The notes under the pieces are model-generated. The model was not told the DNA's origin and did not search any database. It saw nothing but the letters and a program-made list of their open reading frames with translations. DNA of 42,104 nucleotides from Neisseria sp. (GTDB lineage: Bacteria > Pseudomonadota > Gammaproteobacteria > Burkholderiales > Neisseriaceae). The position numbers and the translations under genes are program-made. The stretch lies in the NCBI GenBank assembly GCA_030538415.1, contig JAUNTY010000021.1, forward strand, positions 1 through 42,104, written 5' to 3'. Shown piece by piece: positions 1 through 42,104 of this stretch (position 1 is its first letter; each line of letters begins with the position of its first letter).

Positions 1-3
1 GTA

Positions 4-33
4 AGGCCGTCTGAATGTGTAAGGCCGTCTGAA
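4..33 (+). repeat. Two tandem DNA uptake sequences
   Basis: AGGCCGTCTGAA occurs at 4-15 and again at 22-33, as parts of an 18-bp tandem unit. This is the AG dialect of the neisserial DUS, which is bound by the pilus protein ComP during transformation. The pair lies just beyond the ftsZ terminator. Confidence 0.9.
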
Positions 34-63
34 AAAAGCCCGCAACTGCGTGCGGGCTTTTTT
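32..63 (-). terminator. Bidirectional rho-independent terminator after ftsZ
   Basis: GCCCGCA (38-44) pairs with TGCGGGC (51-57). The stem is flanked by six A on one side and six T on the other, so it can terminate on either strand. It lies 16 bp past the ftsZ stop codon and marks the end of the dcw cluster. Confidence 0.9.
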
Positions 64-78
64 CATCGGCTTGCCTGA

Positions 79-1248
79 TCAGTCGGCCTGGCGGCGCAAC
101 ACGGCGGGGATTTCGAAATCGTCGAGCACCGATTGGTTGGAGAAATCGGAAGCGGTCAGGTTCATGCTGCGGGCGTTGCGGCCTGAGCGGAGCATGCTAT
201 CGATATTCGGGAAGCCGTCGTCGGTGCCGGTGGCCTGTTGTTGTTTGACCATGCGCAGGCTGCTGCCGCCGGCGCTTTGGTTTTCTTTCAGGCCGGTGGC
301 GATGATGGTCACGCGGATGGCGTCTTCTTCCATGCCTTCGTCTTCTGCGGTGCCGTATTTGCGTTCAGCATCGGGATGGGCGTATTCGTCAACCACTTTC
401 ATGATTTCGCGGTATTCCGACATTTTCAGGCAGCCGGGCGCGGTGGTGATGTTCACCAATACGCCGCGTGCGCCGTCAAGAGTCACGTCGTCGAGCAGCG
501 GGCTGGAAATGGCTTGTTCGGTGGCCAGGCGGGCGCGGTCGATGCCTTGCGATGAGCCTGAGCCCATCATGGCCATACCCATGATGCTCATCACGTTTTT
601 CACGTCGGCAAAGTCGAGGTTGATGAAGCCCGGGCGGGTCACCACTTCGGAAATACCGGCCACGGCGTCGCGCAACACGTTGTCGGCGGCGCGGAAAGCT
701 TCGCGCACGGTCACGTCTTCACCCAAGGCGGTCATCAGTTTGTCGTTGGGGATGACAATCAGCGAATCCACCTGGCTTTTCAGATGGTCGAGGCCTTCTT
801 GGGCAATGCTGATGCGTTTGCCTTCGTGGCCGAACGGGCGGGTGACCACGGCAACGGTGAGGATGCCCATTTCTTTGGCGATTTCGGCAATCACGGGGGC
901 TGCGCCGGTGCCGGTGCCGCCGCCCATGCCGGTGGTGATGAAGAGCATGTTGGCGCCGCGGATGGCTTCGGCGATGGCTTCGCGGTCTTCCTGCGCGGCT
1001 GCACGGCCGATTTCGGGATTGGCGCCCGCGCCCAAACCGCGGGTAAGGTTCACGCCCAGCTGAATGCGTTTGGCAGCGTTGTTTTTGCCCAATGCCTGCG
1101 CATCGGTGTTGGCGCTGATGAATTCCACGCCCTGCACGGTATTGTTGATCATGTTGTTGATGGCGTTGCAGCCGCCGCCGCCGATACCGATAACCTTGAT
1201 AACCGCAGGGCTTGCGGCAGATTCCACTACGTCGTAAACCAATTCCAT
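79..1248 (-). CDS. ftsZ: Cell division protein FtsZ
   Basis: Tubulin-like GTPase (389 aa) that polymerises into the Z-ring at mid-cell. The N-terminal GTPase domain carries the GGGGCN loop near residue 23 and the signature GGGTGTG near 109-115. The T7-loop region NLDFADVKNVM is present. The C-terminal tail ends in DDFEIPAVLRRQAD, the conserved peptide that binds FtsA and MinC. An in-frame ATG exists 36 bases upstream, but the start at 1248 has a strong AGAGGAG ribosome-binding site and matches the family N-terminus. It is the last gene of the dcw cluster, 131 bp after ftsA, and that gap holds a candidate promoter of its own. Confidence 0.98.
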   Translation of the reverse strand: MELVYDVVESAASPAVIKVIGIGGGGCNAINNMINNTVQGVEFISANTDAQALGKNNAAKRIQLGVNLTRGLGAGANPEIGRAAAQEDREAIAEAIRGANMLFITTGMGGGTGTGAAPVIAEIAKEMGILTVAVVTRPFGHEGKRISIAQEGLDHLKSQVDSLIVIPNDKLMTALGEDVTVREAFRAADNVLRDAVAGISEVVTRPGFINLDFADVKNVMSIMGMAMMGSGSSQGIDRARLATEQAISSPLLDDVTLDGARGVLVNITTAPGCLKMSEYREIMKVVDEYAHPDAERKYGTAEDEGMEEDAIRVTIIATGLKENQSAGGSSLRMVKQQQATGTDDGFPNIDSMLRSGRNARSMNLTASDFSNQSVLDDFEIPAVLRRQAD

Positions 1249-1310
1249 AACTACTCCTCTGCGCCCTGCGTCAGGACGAAACATGATGACGAAAACAATA
1301 AACTATTGAC

Positions 1311-1340
1311 ATTATATAAGAACTATAAAGCCTGTGGCAA
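1311..1340 (-). promoter_or_regulatory. Candidate ftsZ promoter
   Basis: On the minus strand a TTGCCA -35 (1335-1340) is separated by 18 bp from a perfect TATAAT -10 (1311-1316). It lies in the ftsA-ftsZ gap, about 60 bp upstream of the ftsZ start. Extra ftsZ-proximal promoters are usual in dcw clusters. Called from sequence only. Confidence 0.5.
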
Positions 1341-1379
1341 AAGGCTTCTTGTAATTTTACGTTTGATTTTCAATCAAAA

Positions 1380-2615
1380 TCAAAAATTATTTTTCAACCA
1401 TTCTTTGATTTTGACCAACAGGCTTTCGCCCGGTTCCTTCACGGCCACGCTGCCGGTGACGGGGCTGCCGTAAACATCGCCGCGCGCGGCCTGCAAGAGA
1501 CCGATGGCGGTGGCGTAGCGCGGGTTGCGGATGCGCTCGGACACGCCGCCCATTTCATGCGGCACGCCGATGCGCGCGGGCAGGTTGAACACGTCTTCGG
1601 CCAAATCGACGATGCCGGTCAGAAGCGATGCGCCGCCGGTCAGCACCACGCCGGAAGTGAGCACTTCTTCGGGGAAGCCGCTGCGGCGCAGCTCGTTTAA
1701 GGTCAATTCCAGAATCTCTTCTACGCGCGGGCCGATAACGCTGGCCAACACGCGGCGGGAAATCTGGCGCGGCTGGCGGTCGCCCACGCTCGGCACTTCA
1801 ATCATTTCGTCGAGGCCGTCCATGGTGGCGATAGCAACACCGTGGTTGATTTTGATGTATTCGGCGGCATTGTGCGGCGTGCGCAGGGCTTGTGCCAAAT
1901 CTTTGGTAATCAGGTCGCCCGCCACCGGAATCACGGCGGTGTGGCGGATGGCGCCGTTGGTGTAAACGGCAATGTCGGTGGTGCCGCCGCCGATGTCGAT
2001 GACGCACACGCCCAAGTCTTTTTCGTCTTCGGTCAACACCGCCTGGCCGCTGGCCAAGGGTTGCAACATGATTTGATCCATGTGCAGGCCGCAGCGGTTG
2101 ACGCATTTCTGGATGTTTTGCAGGGCGGTAATCGCGCCGGTGATGATGTGCACGCGGGTATCGAGGCGCACGCCGCTCATGCCGATGGGCTCTTTCACGC
2201 CGGGCTGGTTGTCGATGATGTATTCCTGCACCACGGTATGCAGGATATTGTGGTCGGGCGGGATGTTGACGGCTTTGGCGGTTTCAATCGCGCGGTCGAT
2301 GTCGGCCTGCGACACTTCGCCGTCCTTGATTTTCACCACGCCTTGCGAATTGAGGCTGCGGATATGGTTGCCGGCGATGCCGGTGGTGACGCTGTCGACC
2401 TTACAGTCGGCCATCAGCTCGGCTTCGTTCATGGCTTGCTTGATGGCTTGCGCGGTGGCGTCAATGTTGGTGACCATACCGGCTTTCAGGCCGCGCGACG
2501 GCGCCTGACCCAAACCGATGATGTGGATTTCGTTGTCTTCCTGCACCTCGCCGATAAGCGCGATGACTTTAGACGTGCCGATATCCAGTGCGCTGATGTA
2601 TTTGCCTTTTACCAT
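1380..2615 (-). CDS. ftsA: Cell division protein FtsA
   Basis: Actin-like ATPase (411 aa) that tethers FtsZ to the inner membrane and recruits later division proteins. The N-terminus has the phosphate-1 loop ALDIGTSKV. The phosphate-2 region appears as CVIDIGGGTTDIAVY and the adenosine loop as VVLTGGASLL. The C-terminus ends with LLVKIKEWLKNNF, a short amphipathic helix that fits the membrane-targeting sequence. The gene follows ftsQ by 21 bp and is preceded by a GGAA-type ribosome-binding site. Confidence 0.98.
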   Translation of the reverse strand: MVKGKYISALDIGTSKVIALIGEVQEDNEIHIIGLGQAPSRGLKAGMVTNIDATAQAIKQAMNEAELMADCKVDSVTTGIAGNHIRSLNSQGVVKIKDGEVSQADIDRAIETAKAVNIPPDHNILHTVVQEYIIDNQPGVKEPIGMSGVRLDTRVHIITGAITALQNIQKCVNRCGLHMDQIMLQPLASGQAVLTEDEKDLGVCVIDIGGGTTDIAVYTNGAIRHTAVIPVAGDLITKDLAQALRTPHNAAEYIKINHGVAIATMDGLDEMIEVPSVGDRQPRQISRRVLASVIGPRVEEILELTLNELRRSGFPEEVLTSGVVLTGGASLLTGIVDLAEDVFNLPARIGVPHEMGGVSERIRNPRYATAIGLLQAARGDVYGSPVTGSVAVKEPGESLLVKIKEWLKNNF

Positions 2616-2636
2616 GATGTTCCATTCATTGACTTG

Positions 2637-3410
2637 TTACTGTTGATTCTCTGTAGCGGCTGCGGAAGCATCGGCTTCGGGAGACCCGCCTGTTTCGGTT
2701 GTTTCGGTTTCGCCACCTTGGCGGTAGCGGACGGCAAAGCCGTCTTTGTAACGCATGTCGACATAGGCCAGCCTGCCCTGCTGCGCCCTCAATATGCCCG
2801 GCCAGATTTGGGCGAAACGCTGCAGGCGCGGGGTTTCGTTTTCACGGCCGAGACGCACTTCGATGCCGTTGTCGAGCTGCACCTGCCATGCCGAGCGGGG
2901 GCTGTATTCGAGGCTGCGGATATGCAGGTTGAGCGGCTGCAGCACACGGCTGAATTCCTGATAATGCGCCACCATGGTTTTGGCCGTGCCCGGTTCGCCT
3001 TCAAACAGCGGGAATTTTTCATCCGTGGCCGCCTGAAACACATTGCCGTTGCTGTCGACGAGGCCGGATTCTTTCCAGCGCGCCACCGGCACACGCTCGG
3101 TCAGCTCGATATCCACCGCATCCGGCAGGCGGCGGCGCACATGCGCCTTGTCTACCCAGGGCAGGCTTTCGAATGCTTTTTGCGCGCCGTTCAAATCGGC
3201 GCTGAAAATATTGCCGCGGATGTATTGTTGCGCCACGGTTTGCAACTCGTCGCTGCTCACCCGCTGCAAATCGCCGTCGATTTTCACCTGCCGGATGGGG
3301 AAATAAGGCGAATGGTAAACCCATACGGCTCCTGCCCCCAGCAGCATCAACACCACCAGGATAAACAGCCACCGGGTTACGCGCCCGAGCGCGCCTGCAT
3401 TATCCCACAT
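2637..3410 (-). CDS. ftsQ: Cell division protein FtsQ (DivIB family)
   Basis: Bitopic divisome scaffold (257 aa) that links FtsA/FtsZ to FtsL, FtsB, FtsW and FtsI. One transmembrane helix covers about residues 13-33. It is followed by a periplasmic POTRA domain (about 37-105, starting FPIRQVKIDGDL) and the beta domain, which includes LPDAVDIELTERVPVARW. The C-terminal tail after about residue 235 is rich in Glu, Thr and Ala and looks disordered. Its start overlaps the end of ddlB by 11 bp, showing translational coupling. Confidence 0.96.
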   Translation of the reverse strand: MWDNAGALGRVTRWLFILVVLMLLGAGAVWVYHSPYFPIRQVKIDGDLQRVSSDELQTVAQQYIRGNIFSADLNGAQKAFESLPWVDKAHVRRRLPDAVDIELTERVPVARWKESGLVDSNGNVFQAATDEKFPLFEGEPGTAKTMVAHYQEFSRVLQPLNLHIRSLEYSPRSAWQVQLDNGIEVRLGRENETPRLQRFAQIWPGILRAQQGRLAYVDMRYKDGFAVRYRQGGETETTETGGSPEADASAAATENQQ

Positions 3411-4311
3411 GAGCGCTCTTCAGGATTTCAACACATAAATCGGCAAAGCTCAAGCCGGTTTGGGCGGCGGCCTTGGGCACCAGACTGTGGCCGGTCATGC
3501 CGGGCAGGGTATTGATTTCGAGCAGGTAAAGCCTGCCGTCGGTGTCTTTCAGGAAATCCACACGGGTACAGCCTCCCGCACCGATGGCCGCCGCCGCCCG
3601 CACTGCCAGCGCACGCATCTGTGCTTCGTCGGTTTCATTCAAATCAGACGGACATTGGTAAACGGTGTCGTCGCGGTTGTATTTGGCTTCGTAATCGTAA
3701 AACTCGGTCGCCGGAATGATGCGGATGCTGGGCAAGGCGCGGTCATTCAACACGGCGCAGGTGTATTCGCCGCCGCCGATAAAGCGTTCGGCCAGAATTT
3801 CGCCGTGCAGGTGCTTGACGGATTCGTAAGCGGCTTTGAGCGCACCCGCCTCTTTCACCTTTACCACGCCCACGCTGCTGCCTTCGATGGCGGGCTTGAT
3901 AAACAGCGGCAGCCCCAATGCGCGCTCCACGGCATCGAAATCGCTGTCATCGTGCAACACGGCAAATTCGGGCACCGGCAAATCGAGTGCTTTCCAAATC
4001 AGCTTGCAGCGGTATTTGTCCATGCCGATGGCCGAAGCGAGCACGCCGCAGCCGGTGTAAGGCATGCCCATGGCTTCGAGCGCGCCCTGCACCACACCGT
4101 CTTCGCCGTAAGTGCCGTGCAGCATGTTGAAGGCCGTCTGAAAGCCCTGCGCCGTCAATTCCTCCAGCGGCGTATCTGCCGGGTCAAACGCCTGCGCGTC
4201 TATGCCTTTGCTTTGCAGCGCGGCCAATACGGCGGCACCGCTGCTGAGCGACACTTCCCGCTCACTTGAAAAACCGCCCATCAATACGGCCACTTTGCCG
4301 AATGCTTGCAT
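3400..4311 (-). CDS. ddlB: D-alanine--D-alanine ligase B
   Basis: ATP-grasp ligase (303 aa) that joins two D-Ala to make the dipeptide added by MurF. Family motifs are visible: EVSLSSG near residue 17 (substrate binding), EGSSVGV in the central ATP-binding domain, and EINTLPGMTGHS near the C-terminus (metal and second D-Ala binding). An upstream in-frame ATG 60 bases earlier would add a tail derived largely from DUS repeats. The start MQAFGKVAVLMGG at 4311 has an AGGAAA ribosome-binding site and matches family length. Confidence 0.97.
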   Translation of the reverse strand: MQAFGKVAVLMGGFSSEREVSLSSGAAVLAALQSKGIDAQAFDPADTPLEELTAQGFQTAFNMLHGTYGEDGVVQGALEAMGMPYTGCGVLASAIGMDKYRCKLIWKALDLPVPEFAVLHDDSDFDAVERALGLPLFIKPAIEGSSVGVVKVKEAGALKAAYESVKHLHGEILAERFIGGGEYTCAVLNDRALPSIRIIPATEFYDYEAKYNRDDTVYQCPSDLNETDEAQMRALAVRAAAAIGAGGCTRVDFLKDTDGRLYLLEINTLPGMTGHSLVPKAAAQTGLSFADLCVEILKSAHVG

Positions 4312-4330
4312 GCCTGTTTCCTGTTTCTTT

Positions 4331-4362
4331 TTCAGACGGCCATCGGTTTCAGACGGCCTTTC
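4331..4362 (-). repeat. Two direct DUS copies between murC and ddlB
   Basis: TTCAGACGGCC occurs twice in the same orientation in the murC-ddlB gap. Because both point the same way they cannot form a hairpin, so they should act as uptake signals without terminating transcription inside the operon. Confidence 0.8.
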
Positions 4363-4377
4363 GTCCTGCACAATCGT

Positions 4378-5775
4378 TCAACGGGCGCTGTCTGCCAGCG
4401 CCTGCGGGGTTTTGTTGATGCTGCCCGCGCCCATGGTGAGGACGACGTCGCCGTCCTGCAATACGTTCAGTAATGTTTGCGGCAACTCGGCCACGTCTTC
4501 GCAGTAAATCGGCTCCAGCTTGCCGAGCACGCGGATGGCGCGCGCCAGCGCGCGGCTGTCGGCGGCGACAATCGGCTCTTCGCCCGCCGCATACACCTCG
4601 GTCAGCACCAGACTGTCGACCTTGCTCAACACATTCACGAAATCTTCAAACAAATCGCGGGTGCGGGTGTAGCGGTGCGGCTGGAAAGCCAACACCAGGC
4701 GCTTGTCGGGATAGGCGCCGCGGGCGGCAGCCAGCGTAGCGGCCATTTCCACGGGGTGGTGGCCGTAGTCGTCAATCACCAATGCCTTGCCGCCGCTTGG
4801 CAATGCGATTTCGCCGTAGCTCTGGAAGCGGCGGCCGACACCGGCAAAGCCCGCCAAACCCTGCTGAACAGCCTCGACCGGCGCGCCCACCTCCAGCGCC
4901 ACGCCGACGGCGGCCAGCGCGTTGAGCACATTGTGGCGCCCCGGCATGTTCAACACCACTTCGAAAGGCTCGATATCATGCCCTTTGACGTGCACGGTAA
5001 AACGCATCTGCGCGCCGTCGGTGCGCATATCGGTGGCGTAGATATCAGCGCTGTCGTCGAGACCGTAAGTGGCGAACGGTTTGCTGATGTGCGGCAGAAT
5101 CGCGCGCACGTGCTCGCTGTCGATGCACAAAAACGCCTTGCCGTAAAACGGCATGCGGTGGATAAAGGTCACAAACGCCTGATGCAGCTTGTCGATGCTG
5201 TGGTCGTAGGTATCCATGTGGTCGGTGTCGATATTGGTGACCACCGACATGATGGGAGTGAGGTGCAGGAAAGAAGCATCCGATTCGTCGGCTTCGGCAA
5301 CGATGTATTCGCCCTGCCCCAAACGGGCGTTGGTGCCTGCGGCGGTGAGTTTGCCGCCGATGACGAAGGTGGGATCCATGCCCGCCGCCGCCAGAATCGA
5401 GGCGGTGAGGCTGGTGGTGGTGGTTTTGCCGTGGGTGCCGGCGATGGCGATGCCGTCGCGGAAACGCATCAGCTCGGCCAGCATCAGCGCGCGCGGAATC
5501 ACGGGAATTTTGCGCGCTTGCGCCGCCACCACTTCAGGGTTGTCTTTTTTCACGGCGGTAGAGGTCACCACCACATCGGCATTGGCCACATGCTCGGCGG
5601 TGTGGCCGGGATACACCTGAATGCCGAGGCCGCTCAAATGGCGGGTAACCGCGCTTTGCGCCTGATCGGAGCCGGACACCTTGAAGCCGAGATTGTGCAA
5701 AACTTCGGCAATGCCGCTCATGCCCGAGCCGCCGATGCCGACAAAATGAATATTGGTTACTCTGTTTTTCATCAT
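4378..5775 (-). CDS. murC: UDP-N-acetylmuramate--L-alanine ligase
   Basis: Cytoplasmic Mur ligase (465 aa) that adds L-Ala to UDP-MurNAc using ATP. The N-terminal dinucleotide-like fold starts [19 protein letters not shown]. The P-loop [10 protein letters not shown] lies near residue 115, and [11 protein letters not shown] is the characteristic MurC central motif. Length is typical. ATG codons lie at 5775 and 5772; the first is used here. It is the first gene after the repeat-filled gap that separates the two halves of the dcw cluster, and is followed by ddlB. Confidence 0.97.
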
Positions 5776-5866
5776 AAACTGTATGTTCCGAGCGCCGTTC
5801 AGACGGCCTGTTCCCGACCGTAAAGGTGTTATTCTAAAGGCCGCCGCCGATATGCGCCATGATTTT

Positions 5867-5894
5867 ATTGTAAAGGCCGTTTAACATTGCCCAA
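5867..5894 (-). promoter_or_regulatory. Weak candidate promoter for murC
   Basis: On the minus strand a TTGGGC -35 (5889-5894) lies 16 bp from a TACAAT -10 (5867-5872). It is placed just after the hairpin and Correia-like element that interrupt the cluster, where a restart promoter would be useful. The -35 is poor, so this is tentative. Confidence 0.3.
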
Positions 5895-5923
5895 GGCCGT
5901 CTGAACAGCCTTTCAGACGGCCT
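5894..5923 (-). terminator. DUS inverted-repeat hairpin in the murG-murC gap
   Basis: AGGCCGTCTGAA (5894-5905) faces TTCAGACGGCCT (5912-5923) with a six-base loop. Paired DUS commonly act as rho-independent terminators in Neisseria. No clear T-run follows on the minus strand, so termination may be partial. It lies about 100 bp beyond the murG stop codon. Confidence 0.55.
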
Positions 5924-5934
5924 GATTATGCAAA

Positions 5935-6006
5935 TATAGTCAAAGAAACGAGTTTCTGCTACGGCGTTGGCTCGCCTTGTATCAGAATCTAATTGCTCCA
6001 ACTATA
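5935..6006 (-). mobile_element. Correia-type repeat element (72 bp)
   Basis: The element runs from TATAGTC to GACTATA-like ends (right end ACTATA). The core CTACGGCGTTGGCTCGCCTTG is shared with other copies in this window. The terminal repeats are imperfect (TATAGTCAAAGAAACGAG against TATAGTTGGAGCAATTAG), so this looks like an older or divergent copy. It begins 20 bp after the murG stop codon, within the dcw cluster. Confidence 0.75.
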
Positions 6007-6026
6007 AGCAACGATGCAGCAAGCCT

Positions 6027-7094
6027 TTATGCCGTCACCGCCACCGCAATTTCCGCCACATCGTCGGCGCTGTGCGGCAGCGCCAGCGTGCGCGCGTTTT
6101 GCGCCCATGTCAGACAGCGTTCGCGGTTCAGCCCGCCCAACACTTCGGCCAGCTTCCCGGCGCTCAGCTGCGACTGCGGCAGCAGCAAACCTGCTTCGGC
6201 GTGCACCATAAAGCGCGCATTGGCGGTTTGATGGTCGTCCACCGCGTGCGGATACGGCACCAACAGTGCGCCCACACCGGCAGCGGTCAGCTCGGCAATG
6301 GTGAGCGCGCCGCTGCGGCACACCACCAAATCGGCATCGCGGTAGGCCGATACCATATCATCGATAAATTCCACACATTCGGCCTGCACGCCCGATTTTT
6401 CATACTCGGCCTGCAAATTGCCCAATTTGTTGCGCCCCGACTGGTGATAAATCTGCGGGCGCTCGTTTTCCGGCAGCAGCGCCAGCGCTTCGGGCAGGGT
6501 TTGGTTGAGCACGTCGGCACCCAAACTGCCGCCCATCACCAATACTTTCAGACGGCCTTCCCTGCCCGCAAAACGCTCGGCAGGCGCAGGCAAAGCGGCG
6601 ATATCGGCACGCACGGGGTTGCCCACCAGACCATCGGCATTATCAAACGCTTTCGGAAACGCATACAGCACGCGGCGCGCCCAGCGCGAAAGCTGCTTGT
6701 TGGCCATGCCCGCGACGGCGTTTTGCTCGTGAATCACAATCGGAATGCCGGCCATTTTGGCCGCCACGCCGCCGGGGAAAGTGACGAAGCCGCCGAAACC
6801 GATGACACAATCGACGCGGTGTTTTTTCAGAATCTTCGAGGCCGTCTGAACGGTTTTCATCAGCGTAAACGGCAGCATCAGCTTGCGTTTCCAACCGTTG
6901 CCGCGCACGCCTTTAATCGCCAGCGTTTCCAGCAGGATGTCGTGTTGCGGCACAATGCGCTCTTCCATCGAATCCACGCTGCCGAGCCAAATCACATGAT
7001 GGCCGCGCGCGCGCAGCGCCTCGGCCACCGCCAGCGCCGGAAAAATATGGCCGCCGGTGCCGCCCGCCATCAACATAAAGGTTTTGCCACCCAT
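6027..7094 (-). CDS. murG: Lipid II synthase MurG (UDP-GlcNAc transferase)
   Basis: GT-B glycosyltransferase (355 aa) at the inner face of the membrane. It transfers GlcNAc from UDP-GlcNAc to lipid I, making lipid II. The glycine-rich N-terminal loop AGGTGGHIFPALAVAEAL is complete. The EQNAVAG segment and the donor-site region YPHAVDDHQTANARF are also present. It starts 3 bp after ftsW. Downstream are a Correia-like element and a DUS hairpin, so the neighbouring murC may be transcribed partly independently. Confidence 0.97.
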   Translation of the reverse strand: MGGKTFMLMAGGTGGHIFPALAVAEALRARGHHVIWLGSVDSMEERIVPQHDILLETLAIKGVRGNGWKRKLMLPFTLMKTVQTASKILKKHRVDCVIGFGGFVTFPGGVAAKMAGIPIVIHEQNAVAGMANKQLSRWARRVLYAFPKAFDNADGLVGNPVRADIAALPAPAERFAGREGRLKVLVMGGSLGADVLNQTLPEALALLPENERPQIYHQSGRNKLGNLQAEYEKSGVQAECVEFIDDMVSAYRDADLVVCRSGALTIAELTAAGVGALLVPYPHAVDDHQTANARFMVHAEAGLLLPQSQLSAGKLAEVLGGLNRERCLTWAQNARTLALPHSADDVAEIAVAVTA

Positions 7095-7097
7095 CTT

Positions 7098-8258
7098 TTA
7101 TCCTTCAACTTTATAACCGCGCATTTTCAGGCGGTTTTCATAATCCACCCGCAGCAGCAGCGCCAGGCTGACAAGCATCACAATCACCGCCGAACCGCCG
7201 TAAGACATCAGCGGCAGCGTCAAGCCCTTGGTGGGCAACAGGCCGATATTCACACCGATATTGAAAAAGCTCTGAATGCCGAGCCAGATGCCGATGCCCT
7301 TGGCCACAAATGCGCCGAAGTAAAGCTCCAGGTCGCGCGCCTGCTTGCCGATGGAAAATGCCCGCCACACCAGCCAGCCGTAGCAGAAAATCAGCACGCA
7401 GATACCGGCCATGCCGAATTCTTCCCCGATGACTGCCAAAATAAAATCCGTATGCGCTTCGGGCAGGTAAAACCGCTTTTCCAGGCTCGCGCCCAAACCG
7501 ACGCCGAACCATTCGCCGCGCGCAATCGCCATCAGCGAATGGGTAAGCTGGTAGCCTTTGCCGAGCGGGTCTTCCCACGGATTGAGAAACGCCGTCACCC
7601 GCGCCACGCGGTAAGGCGCTATCGCAATCAGACCGACCATGCTCATCAGGCCGATGCCCACCATCATCAGAAACCATTTCCACGGCAGCCCGGCCAGAAA
7701 CAACAAGCCCATCGCCACCACCGTCACCACCACAAACGAGCCGAAATCGGGTTCCAGCATAATCAGCCCCAGACCGATGCCGACCGGAATGGCGGAAAAC
7801 CACACTTTTTTAAACTGCTTCAAAATTTCCGCGCGGCGGGTAAAAAAACTGGAGAGATACAGGATAATCGACAGCTTGAACACTTCGGTGGGCTGCAGAT
7901 TGACAGGGCCGAGGTGAATCCAGCGTTTGGCGCCGTTAATCTCACGCCCGACAAACAGCACCGCCACCAGCAAAATCAGACTGAACACCAGAATCTTGGG
8001 CGTATGCCGCTTCCATTTGGCCATCGGAATCTTGGCCGCAATCATGCCGCCGACGGCACCCGCAGTCAGAAAAACGGCCTGGCGGCTGAGGTAAAACCAT
8101 TTGTCGCCGCCGTCGTGTGCCGCATAAGCGATGGAGGCGGAATAAATCATCAGCAGGCTGAACGTGGTCATCAACACCACCATCCACAGCAGCGACTGGT
8201 CGATTTTGTGGCCGCTCTTCAAGATTTTGCGGTCAAGGATTTTGGATTCGGTAATCAT
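7098..8258 (-). CDS. ftsW: Peptidoglycan glycosyltransferase FtsW
   Basis: SEDS-family polytopic membrane protein (386 aa, about ten hydrophobic segments). It polymerises lipid II at the septum together with its partner transpeptidase FtsI, encoded in the same cluster. Family signatures are visible: RWIHLGPVNLQPTEVFKLS in the early part, and RFYLPEAHTDFILAVIGEE in the large periplasmic loop with the catalytic Asp region. The C-terminal KGLTLPLMSYGGSA is the usual SEDS motif. It is tightly coupled to murG. Confidence 0.96.
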   Translation of the reverse strand: MITESKILDRKILKSGHKIDQSLLWMVVLMTTFSLLMIYSASIAYAAHDGGDKWFYLSRQAVFLTAGAVGGMIAAKIPMAKWKRHTPKILVFSLILLVAVLFVGREINGAKRWIHLGPVNLQPTEVFKLSIILYLSSFFTRRAEILKQFKKVWFSAIPVGIGLGLIMLEPDFGSFVVVTVVAMGLLFLAGLPWKWFLMMVGIGLMSMVGLIAIAPYRVARVTAFLNPWEDPLGKGYQLTHSLMAIARGEWFGVGLGASLEKRFYLPEAHTDFILAVIGEEFGMAGICVLIFCYGWLVWRAFSIGKQARDLELYFGAFVAKGIGIWLGIQSFFNIGVNIGLLPTKGLTLPLMSYGGSAVIVMLVSLALLLRVDYENRLKMRGYKVEG

Positions 8259-8285
8259 GTGGGCATTTCAAATAAACAGCTTGTG

Positions 8286-8328
8286 TTCAGACGGCCTTTC
8301 CGGAAAAAGATTCCAAAGGCCGTCTGAA
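8286..8328 (-). terminator. DUS inverted-repeat hairpin between murD and ftsW
   Basis: TTCAGACGGCCTTT (8286-8299) pairs with AAAGGCCGTCTGAA (8315-8328) around a 15-base loop. No strong T-run follows on the minus strand. Within an operon this would reduce, not stop, expression of ftsW and murG. Confidence 0.5.
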
Positions 8329-8334
8329 AGGGTA

Positions 8335-9672
8335 TTACAAGGCTTCAAACGCTTCTATAAACACTTCCGAGCGGTGCGCATAGCCTTTGAACATGTCGAA
8401 GCTGGCGCAGGCCGGGCTCAACAGCACGATATCACCGCGCTCGGCGATTTCATAGGCGCGGCGGGTGGCGGCTTCGAGCGTGTCGCAATGCTCCAGCGGC
8501 ACGCCGCAGCCTTGCAGGTCGGCTGCGATTTGCGACGCGTCCGCACCAATCAGCAACACCGCGCGCGCCTTGCCGCTCAAGGCGGCACGCAGCGGCGTGA
8601 AATCCTGCCCCTTGCCCTGCCCGCCCGCAATCAGCACCAGCGGGCTTTGCAGCCCGGCAATCGCCGCTTCGGTGGCGCCGACATTGGTGCCTTTGCTGTC
8701 GTCGATAAAAGTGATGCCGTTTTTCTCGCCGATTTTTTCCACCCGGTGCGGCAGCCCTTTGAACGTCTGCACATGCTTGAGCAGCTCGGCACGCGGCAGG
8801 CCGACGGCTTCGCACAAGGCCAGCGCCGCCAGCACGTTGGCGGCATTGTGCAGCCCTCGCAGCGGTATATCGGCAAGTTGCAGCAGATGTTCGTCATCCG
8901 CATTCAGATAGCCCGCACGGCGGTCGGCCCAGTAATCCGCCGGGCTTTGCAGCGAAAACCATTTCACTTCGCGGCCGTGGCGGCGCATGGCGCGGCACAT
9001 GATGTCGTCGGCGTTCAATACCTGCACGCCGACACCACGGAAAATCTTGTCTTTGGCGTGGGCATAATCGAGCAAATCATCGTAGCGGTCGAGGTGGTCT
9101 TCGGAAATATTCAACACCGCCGCCGCGTCGGCATGCAAATGGTCGGTGTTTTCCAGTTGGAAACTGGAAAGCTCCAACACCCACACATCGGCGGGTTTGC
9201 CGCCGCGCTGCATCCAGGCCTGCAACACCGGCGTGCCGATATTGCCCGCGATTACGGTGTCCAGCCCGCATTGTTCGCACAGATAGCCTGCGAGGCTGGT
9301 CACGGTGGTTTTGCCGTTGCTGCCGGTGATGGCGATGATTTTGTCGCTTTTGCCCCGTAGCAAGTGCGCCAGCATTTCGATGTCGCCGAGCACGCGGCCG
9401 CCGTTTTGTTTGAAGGCTTCGATTTCGGGGGTGCGTTCGCTGATGCCGGGACTGAGTGCCAATACGTCAAAGCCGTTGTCGAGCGCATCTTTCAGACGGC
9501 CTGTATAACAGGGCAAATCTTGAAACTGCTGTTTCAGCGCGGCTTTGCGTTCACCGTTCAGATTCGCATCATAAGCCGACACCGCCGCGCCCTGCCCTTG
9601 CAGAAACGCAATCATGGAAAGACCGGAGCCACCGAGGCCGGCCACCAATACTTTTTTGTTTTGCCAATTCAT
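8335..9672 (-). CDS. murD: UDP-N-acetylmuramoylalanine--D-glutamate ligase
   Basis: Mur ligase (445 aa) that adds D-Glu to UDP-MurNAc-L-Ala in the cytoplasm. The N-terminal domain begins [19 protein letters not shown] and carries the SPGIS motif. The ATP-binding P-loop [13 protein letters not shown] lies near residue 113. The C-terminal domain includes [15 protein letters not shown]. Its start lies 3 bp after the stop of the truncated haemoglobin gene, so that gene is inside the same transcript. Confidence 0.97.
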
Positions 9673-9675
9673 CGT

Positions 9676-10182
9676 TTACTCAACATTCATTACAGAGGCC
9701 GTCTGAAAATAACCGTCAATGCCGTATGCCTGCAACAAAGCCTGCAATTCCGGCAAGCGTCGCGCATCGGCGGTCATCGGCGGCTGCGGCGGCGCGTATT
9801 GCGGCTCGGGTTGGTTGCGCATCCAGTCGCCCAACGCAAACAGATTAAACAACAGCGGCTCGGCAAGCTCGTTTGCCACCGCCGATTCCTGCAAGGCCTG
9901 TGCGAAACAGGCCAGCCACTGGTCGCGGGTCTGCATGGTCACTGCAAACGGCATGTGGCGCTGGCGCAAACGCGGATGGCCGTGCGCCTGCTGATACAAA
10001 TCGGGGCCGCCGAGCCAGCCGCTCAGAAATTTAAACAGGCGGTCACGGGCGTAATCCAGCGTTTCGCCGTGGGTTTGGCGCAATTCGGCGTATTGCGGCT
10101 CCAAATCCATCAAATCGTAAAAGCGCTCGGTCAGCGCGGCCACACCCGCCTCGCCGCCGAGCAAATCATACATGCTTGCCAT
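9676..10182 (-). CDS. Truncated haemoglobin (group II, trHbO-like)
   Basis: 168 aa. The helix pattern and the segment HPRLRQRHMPFAVTMQTRDQW match group II bacterial truncated globins: His76 in RHMPF is the likely proximal haem ligand, and Trp89 is the conserved G8 residue. Such proteins bind O2 or NO and usually act in detoxification or redox sensing; the precise role here is unknown. It sits between mraY (12 bp upstream) and murD (3 bp downstream), so it is co-transcribed with cell-wall genes. The ribosome-binding site is AAGG, supplied by a DUS that ends one base before the ATG. A second DUS lies inside its 3' end and encodes part of FQTAS. Confidence 0.85.
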   Translation of the reverse strand: MASMYDLLGGEAGVAALTERFYDLMDLEPQYAELRQTHGETLDYARDRLFKFLSGWLGGPDLYQQAHGHPRLRQRHMPFAVTMQTRDQWLACFAQALQESAVANELAEPLLFNLFALGDWMRNQPEPQYAPPQPPMTADARRLPELQALLQAYGIDGYFQTASVMNVE

Positions 10183-10194
10183 GTTCAGACGGCC

Positions 10195-11277
10195 TTAACG
10201 GATTTTCAGGGTGGTCAGACCAATCAGCACCAGAATCATGGTGATAATCCAGAAACGCACCACCACCTGGGTTTCTTTCCAGCCTTTTTGTTCGTAATGG
10301 TGGTGAATCGGCGCCATCAGGAAAATGCGTTTTTTACGGGTTTTGTAGGAGCCGACCTGCAACATCACCGACACCGCTTCCACCACAAACAAACCGCCCA
10401 TGATAAACAACACGATTTCCTGGCGCACAATCACCGCCACCGTACCCAGTGCTGCGCCCAGCGCCAATGCGCCGACGTCGCCCATAAACACCTGCGCGGG
10501 ATAGGCATTGAACCACAAAAAGCCCAAACACGCGCCGCACATCGCCGCGCAGAAAATCACCACTTCATTGGCACCGACCACGTGCGGCAATTGCAGGTAT
10601 TGGGCAAACTGGGCGTGGCCGCTGGCATAAGCGAAAATCGCCAGACCGCCCGCCACCAGCACCACCGGAAACGCCGCCAAACCGTCGAGGCCGTCGGTGA
10701 GGTTGACCGCATTGGAGGTACCGACAATCACGAAATAGGTCAGCACCACAAAGCCGATGCCGCCCATCGGATAGGCAATCTGTTTGAAAAACGGCACGAT
10801 AAAGGCGCTGCTGGCGCTCAAATTGGCGAAATAAAACAGGAAAATACCCGCCGACAGCGCCACCACGGTCTGCCACACCAGCTTGAATTTGCCCGACACG
10901 CCGTTGGGGTCTTTATACACCACCTTGCGCCAGTCGTCGTAAAAGCCGAGCGCGCCGGTGGAGAGCAACACAATCAGGAGAATCCAGATATACGGATTGG
11001 CCAGATTGCCCCACAGCAAGGTGGAAACGGTAATCGCGGTCAGAATCAGCGAGCCGCCCATGGTCGGCGTGCCGTTTTTCACCAAATGGGTTTGCGGCCC
11101 GTCGTGGCGCACCGCCTGGCCGACTTTCAGCGCGGTCAGTTTGCGGATGGTCCACGGCCCCAGCAGCAGCGAAAACGCCAGCGACGTCAGCGCCGCCATC
11201 ACCGCACGGAAGGTGGTGTATTGGAAAACATTCAGCGCCGAAAACCAGTCGCTGAAATGGGCAAGCCATAAAAACAT
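10195..11277 (-). CDS. mraY: Phospho-N-acetylmuramoyl-pentapeptide transferase MraY
   Basis: Integral membrane enzyme (360 aa, about ten helices). It couples UDP-MurNAc-pentapeptide to undecaprenyl phosphate, forming lipid I. Diagnostic motifs are present: [18 protein letters not shown] near residue 71, [10 protein letters not shown] for the catalytic Asp region, and the cytoplasmic MAPIHHHYE loop near residue 322. Length matches the family. Upstream lie a small hairpin and a DUS pair. Confidence 0.98.
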
Positions 11278-11307
11278 AAGGGGTGGTTCCTTTTGATAAA
11301 CAACAAT

Positions 11308-11379
11308 AACGGCACAGGCCTGCGCCGTTGTTTTTCAGACGGCCTAGGGTTTTACAAACCACATTTCAGGCCGTCTGAA
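11308..11379 (-). promoter_or_regulatory. Hairpins in the mraY leader (GC hairpin and DUS pair)
   Basis: AACGGC (11308-11313) pairs with GCCGTT (11324-11329), and TTCAGACGGCCT (11334-11345) pairs with AGGCCGTCTGAA (11368-11379). Both lie between the acidic-protein gene and mraY. Either could attenuate or terminate transcription; the lack of a clean T-run on the minus strand leaves this open. Confidence 0.4.
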
Positions 11380-11384
11380 CGCGC

Positions 11385-11885
11385 TCAGTTCAAACCCAAT
11401 TCGCGTTCGTATTCTTCGATTTCTTCTTCGCTCGGCAGCCAGTCGGTGTACACCATCATAAACACATCCTGCCCTGCCGCCCGGCGGGCAAGCGCGGCCA
11501 GGGAAGCCACCACTTCGGCCAGTTGCGCGACAAATTCGCCGTCGTCATCCTCTTCTGCAAAAAATTCGTCGTCATCAAAGCCGAATTCTTCCGCTTTCGA
11601 CCATTCTTCCGCCCAGCCTTGCACATCGGCTTCCGAAGCGGTTGCCAACAAAGCCAGCAGGCGCGCGGGCAATTGGTAGAGCGAATAATCTTGCTCTTCG
11701 ACGACGGCGGTCAATTCGTGCCGGTCGAATTCAAATGCCTCGCCCGCGGCAATCGCAAACACATTGCTGATGTCCAAATCGGTGAGGCCGCCCGCTTCCA
11801 CGGCATTTTCGGGGTGCGCCATCTCGGCGGCCATCTCTTTGGCCTCGGCTTCGGTGGCAATGTAAAAAGCGCAATCAAACATCAT
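11385..11885 (-). CDS. Small acidic protein of the dcw cluster, function unknown
   Basis: 166 aa, very rich in Glu, Asp and Ala, with no signal peptide or membrane segment. The middle holds an acidic stretch FDDDEFFAEEDDDGEF near residues 105-120. The N-terminus MMFDCAFYIATEAEAKEMA suggests a soluble folded domain. AAGGAACG provides a good ribosome-binding site directly before two ATG codons. From memory, Neisseria dcw clusters carry a hypothetical gene between murF and mraY, so this is probably its homologue. I recognise no catalytic motif. Confidence 0.75.
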   Translation of the reverse strand: MMFDCAFYIATEAEAKEMAAEMAHPENAVEAGGLTDLDISNVFAIAAGEAFEFDRHELTAVVEEQDYSLYQLPARLLALLATASEADVQGWAEEWSKAEEFGFDDDEFFAEEDDDGEFVAQLAEVVASLAALARRAAGQDVFMMVYTDWLPSEEEIEEYERELGLN

Positions 11886-11935
11886 CGTTCCTTAAATAAT
11901 CGGTATTTTAAATAATTGATACTTTAAACCGTTTT

Positions 11936-13303
11936 TCAGACGGCCTCATCAGCCAGCAAGGCCGCTACCACGTCTTCCATTTTCATAAAACGCGAGCCTT
12001 TCAGCAACACATTCGCGCCCTCGGGCAAATCGTGGCGCAACACCTGAATCAGCGGGTCTTTGTCGGCGAACCACAAGCCCGCCGCGCCAAAGGTTTCCGC
12101 CGCCGAAGCGCTGAAATCGCCGACGAAATAAGCCGATTCGATGCCTTTATCGCGGGCATACGCGCCGACTTCGGCGTGCATCGCCGCCGATTCGTCTTCG
12201 CCCAATTCGCCGATGTCGCCCATTACAAACACACGCGGGGCGGGCAGCGCGGCCAGCACATCCAACGCGGCCTTCATGCTGTCGGGATTGGCATTATAGG
12301 TGTCATCGAGCAAGGTTGCGCCCTTGATGCCGGGTTTGATTTGCAGACGGCCTTTGATGTTGCTGAAATCCTTGAGGCCGTCTGAAACCTGTTGCAAGGT
12401 CAAACCCGCGGCCAGAGCCAACGCCGCCGCCGCCACGGCATTGTGGATATTGTGCTTACCCGGCACAGGCAAAACCACCGCCGCGCGTTCGTCACCGCGC
12501 ACCAAATCAAATTCGCACGCAAGCGGCTGCAAAACGATGTTTTCGGCATGAATATCGCCGCCGTCGATGCCGAAACTTTGCTGTTTCAGATGCGCCGAGG
12601 CCGTCTGAAACACCGCCGCATTCGCATCTTCGGCCGGAATCAGCGCAAGGCCGTTTTCCGTTAAACCCTGATAAATCTCGCTTTTCGCCTTGGCAATATC
12701 GCCCACACCGTCAAAACCGCAGCCGACATGCGCACGCAGGGCATTGTTGACCAAAGCCACATCGGGCGCGGCAATGCGGGTCAGTGCCGCCAGCTCGCCG
12801 AAATGGTTCATGCCCATTTCAATCACCGCGAAACGGTGCGCGGGCGTGAACTTGAGCAGGGTCAGCGGCAGGCCGATGTGGTTGTTGAAATTGCCCGCCG
12901 TCGCCAACACCGCCGCGTCGCCAAACCGATGGCGCAACACCGCCGCCAGCATCTCTTTCACCGTGGTTTTGCCGCTCGAGCCGGTGATGCCGAACACAAA
13001 CGGATTCACCTGTTTGCGCCACGCCCCAGCCAATGTTTGCAGCGCGGCCAAGGTATCGGCTACTTTCAAGGCATTCGGCAGCGCGGCGCAGTCTTCGCGC
13101 GACACCACCGCCGCCAACGCGCCTTTGGCCAACACATCGGCCACAAAATCATGCGCATCAAAACGCTCGCCCGCCAATGCCACGAATACATCGCCGCTTT
13201 GGATGTCACGGCTGTCGGTCACGACGCGCTTCACTTCGGCGTTTTCAGACGGCATCGGCAAGGCCAGCGTTTGGCAGATAAAGTTTAAATCTAAAGGTTT
13301 CAT
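11936..13303 (-). CDS. murF: UDP-MurNAc-tripeptide--D-alanyl-D-alanine ligase
   Basis: Mur ligase (455 aa) that adds D-Ala-D-Ala, made by DdlB, to complete UDP-MurNAc-pentapeptide. The P-loop ITGSSGKTTVKEML lies near residue 109, followed by TAGNFNNHIGLPLTLL. The C-terminal domain has DDTYNANPDSMKAAL. The reading frame extends 153 bases further upstream, but that part is DUS and intergenic sequence. The start MKPLDLNFICQ fits the family, though its ribosome-binding site is weak, so translation may depend on the operon context. Confidence 0.95.
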   Translation of the reverse strand: MKPLDLNFICQTLALPMPSENAEVKRVVTDSRDIQSGDVFVALAGERFDAHDFVADVLAKGALAAVVSREDCAALPNALKVADTLAALQTLAGAWRKQVNPFVFGITGSSGKTTVKEMLAAVLRHRFGDAAVLATAGNFNNHIGLPLTLLKFTPAHRFAVIEMGMNHFGELAALTRIAAPDVALVNNALRAHVGCGFDGVGDIAKAKSEIYQGLTENGLALIPAEDANAAVFQTASAHLKQQSFGIDGGDIHAENIVLQPLACEFDLVRGDERAAVVLPVPGKHNIHNAVAAAALALAAGLTLQQVSDGLKDFSNIKGRLQIKPGIKGATLLDDTYNANPDSMKAALDVLAALPAPRVFVMGDIGELGEDESAAMHAEVGAYARDKGIESAYFVGDFSASAAETFGAAGLWFADKDPLIQVLRHDLPEGANVLLKGSRFMKMEDVVAALLADEAV

Positions 13304-13321
13304 GGTTTTGCTTTTTTTGGG

Positions 13322-13360
13322 TTTCAGACGGCCATTTTGAATATGGGAGGCCGTCTGAAA
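13322..13360 (-). terminator. DUS inverted-repeat hairpin upstream of murF
   Basis: TTTCAGACGGCC (13322-13333) and GGCCGTCTGAAA (13349-13360) form a stem between the DJ-1-family gene and murF. On the minus strand a TTTTT run occurs about 10 bases on, in the murF leader. It could partly terminate the upstream transcript. Confidence 0.5.
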
Positions 13361-13367
13361 AATAATC

Positions 13368-13967
13368 TCATACTCGATACAAGCCGGAAAACTCATCTGC
13401 CGAGCAATCGGCATTCCACCTGTATTCGGTGTCGCGGGCAATCTGCTCTGCTGCACTCATGCCCGCATAGTCGGCGATAAAACCCAGCGTCATGTCCATG
13501 CCGGCGGAAACGCCCGACGATGTGTAAAACTTGCCGCTCTTCACCCATCTGGCCACGCGCTGCCAATCAACCTTGCCGTTGACGCCGCGCACCCATTCAA
13601 ACGCTTTCTTGTTTGAGGTGGCCGCCAACCCGTCGAGCCTGCCTGTGGCGGCCAGCAAGGCCGAGCCGGTGCAGATGCTCAAACAAATATCGGCGGCATC
13701 CGCCCAACCGCCCAAGGCGTGTATAAAGGCGGCATCGGCAACCAACCTGCGCGTGCCCTGCCCGCCCGGCACGACCAAAATACCGCCCGCGCCGATGCCG
13801 CCCATCTTTTCGGTCGCCACGCAAAATCCCTGCCGACTGCTTATTTGGCCGCCATGCTGCGAAACATAGTGCAGCTTCACTTGCGGCAGCCTGTGCAGAA
13901 ATTCCACCGGCCCCATCAAATCAAGGGTTTCATAGTCTTCAAACAGCAGGCAGTAAATATCGGTCAT
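13368..13967 (-). CDS. DJ-1/PfpI family protein (GATase1-like)
   Basis: 199 aa. The fold signature is clear: ILVVPGGQGTRRL, then the nucleophile elbow LSICTGSALLAATG with Cys99 as the likely reactive residue, then SSGVSAGMDMTLGFI. The pattern resembles the isonitrile hydratase/ThiJ branch, but the usual ATTHW segment is replaced by ATSNKKAFEW, so a specific reaction cannot be assigned. The chosen start MTDIYCLLFEDYETLDL has AGGA upstream; an in-frame start 39 bases earlier lacks a site. It lies between the lipoprotein gene and murF and is not a standard dcw gene. Confidence 0.85.
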   Translation of the reverse strand: MTDIYCLLFEDYETLDLMGPVEFLHRLPQVKLHYVSQHGGQISSRQGFCVATEKMGGIGAGGILVVPGGQGTRRLVADAAFIHALGGWADAADICLSICTGSALLAATGRLDGLAATSNKKAFEWVRGVNGKVDWQRVARWVKSGKFYTSSGVSAGMDMTLGFIADYAGMSAAEQIARDTEYRWNADCSADEFSGLYRV

Positions 13968-14077
13968 GGTTTTCAATTCCTGCGCGCAAAGGCCGTCTGA
14001 AACCATCTGGCCGCTTGTCGGTTAATGCTCCAAACTGCACTCAGCCATCTACTGCGCAAAGCAATACTTTGCCGCAT

Positions 14078-14455
14078 CTATTTTTGTGCCACAGTGTTTT
14101 GTTCGGCCTTCAAAATAAAATGATATTGCGCCATCGCAACGCGAAAATCCGTATCGGCGGCTTCAACCTGCTTCGCTTGAAAGGCTTTTTCCGCGCGGGC
14201 GTAATGCGCTTCGCCGATTTGCCACTGTTCGGGATATTTTTCAGCGTATTTTTCGGCATAGCTGCGGTTGTTCATCACCAGATGGCGCAGGCCGAAAAGT
14301 GTGTGTTGCGGGTTGACGCTGTCGCTGGTTTTGTCGAATTTGAATACTTCGCCATCCGCCGGCTTGCCACCCTGCGCCGCAGACTGCGCCTGCGGTTGGC
14401 AGGCGGCAAGCAGCAAGGCGGCGCTCAGCGATAATAATACGGTGTGTTGTAACAT
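14078..14455 (-). CDS. Small putative lipoprotein
   Basis: 125 aa with a typical lipoprotein signal: a short basic start, a hydrophobic core and the lipobox LLAAC, so Cys near residue 19 should be lipidated. The mature part is hydrophilic and helical, with YAEKYAEKYPEQWQIGEAHYARAEKAF. I do not recognise a family. Reading could begin at a TTG 15 bases upstream, but the ATG at 14455 has GAGG at correct spacing. It follows murE by 15 bp. In gonococci, from memory, the competence-associated gene dca occupies the murE-murF gap; I cannot establish homology. Confidence 0.75.
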   Translation of the reverse strand: MLQHTVLLSLSAALLLAACQPQAQSAAQGGKPADGEVFKFDKTSDSVNPQHTLFGLRHLVMNNRSYAEKYAEKYPEQWQIGEAHYARAEKAFQAKQVEAADTDFRVAMAQYHFILKAEQNTVAQK

Positions 14456-14470
14456 TTTGGTTACCCTCAA

Positions 14471-15976
14471 TCAGCGTTTCGCCAAGGCCGCTTCCGCCAC
14501 TTCAAAATCGGAAAAATGCTGTTTCTGACCTTGAATGTCCTGATAGGTTTCGTGGCCTTTACCGGCAATCAGAATGATGTCTTGCGGCGCGGCGCGGGCA
14601 ACGGCGTATTCGATGGCGGCTTGGCGGTCGGCTTCAACCCATTCGGGATTCGGCACGGCGGGCAGGATGTCGTTGATGATGTCTTGCGGCGTTTCCATGC
14701 GCGGATTGTCGCTGGTCACCACCACTTTGTCACTCCCTGCCGCAGCAGCAGCGCCCATCAGCGGGCGTTTGCCACGGTCGCGGTTGCCGCCGCAGCCGAA
14801 CACGCACCAAAGATTCGCGCCCTGCGGTTTGATTTCCTGCAGGGTGGCAAGGGCTTTTTCGAGCGCGTCGGGGGTGTGGGCGTAATCGACCACCACCAGC
14901 GGTTTGCCGGGGTTCATCAGGCAGTCCATGCGGCCGGTGGCAGGGCGGATTTGCGCCAACGCGGCCAATACTTTCTCCAGCGGATAACCGTTGGCGCAGA
15001 GCAGGCCGACGCAGGCGGCGAGGTTTTGGGCGTTGAAACGGCCGAGCAAGCGGCTGTTGATTTCGCCGCTGCCCCATGGGGTGTCGAAGGCAACGTTCAT
15101 GCCGTCTGAAGAGGCGGCAAAGCGGCTGATGCGGATGTCGGCATCTTCGTGAAAACCGTAGCCGTAAACCGCCAATTCGGGGCGTTCGGCTTTCAGACGG
15201 CCTGAAAGAGCGGCGCCGTATTCGTCGTCGGTGTTGATGATGGCGTGTTGCAAGCCCTGCCAGTAAAATAGCCGCGCTTTGATGTCGCCGTAGGCTTCCA
15301 TGCTGCCGTGGTAGTCGAGGTGGTCGCGGGTGAGGTTGGTGAAAATGGCGCTTTTGAAGGCCACGCCGTTCACCCGGAATTGGTCGAGGCCGTGGCTGGA
15401 GACTTCCATCGCCACGTTTTTCGCGCCCTGTTGACGGAAGCCGTGCAGCAGCGTTTGCACCGAAACGGGGTCGGGGGTGGTGTGGGTGGCGGTTTCGAGT
15501 TTGCCCCAAAAGCCGTTGCCGACCGTGCCGATGACGGCGGTCGGCTCGCCGAGCAAATCGCCTGCCTGCGCCAGCCATTGGCTGACGGAGGTTTTGCCGT
15601 TGGTGCCGGTGATGCCCCAAACCTTGAGGCCATCCCCGCCTACACCATGCGGGGATGACGTTTCTGAAAGATTGCCATACACTTCGGCGGCCACGATGCC
15701 TGCACGGGTTTTCAAATCTTTGATGCCTTGGTTCGGCACGCTGTATTCAGACGGCCAGACAAAGCTGCCGTCGTCATCCCAAAACACAAACGCCGCACCG
15801 TTGGCGATGGCGGCGGGAATATAGCTGCGGCCGTCTGAAAACTCGCCCTGACAGGCGATGAAGATGTCGCCCACTTTGATTTGGCGGCTGTCCGAATGCA
15901 GCAACCGCCCTGCTGCGTGTTCACACAGCAGGGGCGGCAGGTTGGTTTCAGCTAAAGGCGATAAGTCGCTGAACAT
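14471..15976 (-). CDS. murE: UDP-MurNAc-dipeptide--meso-diaminopimelate ligase
   Basis: Mur ligase (501 aa) adding the third residue of the stem peptide. The P-loop ITGTNGKTSVSQWLAQ lies near residue 122, THTTPDP follows, and TSDNPRMETP contains the DNPR motif that selects meso-diaminopimelate over lysine. AGGGAAAACCT precedes the ATG. An apparent insertion, ETSSPHGVGG near residues 105-114, lies just before the P-loop and is encoded by a perfect 9-bp inverted repeat; see findings. Downstream is the lipoprotein gene. Confidence 0.96.
   Translation of the reverse strand: MFSDLSPLAETNLPPLLCEHAAGRLLHSDSRQIKVGDIFIACQGEFSDGRSYIPAAIANGAAFVFWDDDGSFVWPSEYSVPNQGIKDLKTRAGIVAAEVYGNLSETSSPHGVGGDGLKVWGITGTNGKTSVSQWLAQAGDLLGEPTAVIGTVGNGFWGKLETATHTTPDPVSVQTLLHGFRQQGAKNVAMEVSSHGLDQFRVNGVAFKSAIFTNLTRDHLDYHGSMEAYGDIKARLFYWQGLQHAIINTDDEYGAALSGRLKAERPELAVYGYGFHEDADIRISRFAASSDGMNVAFDTPWGSGEINSRLLGRFNAQNLAACVGLLCANGYPLEKVLAALAQIRPATGRMDCLMNPGKPLVVVDYAHTPDALEKALATLQEIKPQGANLWCVFGCGGNRDRGKRPLMGAAAAAGSDKVVVTSDNPRMETPQDIINDILPAVPNPEWVEADRQAAIEYAVARAAPQDIILIAGKGHETYQDIQGQKQHFSDFEVAEAALAKR
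15631..15657. repeat. Palindrome inside murE
   Basis: CATCCCCGC (15631-15639) and GCGGGGATG (15649-15657) are perfect inverted arms around a nine-base loop. The shape resembles dRS3-type neisserial repeats. It is in frame and encodes a short Ser/Gly-rich segment of MurE. Confidence 0.6.
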
Positions 15977-15991
15977 AGGTTTTCCCTGAAT

Positions 15992-17755
15992 CTAAGGTTT
16001 ACGGGCCGCCTGCACCACGGGCGCATCCTTGGCCTCCTGCAGCGGTTTGGTCGGCGACACGCCCAACACATTCAGACTGCCCGCCATCACGCTCTTGAAC
16101 ACCGGGCCTGCCACCACGCCGCCGTAATAGCCGTTGACCGTCGGCTCGTCGATACTCACCGCCACAATCACGCGCGGGTTCATCGCCGGAGCAAAACCGA
16201 TAAAGGTACCCACGTGTTTATTATCGACATAGCGGCCGTTCACCAGTTTGCGCGCCGTGCCGGTTTTGGCGCCGACATCGAAACCGTCCACCGCGCCTGC
16301 CGTGCCGGTGCCGCCTTTTTCGGTCACCGAAATCATGATGTTGCGCACCGCTTTGGCGGTTTCGGGTTTGATAATCCGCTGCCCTTTGGGCGCGGCCTGC
16401 TGCTTCTCAAAGCTCACCGGCAACAGCTCGCCGTCGTGGGTAATCACGGTGTAGGCGCGCGCCAGCTGCAACAGGCTCAATTGCAAGCCATAGCCGAACG
16501 ACATGGTGGCCTGCTCGATTGGCCGCCAATTCTGCCATTTGCGCAACAAGCCCGCCGACTCGCCGGGGAAGCCCGAGTGCATGCGCTGGCCTACGCCGAG
16601 GTTGCTGTAAAAAGTATGCATCTCTTCCGGGCTGAACATGGCGGAAAGCTTGCTGGTGCCGACGTTGGACGATTTCTGCATGATGCCGCGCACGTTCAGC
16701 GAGGGATACACGTGGGTATCGCGCACGGTGGCGGGGCCGATTTTATACGGATTGGTGTTGAACCAGGTATTCACGTTCACTTTGCCCGAATCGAGCGCCT
16801 TGGCAATGGTAAACGGCTTCATCGCAGAGCCGGGCTCGATCATGTCGGTAACGGCGCGGTTGCGGCGCTGTTCGCTGTCGGCCTTGCCGGGCTGGTTCGG
16901 ATCGTAGGCCGGGCTGTTGGCCAGCGCCAGAATTTCGCCGGTTTGCGCATCCAATACCACCACGCTGCCTGCCTTGGCGCGGTGATGCGCCACCGCCTTG
17001 TTCAGCTCTTCATAGGCCAGCGTCTGGATACGCTGGTCGAGCGACATCACCATATCGTGGCCGTTACGCGGGTCGCGGTTGCGCGGCGAGTCGAGGCTGT
17101 CGACGATATTGCCCTTGTTGTCGCGCAACACCACTTTGGCGCCGTTTTCACCGCGCAAATCGTCTTCACGCGCCAGCTCCAGCCCTTCCTGACCTTTGCC
17201 GTCGATATTGGTAAAACCAATCACGTGGGCAAACAGGTTGCCCATCGGATAATGGCGTTTGGATTCTTTTTGGAACGCCAAACCCTTGATGCCGAGCGCC
17301 GCCACTTTATCGGCGGTTTCCTTGCTCAATTGGCGCTTCAGATAAATAAAGTCTTTGTCTTTTTTCGCCAGCCGCGCTTCGATGGTTTCTTGCGGCACGT
17401 TAATCAGCGCGGAGAGCTCGGCCAGTTTGTCGGCTTCGGGCAAGGTATCCATACCGGAAGGCACGGCATAGAGAGACTCGGTCGGCGCGCTCAATGCCAA
17501 AGTGGCGCCGTTGCGGTCGGTGATGGTGCCGCGCGAAGCGGGCAGCGCCAGCGTGCGCACGAAGCGCTGGTCGCCCTGGTTTTTCAGGAAATCGTGCTGG
17601 GTGGTTTGCAGGTAAACCCCGCGCCCCACCAGCGCGGCAAATGCCAACGCCAAACCGCCCAACACAAACGCAATCCGCCCGTTGGTGCTCACGGGTTTTT
17701 TGCCTTTGGGCTGCTTGGGCAGCATCTGCGGCTTGTATTCGTTTTTGATTAACAT
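15992..17755 (-). CDS. penA: Penicillin-binding protein 2 (FtsI, septal transpeptidase)
   Basis: Bitopic class B PBP (587 aa) that cross-links septal peptidoglycan and is the main lethal beta-lactam target in Neisseria. One N-terminal transmembrane helix covers about 27-50. The pedestal domain follows, then the transpeptidase motifs: Ser310 in SAMK (310-313), SSN (362-364) and KTGT (497-500). Residue numbering coincides exactly with gonococcal and meningococcal PBP2 at all three motifs. It carries Met312, Thr316, Leu504, Val510, Val515, Asn541 and Val566, and has no Asp inserted after Arg345. A GAGAAG ribosome-binding site precedes the start. Also called ftsI. Confidence 0.98.
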
Positions 17756-17810
17756 AGCAACTTCTCGTTTTTTATATATTTACTTCAAAGGTTTACTGCT
17801 TTCCAACAGC

Positions 17811-18071
17811 TTACTGCACTTGAATCATGCGGGTTTCCGCCATTTCCGGCGGGTGCAGGCTTTGCCGCTCCGCCGCGTTTTTAATCAGCTGGTGGTTGGA
17901 CAGCCTGGCCTGATCCAGTTTCAGACGCGCATAATCCTGCTCCAGCTGCACTTCCTGCTTTTCCGCCTTGTCGAGCGAAATATAGTATTGGCGCGACTGG
18001 TCTTGCACGGTCACCACCGCCAAGCCAGACAACAAAGCCGCTATCAACAAAATCACATTCAGTTTATTCAT
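17811..18071 (-). CDS. ftsL: Cell division protein FtsL
   Basis: Small bitopic protein (86 aa). A hydrophobic segment at about residues 5-22 (VILLIAALLSGLAVVTV) is followed by a heptad-like region, DKAEKQEVQLEQDYARLKLDQ, that should form a coiled coil with FtsB. It recruits and activates FtsW and FtsI, encoded just downstream. Sequence conservation in FtsL is low, so the call rests on size, topology and its position between rsmH and ftsI. A DUS lies immediately upstream. Confidence 0.93.
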   Translation of the reverse strand: MNKLNVILLIAALLSGLAVVTVQDQSRQYYISLDKAEKQEVQLEQDYARLKLDQARLSNHQLIKNAAERQSLHPPEMAETRMIQVQ

Positions 18072-18096
18072 AATTTCTTTTCAGACGGCCTCTTGC

Positions 18097-19053
18097 CTAT
18101 CCTTCAAACACACCGCCGGTGCGCTCGGCCACCCGCAATACCGCCGAGCGTGCGCGCGGATTGGCGGCCACCTCCACCTCCGACGGTTTGACCGCCTTGC
18201 CAATCAGCTTCAACGGCGGCTGCGGCAAATCGGCTTCTCTTACCGCCGCCCATTTCGGCAGCGGCGCGTGTTGCGAATGCTGCTTCACAAACTGCTTCAC
18301 GATGCGGTCTTCCAGCGAATGAAACGCAATCACCGCCAATCTGCCGCCCTCTTTCAGACGGCCTACCGCTTGCGGCAAGACTTCTTTTACTTCTTCAAGC
18401 TCACGGTTGATGAAAATCCGAACGGCTTGAAACGTCCGCGTCGCCGGGTCTTGTCCGCGCTCGCGAGTACGGACGTTTTGCGCCACAAGCTGCGCCAGCT
18501 TGCGGGTTGTATCGATGGGTGCTGCTTCGCGTTGCGAAACAATGGCGCGCGCAATCTGGCGACTAAACCGCTCTTCACCATAATTTTTAATCACCTCGTG
18601 AATATCTTGTTCGTCCGCCACCGCCAACCACTCCGCAGCTGACTGGCCGCGGGTCGGATCCATCCGCATATCCAAGGGCGCATCAAAGCGGAAACTGAAT
18701 CCGCGTTCGCCCTCATCGATCTGCGGCGAAGAAATGCCCAAGTCAAACAGCGCACCGTCGATTTTTTCAATGCCCAAAGCATCCAAGGCCGTCTGAAAAG
18801 TGGCAAAACCATTGTGCACCACGCGCACGCGTTTATCCTGCACCGCCAACTCATTGGCCACCGCAATCGCCTGCGGATCTTTGTCAAACACCACCAAACG
18901 GCCTGCGCTGCCCAGCTTGGACAAAATCAGCCGCGAGTGCCCTCCCCTGCCGAAGGTGCCGTCTACATAAATGCCGTTTTCACGGATATTCAGCGCCTCG
19001 ACCGCTTCATTCAGCAACACCGTAATGTGGCGGTGCGGCGTGGTTTCACTCAT
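18097..19053 (-). CDS. rsmH: 16S rRNA (cytosine-1402-N4)-methyltransferase RsmH (MraW)
   Basis: S-adenosylmethionine-dependent enzyme (318 aa) that methylates N4 of C1402 in 16S rRNA. The cofactor loop reads [15 protein letters not shown], followed by [30 protein letters not shown] and the C-terminal [12 protein letters not shown] are signature segments. Its ATG overlaps the mraZ stop codon (ATGA type), giving translational coupling. This is the usual second gene of dcw clusters. Confidence 0.97.
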
Positions 19054-19505
19054 AACTGCAAATCCGTTTTACTCAATTCAAAAGCCAGTTCGTCAGGATC
19101 AATATCCAGCGCCTGATTCATCTCTGCTTCCCAATGCTCGCGACCCCAAAGCTCCAGGCGGTTGGCGCGGCCGACCAAGGTCACTTCCTTGTCGAAATCG
19201 ACGCGGCGGCGCAGATTGGCGGGCAGCAACACACGGCCTGCGGTGTCGAGCTCCAGCGTGTCGGCATTGTGCAGCAATAAATTCTGGTAGCGCTGCAAAG
19301 CCGGATTGCCGGCCACTTTCAAGCCCAACAGTTGTTTGGCAACGCCTTCCCACTCCGGCTCGGGATAAACCAGCAAACGATGGCGCGAATCCAGCGTCGC
19401 CACCACCGCAGGGGTGTAATGGCGCAGCAGCAGCTCGCGGAATTTGGCAGGAATCGCCAACCGCCCTTTGCTGTCTATGCTCAATTCGTGAACGCCGCCA
19501 AACAC
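19050..19505 (-). CDS. mraZ: Transcriptional regulator MraZ
   Basis: 151 aa. Two tandem SpoVT/AbrB-like domains: [18 protein letters not shown] at the N-terminus and [18 protein letters not shown] in the second half. Members form ring-shaped oligomers and repress their own dcw promoter by binding short repeats spaced 10 bp. The start is a GTG at 19505, chosen because GGAG lies at correct spacing and [14 protein letters not shown] matches the family N-terminus; an upstream GTG at 19553 falls inside the operator. First gene of the cluster. Confidence 0.95.
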
Positions 19506-19535
19506 TTTTACCCACTCCGTTGCTGATTTCGGGCA

Positions 19536-19575
19536 ATGACCACACTTTGACACACATTACCCCACATGCCCACAC
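19536..19575 (-). promoter_or_regulatory. MraZ-type operator: four contiguous 10-bp repeats
   Basis: Read on the minus strand, GTGTGGGCAT, GTGGGGTAAT, GTGTGTCAAA and GTGTGGTCAT follow one another with an exact 10-bp period. MraZ is known to bind TGGG-type boxes at this spacing. The repeats begin at the -10 box and cover the expected transcription start and leader, a good position for autorepression. Confidence 0.8.
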
Positions 19576-19602
19576 TATAAAAAATTTTACCAATGCGGTC
19601 AA
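19574..19602 (-). promoter_or_regulatory. Main dcw promoter
   Basis: On the minus strand a TTGACC -35 (19597-19602), a 17-bp AT-rich spacer and a TATAGT -10 (19574-19579) give a near-consensus sigma-70 promoter. It faces mraZ and overlaps the MraZ-type repeats by about 2 bp. Confidence 0.8.
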
Positions 19603-19655
19603 ATCGGCTTTTTTATAAAAACAGGCGGCCAGACAAGCACTTAAGCCCACAAAAC

Positions 19656-19685
19656 AAGGCCGCTCCCCTTTGCGGGTGCGGCCTT
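19656..19685 (-). repeat. GC-rich hairpin upstream of the dcw promoter
   Basis: AAGGCCGC (19656-19663) pairs perfectly with GCGGCCTT (19678-19685). On the minus strand GTTTTG follows, so it may stop stray transcription from entering the dcw promoter. Confidence 0.45.
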
Positions 19686-19717
19686 CACCTCTAAGCGACA
19701 CAATATCTTGTATTGAA

Positions 19718-19787
19718 AACCTGTATTTAATACTAGATTTAGTATTTCACACCCCAAATTCCGTCCGATTTCAATACAGGTTATAAT
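19718..19787 (+). promoter_or_regulatory. Candidate midA promoter with inverted repeats
   Basis: A perfect TATAAT -10 (19782-19787) lies 17 bp from a weak TTCCGT -35 (19759-19764). AACCTGTATT (19718-19727) is repeated inverted as AATACAGGTT (19773-19782), touching the -10 box. A smaller palindrome, AATACTA/TAGTATT (19729-19746), sits between. A regulator could bind here, but none is identified. Confidence 0.5.
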
Positions 19788-19826
19788 GCCGCCACTTCCT
19801 TTTAAAATTTACATTATCTAACATTT

Positions 19827-20975
19827 ATGGATTTGCAACTTCCTGCCCCTTCTGCAACAGCCGCCGCATCCAGCCAAGCCCTGCAAGCCCTTATCGCGCA
19901 AGAAATCGACCGCCAAAACGGCTGGATTCCGTTTTCCCGCTTCATGGAGCTGGCGCTTTACGCCCCCCGATATGGCTACTACACCGGTGGCGCACACAAA
20001 ATCGGCGCAGACGGTGACTTTATTACCGCCCCCACCCTCACGCCGCTGTTTGGCCAAACGCTGGCACGCCAGTTAAGCACAGTGTTGCCGCAAACGGCAG
20101 GCAATATTTACGAATTCGGCGCGGGCACCGGCGCACTGGCCGCCACCCTGCTGCAAAGCCTTTCAGGCGGCCTCAAGCATTACTACATCGTCGAAGTTTC
20201 GCCCGAGCTCGCCGAGCGCCAACGCCGATACATTGCCGAACACGCGCCCGCTGCCGCCGATAAAATCACCCACCTCAGCACTCTTCCCGACCATTTCGAC
20301 GGCATCATCATCGGCAACGAAGTGCTCGACGCCATGCCTTGCGAAATCGTCAGCCGCCAAGACGACGGCTTCCTGCAAATCGGCGTCGGCCTTGAAAACG
20401 GTGCATTGGCACAACAAGTCCGTCCCCTCACCGCCACCGCGCTGCTGGCCGCCGCGACCGCCTACTTCCCCGACTGCGCTCCCTACACCAGCGAGCTGCA
20501 TCCTGCCCAACACGCGTTTATGCACACTTTGGCGGACAAACTGACGCGCGGCGCCATCATCTTGATTGACTACGGCTTCGACGCCGCCCAGTATTACCAT
20601 CCGCAGCGCCACATGGGCACGCTCATCGGCCATTACCGCCACCATACCGTACACAACCCGTTTTTCCACATTGGCCTCACCGACCTGACCGCCCACGTCA
20701 ATTTCACCGACATCGCCCAAGTCGGCACCGATGCCGGGCTGGATTTGATTGGCTACACCACCCAGGCCAATTTTCTACTCAACCTCGGCATCACCGATTT
20801 ACTGGCAAACACAGCTGCCCCCGAATCAGCAGAATACATGCGCGAAACCGCCGCCATGCACCAGCTAATCGACCAACACGAAATGGGCGAGCTTTTCAAG
20901 GTCATCGCATTCGGACGCGATATCGATGTGGATTGGCAGGGATTTACCTTCGGTGATATTTGCCACAAACTGTAA
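19827..20975 (+). CDS. MidA/NDUFAF7-type SAM-dependent methyltransferase
   Basis: 382 aa. N-terminal IPFSRFMELALYAPRYGYYT and the cofactor motif IYEFGAGTGALAATLL are typical of the DUF185/MidA family, as are IIGNEVLDAMPCEIV and ILIDYGFDAAQYY. The eukaryotic members methylate an arginine of the complex I subunit NDUFS2 and are needed for assembly. Bacterial roles are less certain, though this window also carries nuo genes about 14 kb away. It is divergent from mraZ. No good ribosome-binding site is seen. It ends at a DUS-hairpin terminator. Confidence 0.88.
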   Translation: MDLQLPAPSATAAASSQALQALIAQEIDRQNGWIPFSRFMELALYAPRYGYYTGGAHKIGADGDFITAPTLTPLFGQTLARQLSTVLPQTAGNIYEFGAGTGALAATLLQSLSGGLKHYYIVEVSPELAERQRRYIAEHAPAAADKITHLSTLPDHFDGIIIGNEVLDAMPCEIVSRQDDGFLQIGVGLENGALAQQVRPLTATALLAAATAYFPDCAPYTSELHPAQHAFMHTLADKLTRGAIILIDYGFDAAQYYHPQRHMGTLIGHYRHHTVHNPFFHIGLTDLTAHVNFTDIAQVGTDAGLDLIGYTTQANFLLNLGITDLLANTAAPESAEYMRETAAMHQLIDQHEMGELFKVIAFGRDIDVDWQGFTFGDICHKL

Positions 20976-20980
20976 GCCAA

Positions 20981-21009
20981 AGGCCGTCTGAAACCTTTTC
21001 AGACGGCCT
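20981..21009 (+). terminator. DUS-hairpin terminator after the MidA-type gene
   Basis: AGGCCGTCTGAAA pairs with TTTCAGACGGCCT around a very short loop, directly after the stop codon. This is the common neisserial use of paired uptake sequences as terminators. Confidence 0.65.
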
Positions 21010-21078
21010 CCAAACACGCTGAAAACCATTTTTTTACAATATAAATCAAACACCAATCCGGATTTTGACCAAAAACGC

Positions 21079-21106
21079 TTGCCCTCCGGCAAAAAATCCG
21101 TATAAT
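21079..21106 (+). promoter_or_regulatory. tRNA promoter
   Basis: TTGCCC (21079-21084), a 16-bp spacer and a perfect TATAAT (21101-21106) lie 20 bp before the first tRNA. Confidence 0.7.
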
Positions 21107-21125
21107 CACGTCTTCAACACGAAAC

Positions 21126-21202
21126 GGCGAATTAGCTCAGTCGGTTAGAGCAGAGGAATCATAATCCTTGTGTCCGGGGTTCGAATCCCTGATTCGCCAC
21201 CA
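21126..21202 (+). tRNA. tRNA-Met (CAU anticodon)
   Basis: 77 nt cloverleaf with encoded CCA. The acceptor arm GGCGAAT/ATTCGCC is fully paired, the D-stem is GCTC/GAGC, and the anticodon loop ATCATAA gives CAU. The T-loop is TTCGAAT. A 1-72 G-C pair excludes the initiator. It could in principle be the lysidine-modified tRNA-Ile(CAU); the elongator Met assignment is more likely. Confidence 0.9.
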
Positions 21203-21205
21203 TTT

Positions 21206-21281
<76 letters not shown>

Positions 21282-21289
21282 GTTAAATG

Positions 21290-21318
21290 AAAAAGTCGGC
21301 AAATTTGCCGACTTTTTT
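21290..21318 (+). terminator. Terminator of the tRNA operon
   Basis: GTCGGCAAA followed directly by TTTGCCGAC (21295-21312) and then six T. A run of A precedes the stem, so it can also work in the opposite direction. Confidence 0.9.
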
Positions 21319-21437
21319 GTCGTTTTTCCAGCGGTGAAAATCCACAACCGCATTATCCGGAAGCGCTGCTTAATACCGATTTTTAAAAATAAGCCGACTT
21401 CATTGGCTCCCTTCGCCGCACCATTCGTCTTCGGCTC

Positions 21438-21478
21438 TAGGGCTTCCTGACAGCGCAGTGGTGTCAGGAAGCCCTAGT
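21438..21478. repeat. Hairpin repeat, copy 1
   Basis: CTAGGGCTTCCTGACA pairs with TGTCAGGAAGCCCTAG around a short GCGCAGTGG loop. A near-identical copy occurs at 33797-33835 upstream of proB. No T-run follows, so it is a dispersed repeat more than an obvious terminator. Confidence 0.8.
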
Positions 21479-21596
21479 GACGGCAATTGTCGGTTTTCTC
21501 AAACATAGCGAGTTATTGAACGCTTCGCTTTTTCAGACATTTCACTACAGCCGAACAACATATCTTGCATACAAGGCAGCAAGCCGCAGACAGTAC

Positions 21597-21793
21597 GAGG
21601 CCTTTGCAAAATACTTTTTTCTTGGAAATATCCATTATATCCGTCATTCCGGCGCAGGCCGGAATCCATAGCTCGCCATAAAAACCCATTTGAAATCAAA
21701 TAACTGAATCTTGGAGAAATGGGTTTCGGCCTGCGCCGGAATGACGAAGCGGATGCTTTTTCGATGCAGCAAAAGGTATTTTGCAAAGGTCTC
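21597..21793. repeat. dRS3/NIME-like composite element A (197 bp)
   Basis: Order: left arm (21597-21645), dRS3-like 20-mer ATTCCGGCGCAGGCCGGAAT (21646-21665), 57-bp core (21666-21722), inverted dRS3 with two mismatches (21723-21742), right arm (21743-21793). The ends are GAGGCCTTTGCAAAATAC and its inverse. AGTAC flanks both sides. The arrangement fits neisserial intergenic mosaic elements (repeat units bounded by dRS3). A second copy lies at 32135-32331. Confidence 0.85.
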
Positions 21794-21800
21794 AGTACGA

Positions 21801-21908
21801 TATAGTGAAAAAACTTAATATCTGCTACGGCGTTGCTGCACCTTGCCGTACTATCTGTACTGTCTGCGGTTTGCTGCCTTGTATCAAATATTAAGTTTTT
21901 CCACTATA
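21801..21908. mobile_element. Full-length Correia-type element (108 bp)
   Basis: The terminal inverted repeats TATAGTGAAAAAACTTAATA and TATAGTGGAAAAACTTAATA (right end read inverted) differ at one position. The interior has the canonical GCCGTACTATCTGTACTGTC and GGTTTGCTGCCTTGTATC segments. Its size equals the short Correia form known from meningococcus. The last four bases, TATA, also begin the next element. Confidence 0.92.
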
Positions 21909-21959
21909 GTACGGCCAGGCGCAGCAACGCCGTAGCAGGAATTAAGTTTTCCCCCTATA
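21905..21959. mobile_element. Half Correia-type element (55 bp)
   Basis: Read inverted, it starts TATAGGGGGAAAACTTAAT, continues CTGCTACGGCGTTGCTGCG and stops at GCCGTACTATA, inside what would be the middle of a full element. An equal-length copy lies at 25774-25828. It shares TATA with the full element before it. Confidence 0.8.
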
Positions 21960-21971
21960 AAACGTCCGCCT

Positions 21972-22868
21972 TCAGAAAGACTTGCCAGAAACATCATTCC
22001 CGCAAGCCGGAGCAGCTTCCAGCAGCGCCGCCAGCCGGGCGGCAGCCGCCGGATCCAAACGTCCCGATGCCAAAGCCAATGCCAGCACCGGTGTCGCCCA
22101 AGCGCAGTATTGCGCCCGTTCCTTGTCGTTCAAAACTGCCAAATGTGCCGCCACCGTGCCGTCGTCACCACGCACAATCGGGCCGGTCAGCGCCAGCTCC
22201 GGCGGCAACAGGGAGAGATTGGCCACGCTTTGCCGCATCAACCCTGCCACCAATTGCCGCGACAGAGTTTCAGGTAGGGTCAGGGGCTGCAGCAATGTCT
22301 GCGCAAAAGCCGCCAGCGCCACCGAGAAATTGGAAGCCGCCGACAAGGCCGCATGATAACGCGCTTTGTGTTCGGACGGCATTTCAAAAGCCTGCATCCC
22401 CAACGCCTCCGCCAACGCGTGCAAAACCGGCATGGCCGCGTCCTGCCCTGCCTCCAGCGCACACAAGCTGCCCGGCAACGCCGCCAAGGCCGTTTCCACA
22501 TCGGCGAAAGCCAGCACCGGATGCAGGCTGCCGGTCAACACCCCGCGCTCCGCCAGCGGTGCCAACACGGCCGCGCTTTGGGCACCGCTGCAGTGCAACA
22601 CCAGCGTATCCGGCGTCAGCCACGGCAGCGCGGCCATGGCTTGCGCCACACCGGCAATCACACTATCCGGCGTGGTCAGCCACACGACATCGGCAGCAGA
22701 TAACCGGCTCAGGCAGGGAACAATTTCACCGCCGCAATGGTCTGCCAAAAGAGCGGCCTGATGACCACCGCATATCTGTGCCAACTGCCAGCCGCCGCCT
22801 ACCTGCAGGTGCCGCGCCAGCGTTTGCCCCACCCGCCCGGCACCGACAATGTGAAAGGTTTTTTTCAT
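21972..22868 (-). CDS. Rossmann-fold/DUF2520 protein
   Basis: 298 aa. The N-terminus HIVGAGRVGQTLARHL is a dinucleotide-binding GxGxxG motif, and the first 115 residues resemble F420- or NADP-dependent oxidoreductase folds (VVWLTTPDSVI, VLHCSGAQS). The C-terminal helical half, with HPVLAF and YHAALSAASNF, matches the DUF2520 partner domain. The substrate is unknown. Its ribosome-binding site is the AAGG of a DUS that ends directly at the ATG (AAGGCCGTCTGAAATG). It is divergent from minC. Confidence 0.82.
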   Translation of the reverse strand: MKKTFHIVGAGRVGQTLARHLQVGGGWQLAQICGGHQAALLADHCGGEIVPCLSRLSAADVVWLTTPDSVIAGVAQAMAALPWLTPDTLVLHCSGAQSAAVLAPLAERGVLTGSLHPVLAFADVETALAALPGSLCALEAGQDAAMPVLHALAEALGMQAFEMPSEHKARYHAALSAASNFSVALAAFAQTLLQPLTLPETLSRQLVAGLMRQSVANLSLLPPELALTGPIVRGDDGTVAAHLAVLNDKERAQYCAWATPVLALALASGRLDPAAAARLAALLEAAPACGNDVSGKSF

Positions 22869-22900
22869 TTCAGACGGCCTTGATGGATTGAATAGATTAG

Positions 22901-22954
22901 ATTAACACGGTAAACTTCACTTATTGAATTTTTTTATGGTATTAACACGGTATG
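22901..22954 (+). promoter_or_regulatory. 12-bp direct repeat at the minC start
   Basis: ATTAACACGGTA occurs at 22901-22912 and again at 22941-22952, exactly 40 bp apart, with an AT-rich spacer. The second copy runs into the minC ATG. Four helical turns of spacing would put both copies on one face of the DNA. Confidence 0.6.
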
Positions 22955-23668
22955 AAACCTGCTTTTGATGTGAAATCGGCGCGGCTGGATGCGCTGTCGG
23001 TGCAACTGCACACGCCGGATTTGGCGGCATTGGAAGACTTTCTGCAGCAGCGCATCGGCCAATATCAAGAGCTTTCCAGCATGCCGTTTTTGTTGGACGT
23101 GCAGGATTTCGACGCGCCCGATGCGCTGGATATTGCCGCCGTTGCCGCGCTGTTTGCCCGCCACGGCCTGCAGATTATCGGCTTGCGCCACAACAGCGAG
23201 GCTTGGGCGCCTTACGCCGCCGCACATCATTTGTCGTTCAGCCCGACCGACAAGGCGGCTGCCGAAAATCAGGTGAAAGCGGTGGCCGAACCCGCGCCGC
23301 CCGAGCCCGTACAGGCGACCGTCATCAGCCAGCCCACCGTGTTTGTGAACACGCCCATCCGCACCGGCCAGCAGGTATACGCCGAAAATGCCGATTTAAT
23401 CGTAACCGGCATGGTGAGCGAGGGGGCGGAAATCATTGCCGACGGCAACATCCATGTTTATGGCCCCATGCGCGGGCGGGCGCTGGCGGGCGCAGACGGC
23501 AACCGCGAAGCGCGCATTTTTATTCATTCGATGCAGGCCGAGCTGGTATCGGTGGCCGGCATCTACCGCAATTTCGAACAGGATTTACCGGCGCACCTGC
23601 ATAAAAAACCGGTGCAGGTATGGTTGCAAGACGACCGTTTGGTCATCAGCGCAATCGACGCCGAATAA
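22952..23668 (+). CDS. minC: Septum site-determining protein MinC
   Basis: Inhibitor of FtsZ polymerisation (238 aa) that acts at the poles when recruited by membrane-bound MinD. The N-terminal domain covers about 1-105, then a Pro/Ala/Val linker (AEPAPPEPVQATVIS). The C-terminal beta-helix domain starts VFVNTPIRTGQQVYA and includes DLIVTGMVSEGAEIIADGN and HVYGPMRGRALAGADGN, the MinD-binding and dimer signatures. There is no clear ribosome-binding site; a direct repeat overlaps the start. First gene of the minCDE-oxyR operon. Confidence 0.96.
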   Translation: MKPAFDVKSARLDALSVQLHTPDLAALEDFLQQRIGQYQELSSMPFLLDVQDFDAPDALDIAAVAALFARHGLQIIGLRHNSEAWAPYAAAHHLSFSPTDKAAAENQVKAVAEPAPPEPVQATVISQPTVFVNTPIRTGQQVYAENADLIVTGMVSEGAEIIADGNIHVYGPMRGRALAGADGNREARIFIHSMQAELVSVAGIYRNFEQDLPAHLHKKPVQVWLQDDRLVISAIDAE

Positions 23669-23694
23669 TTGTTTTACAGAGAAAAGGAAACATC

Positions 23695-24507
23695 GTGGCA
23701 AAAATCATTGTAGTCACCTCAGGCAAAGGCGGTGTGGGCAAAACCACCACCAGCGCCAGTATTGCTTCCGGCCTCGCCCTGCGCGGCCACAAAACCGCCG
23801 TTATCGATTTCGACGTGGGCTTGCGCAACCTCGACCTGATTATGGGTTGCGAGCGCCGTGTGGTGTATGACCTGATCAATGTGATTCACGGTGAAGCCAC
23901 CCTCAACCAGGCGCTGATCAAAGACAAACATTGTGACAATCTGTTCATCCTGCCCGCGTCGCAAACCCGCGACAAGGACGCGTTGTCACGCGACGGCGTG
24001 GAAAAAATCCTCAACGAGCTGACTGAAGAATTGGGCTTCGAATACGTGATTTGCGATTCGCCCGCCGGTATCGAGCAAGGCGCGCTGATGGCGCTTTATT
24101 TTGCCGACGAAGCCATCATCACCACCAACCCGGAAGTGTCGAGCGTACGCGATTCCGACCGTATTTTGGGTATTTTGCAGAGCAAAAGCCGCAAAGCCGA
24201 AAAAGGCGAAACCGTTAAAGAGCATCTACTGATTACCCGCTACTCGCCCGAGCGCGTGGAAAAAGGCGAAATGCTGTCGGTGCAGGACATTTGCGATATT
24301 CTGCGCATCCCGCTCATCGGTGTGATTCCCGAATCGCAAAACGTGTTGCAGGCCTCCAACTCGGGCTCGCCGGTGATTCATCAAAACGACGCCGTGGCCG
24401 CCGAAGCCTATAAAGACGTGATTGCGCGCCTGCTGGGCGAAAACCGCGAAATGCGTTTTCTCGATGCCGAGAAAAAAGGCTTTTTCAAACGTTTGTTCGG
24501 AGGTTAA
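23695..24507 (+). CDS. minD: Septum site-determining protein MinD
   Basis: Membrane-associated ParA-type ATPase (270 aa). The deviant Walker A motif KGGVGKTT covers residues 11-18, with the signature lysine at 11 and the phosphate-binding lysine at 16. DFDVGLRNLDLIMG and CDSPAGIEQGA follow. The C-terminal FFKRLFGG is the amphipathic membrane-targeting helix. The start is a GTG with AAAGGAAA upstream; an in-frame extension back into minC was rejected. It is 26 bp after minC and 3 bp before minE. Confidence 0.97.
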   Translation: MAKIIVVTSGKGGVGKTTTSASIASGLALRGHKTAVIDFDVGLRNLDLIMGCERRVVYDLINVIHGEATLNQALIKDKHCDNLFILPASQTRDKDALSRDGVEKILNELTEELGFEYVICDSPAGIEQGALMALYFADEAIITTNPEVSSVRDSDRILGILQSKSRKAEKGETVKEHLLITRYSPERVEKGEMLSVQDICDILRIPLIGVIPESQNVLQASNSGSPVIHQNDAVAAEAYKDVIARLLGENREMRFLDAEKKGFFKRLFGG

Positions 24508-24510
24508 GCC

Positions 24511-24771
24511 ATGTCGTTGATTGATTTGTTGTTTGGCAAAAAACAAAAAACCGCCGAAGTGGCACGCGACCGCCTGCAGATTATCATCGCGCAGGAGCGC
24601 GTCAAGGAGCAGGGGCCAGACTATCTGCCCACGCTGCAAAAAGAATTGCTGGAAGTGCTCTCGAAATATGTGCATGTGTCGATGGACGACATCCGCATTT
24701 CCCAGGAAAAGCAGGATGGCGTGGATGTGCTTGAGCTCAACATCACCCTGCCCGACCAGAAAAAGGCCTGA
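24511..24771 (+). CDS. minE: Cell division topological specificity factor MinE
   Basis: 86 aa. The N-terminal membrane and MinD-binding region reads [23 protein letters not shown]. The rest is the topological specificity domain, including [12 protein letters not shown] and LELNITLP. It drives MinD release and pole-to-pole oscillation. The start lies 3 bp after the minD stop codon, with GGAGG inside the end of minD, and oxyR follows 3 bp later. Confidence 0.97.
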
Positions 24772-24774
24772 ACC

Positions 24775-25713
24775 ATGACCCTGACCGAATTGCGTTACAT
24801 CGTTGCCGTGGCGCAGGAGCGCCATTTCGGTCGCGCCGCCCAGCGCTGCTTTGTCAGCCAGCCGACGCTTTCCATCGCCATCAAAAAGCTGGAGGAAGAG
24901 CTGGCTGTGTCGCTGTTTGACCGCAGCAGCAACGAAGTGCTCACCACGGAGGCGGGCGAACGCATCGTGGCGCAAGCCCGTCGGGTATTGGAAGAAGCCG
25001 ACCTCATCAAGCATCTGGCCAATGAAGAGCAAAACGAGCTGGAGGGCGCGTTCAAGCTCGGCCTGATTTTTACTGTGGCGCCTTATCTGTTGCCCAAACT
25101 GATTGTGTCGCTGCGCAGCATTGCGCCGAAAATGCCGCTGATGCTGGAAGAAAACTATACCCACGTGCTCACCGAGTCGCTCAAGCGCGGCGAGTTGGAT
25201 GCCGTGGTGGTGGCCGAGCCTTACCAAGAGCCGGGCGTGGTGACCGAGCCGCTTTACGATGAACCGTTTTTCGTGATTGTGCCCAAAGGCCATCATTTTG
25301 AAGAGCTGGATGCCGTCACGCCGCAATGTCTGGCCGAAGAACAGGTATTGCTGCTGACTGAGGGCAACTGCATGCGCGACCAGGTGCTCGACAGTTGCTC
25401 CGAACTGGCTTCGAAACAGAAAATCCTCGGCCTCACCAACACCTTGCAGGGCAGCTCCATCAACACCATCCGCCACATGGTGGCCAGCGGTCTCGCCATC
25501 AGCGTGTTGCCCGCCACGGCGCTGACTGAAAACGACCATCTCTTGTTCAGCATCATTCCGTTTGAAGGTTCGGCGCCCCACCGCCGCGTGGTATTGGCCT
25601 ACCGCCGCAATTTCGTGCGCCCGAAAGCGCTGTCGGCCATCCGCAGCGCAGTATTGGCGTCGCAGCTCAACGGCGTTGCGTTTGTGCATGAAGAAGAAGC
25701 CGAGGCCGTCTGA
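24775..25713 (+). CDS. oxyR: Hydrogen peroxide sensor OxyR (LysR family)
   Basis: 312 aa. The N-terminal winged helix-turn-helix (about 1-60) includes ERHFGRAAQRCFVSQPTLS. The C-terminal sensor has the redox pair Cys199 and Cys208 in GNCMRDQVLDSC, at the same numbers as in E. coli OxyR, so disulfide sensing of peroxide should be intact. It is the fourth gene of the min operon; neisserial min operons are known to carry oxyR. Its last codons, GAG GCC GTC TGA, come from a DUS that supplies the stop codon. A DUS-hairpin terminator follows. Confidence 0.95.
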   Translation: MTLTELRYIVAVAQERHFGRAAQRCFVSQPTLSIAIKKLEEELAVSLFDRSSNEVLTTEAGERIVAQARRVLEEADLIKHLANEEQNELEGAFKLGLIFTVAPYLLPKLIVSLRSIAPKMPLMLEENYTHVLTESLKRGELDAVVVAEPYQEPGVVTEPLYDEPFFVIVPKGHHFEELDAVTPQCLAEEQVLLLTEGNCMRDQVLDSCSELASKQKILGLTNTLQGSSINTIRHMVASGLAISVLPATALTENDHLLFSIIPFEGSAPHRRVVLAYRRNFVRPKALSAIRSAVLASQLNGVAFVHEEEAEAV

Positions 25714-25728
25714 AAACCACCCTCAAAA

Positions 25729-25774
25729 CAAAGGCCGTCTGAAACCTTCCCGGGTTTCAGACGGCCTTTGTTTT
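25729..25774 (+). terminator. Terminator of the min-oxyR operon
   Basis: CAAAGGCCGTCTGAAACC (25729-25746) pairs with its exact inverse (25753-25770), followed by four T. It is a paired-DUS rho-independent terminator. Confidence 0.88.
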
Positions 25775-25828
25775 ATAGTGAAAAAACTTAATATCTGCTA
25801 CGGCGTTGCTGCGCCTGGCCGTACTATA
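25774..25828. mobile_element. Half Correia-type element (55 bp), second copy
   Basis: TATAGTGAAAAAACTTAAT at the left end and GCCGTACTATA at the right. The right 34 bp are identical to the inverted copy at 21905-21959. The terminal TATA is also the start of the next element. Confidence 0.8.
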
Positions 25829-25899
25829 GTCGAAGAAATTAGTTTCTGCTACGGCGTTGGCTCGCCTTGCCGTAGCAGAAACTAATTTCTTCGATTATA
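25825..25899. mobile_element. Palindromic Correia-type element (75 bp)
   Basis: TATAGTCGAAGAAATTAG at the left and TATAATCGAAGAAATTAG at the right (read inverted) continue into TTTCTGCTACGGC on both sides. The arms of about 31 bp are almost perfect around a centre with GTTGGCTCGCCTT. The transcript would fold into a long hairpin. It includes the terC stop codon. Confidence 0.88.
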
Positions 25900-26850
25900 C
25901 ATAATCGAAATCAGCACCGACGCCCCCAGGGCGCCAAACACCACCGACAACGAAATGCCGATGGGCACATGCACCCATTTCATGATCAGCATTTTGACGC
26001 CGATAAAGCTGAGCACGAATGCCAGCCCGAATTTCAAAAACACAAAACGATCGGCGATATCTGCCAGCAGGAAATACATCGCCCGCAGGCCGAGAATGGC
26101 GAAAATATTGGAAGTGAGCACGATAAACGGGTCGGTCGTGACCGCAAACACGGCCGGGATACTGTCTACCGCAAACACCACATCGCTCAGCTCGATCATC
26201 ACCAACACCAACAACAACGGCGTGGCAATACGTTTGCCGTTTTCCACGGTGAAAAATTTCTCGCCGTTGAAATCCCGGCTCACCGGCACATGTTTTTTCA
26301 ACCAGCCCAACAACTTGTTTTGCGATAAGTCTTCCGCCTCCTCTTCTCCGTGCGATTTAATCATTTTCACACCGGTATAGAGCAAGAAGGCACCGAAAAT
26401 ATACAGAATCCACTCAAATTCCCGTACCAGCACCGCCCCCACGAAAATCATCACCGTACGCAGCACAATGGCGCCGAGCACGCCGTACAGCAATACGCGG
26501 TGCTGATATTGCGGCGGCACCTTGAAATAGGAAAAGATCATCAGAAACACAAAAATATTGTCCACCGCCAGCGATTTTTCCAAAATATAGCCGGTGAAAA
26601 ACTCCAGCACTTTCTGCGAAGCCACCGCATGCCCGTAAGCCTGATTGTGCCCGAGCTCCCAATACAGCCAGCCCGCAAAAGCGCATGACACCGCCACCCA
26701 GACACAAGTCCATGTCAGTGCTTCTTTTACGCTGACTTTATGCGCGCCGTTTTTTTTCAACGTCAGCATGTCGATGCCGATCATCAGCAACACGGCAACA
26801 AAAAAGACGCCGTAAAATAACGGCGATCCGACGGAGGGGTGTTCGGTCAT
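25882..26850 (-). CDS. TerC-family integral membrane protein
   Basis: 322 aa with about eight or nine hydrophobic segments. The conserved acidic motifs EKSLAVDNIFVFLMIFSY and ELSDVVFAVDSIPAVFA mark the TerC/Alx family, whose members are linked to metal handling, especially manganese export, and tellurite resistance. The reading frame extends 78 bases upstream, but the start MTEHPSVGSP at 26850 has AAGGA and fits the family. The last residues (NRRN) and the stop codon lie inside a Correia-type repeat. It is convergent with the min-oxyR operon. The substrate cannot be fixed from sequence. Confidence 0.88.
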   Translation of the reverse strand: MTEHPSVGSPLFYGVFFVAVLLMIGIDMLTLKKNGAHKVSVKEALTWTCVWVAVSCAFAGWLYWELGHNQAYGHAVASQKVLEFFTGYILEKSLAVDNIFVFLMIFSYFKVPPQYQHRVLLYGVLGAIVLRTVMIFVGAVLVREFEWILYIFGAFLLYTGVKMIKSHGEEEAEDLSQNKLLGWLKKHVPVSRDFNGEKFFTVENGKRIATPLLLVLVMIELSDVVFAVDSIPAVFAVTTDPFIVLTSNIFAILGLRAMYFLLADIADRFVFLKFGLAFVLSFIGVKMLIMKWVHVPIGISLSVVFGALGASVLISIMYNRRN

Positions 26851-27013
26851 GCAAATTCCTTCATTGGCAACAAAAATAAAAGCGCCGCCCTGCGGCAAAA
26901 GCCCGACCTGTATGGCGGTGTGCGGCATGAAAAATATTCCGGCCGGCTACAACCAAACCGGCCGTTAATTTCATCGTGCATTTTACCTGATATATAACCT
27001 TTGAATTCCATAA

Positions 27014-27112
27014 TATAGTCGAAGAAATGAGTTTCTGCTACGGCGTTGGTTCGCCTTGTCGTACTATCTCCGGCTCGCCGCCTTATGTCAGAATCTAATT
27101 TCTCCGACTATA
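27014..27112. mobile_element. Correia-type element (99 bp)
   Basis: Ends TATAGTCGAAGAAATGAG and TATAGTCGGAGAAATTAG (right end read inverted). The core contains CTACGGCGTTGGTTCGCCTTG and GTACTATCTCCGGC. It belongs to the same end subtype as the copies at 5935, 25825 and 31374. Confidence 0.88.
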
Positions 27113-27203
27113 AGAACCATCCCGGCATTTTCTCGTCTTGCCGTACTGCGGTACTGTTTTCGGTTTGCTGCCTTGCATGAAATGCAAGCTTCTCAGCATT
27201 ATC

Positions 27204-27247
27204 AGCATTAGAGGCCGTCTGAAAGCTTTCAGACGGCCTCTAATGCT
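27204..27247 (-). terminator. 44-bp perfect palindrome with paired DUS
   Basis: AGCATTAGAGGCCGTCTGAAAG is followed immediately by its exact inverse, with no spacer. It lies 19 bp past the stop codon of the XRE-family gene and should terminate that transcript. Confidence 0.75.
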
Positions 27248-27265
27248 TGCACACGCCATATGCGT

Positions 27266-28168
27266 TTATTTTGCTATTGCTGCCGATGCTTCGGCTTGCT
27301 CCGACGCTGCATCCATGACAACATCCTGTTCGGGCAAATCGGCTTCGGGCGCAGGCTGCCGCGCCTCTGTCTCAACTTTTTTAGCAGGCTGCGGCAACCA
27401 GACCACCATTTCCCAGCCCGGCGAGCCGGGCACCGGGAAAGACATGCGTCCGAAGGTGCGGTCGCCCTTGGCGGTATGAAACACATAACGCAAACCGAGC
27501 TTGCTGACACGCTTATGGCGGCGCTTGCGATGCAGACGCTCAAATACCGGGCTGGTGCGGCAATGTTCTTCCACAAAGCGCGCCACGCTTTCGTCGTCTT
27601 GATGTGATTTGATGTGTTCGAAAAAGCGGCCCAGCCACAACACCACATGCTTTTCCCAGTTTTGCACAAACAGGCGGCTGTGCGGGTCGAGCAACAGATA
27701 ATCGATAAAATTGGTTTGCTGCACCTGCTTGCCCAGCCAATGGGTAAACAGGCGCGCGGCATTTTTGTTCCAACAGACGCGGTTCCACAAATGGTCGACC
27801 ACATAGGCCGGGTGATCCATGCCGTTGAGCAGCTTTTGCAGGTATTTCTGCAGCTGCTGCTGCGGCACTTCGCTCCAAGACACAGGCTGCCAGCCGGCCT
27901 GACGCAGCAGGACATCCTGCTCTTCGGCATTGAAGCACAAAATATTCAACACCCTGCGCAGCGGCTCTGTATCGCTTTCCCTGAACAAGCCCTGCTCCAG
28001 CCGCGCCAGCCAGCGCGTGCTCACCCCGCTGAGCACGGCCACTTCCTGCTGGCTCAGGCCGTTGCGGCGGCTGCCGACTTCGGGCAGCCCGACATCTGCC
28101 GCCTGCAATGCCAATCTTTGCTGCTTTACCGCCTCTCCCAATTGTTTTAAATTAATTGATTCCGACAT
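27266..28168 (-). CDS. XRE-family regulator with MmyB-like ligand-binding domain
   Basis: 300 aa. The N-terminal helix-turn-helix (about 35-75) reads GLSQQEVAVLSGVSTRWLARLEQG. The central region (about 95-260) with PAYVVDHLWNRVCWNKNAARLF and HCRTSPVFERL matches the MmyB-like domain found in many bacterial regulators. The C-terminal 45 residues are rich in Ala, Glu and Pro and look disordered. Targets and ligand are unknown. It is single and flanked by repeats. The ribosome-binding site is weak. Confidence 0.82.
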   Translation of the reverse strand: MSESINLKQLGEAVKQQRLALQAADVGLPEVGSRRNGLSQQEVAVLSGVSTRWLARLEQGLFRESDTEPLRRVLNILCFNAEEQDVLLRQAGWQPVSWSEVPQQQLQKYLQKLLNGMDHPAYVVDHLWNRVCWNKNAARLFTHWLGKQVQQTNFIDYLLLDPHSRLFVQNWEKHVVLWLGRFFEHIKSHQDDESVARFVEEHCRTSPVFERLHRKRRHKRVSKLGLRYVFHTAKGDRTFGRMSFPVPGSPGWEMVVWLPQPAKKVETEARQPAPEADLPEQDVVMDAASEQAEASAAIAK

Positions 28169-28357
28169 GAATGATTTGCTTTCAGATTTGTTGTTTTTCT
28201 GTGTTTTCGTTTGAATTGCTGCTTATTTGTCACAATTCGGACACAATTAAAACATATTTACATCATCAGGCAAACACGGCGGATTAATCAAAAAGAATTA
28301 GTTTTGATAAATCAAACGGGTATTGTTGCTGTTTTACATTCATGACAATCATGGTCG

Positions 28358-28804
28358 TCACCAGCCGACATAAAACATTGTTTTGGCCAGCAACACGATT
28401 AAAATCATGTGCAGCAACACGGCAATATGAATATATTTCGACCAACCCGCCGTCAGCGTGCCGCGACGCATTTTGGTCACAGCGATGATGAAATGCACCA
28501 ACACGCTGAACGCCAGCAATACTTTCAGGCTCAGTTGCGTATTGAATGCATTGGCTAATGGGTGGGCAAATGCCGCCGCATAACGATGGGCCATAGCGAG
28601 GCCGGACAAAAACAGGCCGCCGACAATCCACGGCATCACACGGGTGGCGCGGTAAGACAAAGCTTTCTCCACTTCCCGCCGCGATTCCCGCGATACGCGC
28701 CTGGTATGGATAACCGACAGCACCAGCGTTTCAAAAAACACGCCGCCGACAAAAGCAATGGCGCAAAACAAATGAATGATGTGGGCAATGGTGTATACGC
28801 TCAT
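28358..28804 (-). CDS. Small four-helix inner-membrane protein (CopD-like)
   Basis: 148 aa with four predicted membrane helices (about 5-30, 55-75, 88-110, 122-145). His residues in TIAHIIHLFCAIAF, MAHRYAAAFAHP and YIHIAVLLHM are placed to bind haem or metal. The pattern resembles the CopD or DUF2269-like membrane families, but I cannot assign it firmly. GGAG lies directly against the ATG, which is too close for a good ribosome-binding site. It is divergent from the glycine-zipper lipoprotein gene. Confidence 0.7.
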   Translation of the reverse strand: MSVYTIAHIIHLFCAIAFVGGVFFETLVLSVIHTRRVSRESRREVEKALSYRATRVMPWIVGGLFLSGLAMAHRYAAAFAHPLANAFNTQLSLKVLLAFSVLVHFIIAVTKMRRGTLTAGWSKYIHIAVLLHMILIVLLAKTMFYVGW

Positions 28805-28833
28805 CTCCGGCTTTCAGGAACTTATCTTTAGTT

Positions 28834-28862
28834 TTAACTGTCTTTACTTGCATTAATATACC
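28834..28862 (+). promoter_or_regulatory. Candidate promoter of the glycine-zipper lipoprotein gene
   Basis: TTAACT (28834-28839), a 17-bp spacer and TATACC (28857-28862) lie about 70 bp before the start codon. The match is moderate. Confidence 0.4.
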
Positions 28863-28934
28863 ATTAAGTACGACTGTGCCATACTGAATATACACAGTTT
28901 GTTCCAAACCATTCTATCCATCTGGAGACACAAC

Positions 28935-29141
28935 ATGAAATCTGTAATCGCAAAAACCGTTGCCCTGCTGATAATTGCAGGCTCACTGACCGCATGTGGA
29001 AACATGAGCCGCACCCAACGCAACGCCGCTACCGGCGCCGTGGTCGGCGGCGTGGCCGGCAACCTGATTGGCGGCGACACCGGCTCTACGCTGGGCGGCG
29101 CGGCTTTGGGCGGCGTAATCGGCAGCCAAATCAACCGCTAA
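28935..29141 (+). CDS. Glycine-zipper lipoprotein (OsmB/SlyB-like)
   Basis: 68 aa. The signal peptide ends in the lipobox SLTAC, so the Cys near residue 18 should be lipidated. The mature part is a glycine zipper, AATGAVVGGVAGNLIGGDTG then STLGGAALGGVIGSQI, typical of the 2TM glycine-zipper domain. Such small envelope lipoproteins are often stress-induced. TCTGGAGACACAAC gives a good ribosome-binding site. A DUS-hairpin terminator follows. Confidence 0.88.
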   Translation: MKSVIAKTVALLIIAGSLTACGNMSRTQRNAATGAVVGGVAGNLIGGDTGSTLGGAALGGVIGSQINR

Positions 29142-29160
29142 TCCGCTGGTTGCCTGCAAC

Positions 29161-29199
29161 AACAAAGGCCGTCTGAGCGCTTTCAGACGGCCTTTGTTT
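29161..29199 (+). terminator. Paired-DUS terminator
   Basis: AACAAAGGCCGTCTGA (29161-29176) pairs with TCAGACGGCCTTTGTT (29183-29198) around six bases. It lies 20 bp after the lipoprotein stop codon. Confidence 0.85.
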
Positions 29200-29314
29200 A
29201 TATGTTTATATCCGGTTGTATGCCTGACATTTTTCCGCTTTGATGCAAGCGTTCAGAGACATCGTCTGGCATGCCGCAGCTCAAGCTCAAAATATCGGAC
29301 AACGACCTATCCTG

Positions 29315-30649
29315 TCACCCCCTACCCGGCGGTGGCGGTACTTGTTTGAACACCACGGCAAACTCGCTGCCCCCGCCCACTTCGCTGTTGATTTCCAGCA
29401 TGGTGTGGTGTTCGGCCAGGGCATGTTTCACAATCGCCAAGCCCAGCCCGGTGCCACCACTCTGGCGGCTGCGGCCTTTGTCGACGCGATAGAAACGCTC
29501 GGTCAGGTGCGGAATATGTTCGGCGGCAATGCCCGGGCCGTTGTCTTTGACGGCAAACCGCAGCGGCTGCATCATGAACATATTGTCAGAAGGCATGGCC
29601 TTCAGGCTGATTTCAATCTCACCGCCCTCCGGCGTGTAGCGCACGGCGTTGAATACCAGATTGCTGAGGGCATTGTATAAATCGGTATAAACGCCGCTTA
29701 TCCACAAATCGGGGCTGATGTCGGTGCGGATGGTGTGTTTTCCGGCAGAAAGTGTTTCTCCGTCTTCCGACAGCAGCTCGACCAATGAGGACAAATCCAC
29801 CGGCGTATGCTCGTTTTCCCGCCCCGATTCCAGCCGCGACAGGGTCAGCAAATCAGCCAGCAGCGACTGCATGCGCACGCCTTCTTTCTGCATCATGCCG
29901 ATAAACTGGCGGGTTTGCTCGGGCGGCAGCGCAGGCATGTCGGCCATGGTTTCCAGAAAGCCGTTGATGACGGTCAGCGGCGTACGCAATTCGTGCGACA
30001 CATTGGCCACAAATGCTGTACGCATATTATTCAGCTGCTCGGCTTCACTGATGTCTCGGGTAATCAGCAACTCCTCATCGGTTTGGAACGGTGAGCGCGT
30101 AATCAGCAGTGTGCGCTCGGTCACACCGCCGTTTTTCGGTATGGACAGCTTGATTTCTTCGGTATTTTCCAACGGCTTACCCAAAAATTCTAAAAACTCC
30201 GGGCGGCGCACCACATTACACAAGATGCTGTTCCAGTCGTTTTGCGGGTCGAGATTGAGATGTTTCACCGCCAGCCCGTTCATCCAACTGATGCGCCCGT
30301 TTTTATCCAGAATGACGATACCGTTGGGCAACACTTCGGCGGCGCGGTAAAAGCGCTGCAAGGCCGAACCCAGTTTTTGTTTGCGCTTTTTGCGGCTTTT
30401 GGCCTGTAATAACAAAGCATCGAAAATGCCGGACCACATGCCTTTCACCTGCGGCACCCGGTTAATCTTGGGCGATTCCAGCCAGGCGGCCAGCTTGAAA
30501 ATCTGGCACAGATGCCATGCCAGCCACGCGCCCAAACACAGCGACAGCGCTGCCAGACAGCCTGTTACGCCGGCCACCGCATAGCCAAACAGCGCCATCA
30601 TGGCGCTGGTAAACAAACCGCTGAGAATATGCCGCCACACAAAGCCCAT
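29315..30649 (-). CDS. phoR: PhoR-type sensor histidine kinase
   Basis: 444 aa. Two N-terminal membrane segments (about 7-30 and 31-55) have almost no periplasmic loop, as in PhoR. A PAS domain spans about 100-200 (NGIVILDKNGRISWMN). His219 in VSHELRTPLTVING is the phosphorylated residue. The ATPase domain has NLVFNAVRYTPEGG (N box), VKDNGPGIA (G1) and GGTGLGLAIVKHAL (G2). It starts 2 bp after phoB and should sense phosphate limitation through the Pst system, which is not in this window. Confidence 0.9.
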   Translation of the reverse strand: MGFVWRHILSGLFTSAMMALFGYAVAGVTGCLAALSLCLGAWLAWHLCQIFKLAAWLESPKINRVPQVKGMWSGIFDALLLQAKSRKKRKQKLGSALQRFYRAAEVLPNGIVILDKNGRISWMNGLAVKHLNLDPQNDWNSILCNVVRRPEFLEFLGKPLENTEEIKLSIPKNGGVTERTLLITRSPFQTDEELLITRDISEAEQLNNMRTAFVANVSHELRTPLTVINGFLETMADMPALPPEQTRQFIGMMQKEGVRMQSLLADLLTLSRLESGRENEHTPVDLSSLVELLSEDGETLSAGKHTIRTDISPDLWISGVYTDLYNALSNLVFNAVRYTPEGGEIEISLKAMPSDNMFMMQPLRFAVKDNGPGIAAEHIPHLTERFYRVDKGRSRQSGGTGLGLAIVKHALAEHHTMLEINSEVGGGSEFAVVFKQVPPPPGRG

Positions 30650-30651
30650 AT

Positions 30652-31350
30652 TCAGGCGGCCTCTTTATGCGAGAAGCGGTAGCCCGCACCGCGCACAGTC
30701 TGGATAAAACGGTCGAAGCCGGTGGGCTCGAGGGCGCGGCGCAGGCGGCGGATGTGGACGTCTACTGTGCGCTCTTCTACGAATACGTGGTCGCCCCACA
30801 CCAAATCCAGCAGCTGGCGGCGGCTGTATACGCGCTCGGGATGAGTCATGAAAAAGTGCAGCAGCTTGAATTCGGTCGGGCCGAAGTTGACGGCCTGGCC
30901 GTTGCCGTAAACGCGTTGCTCGACAGGATTGAGCACCAGCCCTTTCACATCAATGATTTCAGCCGTTTTTTGCGGCGCGCGCCGACGCAACAGCGCATTG
31001 ATGCGCGCCACCAGCTCACGCGGCGAAAACGGTTTGGTCAGGTAATCGTCGGCGCCCTGATTGAGACCGGTTTCTTTGTCGGTGTCTTCGCTACGGGCAG
31101 TCAGCAGAATAATCGGCAAATCTTTGCTGCGCTCTTCCTGACGCAATTGCTTGGCCAGCTGCACGCCCGACTGGCCGGGCAGCATCCAGTCAAGCAACAC
31201 CACATCAGGCAGGGCTTCCGCCAGCTGGGGTTTGGCTTCTTCCACGCTCAGCGCCGAGGCCACTTCAAAACCTGCCTGCTCCAATGTAAAACGAATCAGC
31301 GCCTGAATGGACTCTTCATCTTCCACCACCAGCACACGCACTTTTGCCAT
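30652..31350 (-). CDS. phoB: PhoB-type response regulator
   Basis: 232 aa. The receiver domain has the acidic pair Glu10/Asp11/Glu12, the phospho-acceptor Asp54 in LLDWMLPGQSG, and the TKPF lysine motif. The C-terminal OmpR/PhoB winged helix includes FKLLHFFMTHPERVYSRRQLL and RTVDVHIRRLRRAL. The frame extends 63 bases further upstream into a Correia-type repeat; the start MAKVRVLVVEDEES at 31350 has GGAG and matches the family. It forms an operon with phoR. Confidence 0.92.
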   Translation of the reverse strand: MAKVRVLVVEDEESIQALIRFTLEQAGFEVASALSVEEAKPQLAEALPDVVLLDWMLPGQSGVQLAKQLRQEERSKDLPIILLTARSEDTDKETGLNQGADDYLTKPFSPRELVARINALLRRRAPQKTAEIIDVKGLVLNPVEQRVYGNGQAVNFGPTEFKLLHFFMTHPERVYSRRQLLDLVWGDHVFVEERTVDVHIRRLRRALEPTGFDRFIQTVRGAGYRFSHKEAA

Positions 31351-31373
31351 GTTGGGTTTCTCCGTTGGTTTGA

Positions 31374-31445
31374 TATAGCCGGAGAAATTAGATTCTGATA
31401 CAAGGCGAGCCAACGCCGTAGCAGAAACTCATTTCTTCGACTATA
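31374..31445. mobile_element. Correia-type element upstream of phoB (72 bp)
   Basis: Ends TATAGCCGGAGAAATTAG and TATAGTCGAAGAAATGAG (right end read inverted). The core CAAGGCGAGCCAACGCCGTAG is in the opposite orientation to the copy at 5935. It lies 24 bp before the phoB start codon, so the phoB promoter must be inside it or beyond it. Confidence 0.88.
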
Positions 31446-31831
31446 GATTTTTACTGTATCTGAACCTGTGTGACAAGCATAACGCGTTGGTATGACGCCA
31501 ATGTGACACTTCTGTGCTTTTGTGACGTTTTGTTGAATGTTTTGTTGCATGGCTGGCGGGAGTGATGAATGGGCGGCTGGGCTGCAGCGGACAGAGGCAA
31601 ACCTTGAAGCTTGCTGCTCTTTCCCCCGTATCCAATACGGTGCAGGCTCTCACCCTCTCTTACGGGAGAGGGGATTCGGGTTTCAGGCCGTCTGAAAGCT
31701 TTCTGATGCTTTTGATACTGATGCCCGCCCAACGATAAAAACACAATCCTTTTATTACGTCTGCGACTTATTGCACCTACGCCCCTCGGCAGTCTGGTTC
31801 CCTCTTCTGAGGGAGAGGGCAGCTTTACACG

Positions 31832-31867
31832 TTGTGCCGGTTGTGCCGGTTGTGCCGGCTGTGTCGG
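31832..31867. repeat. 9-bp tandem repeat
   Basis: TTGTGCCGG occurs three times in a row (31832-31858), followed by the variant CTGTGTCGG. The unit is a multiple of three, but no gene is credible here. Confidence 0.85.
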
Positions 31868-32064
31868 ATTCTCGAATATGACAAATCCACCTCCATTCGG
31901 CAATCCATCCTACACCGAGACAAACTGTCGGATACCAATATCCGGCCTACGCTTTTCAGACGGCCTGCGGTTTGCTGATTATTCAGAATGATTTGGATTT
32001 TTTGTCATAAAAGCGCAGATGCAAGGCTGCTCAAAGAGCGCGAGGTTTACACGCGGCGCTGGCT

Positions 32065-32105
32065 GAGGCCTTTGCAAAAAAATAACCGTCGCCCCCGCCT
32101 GCGCG
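32065..32105. repeat. Solitary arm of a dRS3-type element
   Basis: GAGGCCTTTGCAAAAA followed by ATAACCGTCGC and CCGCCTGCGC. The same segment occurs inverted at 32533-32571, the right arm of the DUS-anchored element, so this is either a truncated copy or one arm of a larger nested structure. Confidence 0.65.
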
Positions 32106-32134
32106 AACTACTGTCCGGAATAACCTCAGAGGCC

Positions 32135-32331
32135 GAGGCCTTTGCAAAATACCTTTTGCTGCATCGCAAAAGCATCCGCTCCGTCATTCCGGCGCAGGCC
32201 GGAATCCATCGCTCGCCATGACACCCCATTTGAAATCAAATAACTGAATCTTGGAGAAATGGATTCCGGCCTGCGCCGGAATGACGGATGTAATGGATAT
32301 TTCCAAGAAAAAAGTATTTTGCAAAGGCCTC
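32135..32331. repeat. dRS3/NIME-like composite element B (197 bp)
   Basis: Same length and parts as element A: left arm (32135-32185), perfect 20-bp dRS3-like repeat (32186-32205), 57-bp core (32206-32262), perfect inverted dRS3 (32263-32282), right arm (32283-32331). The core is in the same orientation as in element A, but the arms are exchanged and inverted. AGGCC flanks both sides (32130-32134 and 32332-32336). Confidence 0.88.
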
Positions 32332-32596
32332 AGGCCGTCTGAAAAGCTGAAAGGCTGAAACCTTTGAAAAATTCACCTGCCCGTCGCATTCGCGCAGGCG
32401 GGTGCCCAGCCTGAAGCGACACTTCAGCTCGAACTTGCCAGCTTTGAAAATGTGCAACCTCATGATTCAGTCTGGATTTTCAGAATCAGAAAAATTGGTA
32501 GACAAGCAAAGCTGCGCTTTGCACTGGGCATCCGCCTGCGCAGGTGCGACGGTTATTTTTGCAAAGGTTTCAGCCTTTCAGCTTTTCAGACGGCCT
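32332..32596. repeat. 265-bp element with perfect 35-bp DUS-anchored inverted ends
   Basis: Bases 32332-32366 are the exact inverse of 32562-32596. Each arm begins with AGGCCGTCTGAA and ends CTGAAACCTTTG. Similarity continues inward through GTCGC and GCGCAGGCGG to GCCCAG on both sides. The roughly 115-bp centre shows no gene. It lies just downstream of proB and could also terminate that transcript. Confidence 0.85.
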
Positions 32597-32637
32597 CATC
32601 CCTACCCTCTTCCTCTGCGTCATCTTGCAACAAGACA

Positions 32638-33768
32638 TTACCAATGCAAAGCCATGTTGTCGCGGTGGATAAGTTCGTCTTCAACCACATAGCCGAGTGT
32701 CGCAGCGATGCGGTTTGAGGGCGTTTGCAGGATTTTGCCGATGTCGCTGCTGCTGTAGTTGACCAACCCGCGGGCGATTTCGCGGCCTTCGCCGTTGAGC
32801 ACGGCCACAAGTTCGCCGCGATGGAAGTGGCCGTCGACGCGCACGCAGCCGACCGGCAGCAGGCTGGCGTGTTTCTCGGCGATGGCGCGGGCGGCTCCAT
32901 CGTCGACAATCAGGCGGCCGCTAAGCTGTACATGGCCGAGCAACCATTGTTTGCGGGCGCTGATGCGGCTGTGTTCGCTGGTAAACAGCGTGCCGACCGA
33001 TTCGCCTTCTTTCAGGCGCACCAGTACTTCCGGCTCATGTCCGCTCGCCACAACCGTGGCTGCGCCGCTCAAGGCGGCACGTTTGGCCGCCAACACTTTG
33101 GTATACATGCCGCCGGTGCCGATGGCGCTGCCTGCACCACCCGCCATGTGTTCCAAATCGGGATGCTCGGCGGCGATGCGGCTGATGAGCTGCGCTTGCG
33201 GGTTTTTGCGCGGATCGCTGTCATACAGGCCTTGCTGGTCGGTGAGAATCACCAGCGCGTCGGCTTCTACGAGGTTGGTGACGAGTGCGCCGAGGGTATC
33301 GTTGTCGCCCAGCTTGATTTCGTCGGTGGTGACGGTGTCGTTTTCATTGATAATGGGCACAATGCCTTTGTCCAGCAGGGTGCGCAAGGTGCTGCGGGCA
33401 TTGAGGTAGCGGGTGCGGTTACTCAAATCTTCATGGGTAAGCAGGATTTGGGCGGTGTGGATGCCGTGCGGCTCGAAGGCGTTTTCATAGGCGCGGGCGA
33501 TGCTCATCTGCCCCACCGCTGCGGCAGCCTGCAATTCGTTGATGGCTTTCGGGCGCTTCGGCCAGCCCAGCCGTTTGATGCCTTCGGCAATGGCGCCGCT
33601 GGAAACAAATATCACTTGTGCGCCGCGTTGGTGCAGCTGCGCAATCTGCGCCGCCCAGCGGTTTAAGGCAGCCTGGTCTATGCCTTTGCCGCCGTCTGTT
33701 ACCAGGCTGGAGCCGACTTTGACTACCAGCAACTCTGCTTCGGAGAGGTTTTCAATCGCTTTTTGCAT
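32638..33768 (-). CDS. proB: Glutamate 5-kinase
   Basis: 376 aa. It phosphorylates L-glutamate in the first step of proline synthesis and is feedback-inhibited by proline in the family. The amino acid kinase domain (about 10-255) has [46 protein letters not shown] and [17 protein letters not shown]-terminal PUA domain covers about 275-370 ([24 protein letters not shown]). The partner gene proA is not in this window. GGAA precedes the start. It is flanked by repeats on both sides. Confidence 0.96.
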
Positions 33769-33796
33769 GATTAAGATTCCGTTTCAGACGGCCACT

Positions 33797-33835
33797 GGGG
33801 CTTCCTGACAGCGAAGCGGTGTCAGGAAGCCCTAG
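33797..33835. repeat. Hairpin repeat, copy 2
   Basis: GGGCTTCCTGAC (33798-33809) pairs with GTCAGGAAGCCC (33821-33832). It is nearly identical to the copy at 21438-21478 and lies between the DUF2818 gene and proB. Confidence 0.8.
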
Positions 33836-33860
33836 AGTCGTTGTTTACCGCATTGAAAAA

Positions 33861-34160
33861 TTATTGCCGATGTTTGCTGTGCCAGAAATAGCGCCACACA
33901 AAAGCCGGAAAGGCGAAAATCAGATACAGACAAGCCACGGTGACATAAAATTCCCAGTCCTGACTATGCACCATGCCTGCCCGCGATTCCAGCAAATAGG
34001 CAAGCACTCCGGTGATGCCGAATCCGACCGCCAATTCCAACAAGTGGTGGCCGAAATGCTTGCGGCTCAGTTTGACGATGCCAAACAGACGGTTGCTTAA
34101 AAAAGGCGCGTTGGCAAAAATCAGCGCCAACAGCAGTAAAATATACATGGAAGCGGTCAT
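33861..34160 (-). CDS. DUF2818 family membrane protein
   Basis: 99 aa with three hydrophobic segments (about 5-20, 40-58, 70-92). The pattern, with APFLSNRLFGIV and KHFGHHLLELAVGFGITG, fits the DUF2818 family, which in betaproteobacteria usually sits directly after nuoN. Here it is in the right order and strand but 359 bp from nuoN, with a terminator and a Correia-type element between. The function is unknown; a role with complex I is inference from position. A second ATG 12 bases in is possible. Confidence 0.8.
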   Translation of the reverse strand: MTASMYILLLLALIFANAPFLSNRLFGIVKLSRKHFGHHLLELAVGFGITGVLAYLLESRAGMVHSQDWEFYVTVACLYLIFAFPAFVWRYFWHSKHRQ

Positions 34161-34191
34161 AACAGACTTTCAGGGGTTTCAGACGGCCTTG

Positions 34192-34297
34192 TATAGCCGT
34201 TCCAATTTAGTTTGATACAGCGTTGCTGCGCCTTGCCGTACTATCTGTACTGTCTGCGGCTTGCTGCCTTGTCTCAATCTAAATTGAAACGACTATA
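34192..34297. mobile_element. Full-length Correia-type element (106 bp)
   Basis: Ends TATAGCCGTTCCAATTTAG and TATAGTCGTTTCAATTTAG (right end read inverted). The interior GCCGTACTATCTGTACTGTC is canonical. The size equals the classical short Correia form. This is a third end subtype in the window. A DUS adjoins each side. Confidence 0.92.
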
Positions 34298-34470
34298 CCT
34301 TTCAGACGGCCTCTTTTTTAAAACTGATTAAATGTAAAACAGCATTATCCGGATGGCAAAGTGCCAGCAACATCATATGAAGTGTAAGTTGCCTGGCTAT
34401 TCTTTCTTCGAATCAGCCTGTCATGCGGTTCTCTTTCTTCACGCCACCCGACAATCACCACTATATTAAC

Positions 34471-34497
34471 AAAAACGGCAACCCGGGTGGGCTGCCG
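34471..34497 (-). terminator. Terminator after nuoN
   Basis: On the minus strand a 9-bp stem, CGGCAGCCC with GGGTTGCCG (one G-U pair) around a four-base loop, is followed by TTTTTGTT. It lies 23 bp after the nuoN stop codon and ends the nuo operon. Confidence 0.88.
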
Positions 34498-34519
34498 CTG
34501 CCTATTTCTTTTAGCGGAT

Positions 34520-35962
34520 TCAAAGCGTATTTTGCAGCGCTTTCACGCACCAATCCATCACCCACTGCGGCATCACGCCCCACAGCAGCAGCAACAGCGC
34601 GTTTACCGACAATACCACTTTGGCCGTCATGCTGCCGCCAATCGTCTGCTCGCTACCGGCCTGGTCGAAATACATGGTTTTTACCACGCGCAGATAATAG
34701 AAAGCACCAACCAGCGACATAATCACGGCAAACACGGAAATCCACACATAGCCTTCCGACAACAATGCCTTGATTACTGCAAATTTCGCATAGAAGCCCA
34801 TCAACGGCGGGATACCGGCCATGGAAAACATTGCCAGCAGCATCAGGAATGCATACCAGGCGTGGCGTTGGTTCAGGCCGGCCAGATCACTGACTTCTTC
34901 ACATTCGTATGCTTCGTTGGAAAGCAGCATCAATACGCCGAAGCCCACCAAGCCCATCACCACATAGGCAATCGCATAATAAAGACCGACGGCAAAACCA
35001 ATGGCGCCCGCCATAAACGCCAATAACACAAAGCCCATATGCGAAATGGTGGAATAGGCCAACATGCGTTTGAGATTGGTTTGCATGATGGCGGCCAAGT
35101 TCCCCACCAACAACGAAGCCACTGCCAAGATTGCCAGCATTTGCGTCCAATCGGCTGCAATGGTGCCGAGGCCGGTGACCAGAATGCGAAAAGCAAACAC
35201 CACTGCTGCAATTTTCGGCAAAGTGCCCACGAAAGCGGCCACGGAAGTAGGCGCACCTTGGTATACATCAGGCACCCACATGTGAAATGGCACGGCGCCG
35301 AGCTTGAACGCCACAGCCACCACGATGAAGACCAGGCCGAGTTTCAACAGCCATTCGTTGGCCTGTCCATCGTAAGCGCTGGCCAATACACTGGCAAATT
35401 CCAGCGAGCCGGTCGCACCATATACCATGGAAATACCATACAAGAGCAAACCGGAAGCCAGCGCGCCCAATACAAAATATTTCAAGGCGGCTTCCGCAGC
35501 CACGGAAGAATCACGGCGCAGGGCAATCATGGCATACAGCGCCAGCGACAGCAGCTCCAGGCCGATATAGGCAGTGAGAAAGTGACCGGCACTTACCATC
35601 ACGCTCATCCCCGCCAGTGCAAACAACGACAAAGTATAAAATTCGCCTTTGAAAATGTCGCGGCTCTGGTTATAGGGCTTGCTGTAAACCAGCAAGGCAA
35701 AAAGGCCGACATACATGACCATTTTTGCCAACTGTGACATCCCGTCGGCGATGTACATGCCGTTGAAAGCAGATACGCTGCCGGGCGACCATACCGCCCA
35801 TTGGGTTGCTGCGGTAATCACCAACGTCAACAGGGTAAGCCAGTGGGTAATTTGACGGTTTTTGTCACTAATCCACAAATCTGCCAGCAATACGATGCCA
35901 AGTGCCGAAAGCAAAACAATTTCAGGCATGGCGGAAATTAAATTCAAATCTGTCCAGTTCAT
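34520..35962 (-). CDS. nuoN: NADH-quinone oxidoreductase subunit N
   Basis: Antiporter-like membrane subunit of complex I (480 aa, about 14 helices). Signature segments are HMWVPDVYQGAPTSVAAFVGTLPK with a helix-borne Lys, LKRMLAYSTISHMGFVLLAF, and GIPPLMGFYAKFAVIKALL. The GAGGTG ribosome-binding site lies close to the start, 9 bp after nuoM. It is the last canonical nuo gene, followed by a strong terminator. Confidence 0.97.
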   Translation of the reverse strand: MNWTDLNLISAMPEIVLLSALGIVLLADLWISDKNRQITHWLTLLTLVITAATQWAVWSPGSVSAFNGMYIADGMSQLAKMVMYVGLFALLVYSKPYNQSRDIFKGEFYTLSLFALAGMSVMVSAGHFLTAYIGLELLSLALYAMIALRRDSSVAAEAALKYFVLGALASGLLLYGISMVYGATGSLEFASVLASAYDGQANEWLLKLGLVFIVVAVAFKLGAVPFHMWVPDVYQGAPTSVAAFVGTLPKIAAVVFAFRILVTGLGTIAADWTQMLAILAVASLLVGNLAAIMQTNLKRMLAYSTISHMGFVLLAFMAGAIGFAVGLYYAIAYVVMGLVGFGVLMLLSNEAYECEEVSDLAGLNQRHAWYAFLMLLAMFSMAGIPPLMGFYAKFAVIKALLSEGYVWISVFAVIMSLVGAFYYLRVVKTMYFDQAGSEQTIGGSMTAKVVLSVNALLLLLWGVMPQWVMDWCVKALQNTL

Positions 35963-35971
35963 TCACACACC

Positions 35972-37474
35972 TCAAATTTTGCTTTGTGCCACTTGGGCGA
36001 TCAAGTCATTGGCTGCCTGATGCACCACGCCGATAAAAGCCTGCGGATACAGACCCATGCCCAATACGGCAACCGCCAGAATGGCCAAAATAGCAAACTC
36101 ACGGCAATTGATGTCCTGCATTTTTTCCACTTCCGGATTGGTAATAGCGCCGAAAATCACCCGCTTATACATCCACAAGGTATAGGAAGCGCCGTAAATC
36201 AGTGTCAGCGCAGCCAGCGCGCCCACCCAGAAATTCACTTCCACCGCACCCATAATCACCATGAATTCGCCCACAAAGCCTGATGTGGCAGGCAAACCGG
36301 CATTGGCCATACCGAAAAGCATCATAAAGGCAGCGAATTTCGGCATGACATTGACCACACCGCCGTAATCGGCAATATTACGCGTATGCAAACGGTCATA
36401 CATCACACCGATACACATGAACATTGCCGCCGATACGAAGCCGTGTGAAATCATCTGGATAATCGCGCCTTTCAAAGCCCAATCATTCAAGTAGCCGCCG
36501 CTGAACAAAAACATACCCAAGGTCACAAAACCCATGTGACTGATGGACGAATAAGCCACCAGTTTTTTCATGTCGGTTTGCACCAAAGCCACCATGCCGA
36601 TGTAAATCACCGCAATCAGGCTCAGTACAATAATCACCGGCGCAAAATAGCGTGAGGCATCCGGCAAAATCGGCAGGATAAAACGCAGGAAACCGTAAGC
36701 GCCGACTTTCAGCGTAATCGCCGCCAACACCATAGAACCGCCGGTCGGCGCTTCCACGTGGGCATCCGGCAACCAGGTATGCACCGGCCACATCGGCACT
36801 TTCACCGCAAAAGAAAGGAAGAACGCAATAAACAGCAATTGCTGCACACCCAGCGGAATCTGCTTGATATTTTGAAAGTCAACAATCGAGAAGCTACCGC
36901 CGGCCTGATAAGACAGATAAACCATCGCCACCAGCATCAACAGCGAACCCATCAGCGTGTAGAGAAACAGTTTGATTGAAGCATACACGCGGCGCGGGCC
37001 GCCCCAAACACCGATAATCAGGTAGAGCGGAATCAGCATGCCTTCGAAAAACACGTAAAACAGAATCGCATCCTGCGCGGCAAACGCACCGTTGATCAAA
37101 CCCGACATGATCAGAAAGGCTGCCATGTATTGTGCCGGTCGCTTCTGAATCACCTGCCAACCGGCCAATACTACCATCAGTGTGATGAAACTGTTTAAAA
37201 TGACAAACAGCACGGAGATACCGTCCACACCCAAGGCATAGTTGATATTGAGCACGGGAATCCAGCTGTGAAATTCGGCAAACTGATAGCCGCCGTTCAA
37301 CCGGTCAAACTGCGTAAACAGCGGCAGTGTAACCAGAAAACCGGCCAATGAACCGATAAAAGCCAATACACGGGCAATACCGGCGCGGCTGTCGGAGCCG
37401 GTTGCCAACACCAGCACACCGGCTGCTATCGGCACCCAAATGGCCAAACTGAGTAAGTTATCAAACATATTCAT
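35972..37474 (-). CDS. nuoM: NADH-quinone oxidoreductase subunit M
   Basis: Antiporter-like proton channel subunit (500 aa, about 14 helices). LGVDGISVLFVILNSFITL, FEGMLIPLYLIIGVWGG (conserved Glu), VPMWPVHTWLPDAHVEAPT and MKKLVAYSSISHMGFVTLG are characteristic. Translation may start at 37474 or at the ATG six bases later, which has better spacing from AGG. It lies between nuoL and nuoN. Confidence 0.97.
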   Translation of the reverse strand: MNMFDNLLSLAIWVPIAAGVLVLATGSDSRAGIARVLAFIGSLAGFLVTLPLFTQFDRLNGGYQFAEFHSWIPVLNINYALGVDGISVLFVILNSFITLMVVLAGWQVIQKRPAQYMAAFLIMSGLINGAFAAQDAILFYVFFEGMLIPLYLIIGVWGGPRRVYASIKLFLYTLMGSLLMLVAMVYLSYQAGGSFSIVDFQNIKQIPLGVQQLLFIAFFLSFAVKVPMWPVHTWLPDAHVEAPTGGSMVLAAITLKVGAYGFLRFILPILPDASRYFAPVIIVLSLIAVIYIGMVALVQTDMKKLVAYSSISHMGFVTLGMFLFSGGYLNDWALKGAIIQMISHGFVSAAMFMCIGVMYDRLHTRNIADYGGVVNVMPKFAAFMMLFGMANAGLPATSGFVGEFMVIMGAVEVNFWVGALAALTLIYGASYTLWMYKRVIFGAITNPEVEKMQDINCREFAILAILAVAVLGMGLYPQAFIGVVHQAANDLIAQVAQSKI

Positions 37475-37504
37475 AACCTGTTTATTCTAAAATTGATTCC
37501 CACA

Positions 37505-39535
37505 TTAACCGGCAAACAAGCGCCAGAATGTCATGCCTACCAACACCAGTACACCAAACACCATTGCCGCCGCATAAGTGTAGATAAAGCCGGTCTGCAT
37601 TTTGCGTACCTGGGCAGCGATGGCACCCACCAGTTTGGCAGAGCCGTTGACGATGCCGTTGTCGATAATGGCAGTGTCGCCCACTTTCCAGAAGAAATTA
37701 CCCAATGCACGGGTGCCTTTGGCAAAGACATTGAAGTAAATCACATCAAGGTAATATTTGTTGTCGAGCAGCTTGTAAACCGGGCTGAACGCTGCGGCGA
37801 TTTTGGCGGGTAGATGCGGAGCCTTCACATACAGCACCCAAGCCGCCACCACACCGGCAATTGCCAGATACAGCACCGGAGTTTGCAGGCTGTGTGTTAC
37901 CATTGCCAAGGGGCCGTGGAATTCTTCTTTCAGCAGCGCCATGGTCGGGTGCGCTTCGGTATTCACATAAATCACATCTTTGAAGAAGTCGCCGTACAGC
38001 ATCGGTTCGATAACGATATAGCCGATAATGACCGAGGGAATCGCCAGCAAAATCAATGGCAAGGTCACTACCCACGGGCTTTCGTGCGGATTGTCGTTTT
38101 TACCGAGACCGTGATGCTCTTCCTCGTCATGATGTTCATCGTGGTGGTGCTCGGTTTCACGCCATTTTTCCTTGCCGTGGAACACCATAAAGTATTGGCG
38201 GAAAGCATAAAATGCGGTCACGAACACGCTGGCCAATACTGCGAAGTAGGCAAAGCCGCTGCCCGGCAGGGTACTGGCATGTGCGGCTTCAATAATCGAA
38301 TCTTTCGAATAGAAACCTGAGAAGAAAGGTGTGCCAATCAGAGACAGGGTGCCCAGTAACATGGTAATCCAGGTAATTGGCATGTATTTTTTCAAATTAC
38401 CCATATTGCGCATATCCTGATCGTGGTGCATGCCGATGATGGCACTACCGGCAGCCAAGAACAGCAAGGCTTTAAAGAAAGCATGCGTCATCACATGAAA
38501 CATGGCAATCGAGTAAGCAGATGCGCCCAGCGCCACGGTCATATAGCCCAATTGCGACAGGGTCGAATAAGCCACCACGCGCTTGATGTCGTTTTGAATC
38601 GTACCGAGGAAACCCATAAACAGCGCGGTAATGGCACCAATCACCATAATGAAGCTCAATGCCGTGCTGCTCATTTCATACATCGGCGACATCCGCGACA
38701 CCATAAACAGACCGGCGGTCACCATGGTGGCGGCGTGAATCAAAGCAGAAATCGGCGTCGGGCCTTCCATCGAATCGGGCAGCCACACGTGCAGCGGAAA
38801 TTGCGCCGATTTACCCATTGCACCGACAAACAGCAACAGACAGGTTACCGTCATCAGCGACCATTCCATGCCGGGGAAAAGCTGGATGGTGGCATTTTGC
38901 AGGTTCGGCAGATAGGCAAACACATCGGCATAGCGCAGGCTGCCGCCGAAATAAGCCAACACCAAACCGATACCGAGCAGGAAACCGAAGTCGCCGACAC
39001 GGTTGACCAAAAAGGCTTTCAGGTTGGCAAAAATGGCGCTTTCCCGTTTGAAGTAGAAACCGATCAATAGATAAGACACCAAACCCACCGCTTCCCAACC
39101 GAAGAAGAGTTGGACGAAGTTGTTGCTCATCACCAACATCAGCATCGAGAAGGTAAACAGCGAAATATAACTGAAAAAGCGCTGATAGCCGACTTTTTCA
39201 TCGTGCATATAACCAATGGTGTAAATATGCACCATCAGCGACACACTGGTCACCACCACCATCATCATGGCCGTCAGGCTGTCGACCAGAAAGCCGACAG
39301 AGAAATCCAGCCCGCCCATGGTCAACCAGGTATAGACGTTTTCATCGTATTTACTGCGGCTGCCGTCAATAAAGCCGTACAGCACCCAGGCAGACAGCAC
39401 GGTGGAAAGCGCTACACCCAGAATGGTAACCGTGTGTGCGCCTGCACGGCCGATTTGTTTGCCAAACAGACCGGCCAGCAGCGAACCGACAAGCGGCGCC
39501 AAGGCAATGGTCAGATATAAGCTCATATTATCCAT
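37505..39535 (-). CDS. nuoL: NADH-quinone oxidoreductase subunit L
   Basis: Distal antiporter-like subunit (676 aa) with the C-terminal lateral helix that braces the membrane arm. FFGWEAVGLVSYLLIGFYF, FPLHVWLPDSMEGPTPISAL and IKRVVAYSTLSQLGYMTVAL are diagnostic. A charged cytoplasmic or interhelix loop at about residues 459-476 is packed with His, Asp and Glu. Length is above the E. coli form, and I recall similar length in Neisseria. GGAG lies 11 bases before the start. Confidence 0.97.
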   Translation of the reverse strand: MDNMSLYLTIALAPLVGSLLAGLFGKQIGRAGAHTVTILGVALSTVLSAWVLYGFIDGSRSKYDENVYTWLTMGGLDFSVGFLVDSLTAMMMVVVTSVSLMVHIYTIGYMHDEKVGYQRFFSYISLFTFSMLMLVMSNNFVQLFFGWEAVGLVSYLLIGFYFKRESAIFANLKAFLVNRVGDFGFLLGIGLVLAYFGGSLRYADVFAYLPNLQNATIQLFPGMEWSLMTVTCLLLFVGAMGKSAQFPLHVWLPDSMEGPTPISALIHAATMVTAGLFMVSRMSPMYEMSSTALSFIMVIGAITALFMGFLGTIQNDIKRVVAYSTLSQLGYMTVALGASAYSIAMFHVMTHAFFKALLFLAAGSAIIGMHHDQDMRNMGNLKKYMPITWITMLLGTLSLIGTPFFSGFYSKDSIIEAAHASTLPGSGFAYFAVLASVFVTAFYAFRQYFMVFHGKEKWRETEHHHDEHHDEEEHHGLGKNDNPHESPWVVTLPLILLAIPSVIIGYIVIEPMLYGDFFKDVIYVNTEAHPTMALLKEEFHGPLAMVTHSLQTPVLYLAIAGVVAAWVLYVKAPHLPAKIAAAFSPVYKLLDNKYYLDVIYFNVFAKGTRALGNFFWKVGDTAIIDNGIVNGSAKLVGAIAAQVRKMQTGFIYTYAAAMVFGVLVLVGMTFWRLFAG

Positions 39536-39552
39536 TATTCTTATTCTCCCGA

Positions 39553-39858
39553 TTAACCTTTAAGGCTGTCCAAATCGGCCACATTGATGGTACTGCGGTT
39601 ACGGAATACCAATACCATAATTGCCAGACCAATGGCCGACTCTGCCGCAGCCACCGTCAACACGAAGAAGACGAAAATCTGGCCGGCGGTGTCGCCCAAA
39701 TACTGAGAAAATGCGATGAAATTGAAGTTTACCGCCAACAGCATCAACTCAATCGACATCAACAAAATCAACACGTTTTTACGGTTCATAAAAATGCCCA
39801 TCGCGCTGATGCCGAACAGGAGTGCGGCCAAAACCAGATAATGCGTAATGGTAATCAT
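39553..39858 (-). CDS. nuoK: NADH-quinone oxidoreductase subunit K
   Basis: Small three-helix membrane subunit (101 aa). The buried glutamates used in proton transfer are visible in [18 protein letters not shown] and in [18 protein letters not shown]. The ATG overlaps the nuoJ stop codon, so translation is coupled. Confidence 0.97.
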
Positions 39859-40514
39859 GCTTTGCCCTCACCTTCTTGTTGGTCGTCTGAAACTTCTTCA
39901 CCCTCAGGCTGTTGCACTACAGGCGCCATTTTGACCAGGCGCATACGGCCTTCGTTGGGGTTCACTTTGACCTGATCGGCAGGATTGATGCGGCGCGGAT
40001 TGAAGGTTTTGCGGTGTACCAGTGCAATCGCCGCTACCATACCCAACAACAACAGCACGGCCGCCAGCTCAAACGGCAACAGGTAAGTGGTGTAAATCTG
40101 ACTGCCCAAATCACGGATATTGCTGTAATCGGCAGGAACATCCTGCATCAGGCCGAATGCGGCCAGATTGGTTTTCGGATTCACCAAAATCAGAATCAGC
40201 GCAATGGCCATCAATACACCCACAATACCGGCCACCGGTGCATGCCGCCAAAATCCGGCACGCATTTCTTCAATGTCGATATTCAGCATCATCACCACAA
40301 ACAGGAACAGCACCATCACCGCGCCCACATACACTACCACCAGCACAATACCGAGAAATTCGGCCTGCATCAGCATCCAAATCATGGCGCTGATACAGAA
40401 AGTCAGCACCAGATACAGCGTTGCATGCACCGGGTTTTTGGCGGTTACGGTTTTCAGCGCACCAAACAACACGATGGCCGCCAACACATAAAATAAAATC
40501 AGGGAAAACGTCAT
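39855..40514 (-). CDS. nuoJ: NADH-quinone oxidoreductase subunit J
   Basis: Five-helix membrane subunit (219 aa). [25 protein letters not shown] and [19 protein letters not shown] are typical; the latter includes the pi-bulge helix. The C-terminus carries a hydrophilic tail rich in Glu and Gln (about 195-219). Translation could begin at a TTG 15 bases earlier, but GAGGAG sits correctly before the ATG at 40514. Confidence 0.96.
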
Positions 40515-40525
40515 TATTCCGCTCC

Positions 40526-41005
40526 TCAACGGTACGGTGCGTCAGCCGCCTTGCGTTTGGCGATTTCACTCTCGTAGCGATCGCCGATAGCCAGCAGCAT
40601 CGGTTTGGTATAATACAAATCACCGCGTTTCTCGCCGTGATATTCCAGAATATGCGTTTCTACAATCGCATCAACCGGGCAGGCTTCTTCACAGAAACCA
40701 CAGAAGATGCATTTGGTCAAATCAATATCATAGCGAGTGGTGCGGCGGGTGCCGTCTTCACGCTGCTCAGATTCGATGTTGATGGCCAGCGCCGGGCAAA
40801 CCGCTTCACACAGCTTGCAAGCAATACAGCGCTCTTCACCGTTAGGATAGCGGCGTTGCGCATGCAAACCCCGGAAACGCACCGACTGCGGTGTTTTCTC
40901 TTCGGGAAAATAAATGGTTTCTTTGCGGGCGAAAAAGTTTTTGAGCGTCACGCCCATGCCTTTTACCAATTCGCCGAGCAAAAAGGTTTTGACTAAATTG
41001 GTCAT
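40526..41005 (-). CDS. nuoI: NADH-quinone oxidoreductase subunit I
   Basis: Peripheral-arm protein (159 aa) carrying iron-sulfur clusters N6a and N6b. Both 4Fe-4S motifs are intact: Cys60, 63, 66, 70 ([12 protein letters not shown]) and Cys99, 102, 105, 109 ([12 protein letters not shown]). The start has a strong GGGAGGAG site. It lies between nuoH and nuoJ. Confidence 0.98.
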
Positions 41006-41020
41006 TTTGTTTCTCCTCCC

Positions 41021-42070
41021 TTATTTCCACAGGGACAAGGGTGAAATCATCCACAGGCCGAGCAAAACGATACACGCAAAGCCCACCGGAATCAGGATTT
41101 TCCAGCCCAAACGCATGATTTGGTCATAACGGTAGCGGGGGAACGTTGCACGAATCCACAAATAGCCGTATAGCACCATTGCCATCTTGATAAACATCCA
41201 TACTGCGCCCGGAGTGCCAATCAAACCCCAGCTTTGCGGGAACGGCGACAGCCAGCCGCCGAGAAACATCAAGGCAGTCAGCGCGGCAATCAGAATCATG
41301 AAAATATATTCGGCCAGGAAAAACAGCGCAAATGCAAAACCTGAATATTCCACATGGAAACCGGCTACAATTTCCGATTCTCCCTCGGCCACGTCAAACG
41401 GCGCACGGTTGGTCTCGGCAACGGCAGAAATCAAATAGACGATAAACAGCGGAAACAGCGGCAGCCAGTTCCAGGAGAAAACCGAACCGCCCGCCATACC
41501 GGTGCTTTGTGCCGCCACAATATCGTGAAAATTCATGCTGCCCGACACCATCACCACACCGACCAGTGCCGCACCCATGGCGATTTCGTAAGAAATGGTT
41601 TGTGCAGAGGAACGCATTGCACCCAAGAATGCATATTTTGAGTTGGAAGCCCAGCCCGCAATAATCACACCATATACTGACAAAGAGGTAATCATCAAGA
41701 TATACAACAACCCGGCATTGACATTGGTCAGCAGCCAATTTTCGCTGAACGGAATCACCGCCCAAGCGGCAAATGCCGGTGCCAGCGACAACATCGGACC
41801 GATATAAAACAAAGCCTTGTTGGAAGCCGACGGCCGGGTTACCTCTTTAAACAGCAGCTTCAATACGTCGGCAAACGGCTGAATCAGGCCGTAAGGGCCG
41901 GTCACATTGGGGCCGACGCGCAGCTGCATAAAGCCGATAACTTTACGCTCGAAATAAGTCAGATAAGCCACCGTAATAATCAGCGGTGCCAAAATCAACA
42001 CAATCTTCAGCACGATTGAAACAATCAGGCCGATTTCATTGCCCAGTAGGGCTTGGAACCATTCTTGCAT
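41021..42070 (-). CDS. nuoH: NADH-quinone oxidoreductase subunit H
   Basis: Eight-helix subunit (349 aa) at the junction of the arms, lining the quinone site. [35 protein letters not shown] and [20 protein letters not shown] are the conserved signatures. It starts 2 bp after the nuoG stop codon, with GGGG in the end of nuoG as ribosome-binding site. Confidence 0.98.
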
Positions 42071-42072
42071 GA

Positions 42073-42104
42073 TTAACCCCGCGCCAATTCAATAGTGTTC
42101 ATCA
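42073..42104 (-). CDS. nuoG: NuoG C-terminus (partial)
   Basis: Only the last nine codons (MNTIELARG and a stop) are inside the window. The assignment rests on position directly before nuoH in the standard nuo order, on open frame to the window edge and on the 2-bp spacing. Confidence 0.6.

Follow-up and report, generated by a model that had tools for sequence, protein, structure and literature searches.

The locus analyzed here raises the question whether a short segment that lies between two inverted dRS3 repeats can be turned around, and if so, by what. The window, i.e. the whole stretch of 42,104 nucleotides of a Neisseria sp. that was analyzed, contains two related elements in which the central core is flipped relative to its arms, and an earlier note on this DNA had suggested that the dRS3 pair is an active recombination site. 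To answer the question, the copies of the element were compared within the genome of the window (assembly G000; 2.84 Mb, 106 contigs, 96.4% complete) and in relatives. We conclude that the flip is genuine and most probably due to template switching at the dRS3 hairpin, where the inversion step is read from the footprints that it would have left.

The two elements have the size and the positions that were originally given, 197 bp at 21597..21793 (element A, plus strand) and 197 bp at 32135..32331 (element B, minus strand). On the basis of sequence alignment and the copy catalogue, element A is a MITE-like unit of the A-type, with the order arm1 - core forward - arm2. Its arm1 (21597..21645, plus) starts with the terminal inverted repeat GAGGCCTTTGCAAAATAC and ends with a CGTC tag, and is followed by the left dRS3, ATTCCGGCGCAGGCCGGAAT (21646..21665, plus), the 57-bp core (21666..21722, plus), which is reversed relative to the arms when set against B-type copies, the inverted right dRS3 with two changes (21723..21742, minus) and arm2 with the second terminal inverted repeat (21743..21793, minus). 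The target duplication AGTAC is found at 21592..21596 and at 21794..21798; the outer parts of the element and this 5-bp duplication are intact. Element B is of the B-type and reads on the minus strand as arm1 - core reversed - arm2. It contains a perfect inverted repeat of 30 bp, with the left half at 32180..32209 (plus; dRS3 at 32186-32205) and the right half at 32259..32288 (minus; dRS3 at 32263-32282), around a 57-bp core (32206..32262, plus). The flanking duplication AGGCC occupies 32130..32134 and 32332..32336, and the right one consists of the first five bases of an uptake sequence, AGGCCGTCTGAA, at 32332.

Alignment bears out the exchange of arms that had been noticed: the left arm of A equals the inverse of the right arm of B at 48 of 49 bases and the right arm of A the inverse of the left arm of B at 48 of 51, and the two cores indeed lie the same way round in the window, with four differences over 57 bp. 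The inverted repeats had been put at 20 bp; the perfect repeat in B measures 30 bp, and in A the two changes in the right dRS3 reduce the match to 18 of 20 dRS3 letters. When A is compared with the inverse of B per ten bases, the identity is 9-10/10 throughout the arms and dRS3 (6/6-7 in the last short step) and only 1-6/10 within the core. Given this collapse of identity between near-identical surroundings, the orientation of the core is unambiguous. Single-strand folding gave strong hairpins for both elements (z -13.9 for B and -9.6 for A). More terminal-repeat motifs of the same kind are present near element B, at 32065 and within 32357-32571, where they enclose dRS3-free sequence. Upstream of element A (21425-21483), a strong palindrome, CTAGGGCTTCCTGACA...TGTCAGGAAGCCCTAG, is located between CGTC and GACGG, and a dRS3 was possibly once present there.

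The genome was searched with both elements and with the junction of arm1 and dRS3, which resulted in a catalogue of at least 55 copies. This figure is a minimum, as the similarity searches with A and B covered the best 40 of 232 and the best 40 of 175 candidates; the junction pattern occurs at 53 places, all of which are in the catalogue. The copies are bounded at both ends by terminal inverted repeats, GAG(A/G)CCTTTGCAAAATAC. Among the 53 copies with both flanks, the target duplication is complete (5/5 letters) in 37 and agrees in at least 4/5 letters in 47, and the longest open reading frame that lies wholly within A encodes 42 aa, leaving no coding capacity for a transposase. These are the characteristics of a MITE, and the 197-bp unit thus behaves like one, with a dRS3-core-dRS3 cassette inside it. 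A parent transposon was sought among the two DDE_Tnp_1 (PF01609) genes of the genome, but neither has such ends. The unit preferentially inserts into the DNA uptake sequence AGGCCGTCTGAA at its AGGCC end, as observed for 30 of the 53 copies with both flanks (32332-32343 being the example in the window). Likewise, locus L221 of the relative G011 has a clean empty site in Neisseria dentiae, with a single GGCCT, again at an uptake sequence. Within the genus, 25 of 46 genomes, including that of the window, contained a match to the element, and all of the others were distant. The element arm gave no matches in viral contigs and none in a genome-contig collection from which records near the window's genome may be absent.

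The cassette and its repeats were also encountered in other forms. A longer dRS3, with ~25 extra and partly palindromic bases (AGCTTCGCAAGTCCGCTACGCTACC and variants) at a fixed place within the repeat, was seen in L084, L182, L071, L073, L185, L183 and L189 and in L253 and L257 of N. dentiae; it is located on the arm1 side in some copies and on the arm2 side in others, and is also found in unrelated elements. L191 (contig C101 of G000) is a half element in which another small repeat substitutes arm1 exactly at the CGTC tag, so that the junction was made at dRS3. A second type of MITE, with TATAG-like ends, bears dRS3-core-dRS3 cassettes as well (L181, L176, L179 and L184 in G000; L128, L130, L132 and L133 in relatives), and as judged by eye the orientation of the cassette varies by species (L128/L132/L133 versus L130).

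To establish whether the difference between A and B has a wider meaning, the orientation of the core was scored against the arms over all copies and in relatives, as the earlier note had advised. Both orientations are present. The catalogue of at least 55 copies comprises six A-type (L001-L006) and 49 B-type copies, where L072 and L075 run into contig ends and were typed on a single side, and six extra partial or variant copies (L180, L182, L185, L188, L190 and L191) are B-type by eye. The genome G011 likewise holds both forms. The other copies thus do not share one fixed orientation, and the dimorphism is no two-copy accident. A tree was made of 50 of the 55 copies, omitting L071, L073 and L084 for their long dRS3 and the truncated L072 and L075. 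All 12 copies outside the main cluster are B-type, and the B form, which is also that of the majority, is therefore probably ancestral. The minimum number of type changes on the tree was four for the full sequence and for the arms and six for the core, and the A copies formed no single supported clade. A single origin of the A form was considered but not adopted: tests of a single A clade yielded p values of 0.068 (full sequence), 0.038 (arms) and 0.26 (core), which leave the number of independent inversions unfixed. The frequency of four-gamete conflicts is much the same within segments (3/10, 50/153 and 12/55) and between segments (32/90, 22/55 and 59/198), so that the events are not firmly countable. 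Every A copy bears a core variant that is also present in B copies, and L002 (A) clusters with L074 (B) at a support of 100/97, with a common arm variant and a common core variant. One arm letter is common to three A copies and occurs in no young B copy. In all, recurrence of the inversion within this genome is likely, although not proven.

G011, which was assembled as one contig, and N. dentiae (G012) possess elements of the same architecture with other arms (a to e) and other cores (x and y). The best 40 candidates were scored per genome, out of 978 and 951, and 77 of the 80 fetched loci had a dRS3 pair (L212, L229 and L268 had none). Among the 77 sampled elements, core x is combined with arms a and b as b-x-a in 12 cases and as a-x-b in five cases in G011, against eight and zero in N. 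dentiae; for arms b and d the two orientations amount to eight and four in G011 and to 14 and zero in N. dentiae. Flips were thus found in 9 of the 29 testable sampled copies of G011 and in 0 of 22 in N. dentiae (Fisher p 0.0065, where related copies are taken as independent, although for instance L214 and L215 are near copies). The count is based on the 51 elements in which core x is combined with arms a/b or b/d. It includes L219 despite a marginal arm call (39 vs 37) and L221 despite a divergent core (score 31), whereas L225 (a tie) and L209 are outside it; the arm calls of L253 and L257 are doubtful. Arms b and d both contain the uptake sequence AGGCCGTCTGAA, implying that the elements with these arms themselves carry DNA uptake signals. 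In L251 of N. dentiae the 8-base centre of the left dRS3 is reversed, a smaller flip of the same kind.

Loci that are shared by G011 and N. dentiae were compared via their masked flanks. Both flanks match in four pairs (L203/L243, L206/L248, L210/L246 and L217/L258), L205/L247 match on one flank, and in L209/L237 one flank matches while in G011 the other is displaced by ~1 kb, on the far side of an insertion. L208/L245, a single-flank match between different elements, was excluded. The orientation of the core agrees at all six usable loci and is inverted in place at none. In addition, the nine flipped loci of G011 were searched for in N. dentiae. For seven of these (L214, L215, L216, L220, L221, L226 and L231) both flanks are found together in N. 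dentiae, where the site has no dRS3 element, although those of L214, L215 and L220 contain other sequence with similar ends. The flanks of L218 are separated by ~10 kb, and the sequence retrieved around each of them contains no dRS3; L228 is cut by a contig end and uninformative. The testable flips consequently sit in insertions that are not common to N. dentiae, and no in-place flip between the two genomes was seen, neither at shared loci nor at the flipped loci of G011. The simplest reading of A and B is still that the core was inverted between the dRS3 repeats, and the same difference is seen in other copies and in a second genome, but no such event was caught in place at shared loci. The notion of an active recombination site is not supported: with a constant orientation at the six usable loci, the sequence data speak against frequent switching on this time scale.

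We lean towards DNA-polymerase template switching at the dRS3 hairpin as the cause of the flips. The substrate would be the ~30-bp inverted repeat (dRS3) that flanks the 57-bp spacer inside the MITE-like unit. The polymerase would leave its template within one dRS3 and resume on the complementary strand at the other dRS3, after which the core would be copied backwards; upon return of the polymerase, the core would be inverted with the arms and flanks as before. If the jump copied outward instead, one arm together with its dRS3 would become the inverted copy of the other arm. In the accessible text of PMC8604942, arm homogenisation and spacer inversion are the two outcomes of template switching between inverted repeats, and that of PMC8794818 describes loop inversions with bacterial cases included.

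The outward product was recovered at L209 of G011, the right arm of which is the exact inverse of its own left arm (33/33 and 17/17 letters on the two sides of an insertion). The arm copy includes a variant of that locus, and both dRS3 carry the same two changes. In L237, which represents the same locus in N. dentiae (flanks 96-97%), the right arm is different (38/50) and the dRS3 are consensus. Arm homogenisation has thus occurred at one locus common to two species; this is in agreement with template switching, whereas a site-specific invertase would not be expected to generate such a product. The sequence inserted into the right arm of L209 (L290 562-1415, G011) contains overlapping frames of 199 and 116 aa that match DDE_3 and HTH_Tnp_IS630; this IS630-type insertion has TATAG ends like those of small TATAG repeats. 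L225 and, by eye, L219 look like cases of partial arm copying.

Other footprints are of a statistical nature. The two dRS3 of one element share variant letters 44 times in the 77 elements of the relatives, against a mean of 27.5 and a maximum of 35 in 5000 shuffles, where subfamily descent may be part of the explanation since mostly one common variant is involved; in G000 no variant letters were shared between the two dRS3 in any of the 53 full copies. The flipped cores of G000 are near the cores of their arm relatives (3.7 vs 5.3 differences, p 0.012), which favors an event inside one element, and the same test gave p 0.079 in G011 with the canonical copies of both genomes as pool. Element A combines its inverted core with intact arms and target duplication, and in the comparison of G011 and N. 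dentiae the two forms never occurred at one locus. The length of the spacer counts against template switching, as the spacer inversions tabulated in the accessible text of PMC8604942 concern spacers of a few bases and the present one measures 57 bp. Considering the whole, we infer that the polymerase jump behind the arm copying also produced the core inversions, more than once, and rarely in view of the six shared loci without a flip. In the part of the literature that was covered, we found no description of dRS3 core flips or of template switching at dRS3.

The main rival is a swap of cores or arms between dispersed copies at dRS3, either through gene conversion or following natural transformation, in which the mirror-image ends of the cassette would allow either orientation. 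Exchange between copies is real: the N. dentiae sample includes the chimeras c-y-a (one), c-y-b (two), b-y-d (one) and c-x-a (one clear and one doubtful), so that dRS3 also acts as a joint between elements. Furthermore, arm1 and arm2 are uncorrelated among 37 young copies of G000 (r -0.12, p 0.83) and the arms correlate with the core at only r 0.38, and the sharing of core variants between A and B copies mentioned above also speaks for a swap. As the cause of the flips, however, exchange would require two events within ~30-bp repeats with the donor aligned backwards, whereas one crossover joining a left to a right dRS3 would result in loss or duplication of the core. The grouping of L002 with L074 and the closeness test (p 0.012) connect the flipped cores to their own arm lineage, and the self-copied arm of L209 is left unexplained. 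We therefore regard this route as possible but rather unlikely. Somewhat less likely still is a broader reading, according to which the dRS3 pair is a general shuffling joint. In these Neisseria, a putative host activity with dRS3 as its site would then recombine and invert two core types and no fewer than five arm types into many combinations, and its rate would vary by species, as the 9/29 versus 0/22 flips hint.

A dedicated enzyme appears improbable. Site-specific inversion at dRS3 by the Piv/IS110-type transposase of filamentous prophages (PivNM/Irg), at present or in the past, has in its favor that Nf phages integrate at dRS3 (PMC3898611 and PMC4471427, in their accessible parts) and that the suggestion of a phage integrase recombining dRS3 elements is reported in the former. 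Moreover, G011 has two IS110 matches along with its 9/29 flips, and N. dentiae has none along with 0/22 (sampled). Across the genus, matches were obtained in 16 of 46 genomes, but that of the window, a 106-contig draft for which six candidates were scored, was not among them in spite of its flips. The constant orientation at the six shared loci and the arm copying, unexpected from an invertase, point the same way. The specific recombinase that the earlier note had brought up thus lacks a match in G000 and N. dentiae, although G011, with the most flips, has two, and G000 is a draft; we lowered this candidate and did not discard it. A REP-associated tyrosine transposase (RAYT) that excises the dRS3 doublet and re-inserts it as a REPIN in either orientation seems far more remote. 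The accessible text of PMC3733652 places dRS3 in the CGTC-1 REP family, mainly as head-to-head dimers and without a dedicated transposase. G000 has one RAYT gene (NF047646, 169.6 bits; L164 1309-1800, contig C46), but by eye its flanks are different, GTAG-tagged palindromes, GTAGGTCGGGCAGTCATGCCCGACA, and N. dentiae gave no Y1_Tnp match. The candidate was lowered because the sole gene is flanked by another palindrome, and not by the cognate repeat that characterizes a REPIN. The gene and its palindromes constitute a separate REP system in G000.

If the two 30-bp inverted repeats within an element recombined by RecA-type crossing over, exactly the A and B forms would result, and the repeat of B is perfect over this length. 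Short repeats that are 57 bp apart would be poor substrates, however, and L209 would not be produced, which makes this explanation quite improbable. Hardly any weight can be given to an assembly error, in which short reads were wrongly joined through the repeated dRS3. Although inverted repeats are a classic source of ambiguity and G000 is split over 106 contigs, the repeat is just 30 bp, the right dRS3 has decayed in L001 and L002, and the dimorphism is also seen in the single contig of G011.

The available text of PMC3898611 lists dRS3 as the second most abundant repeat class in meningococcal genomes, and that of PMC9778887 associates NIMEs with more rearrangements than any other feature in N. 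gonorrhoeae and N. meningitidis. A phage integrase has been proposed among the causes. If spacer flips and arm copies are preserved as footprints in a dispersed family, such a family would be a natural archive of template switching in bacteria, and counts of these footprints in complete genomes would separate the competing causes. At the same time, the data serve as a warning that a difference in orientation between dRS3 repeats need not represent an active switch.

The element resembles several known systems. With NIMEs, as described in the accessible parts of PMC3898611 and PMC9778887, it has in common an inverted dRS3 pair around a short repeated segment, the intergenic location and the modular combinations, and the 57-bp core falls within the ~50-150 bp of their repeated unit. 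The NIME consensus for dRS3, ATTCCC(N8)GGGAAT, is found in G011 and N. dentiae, but G000 has ATTCCG(N8)CGGAAT, and we therefore term the element NIME-like. Here the cassette is moreover embedded in a unit that has terminal repeats and is flanked by target duplications of 5 bp, and the orientation of the core is dimorphic. The mirror-image palindromic pairs with CGTC at their outer ends recall REPINs and CGTC-tagged REP dimers (PMC3733652 and PMC3116915, accessible parts), although in the present case the flanks belong to a larger MITE-like unit and the RAYT of G000 is flanked by a GTAG palindrome. Piv-type invertible segments share the inverted sites around a segment that is present both ways, but G000 has no recombinase match and there is no sign of ongoing switching. 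With the polymerase template-switch mutations of PMC8604942 (accessible part) the agreement extends to both outcomes, spacer inversion and arm homogenisation, around dRS3; the differences are that inversion in place has not yet been seen, that the spacer measures 57 bp and that the substrate is a dispersed mobile family.
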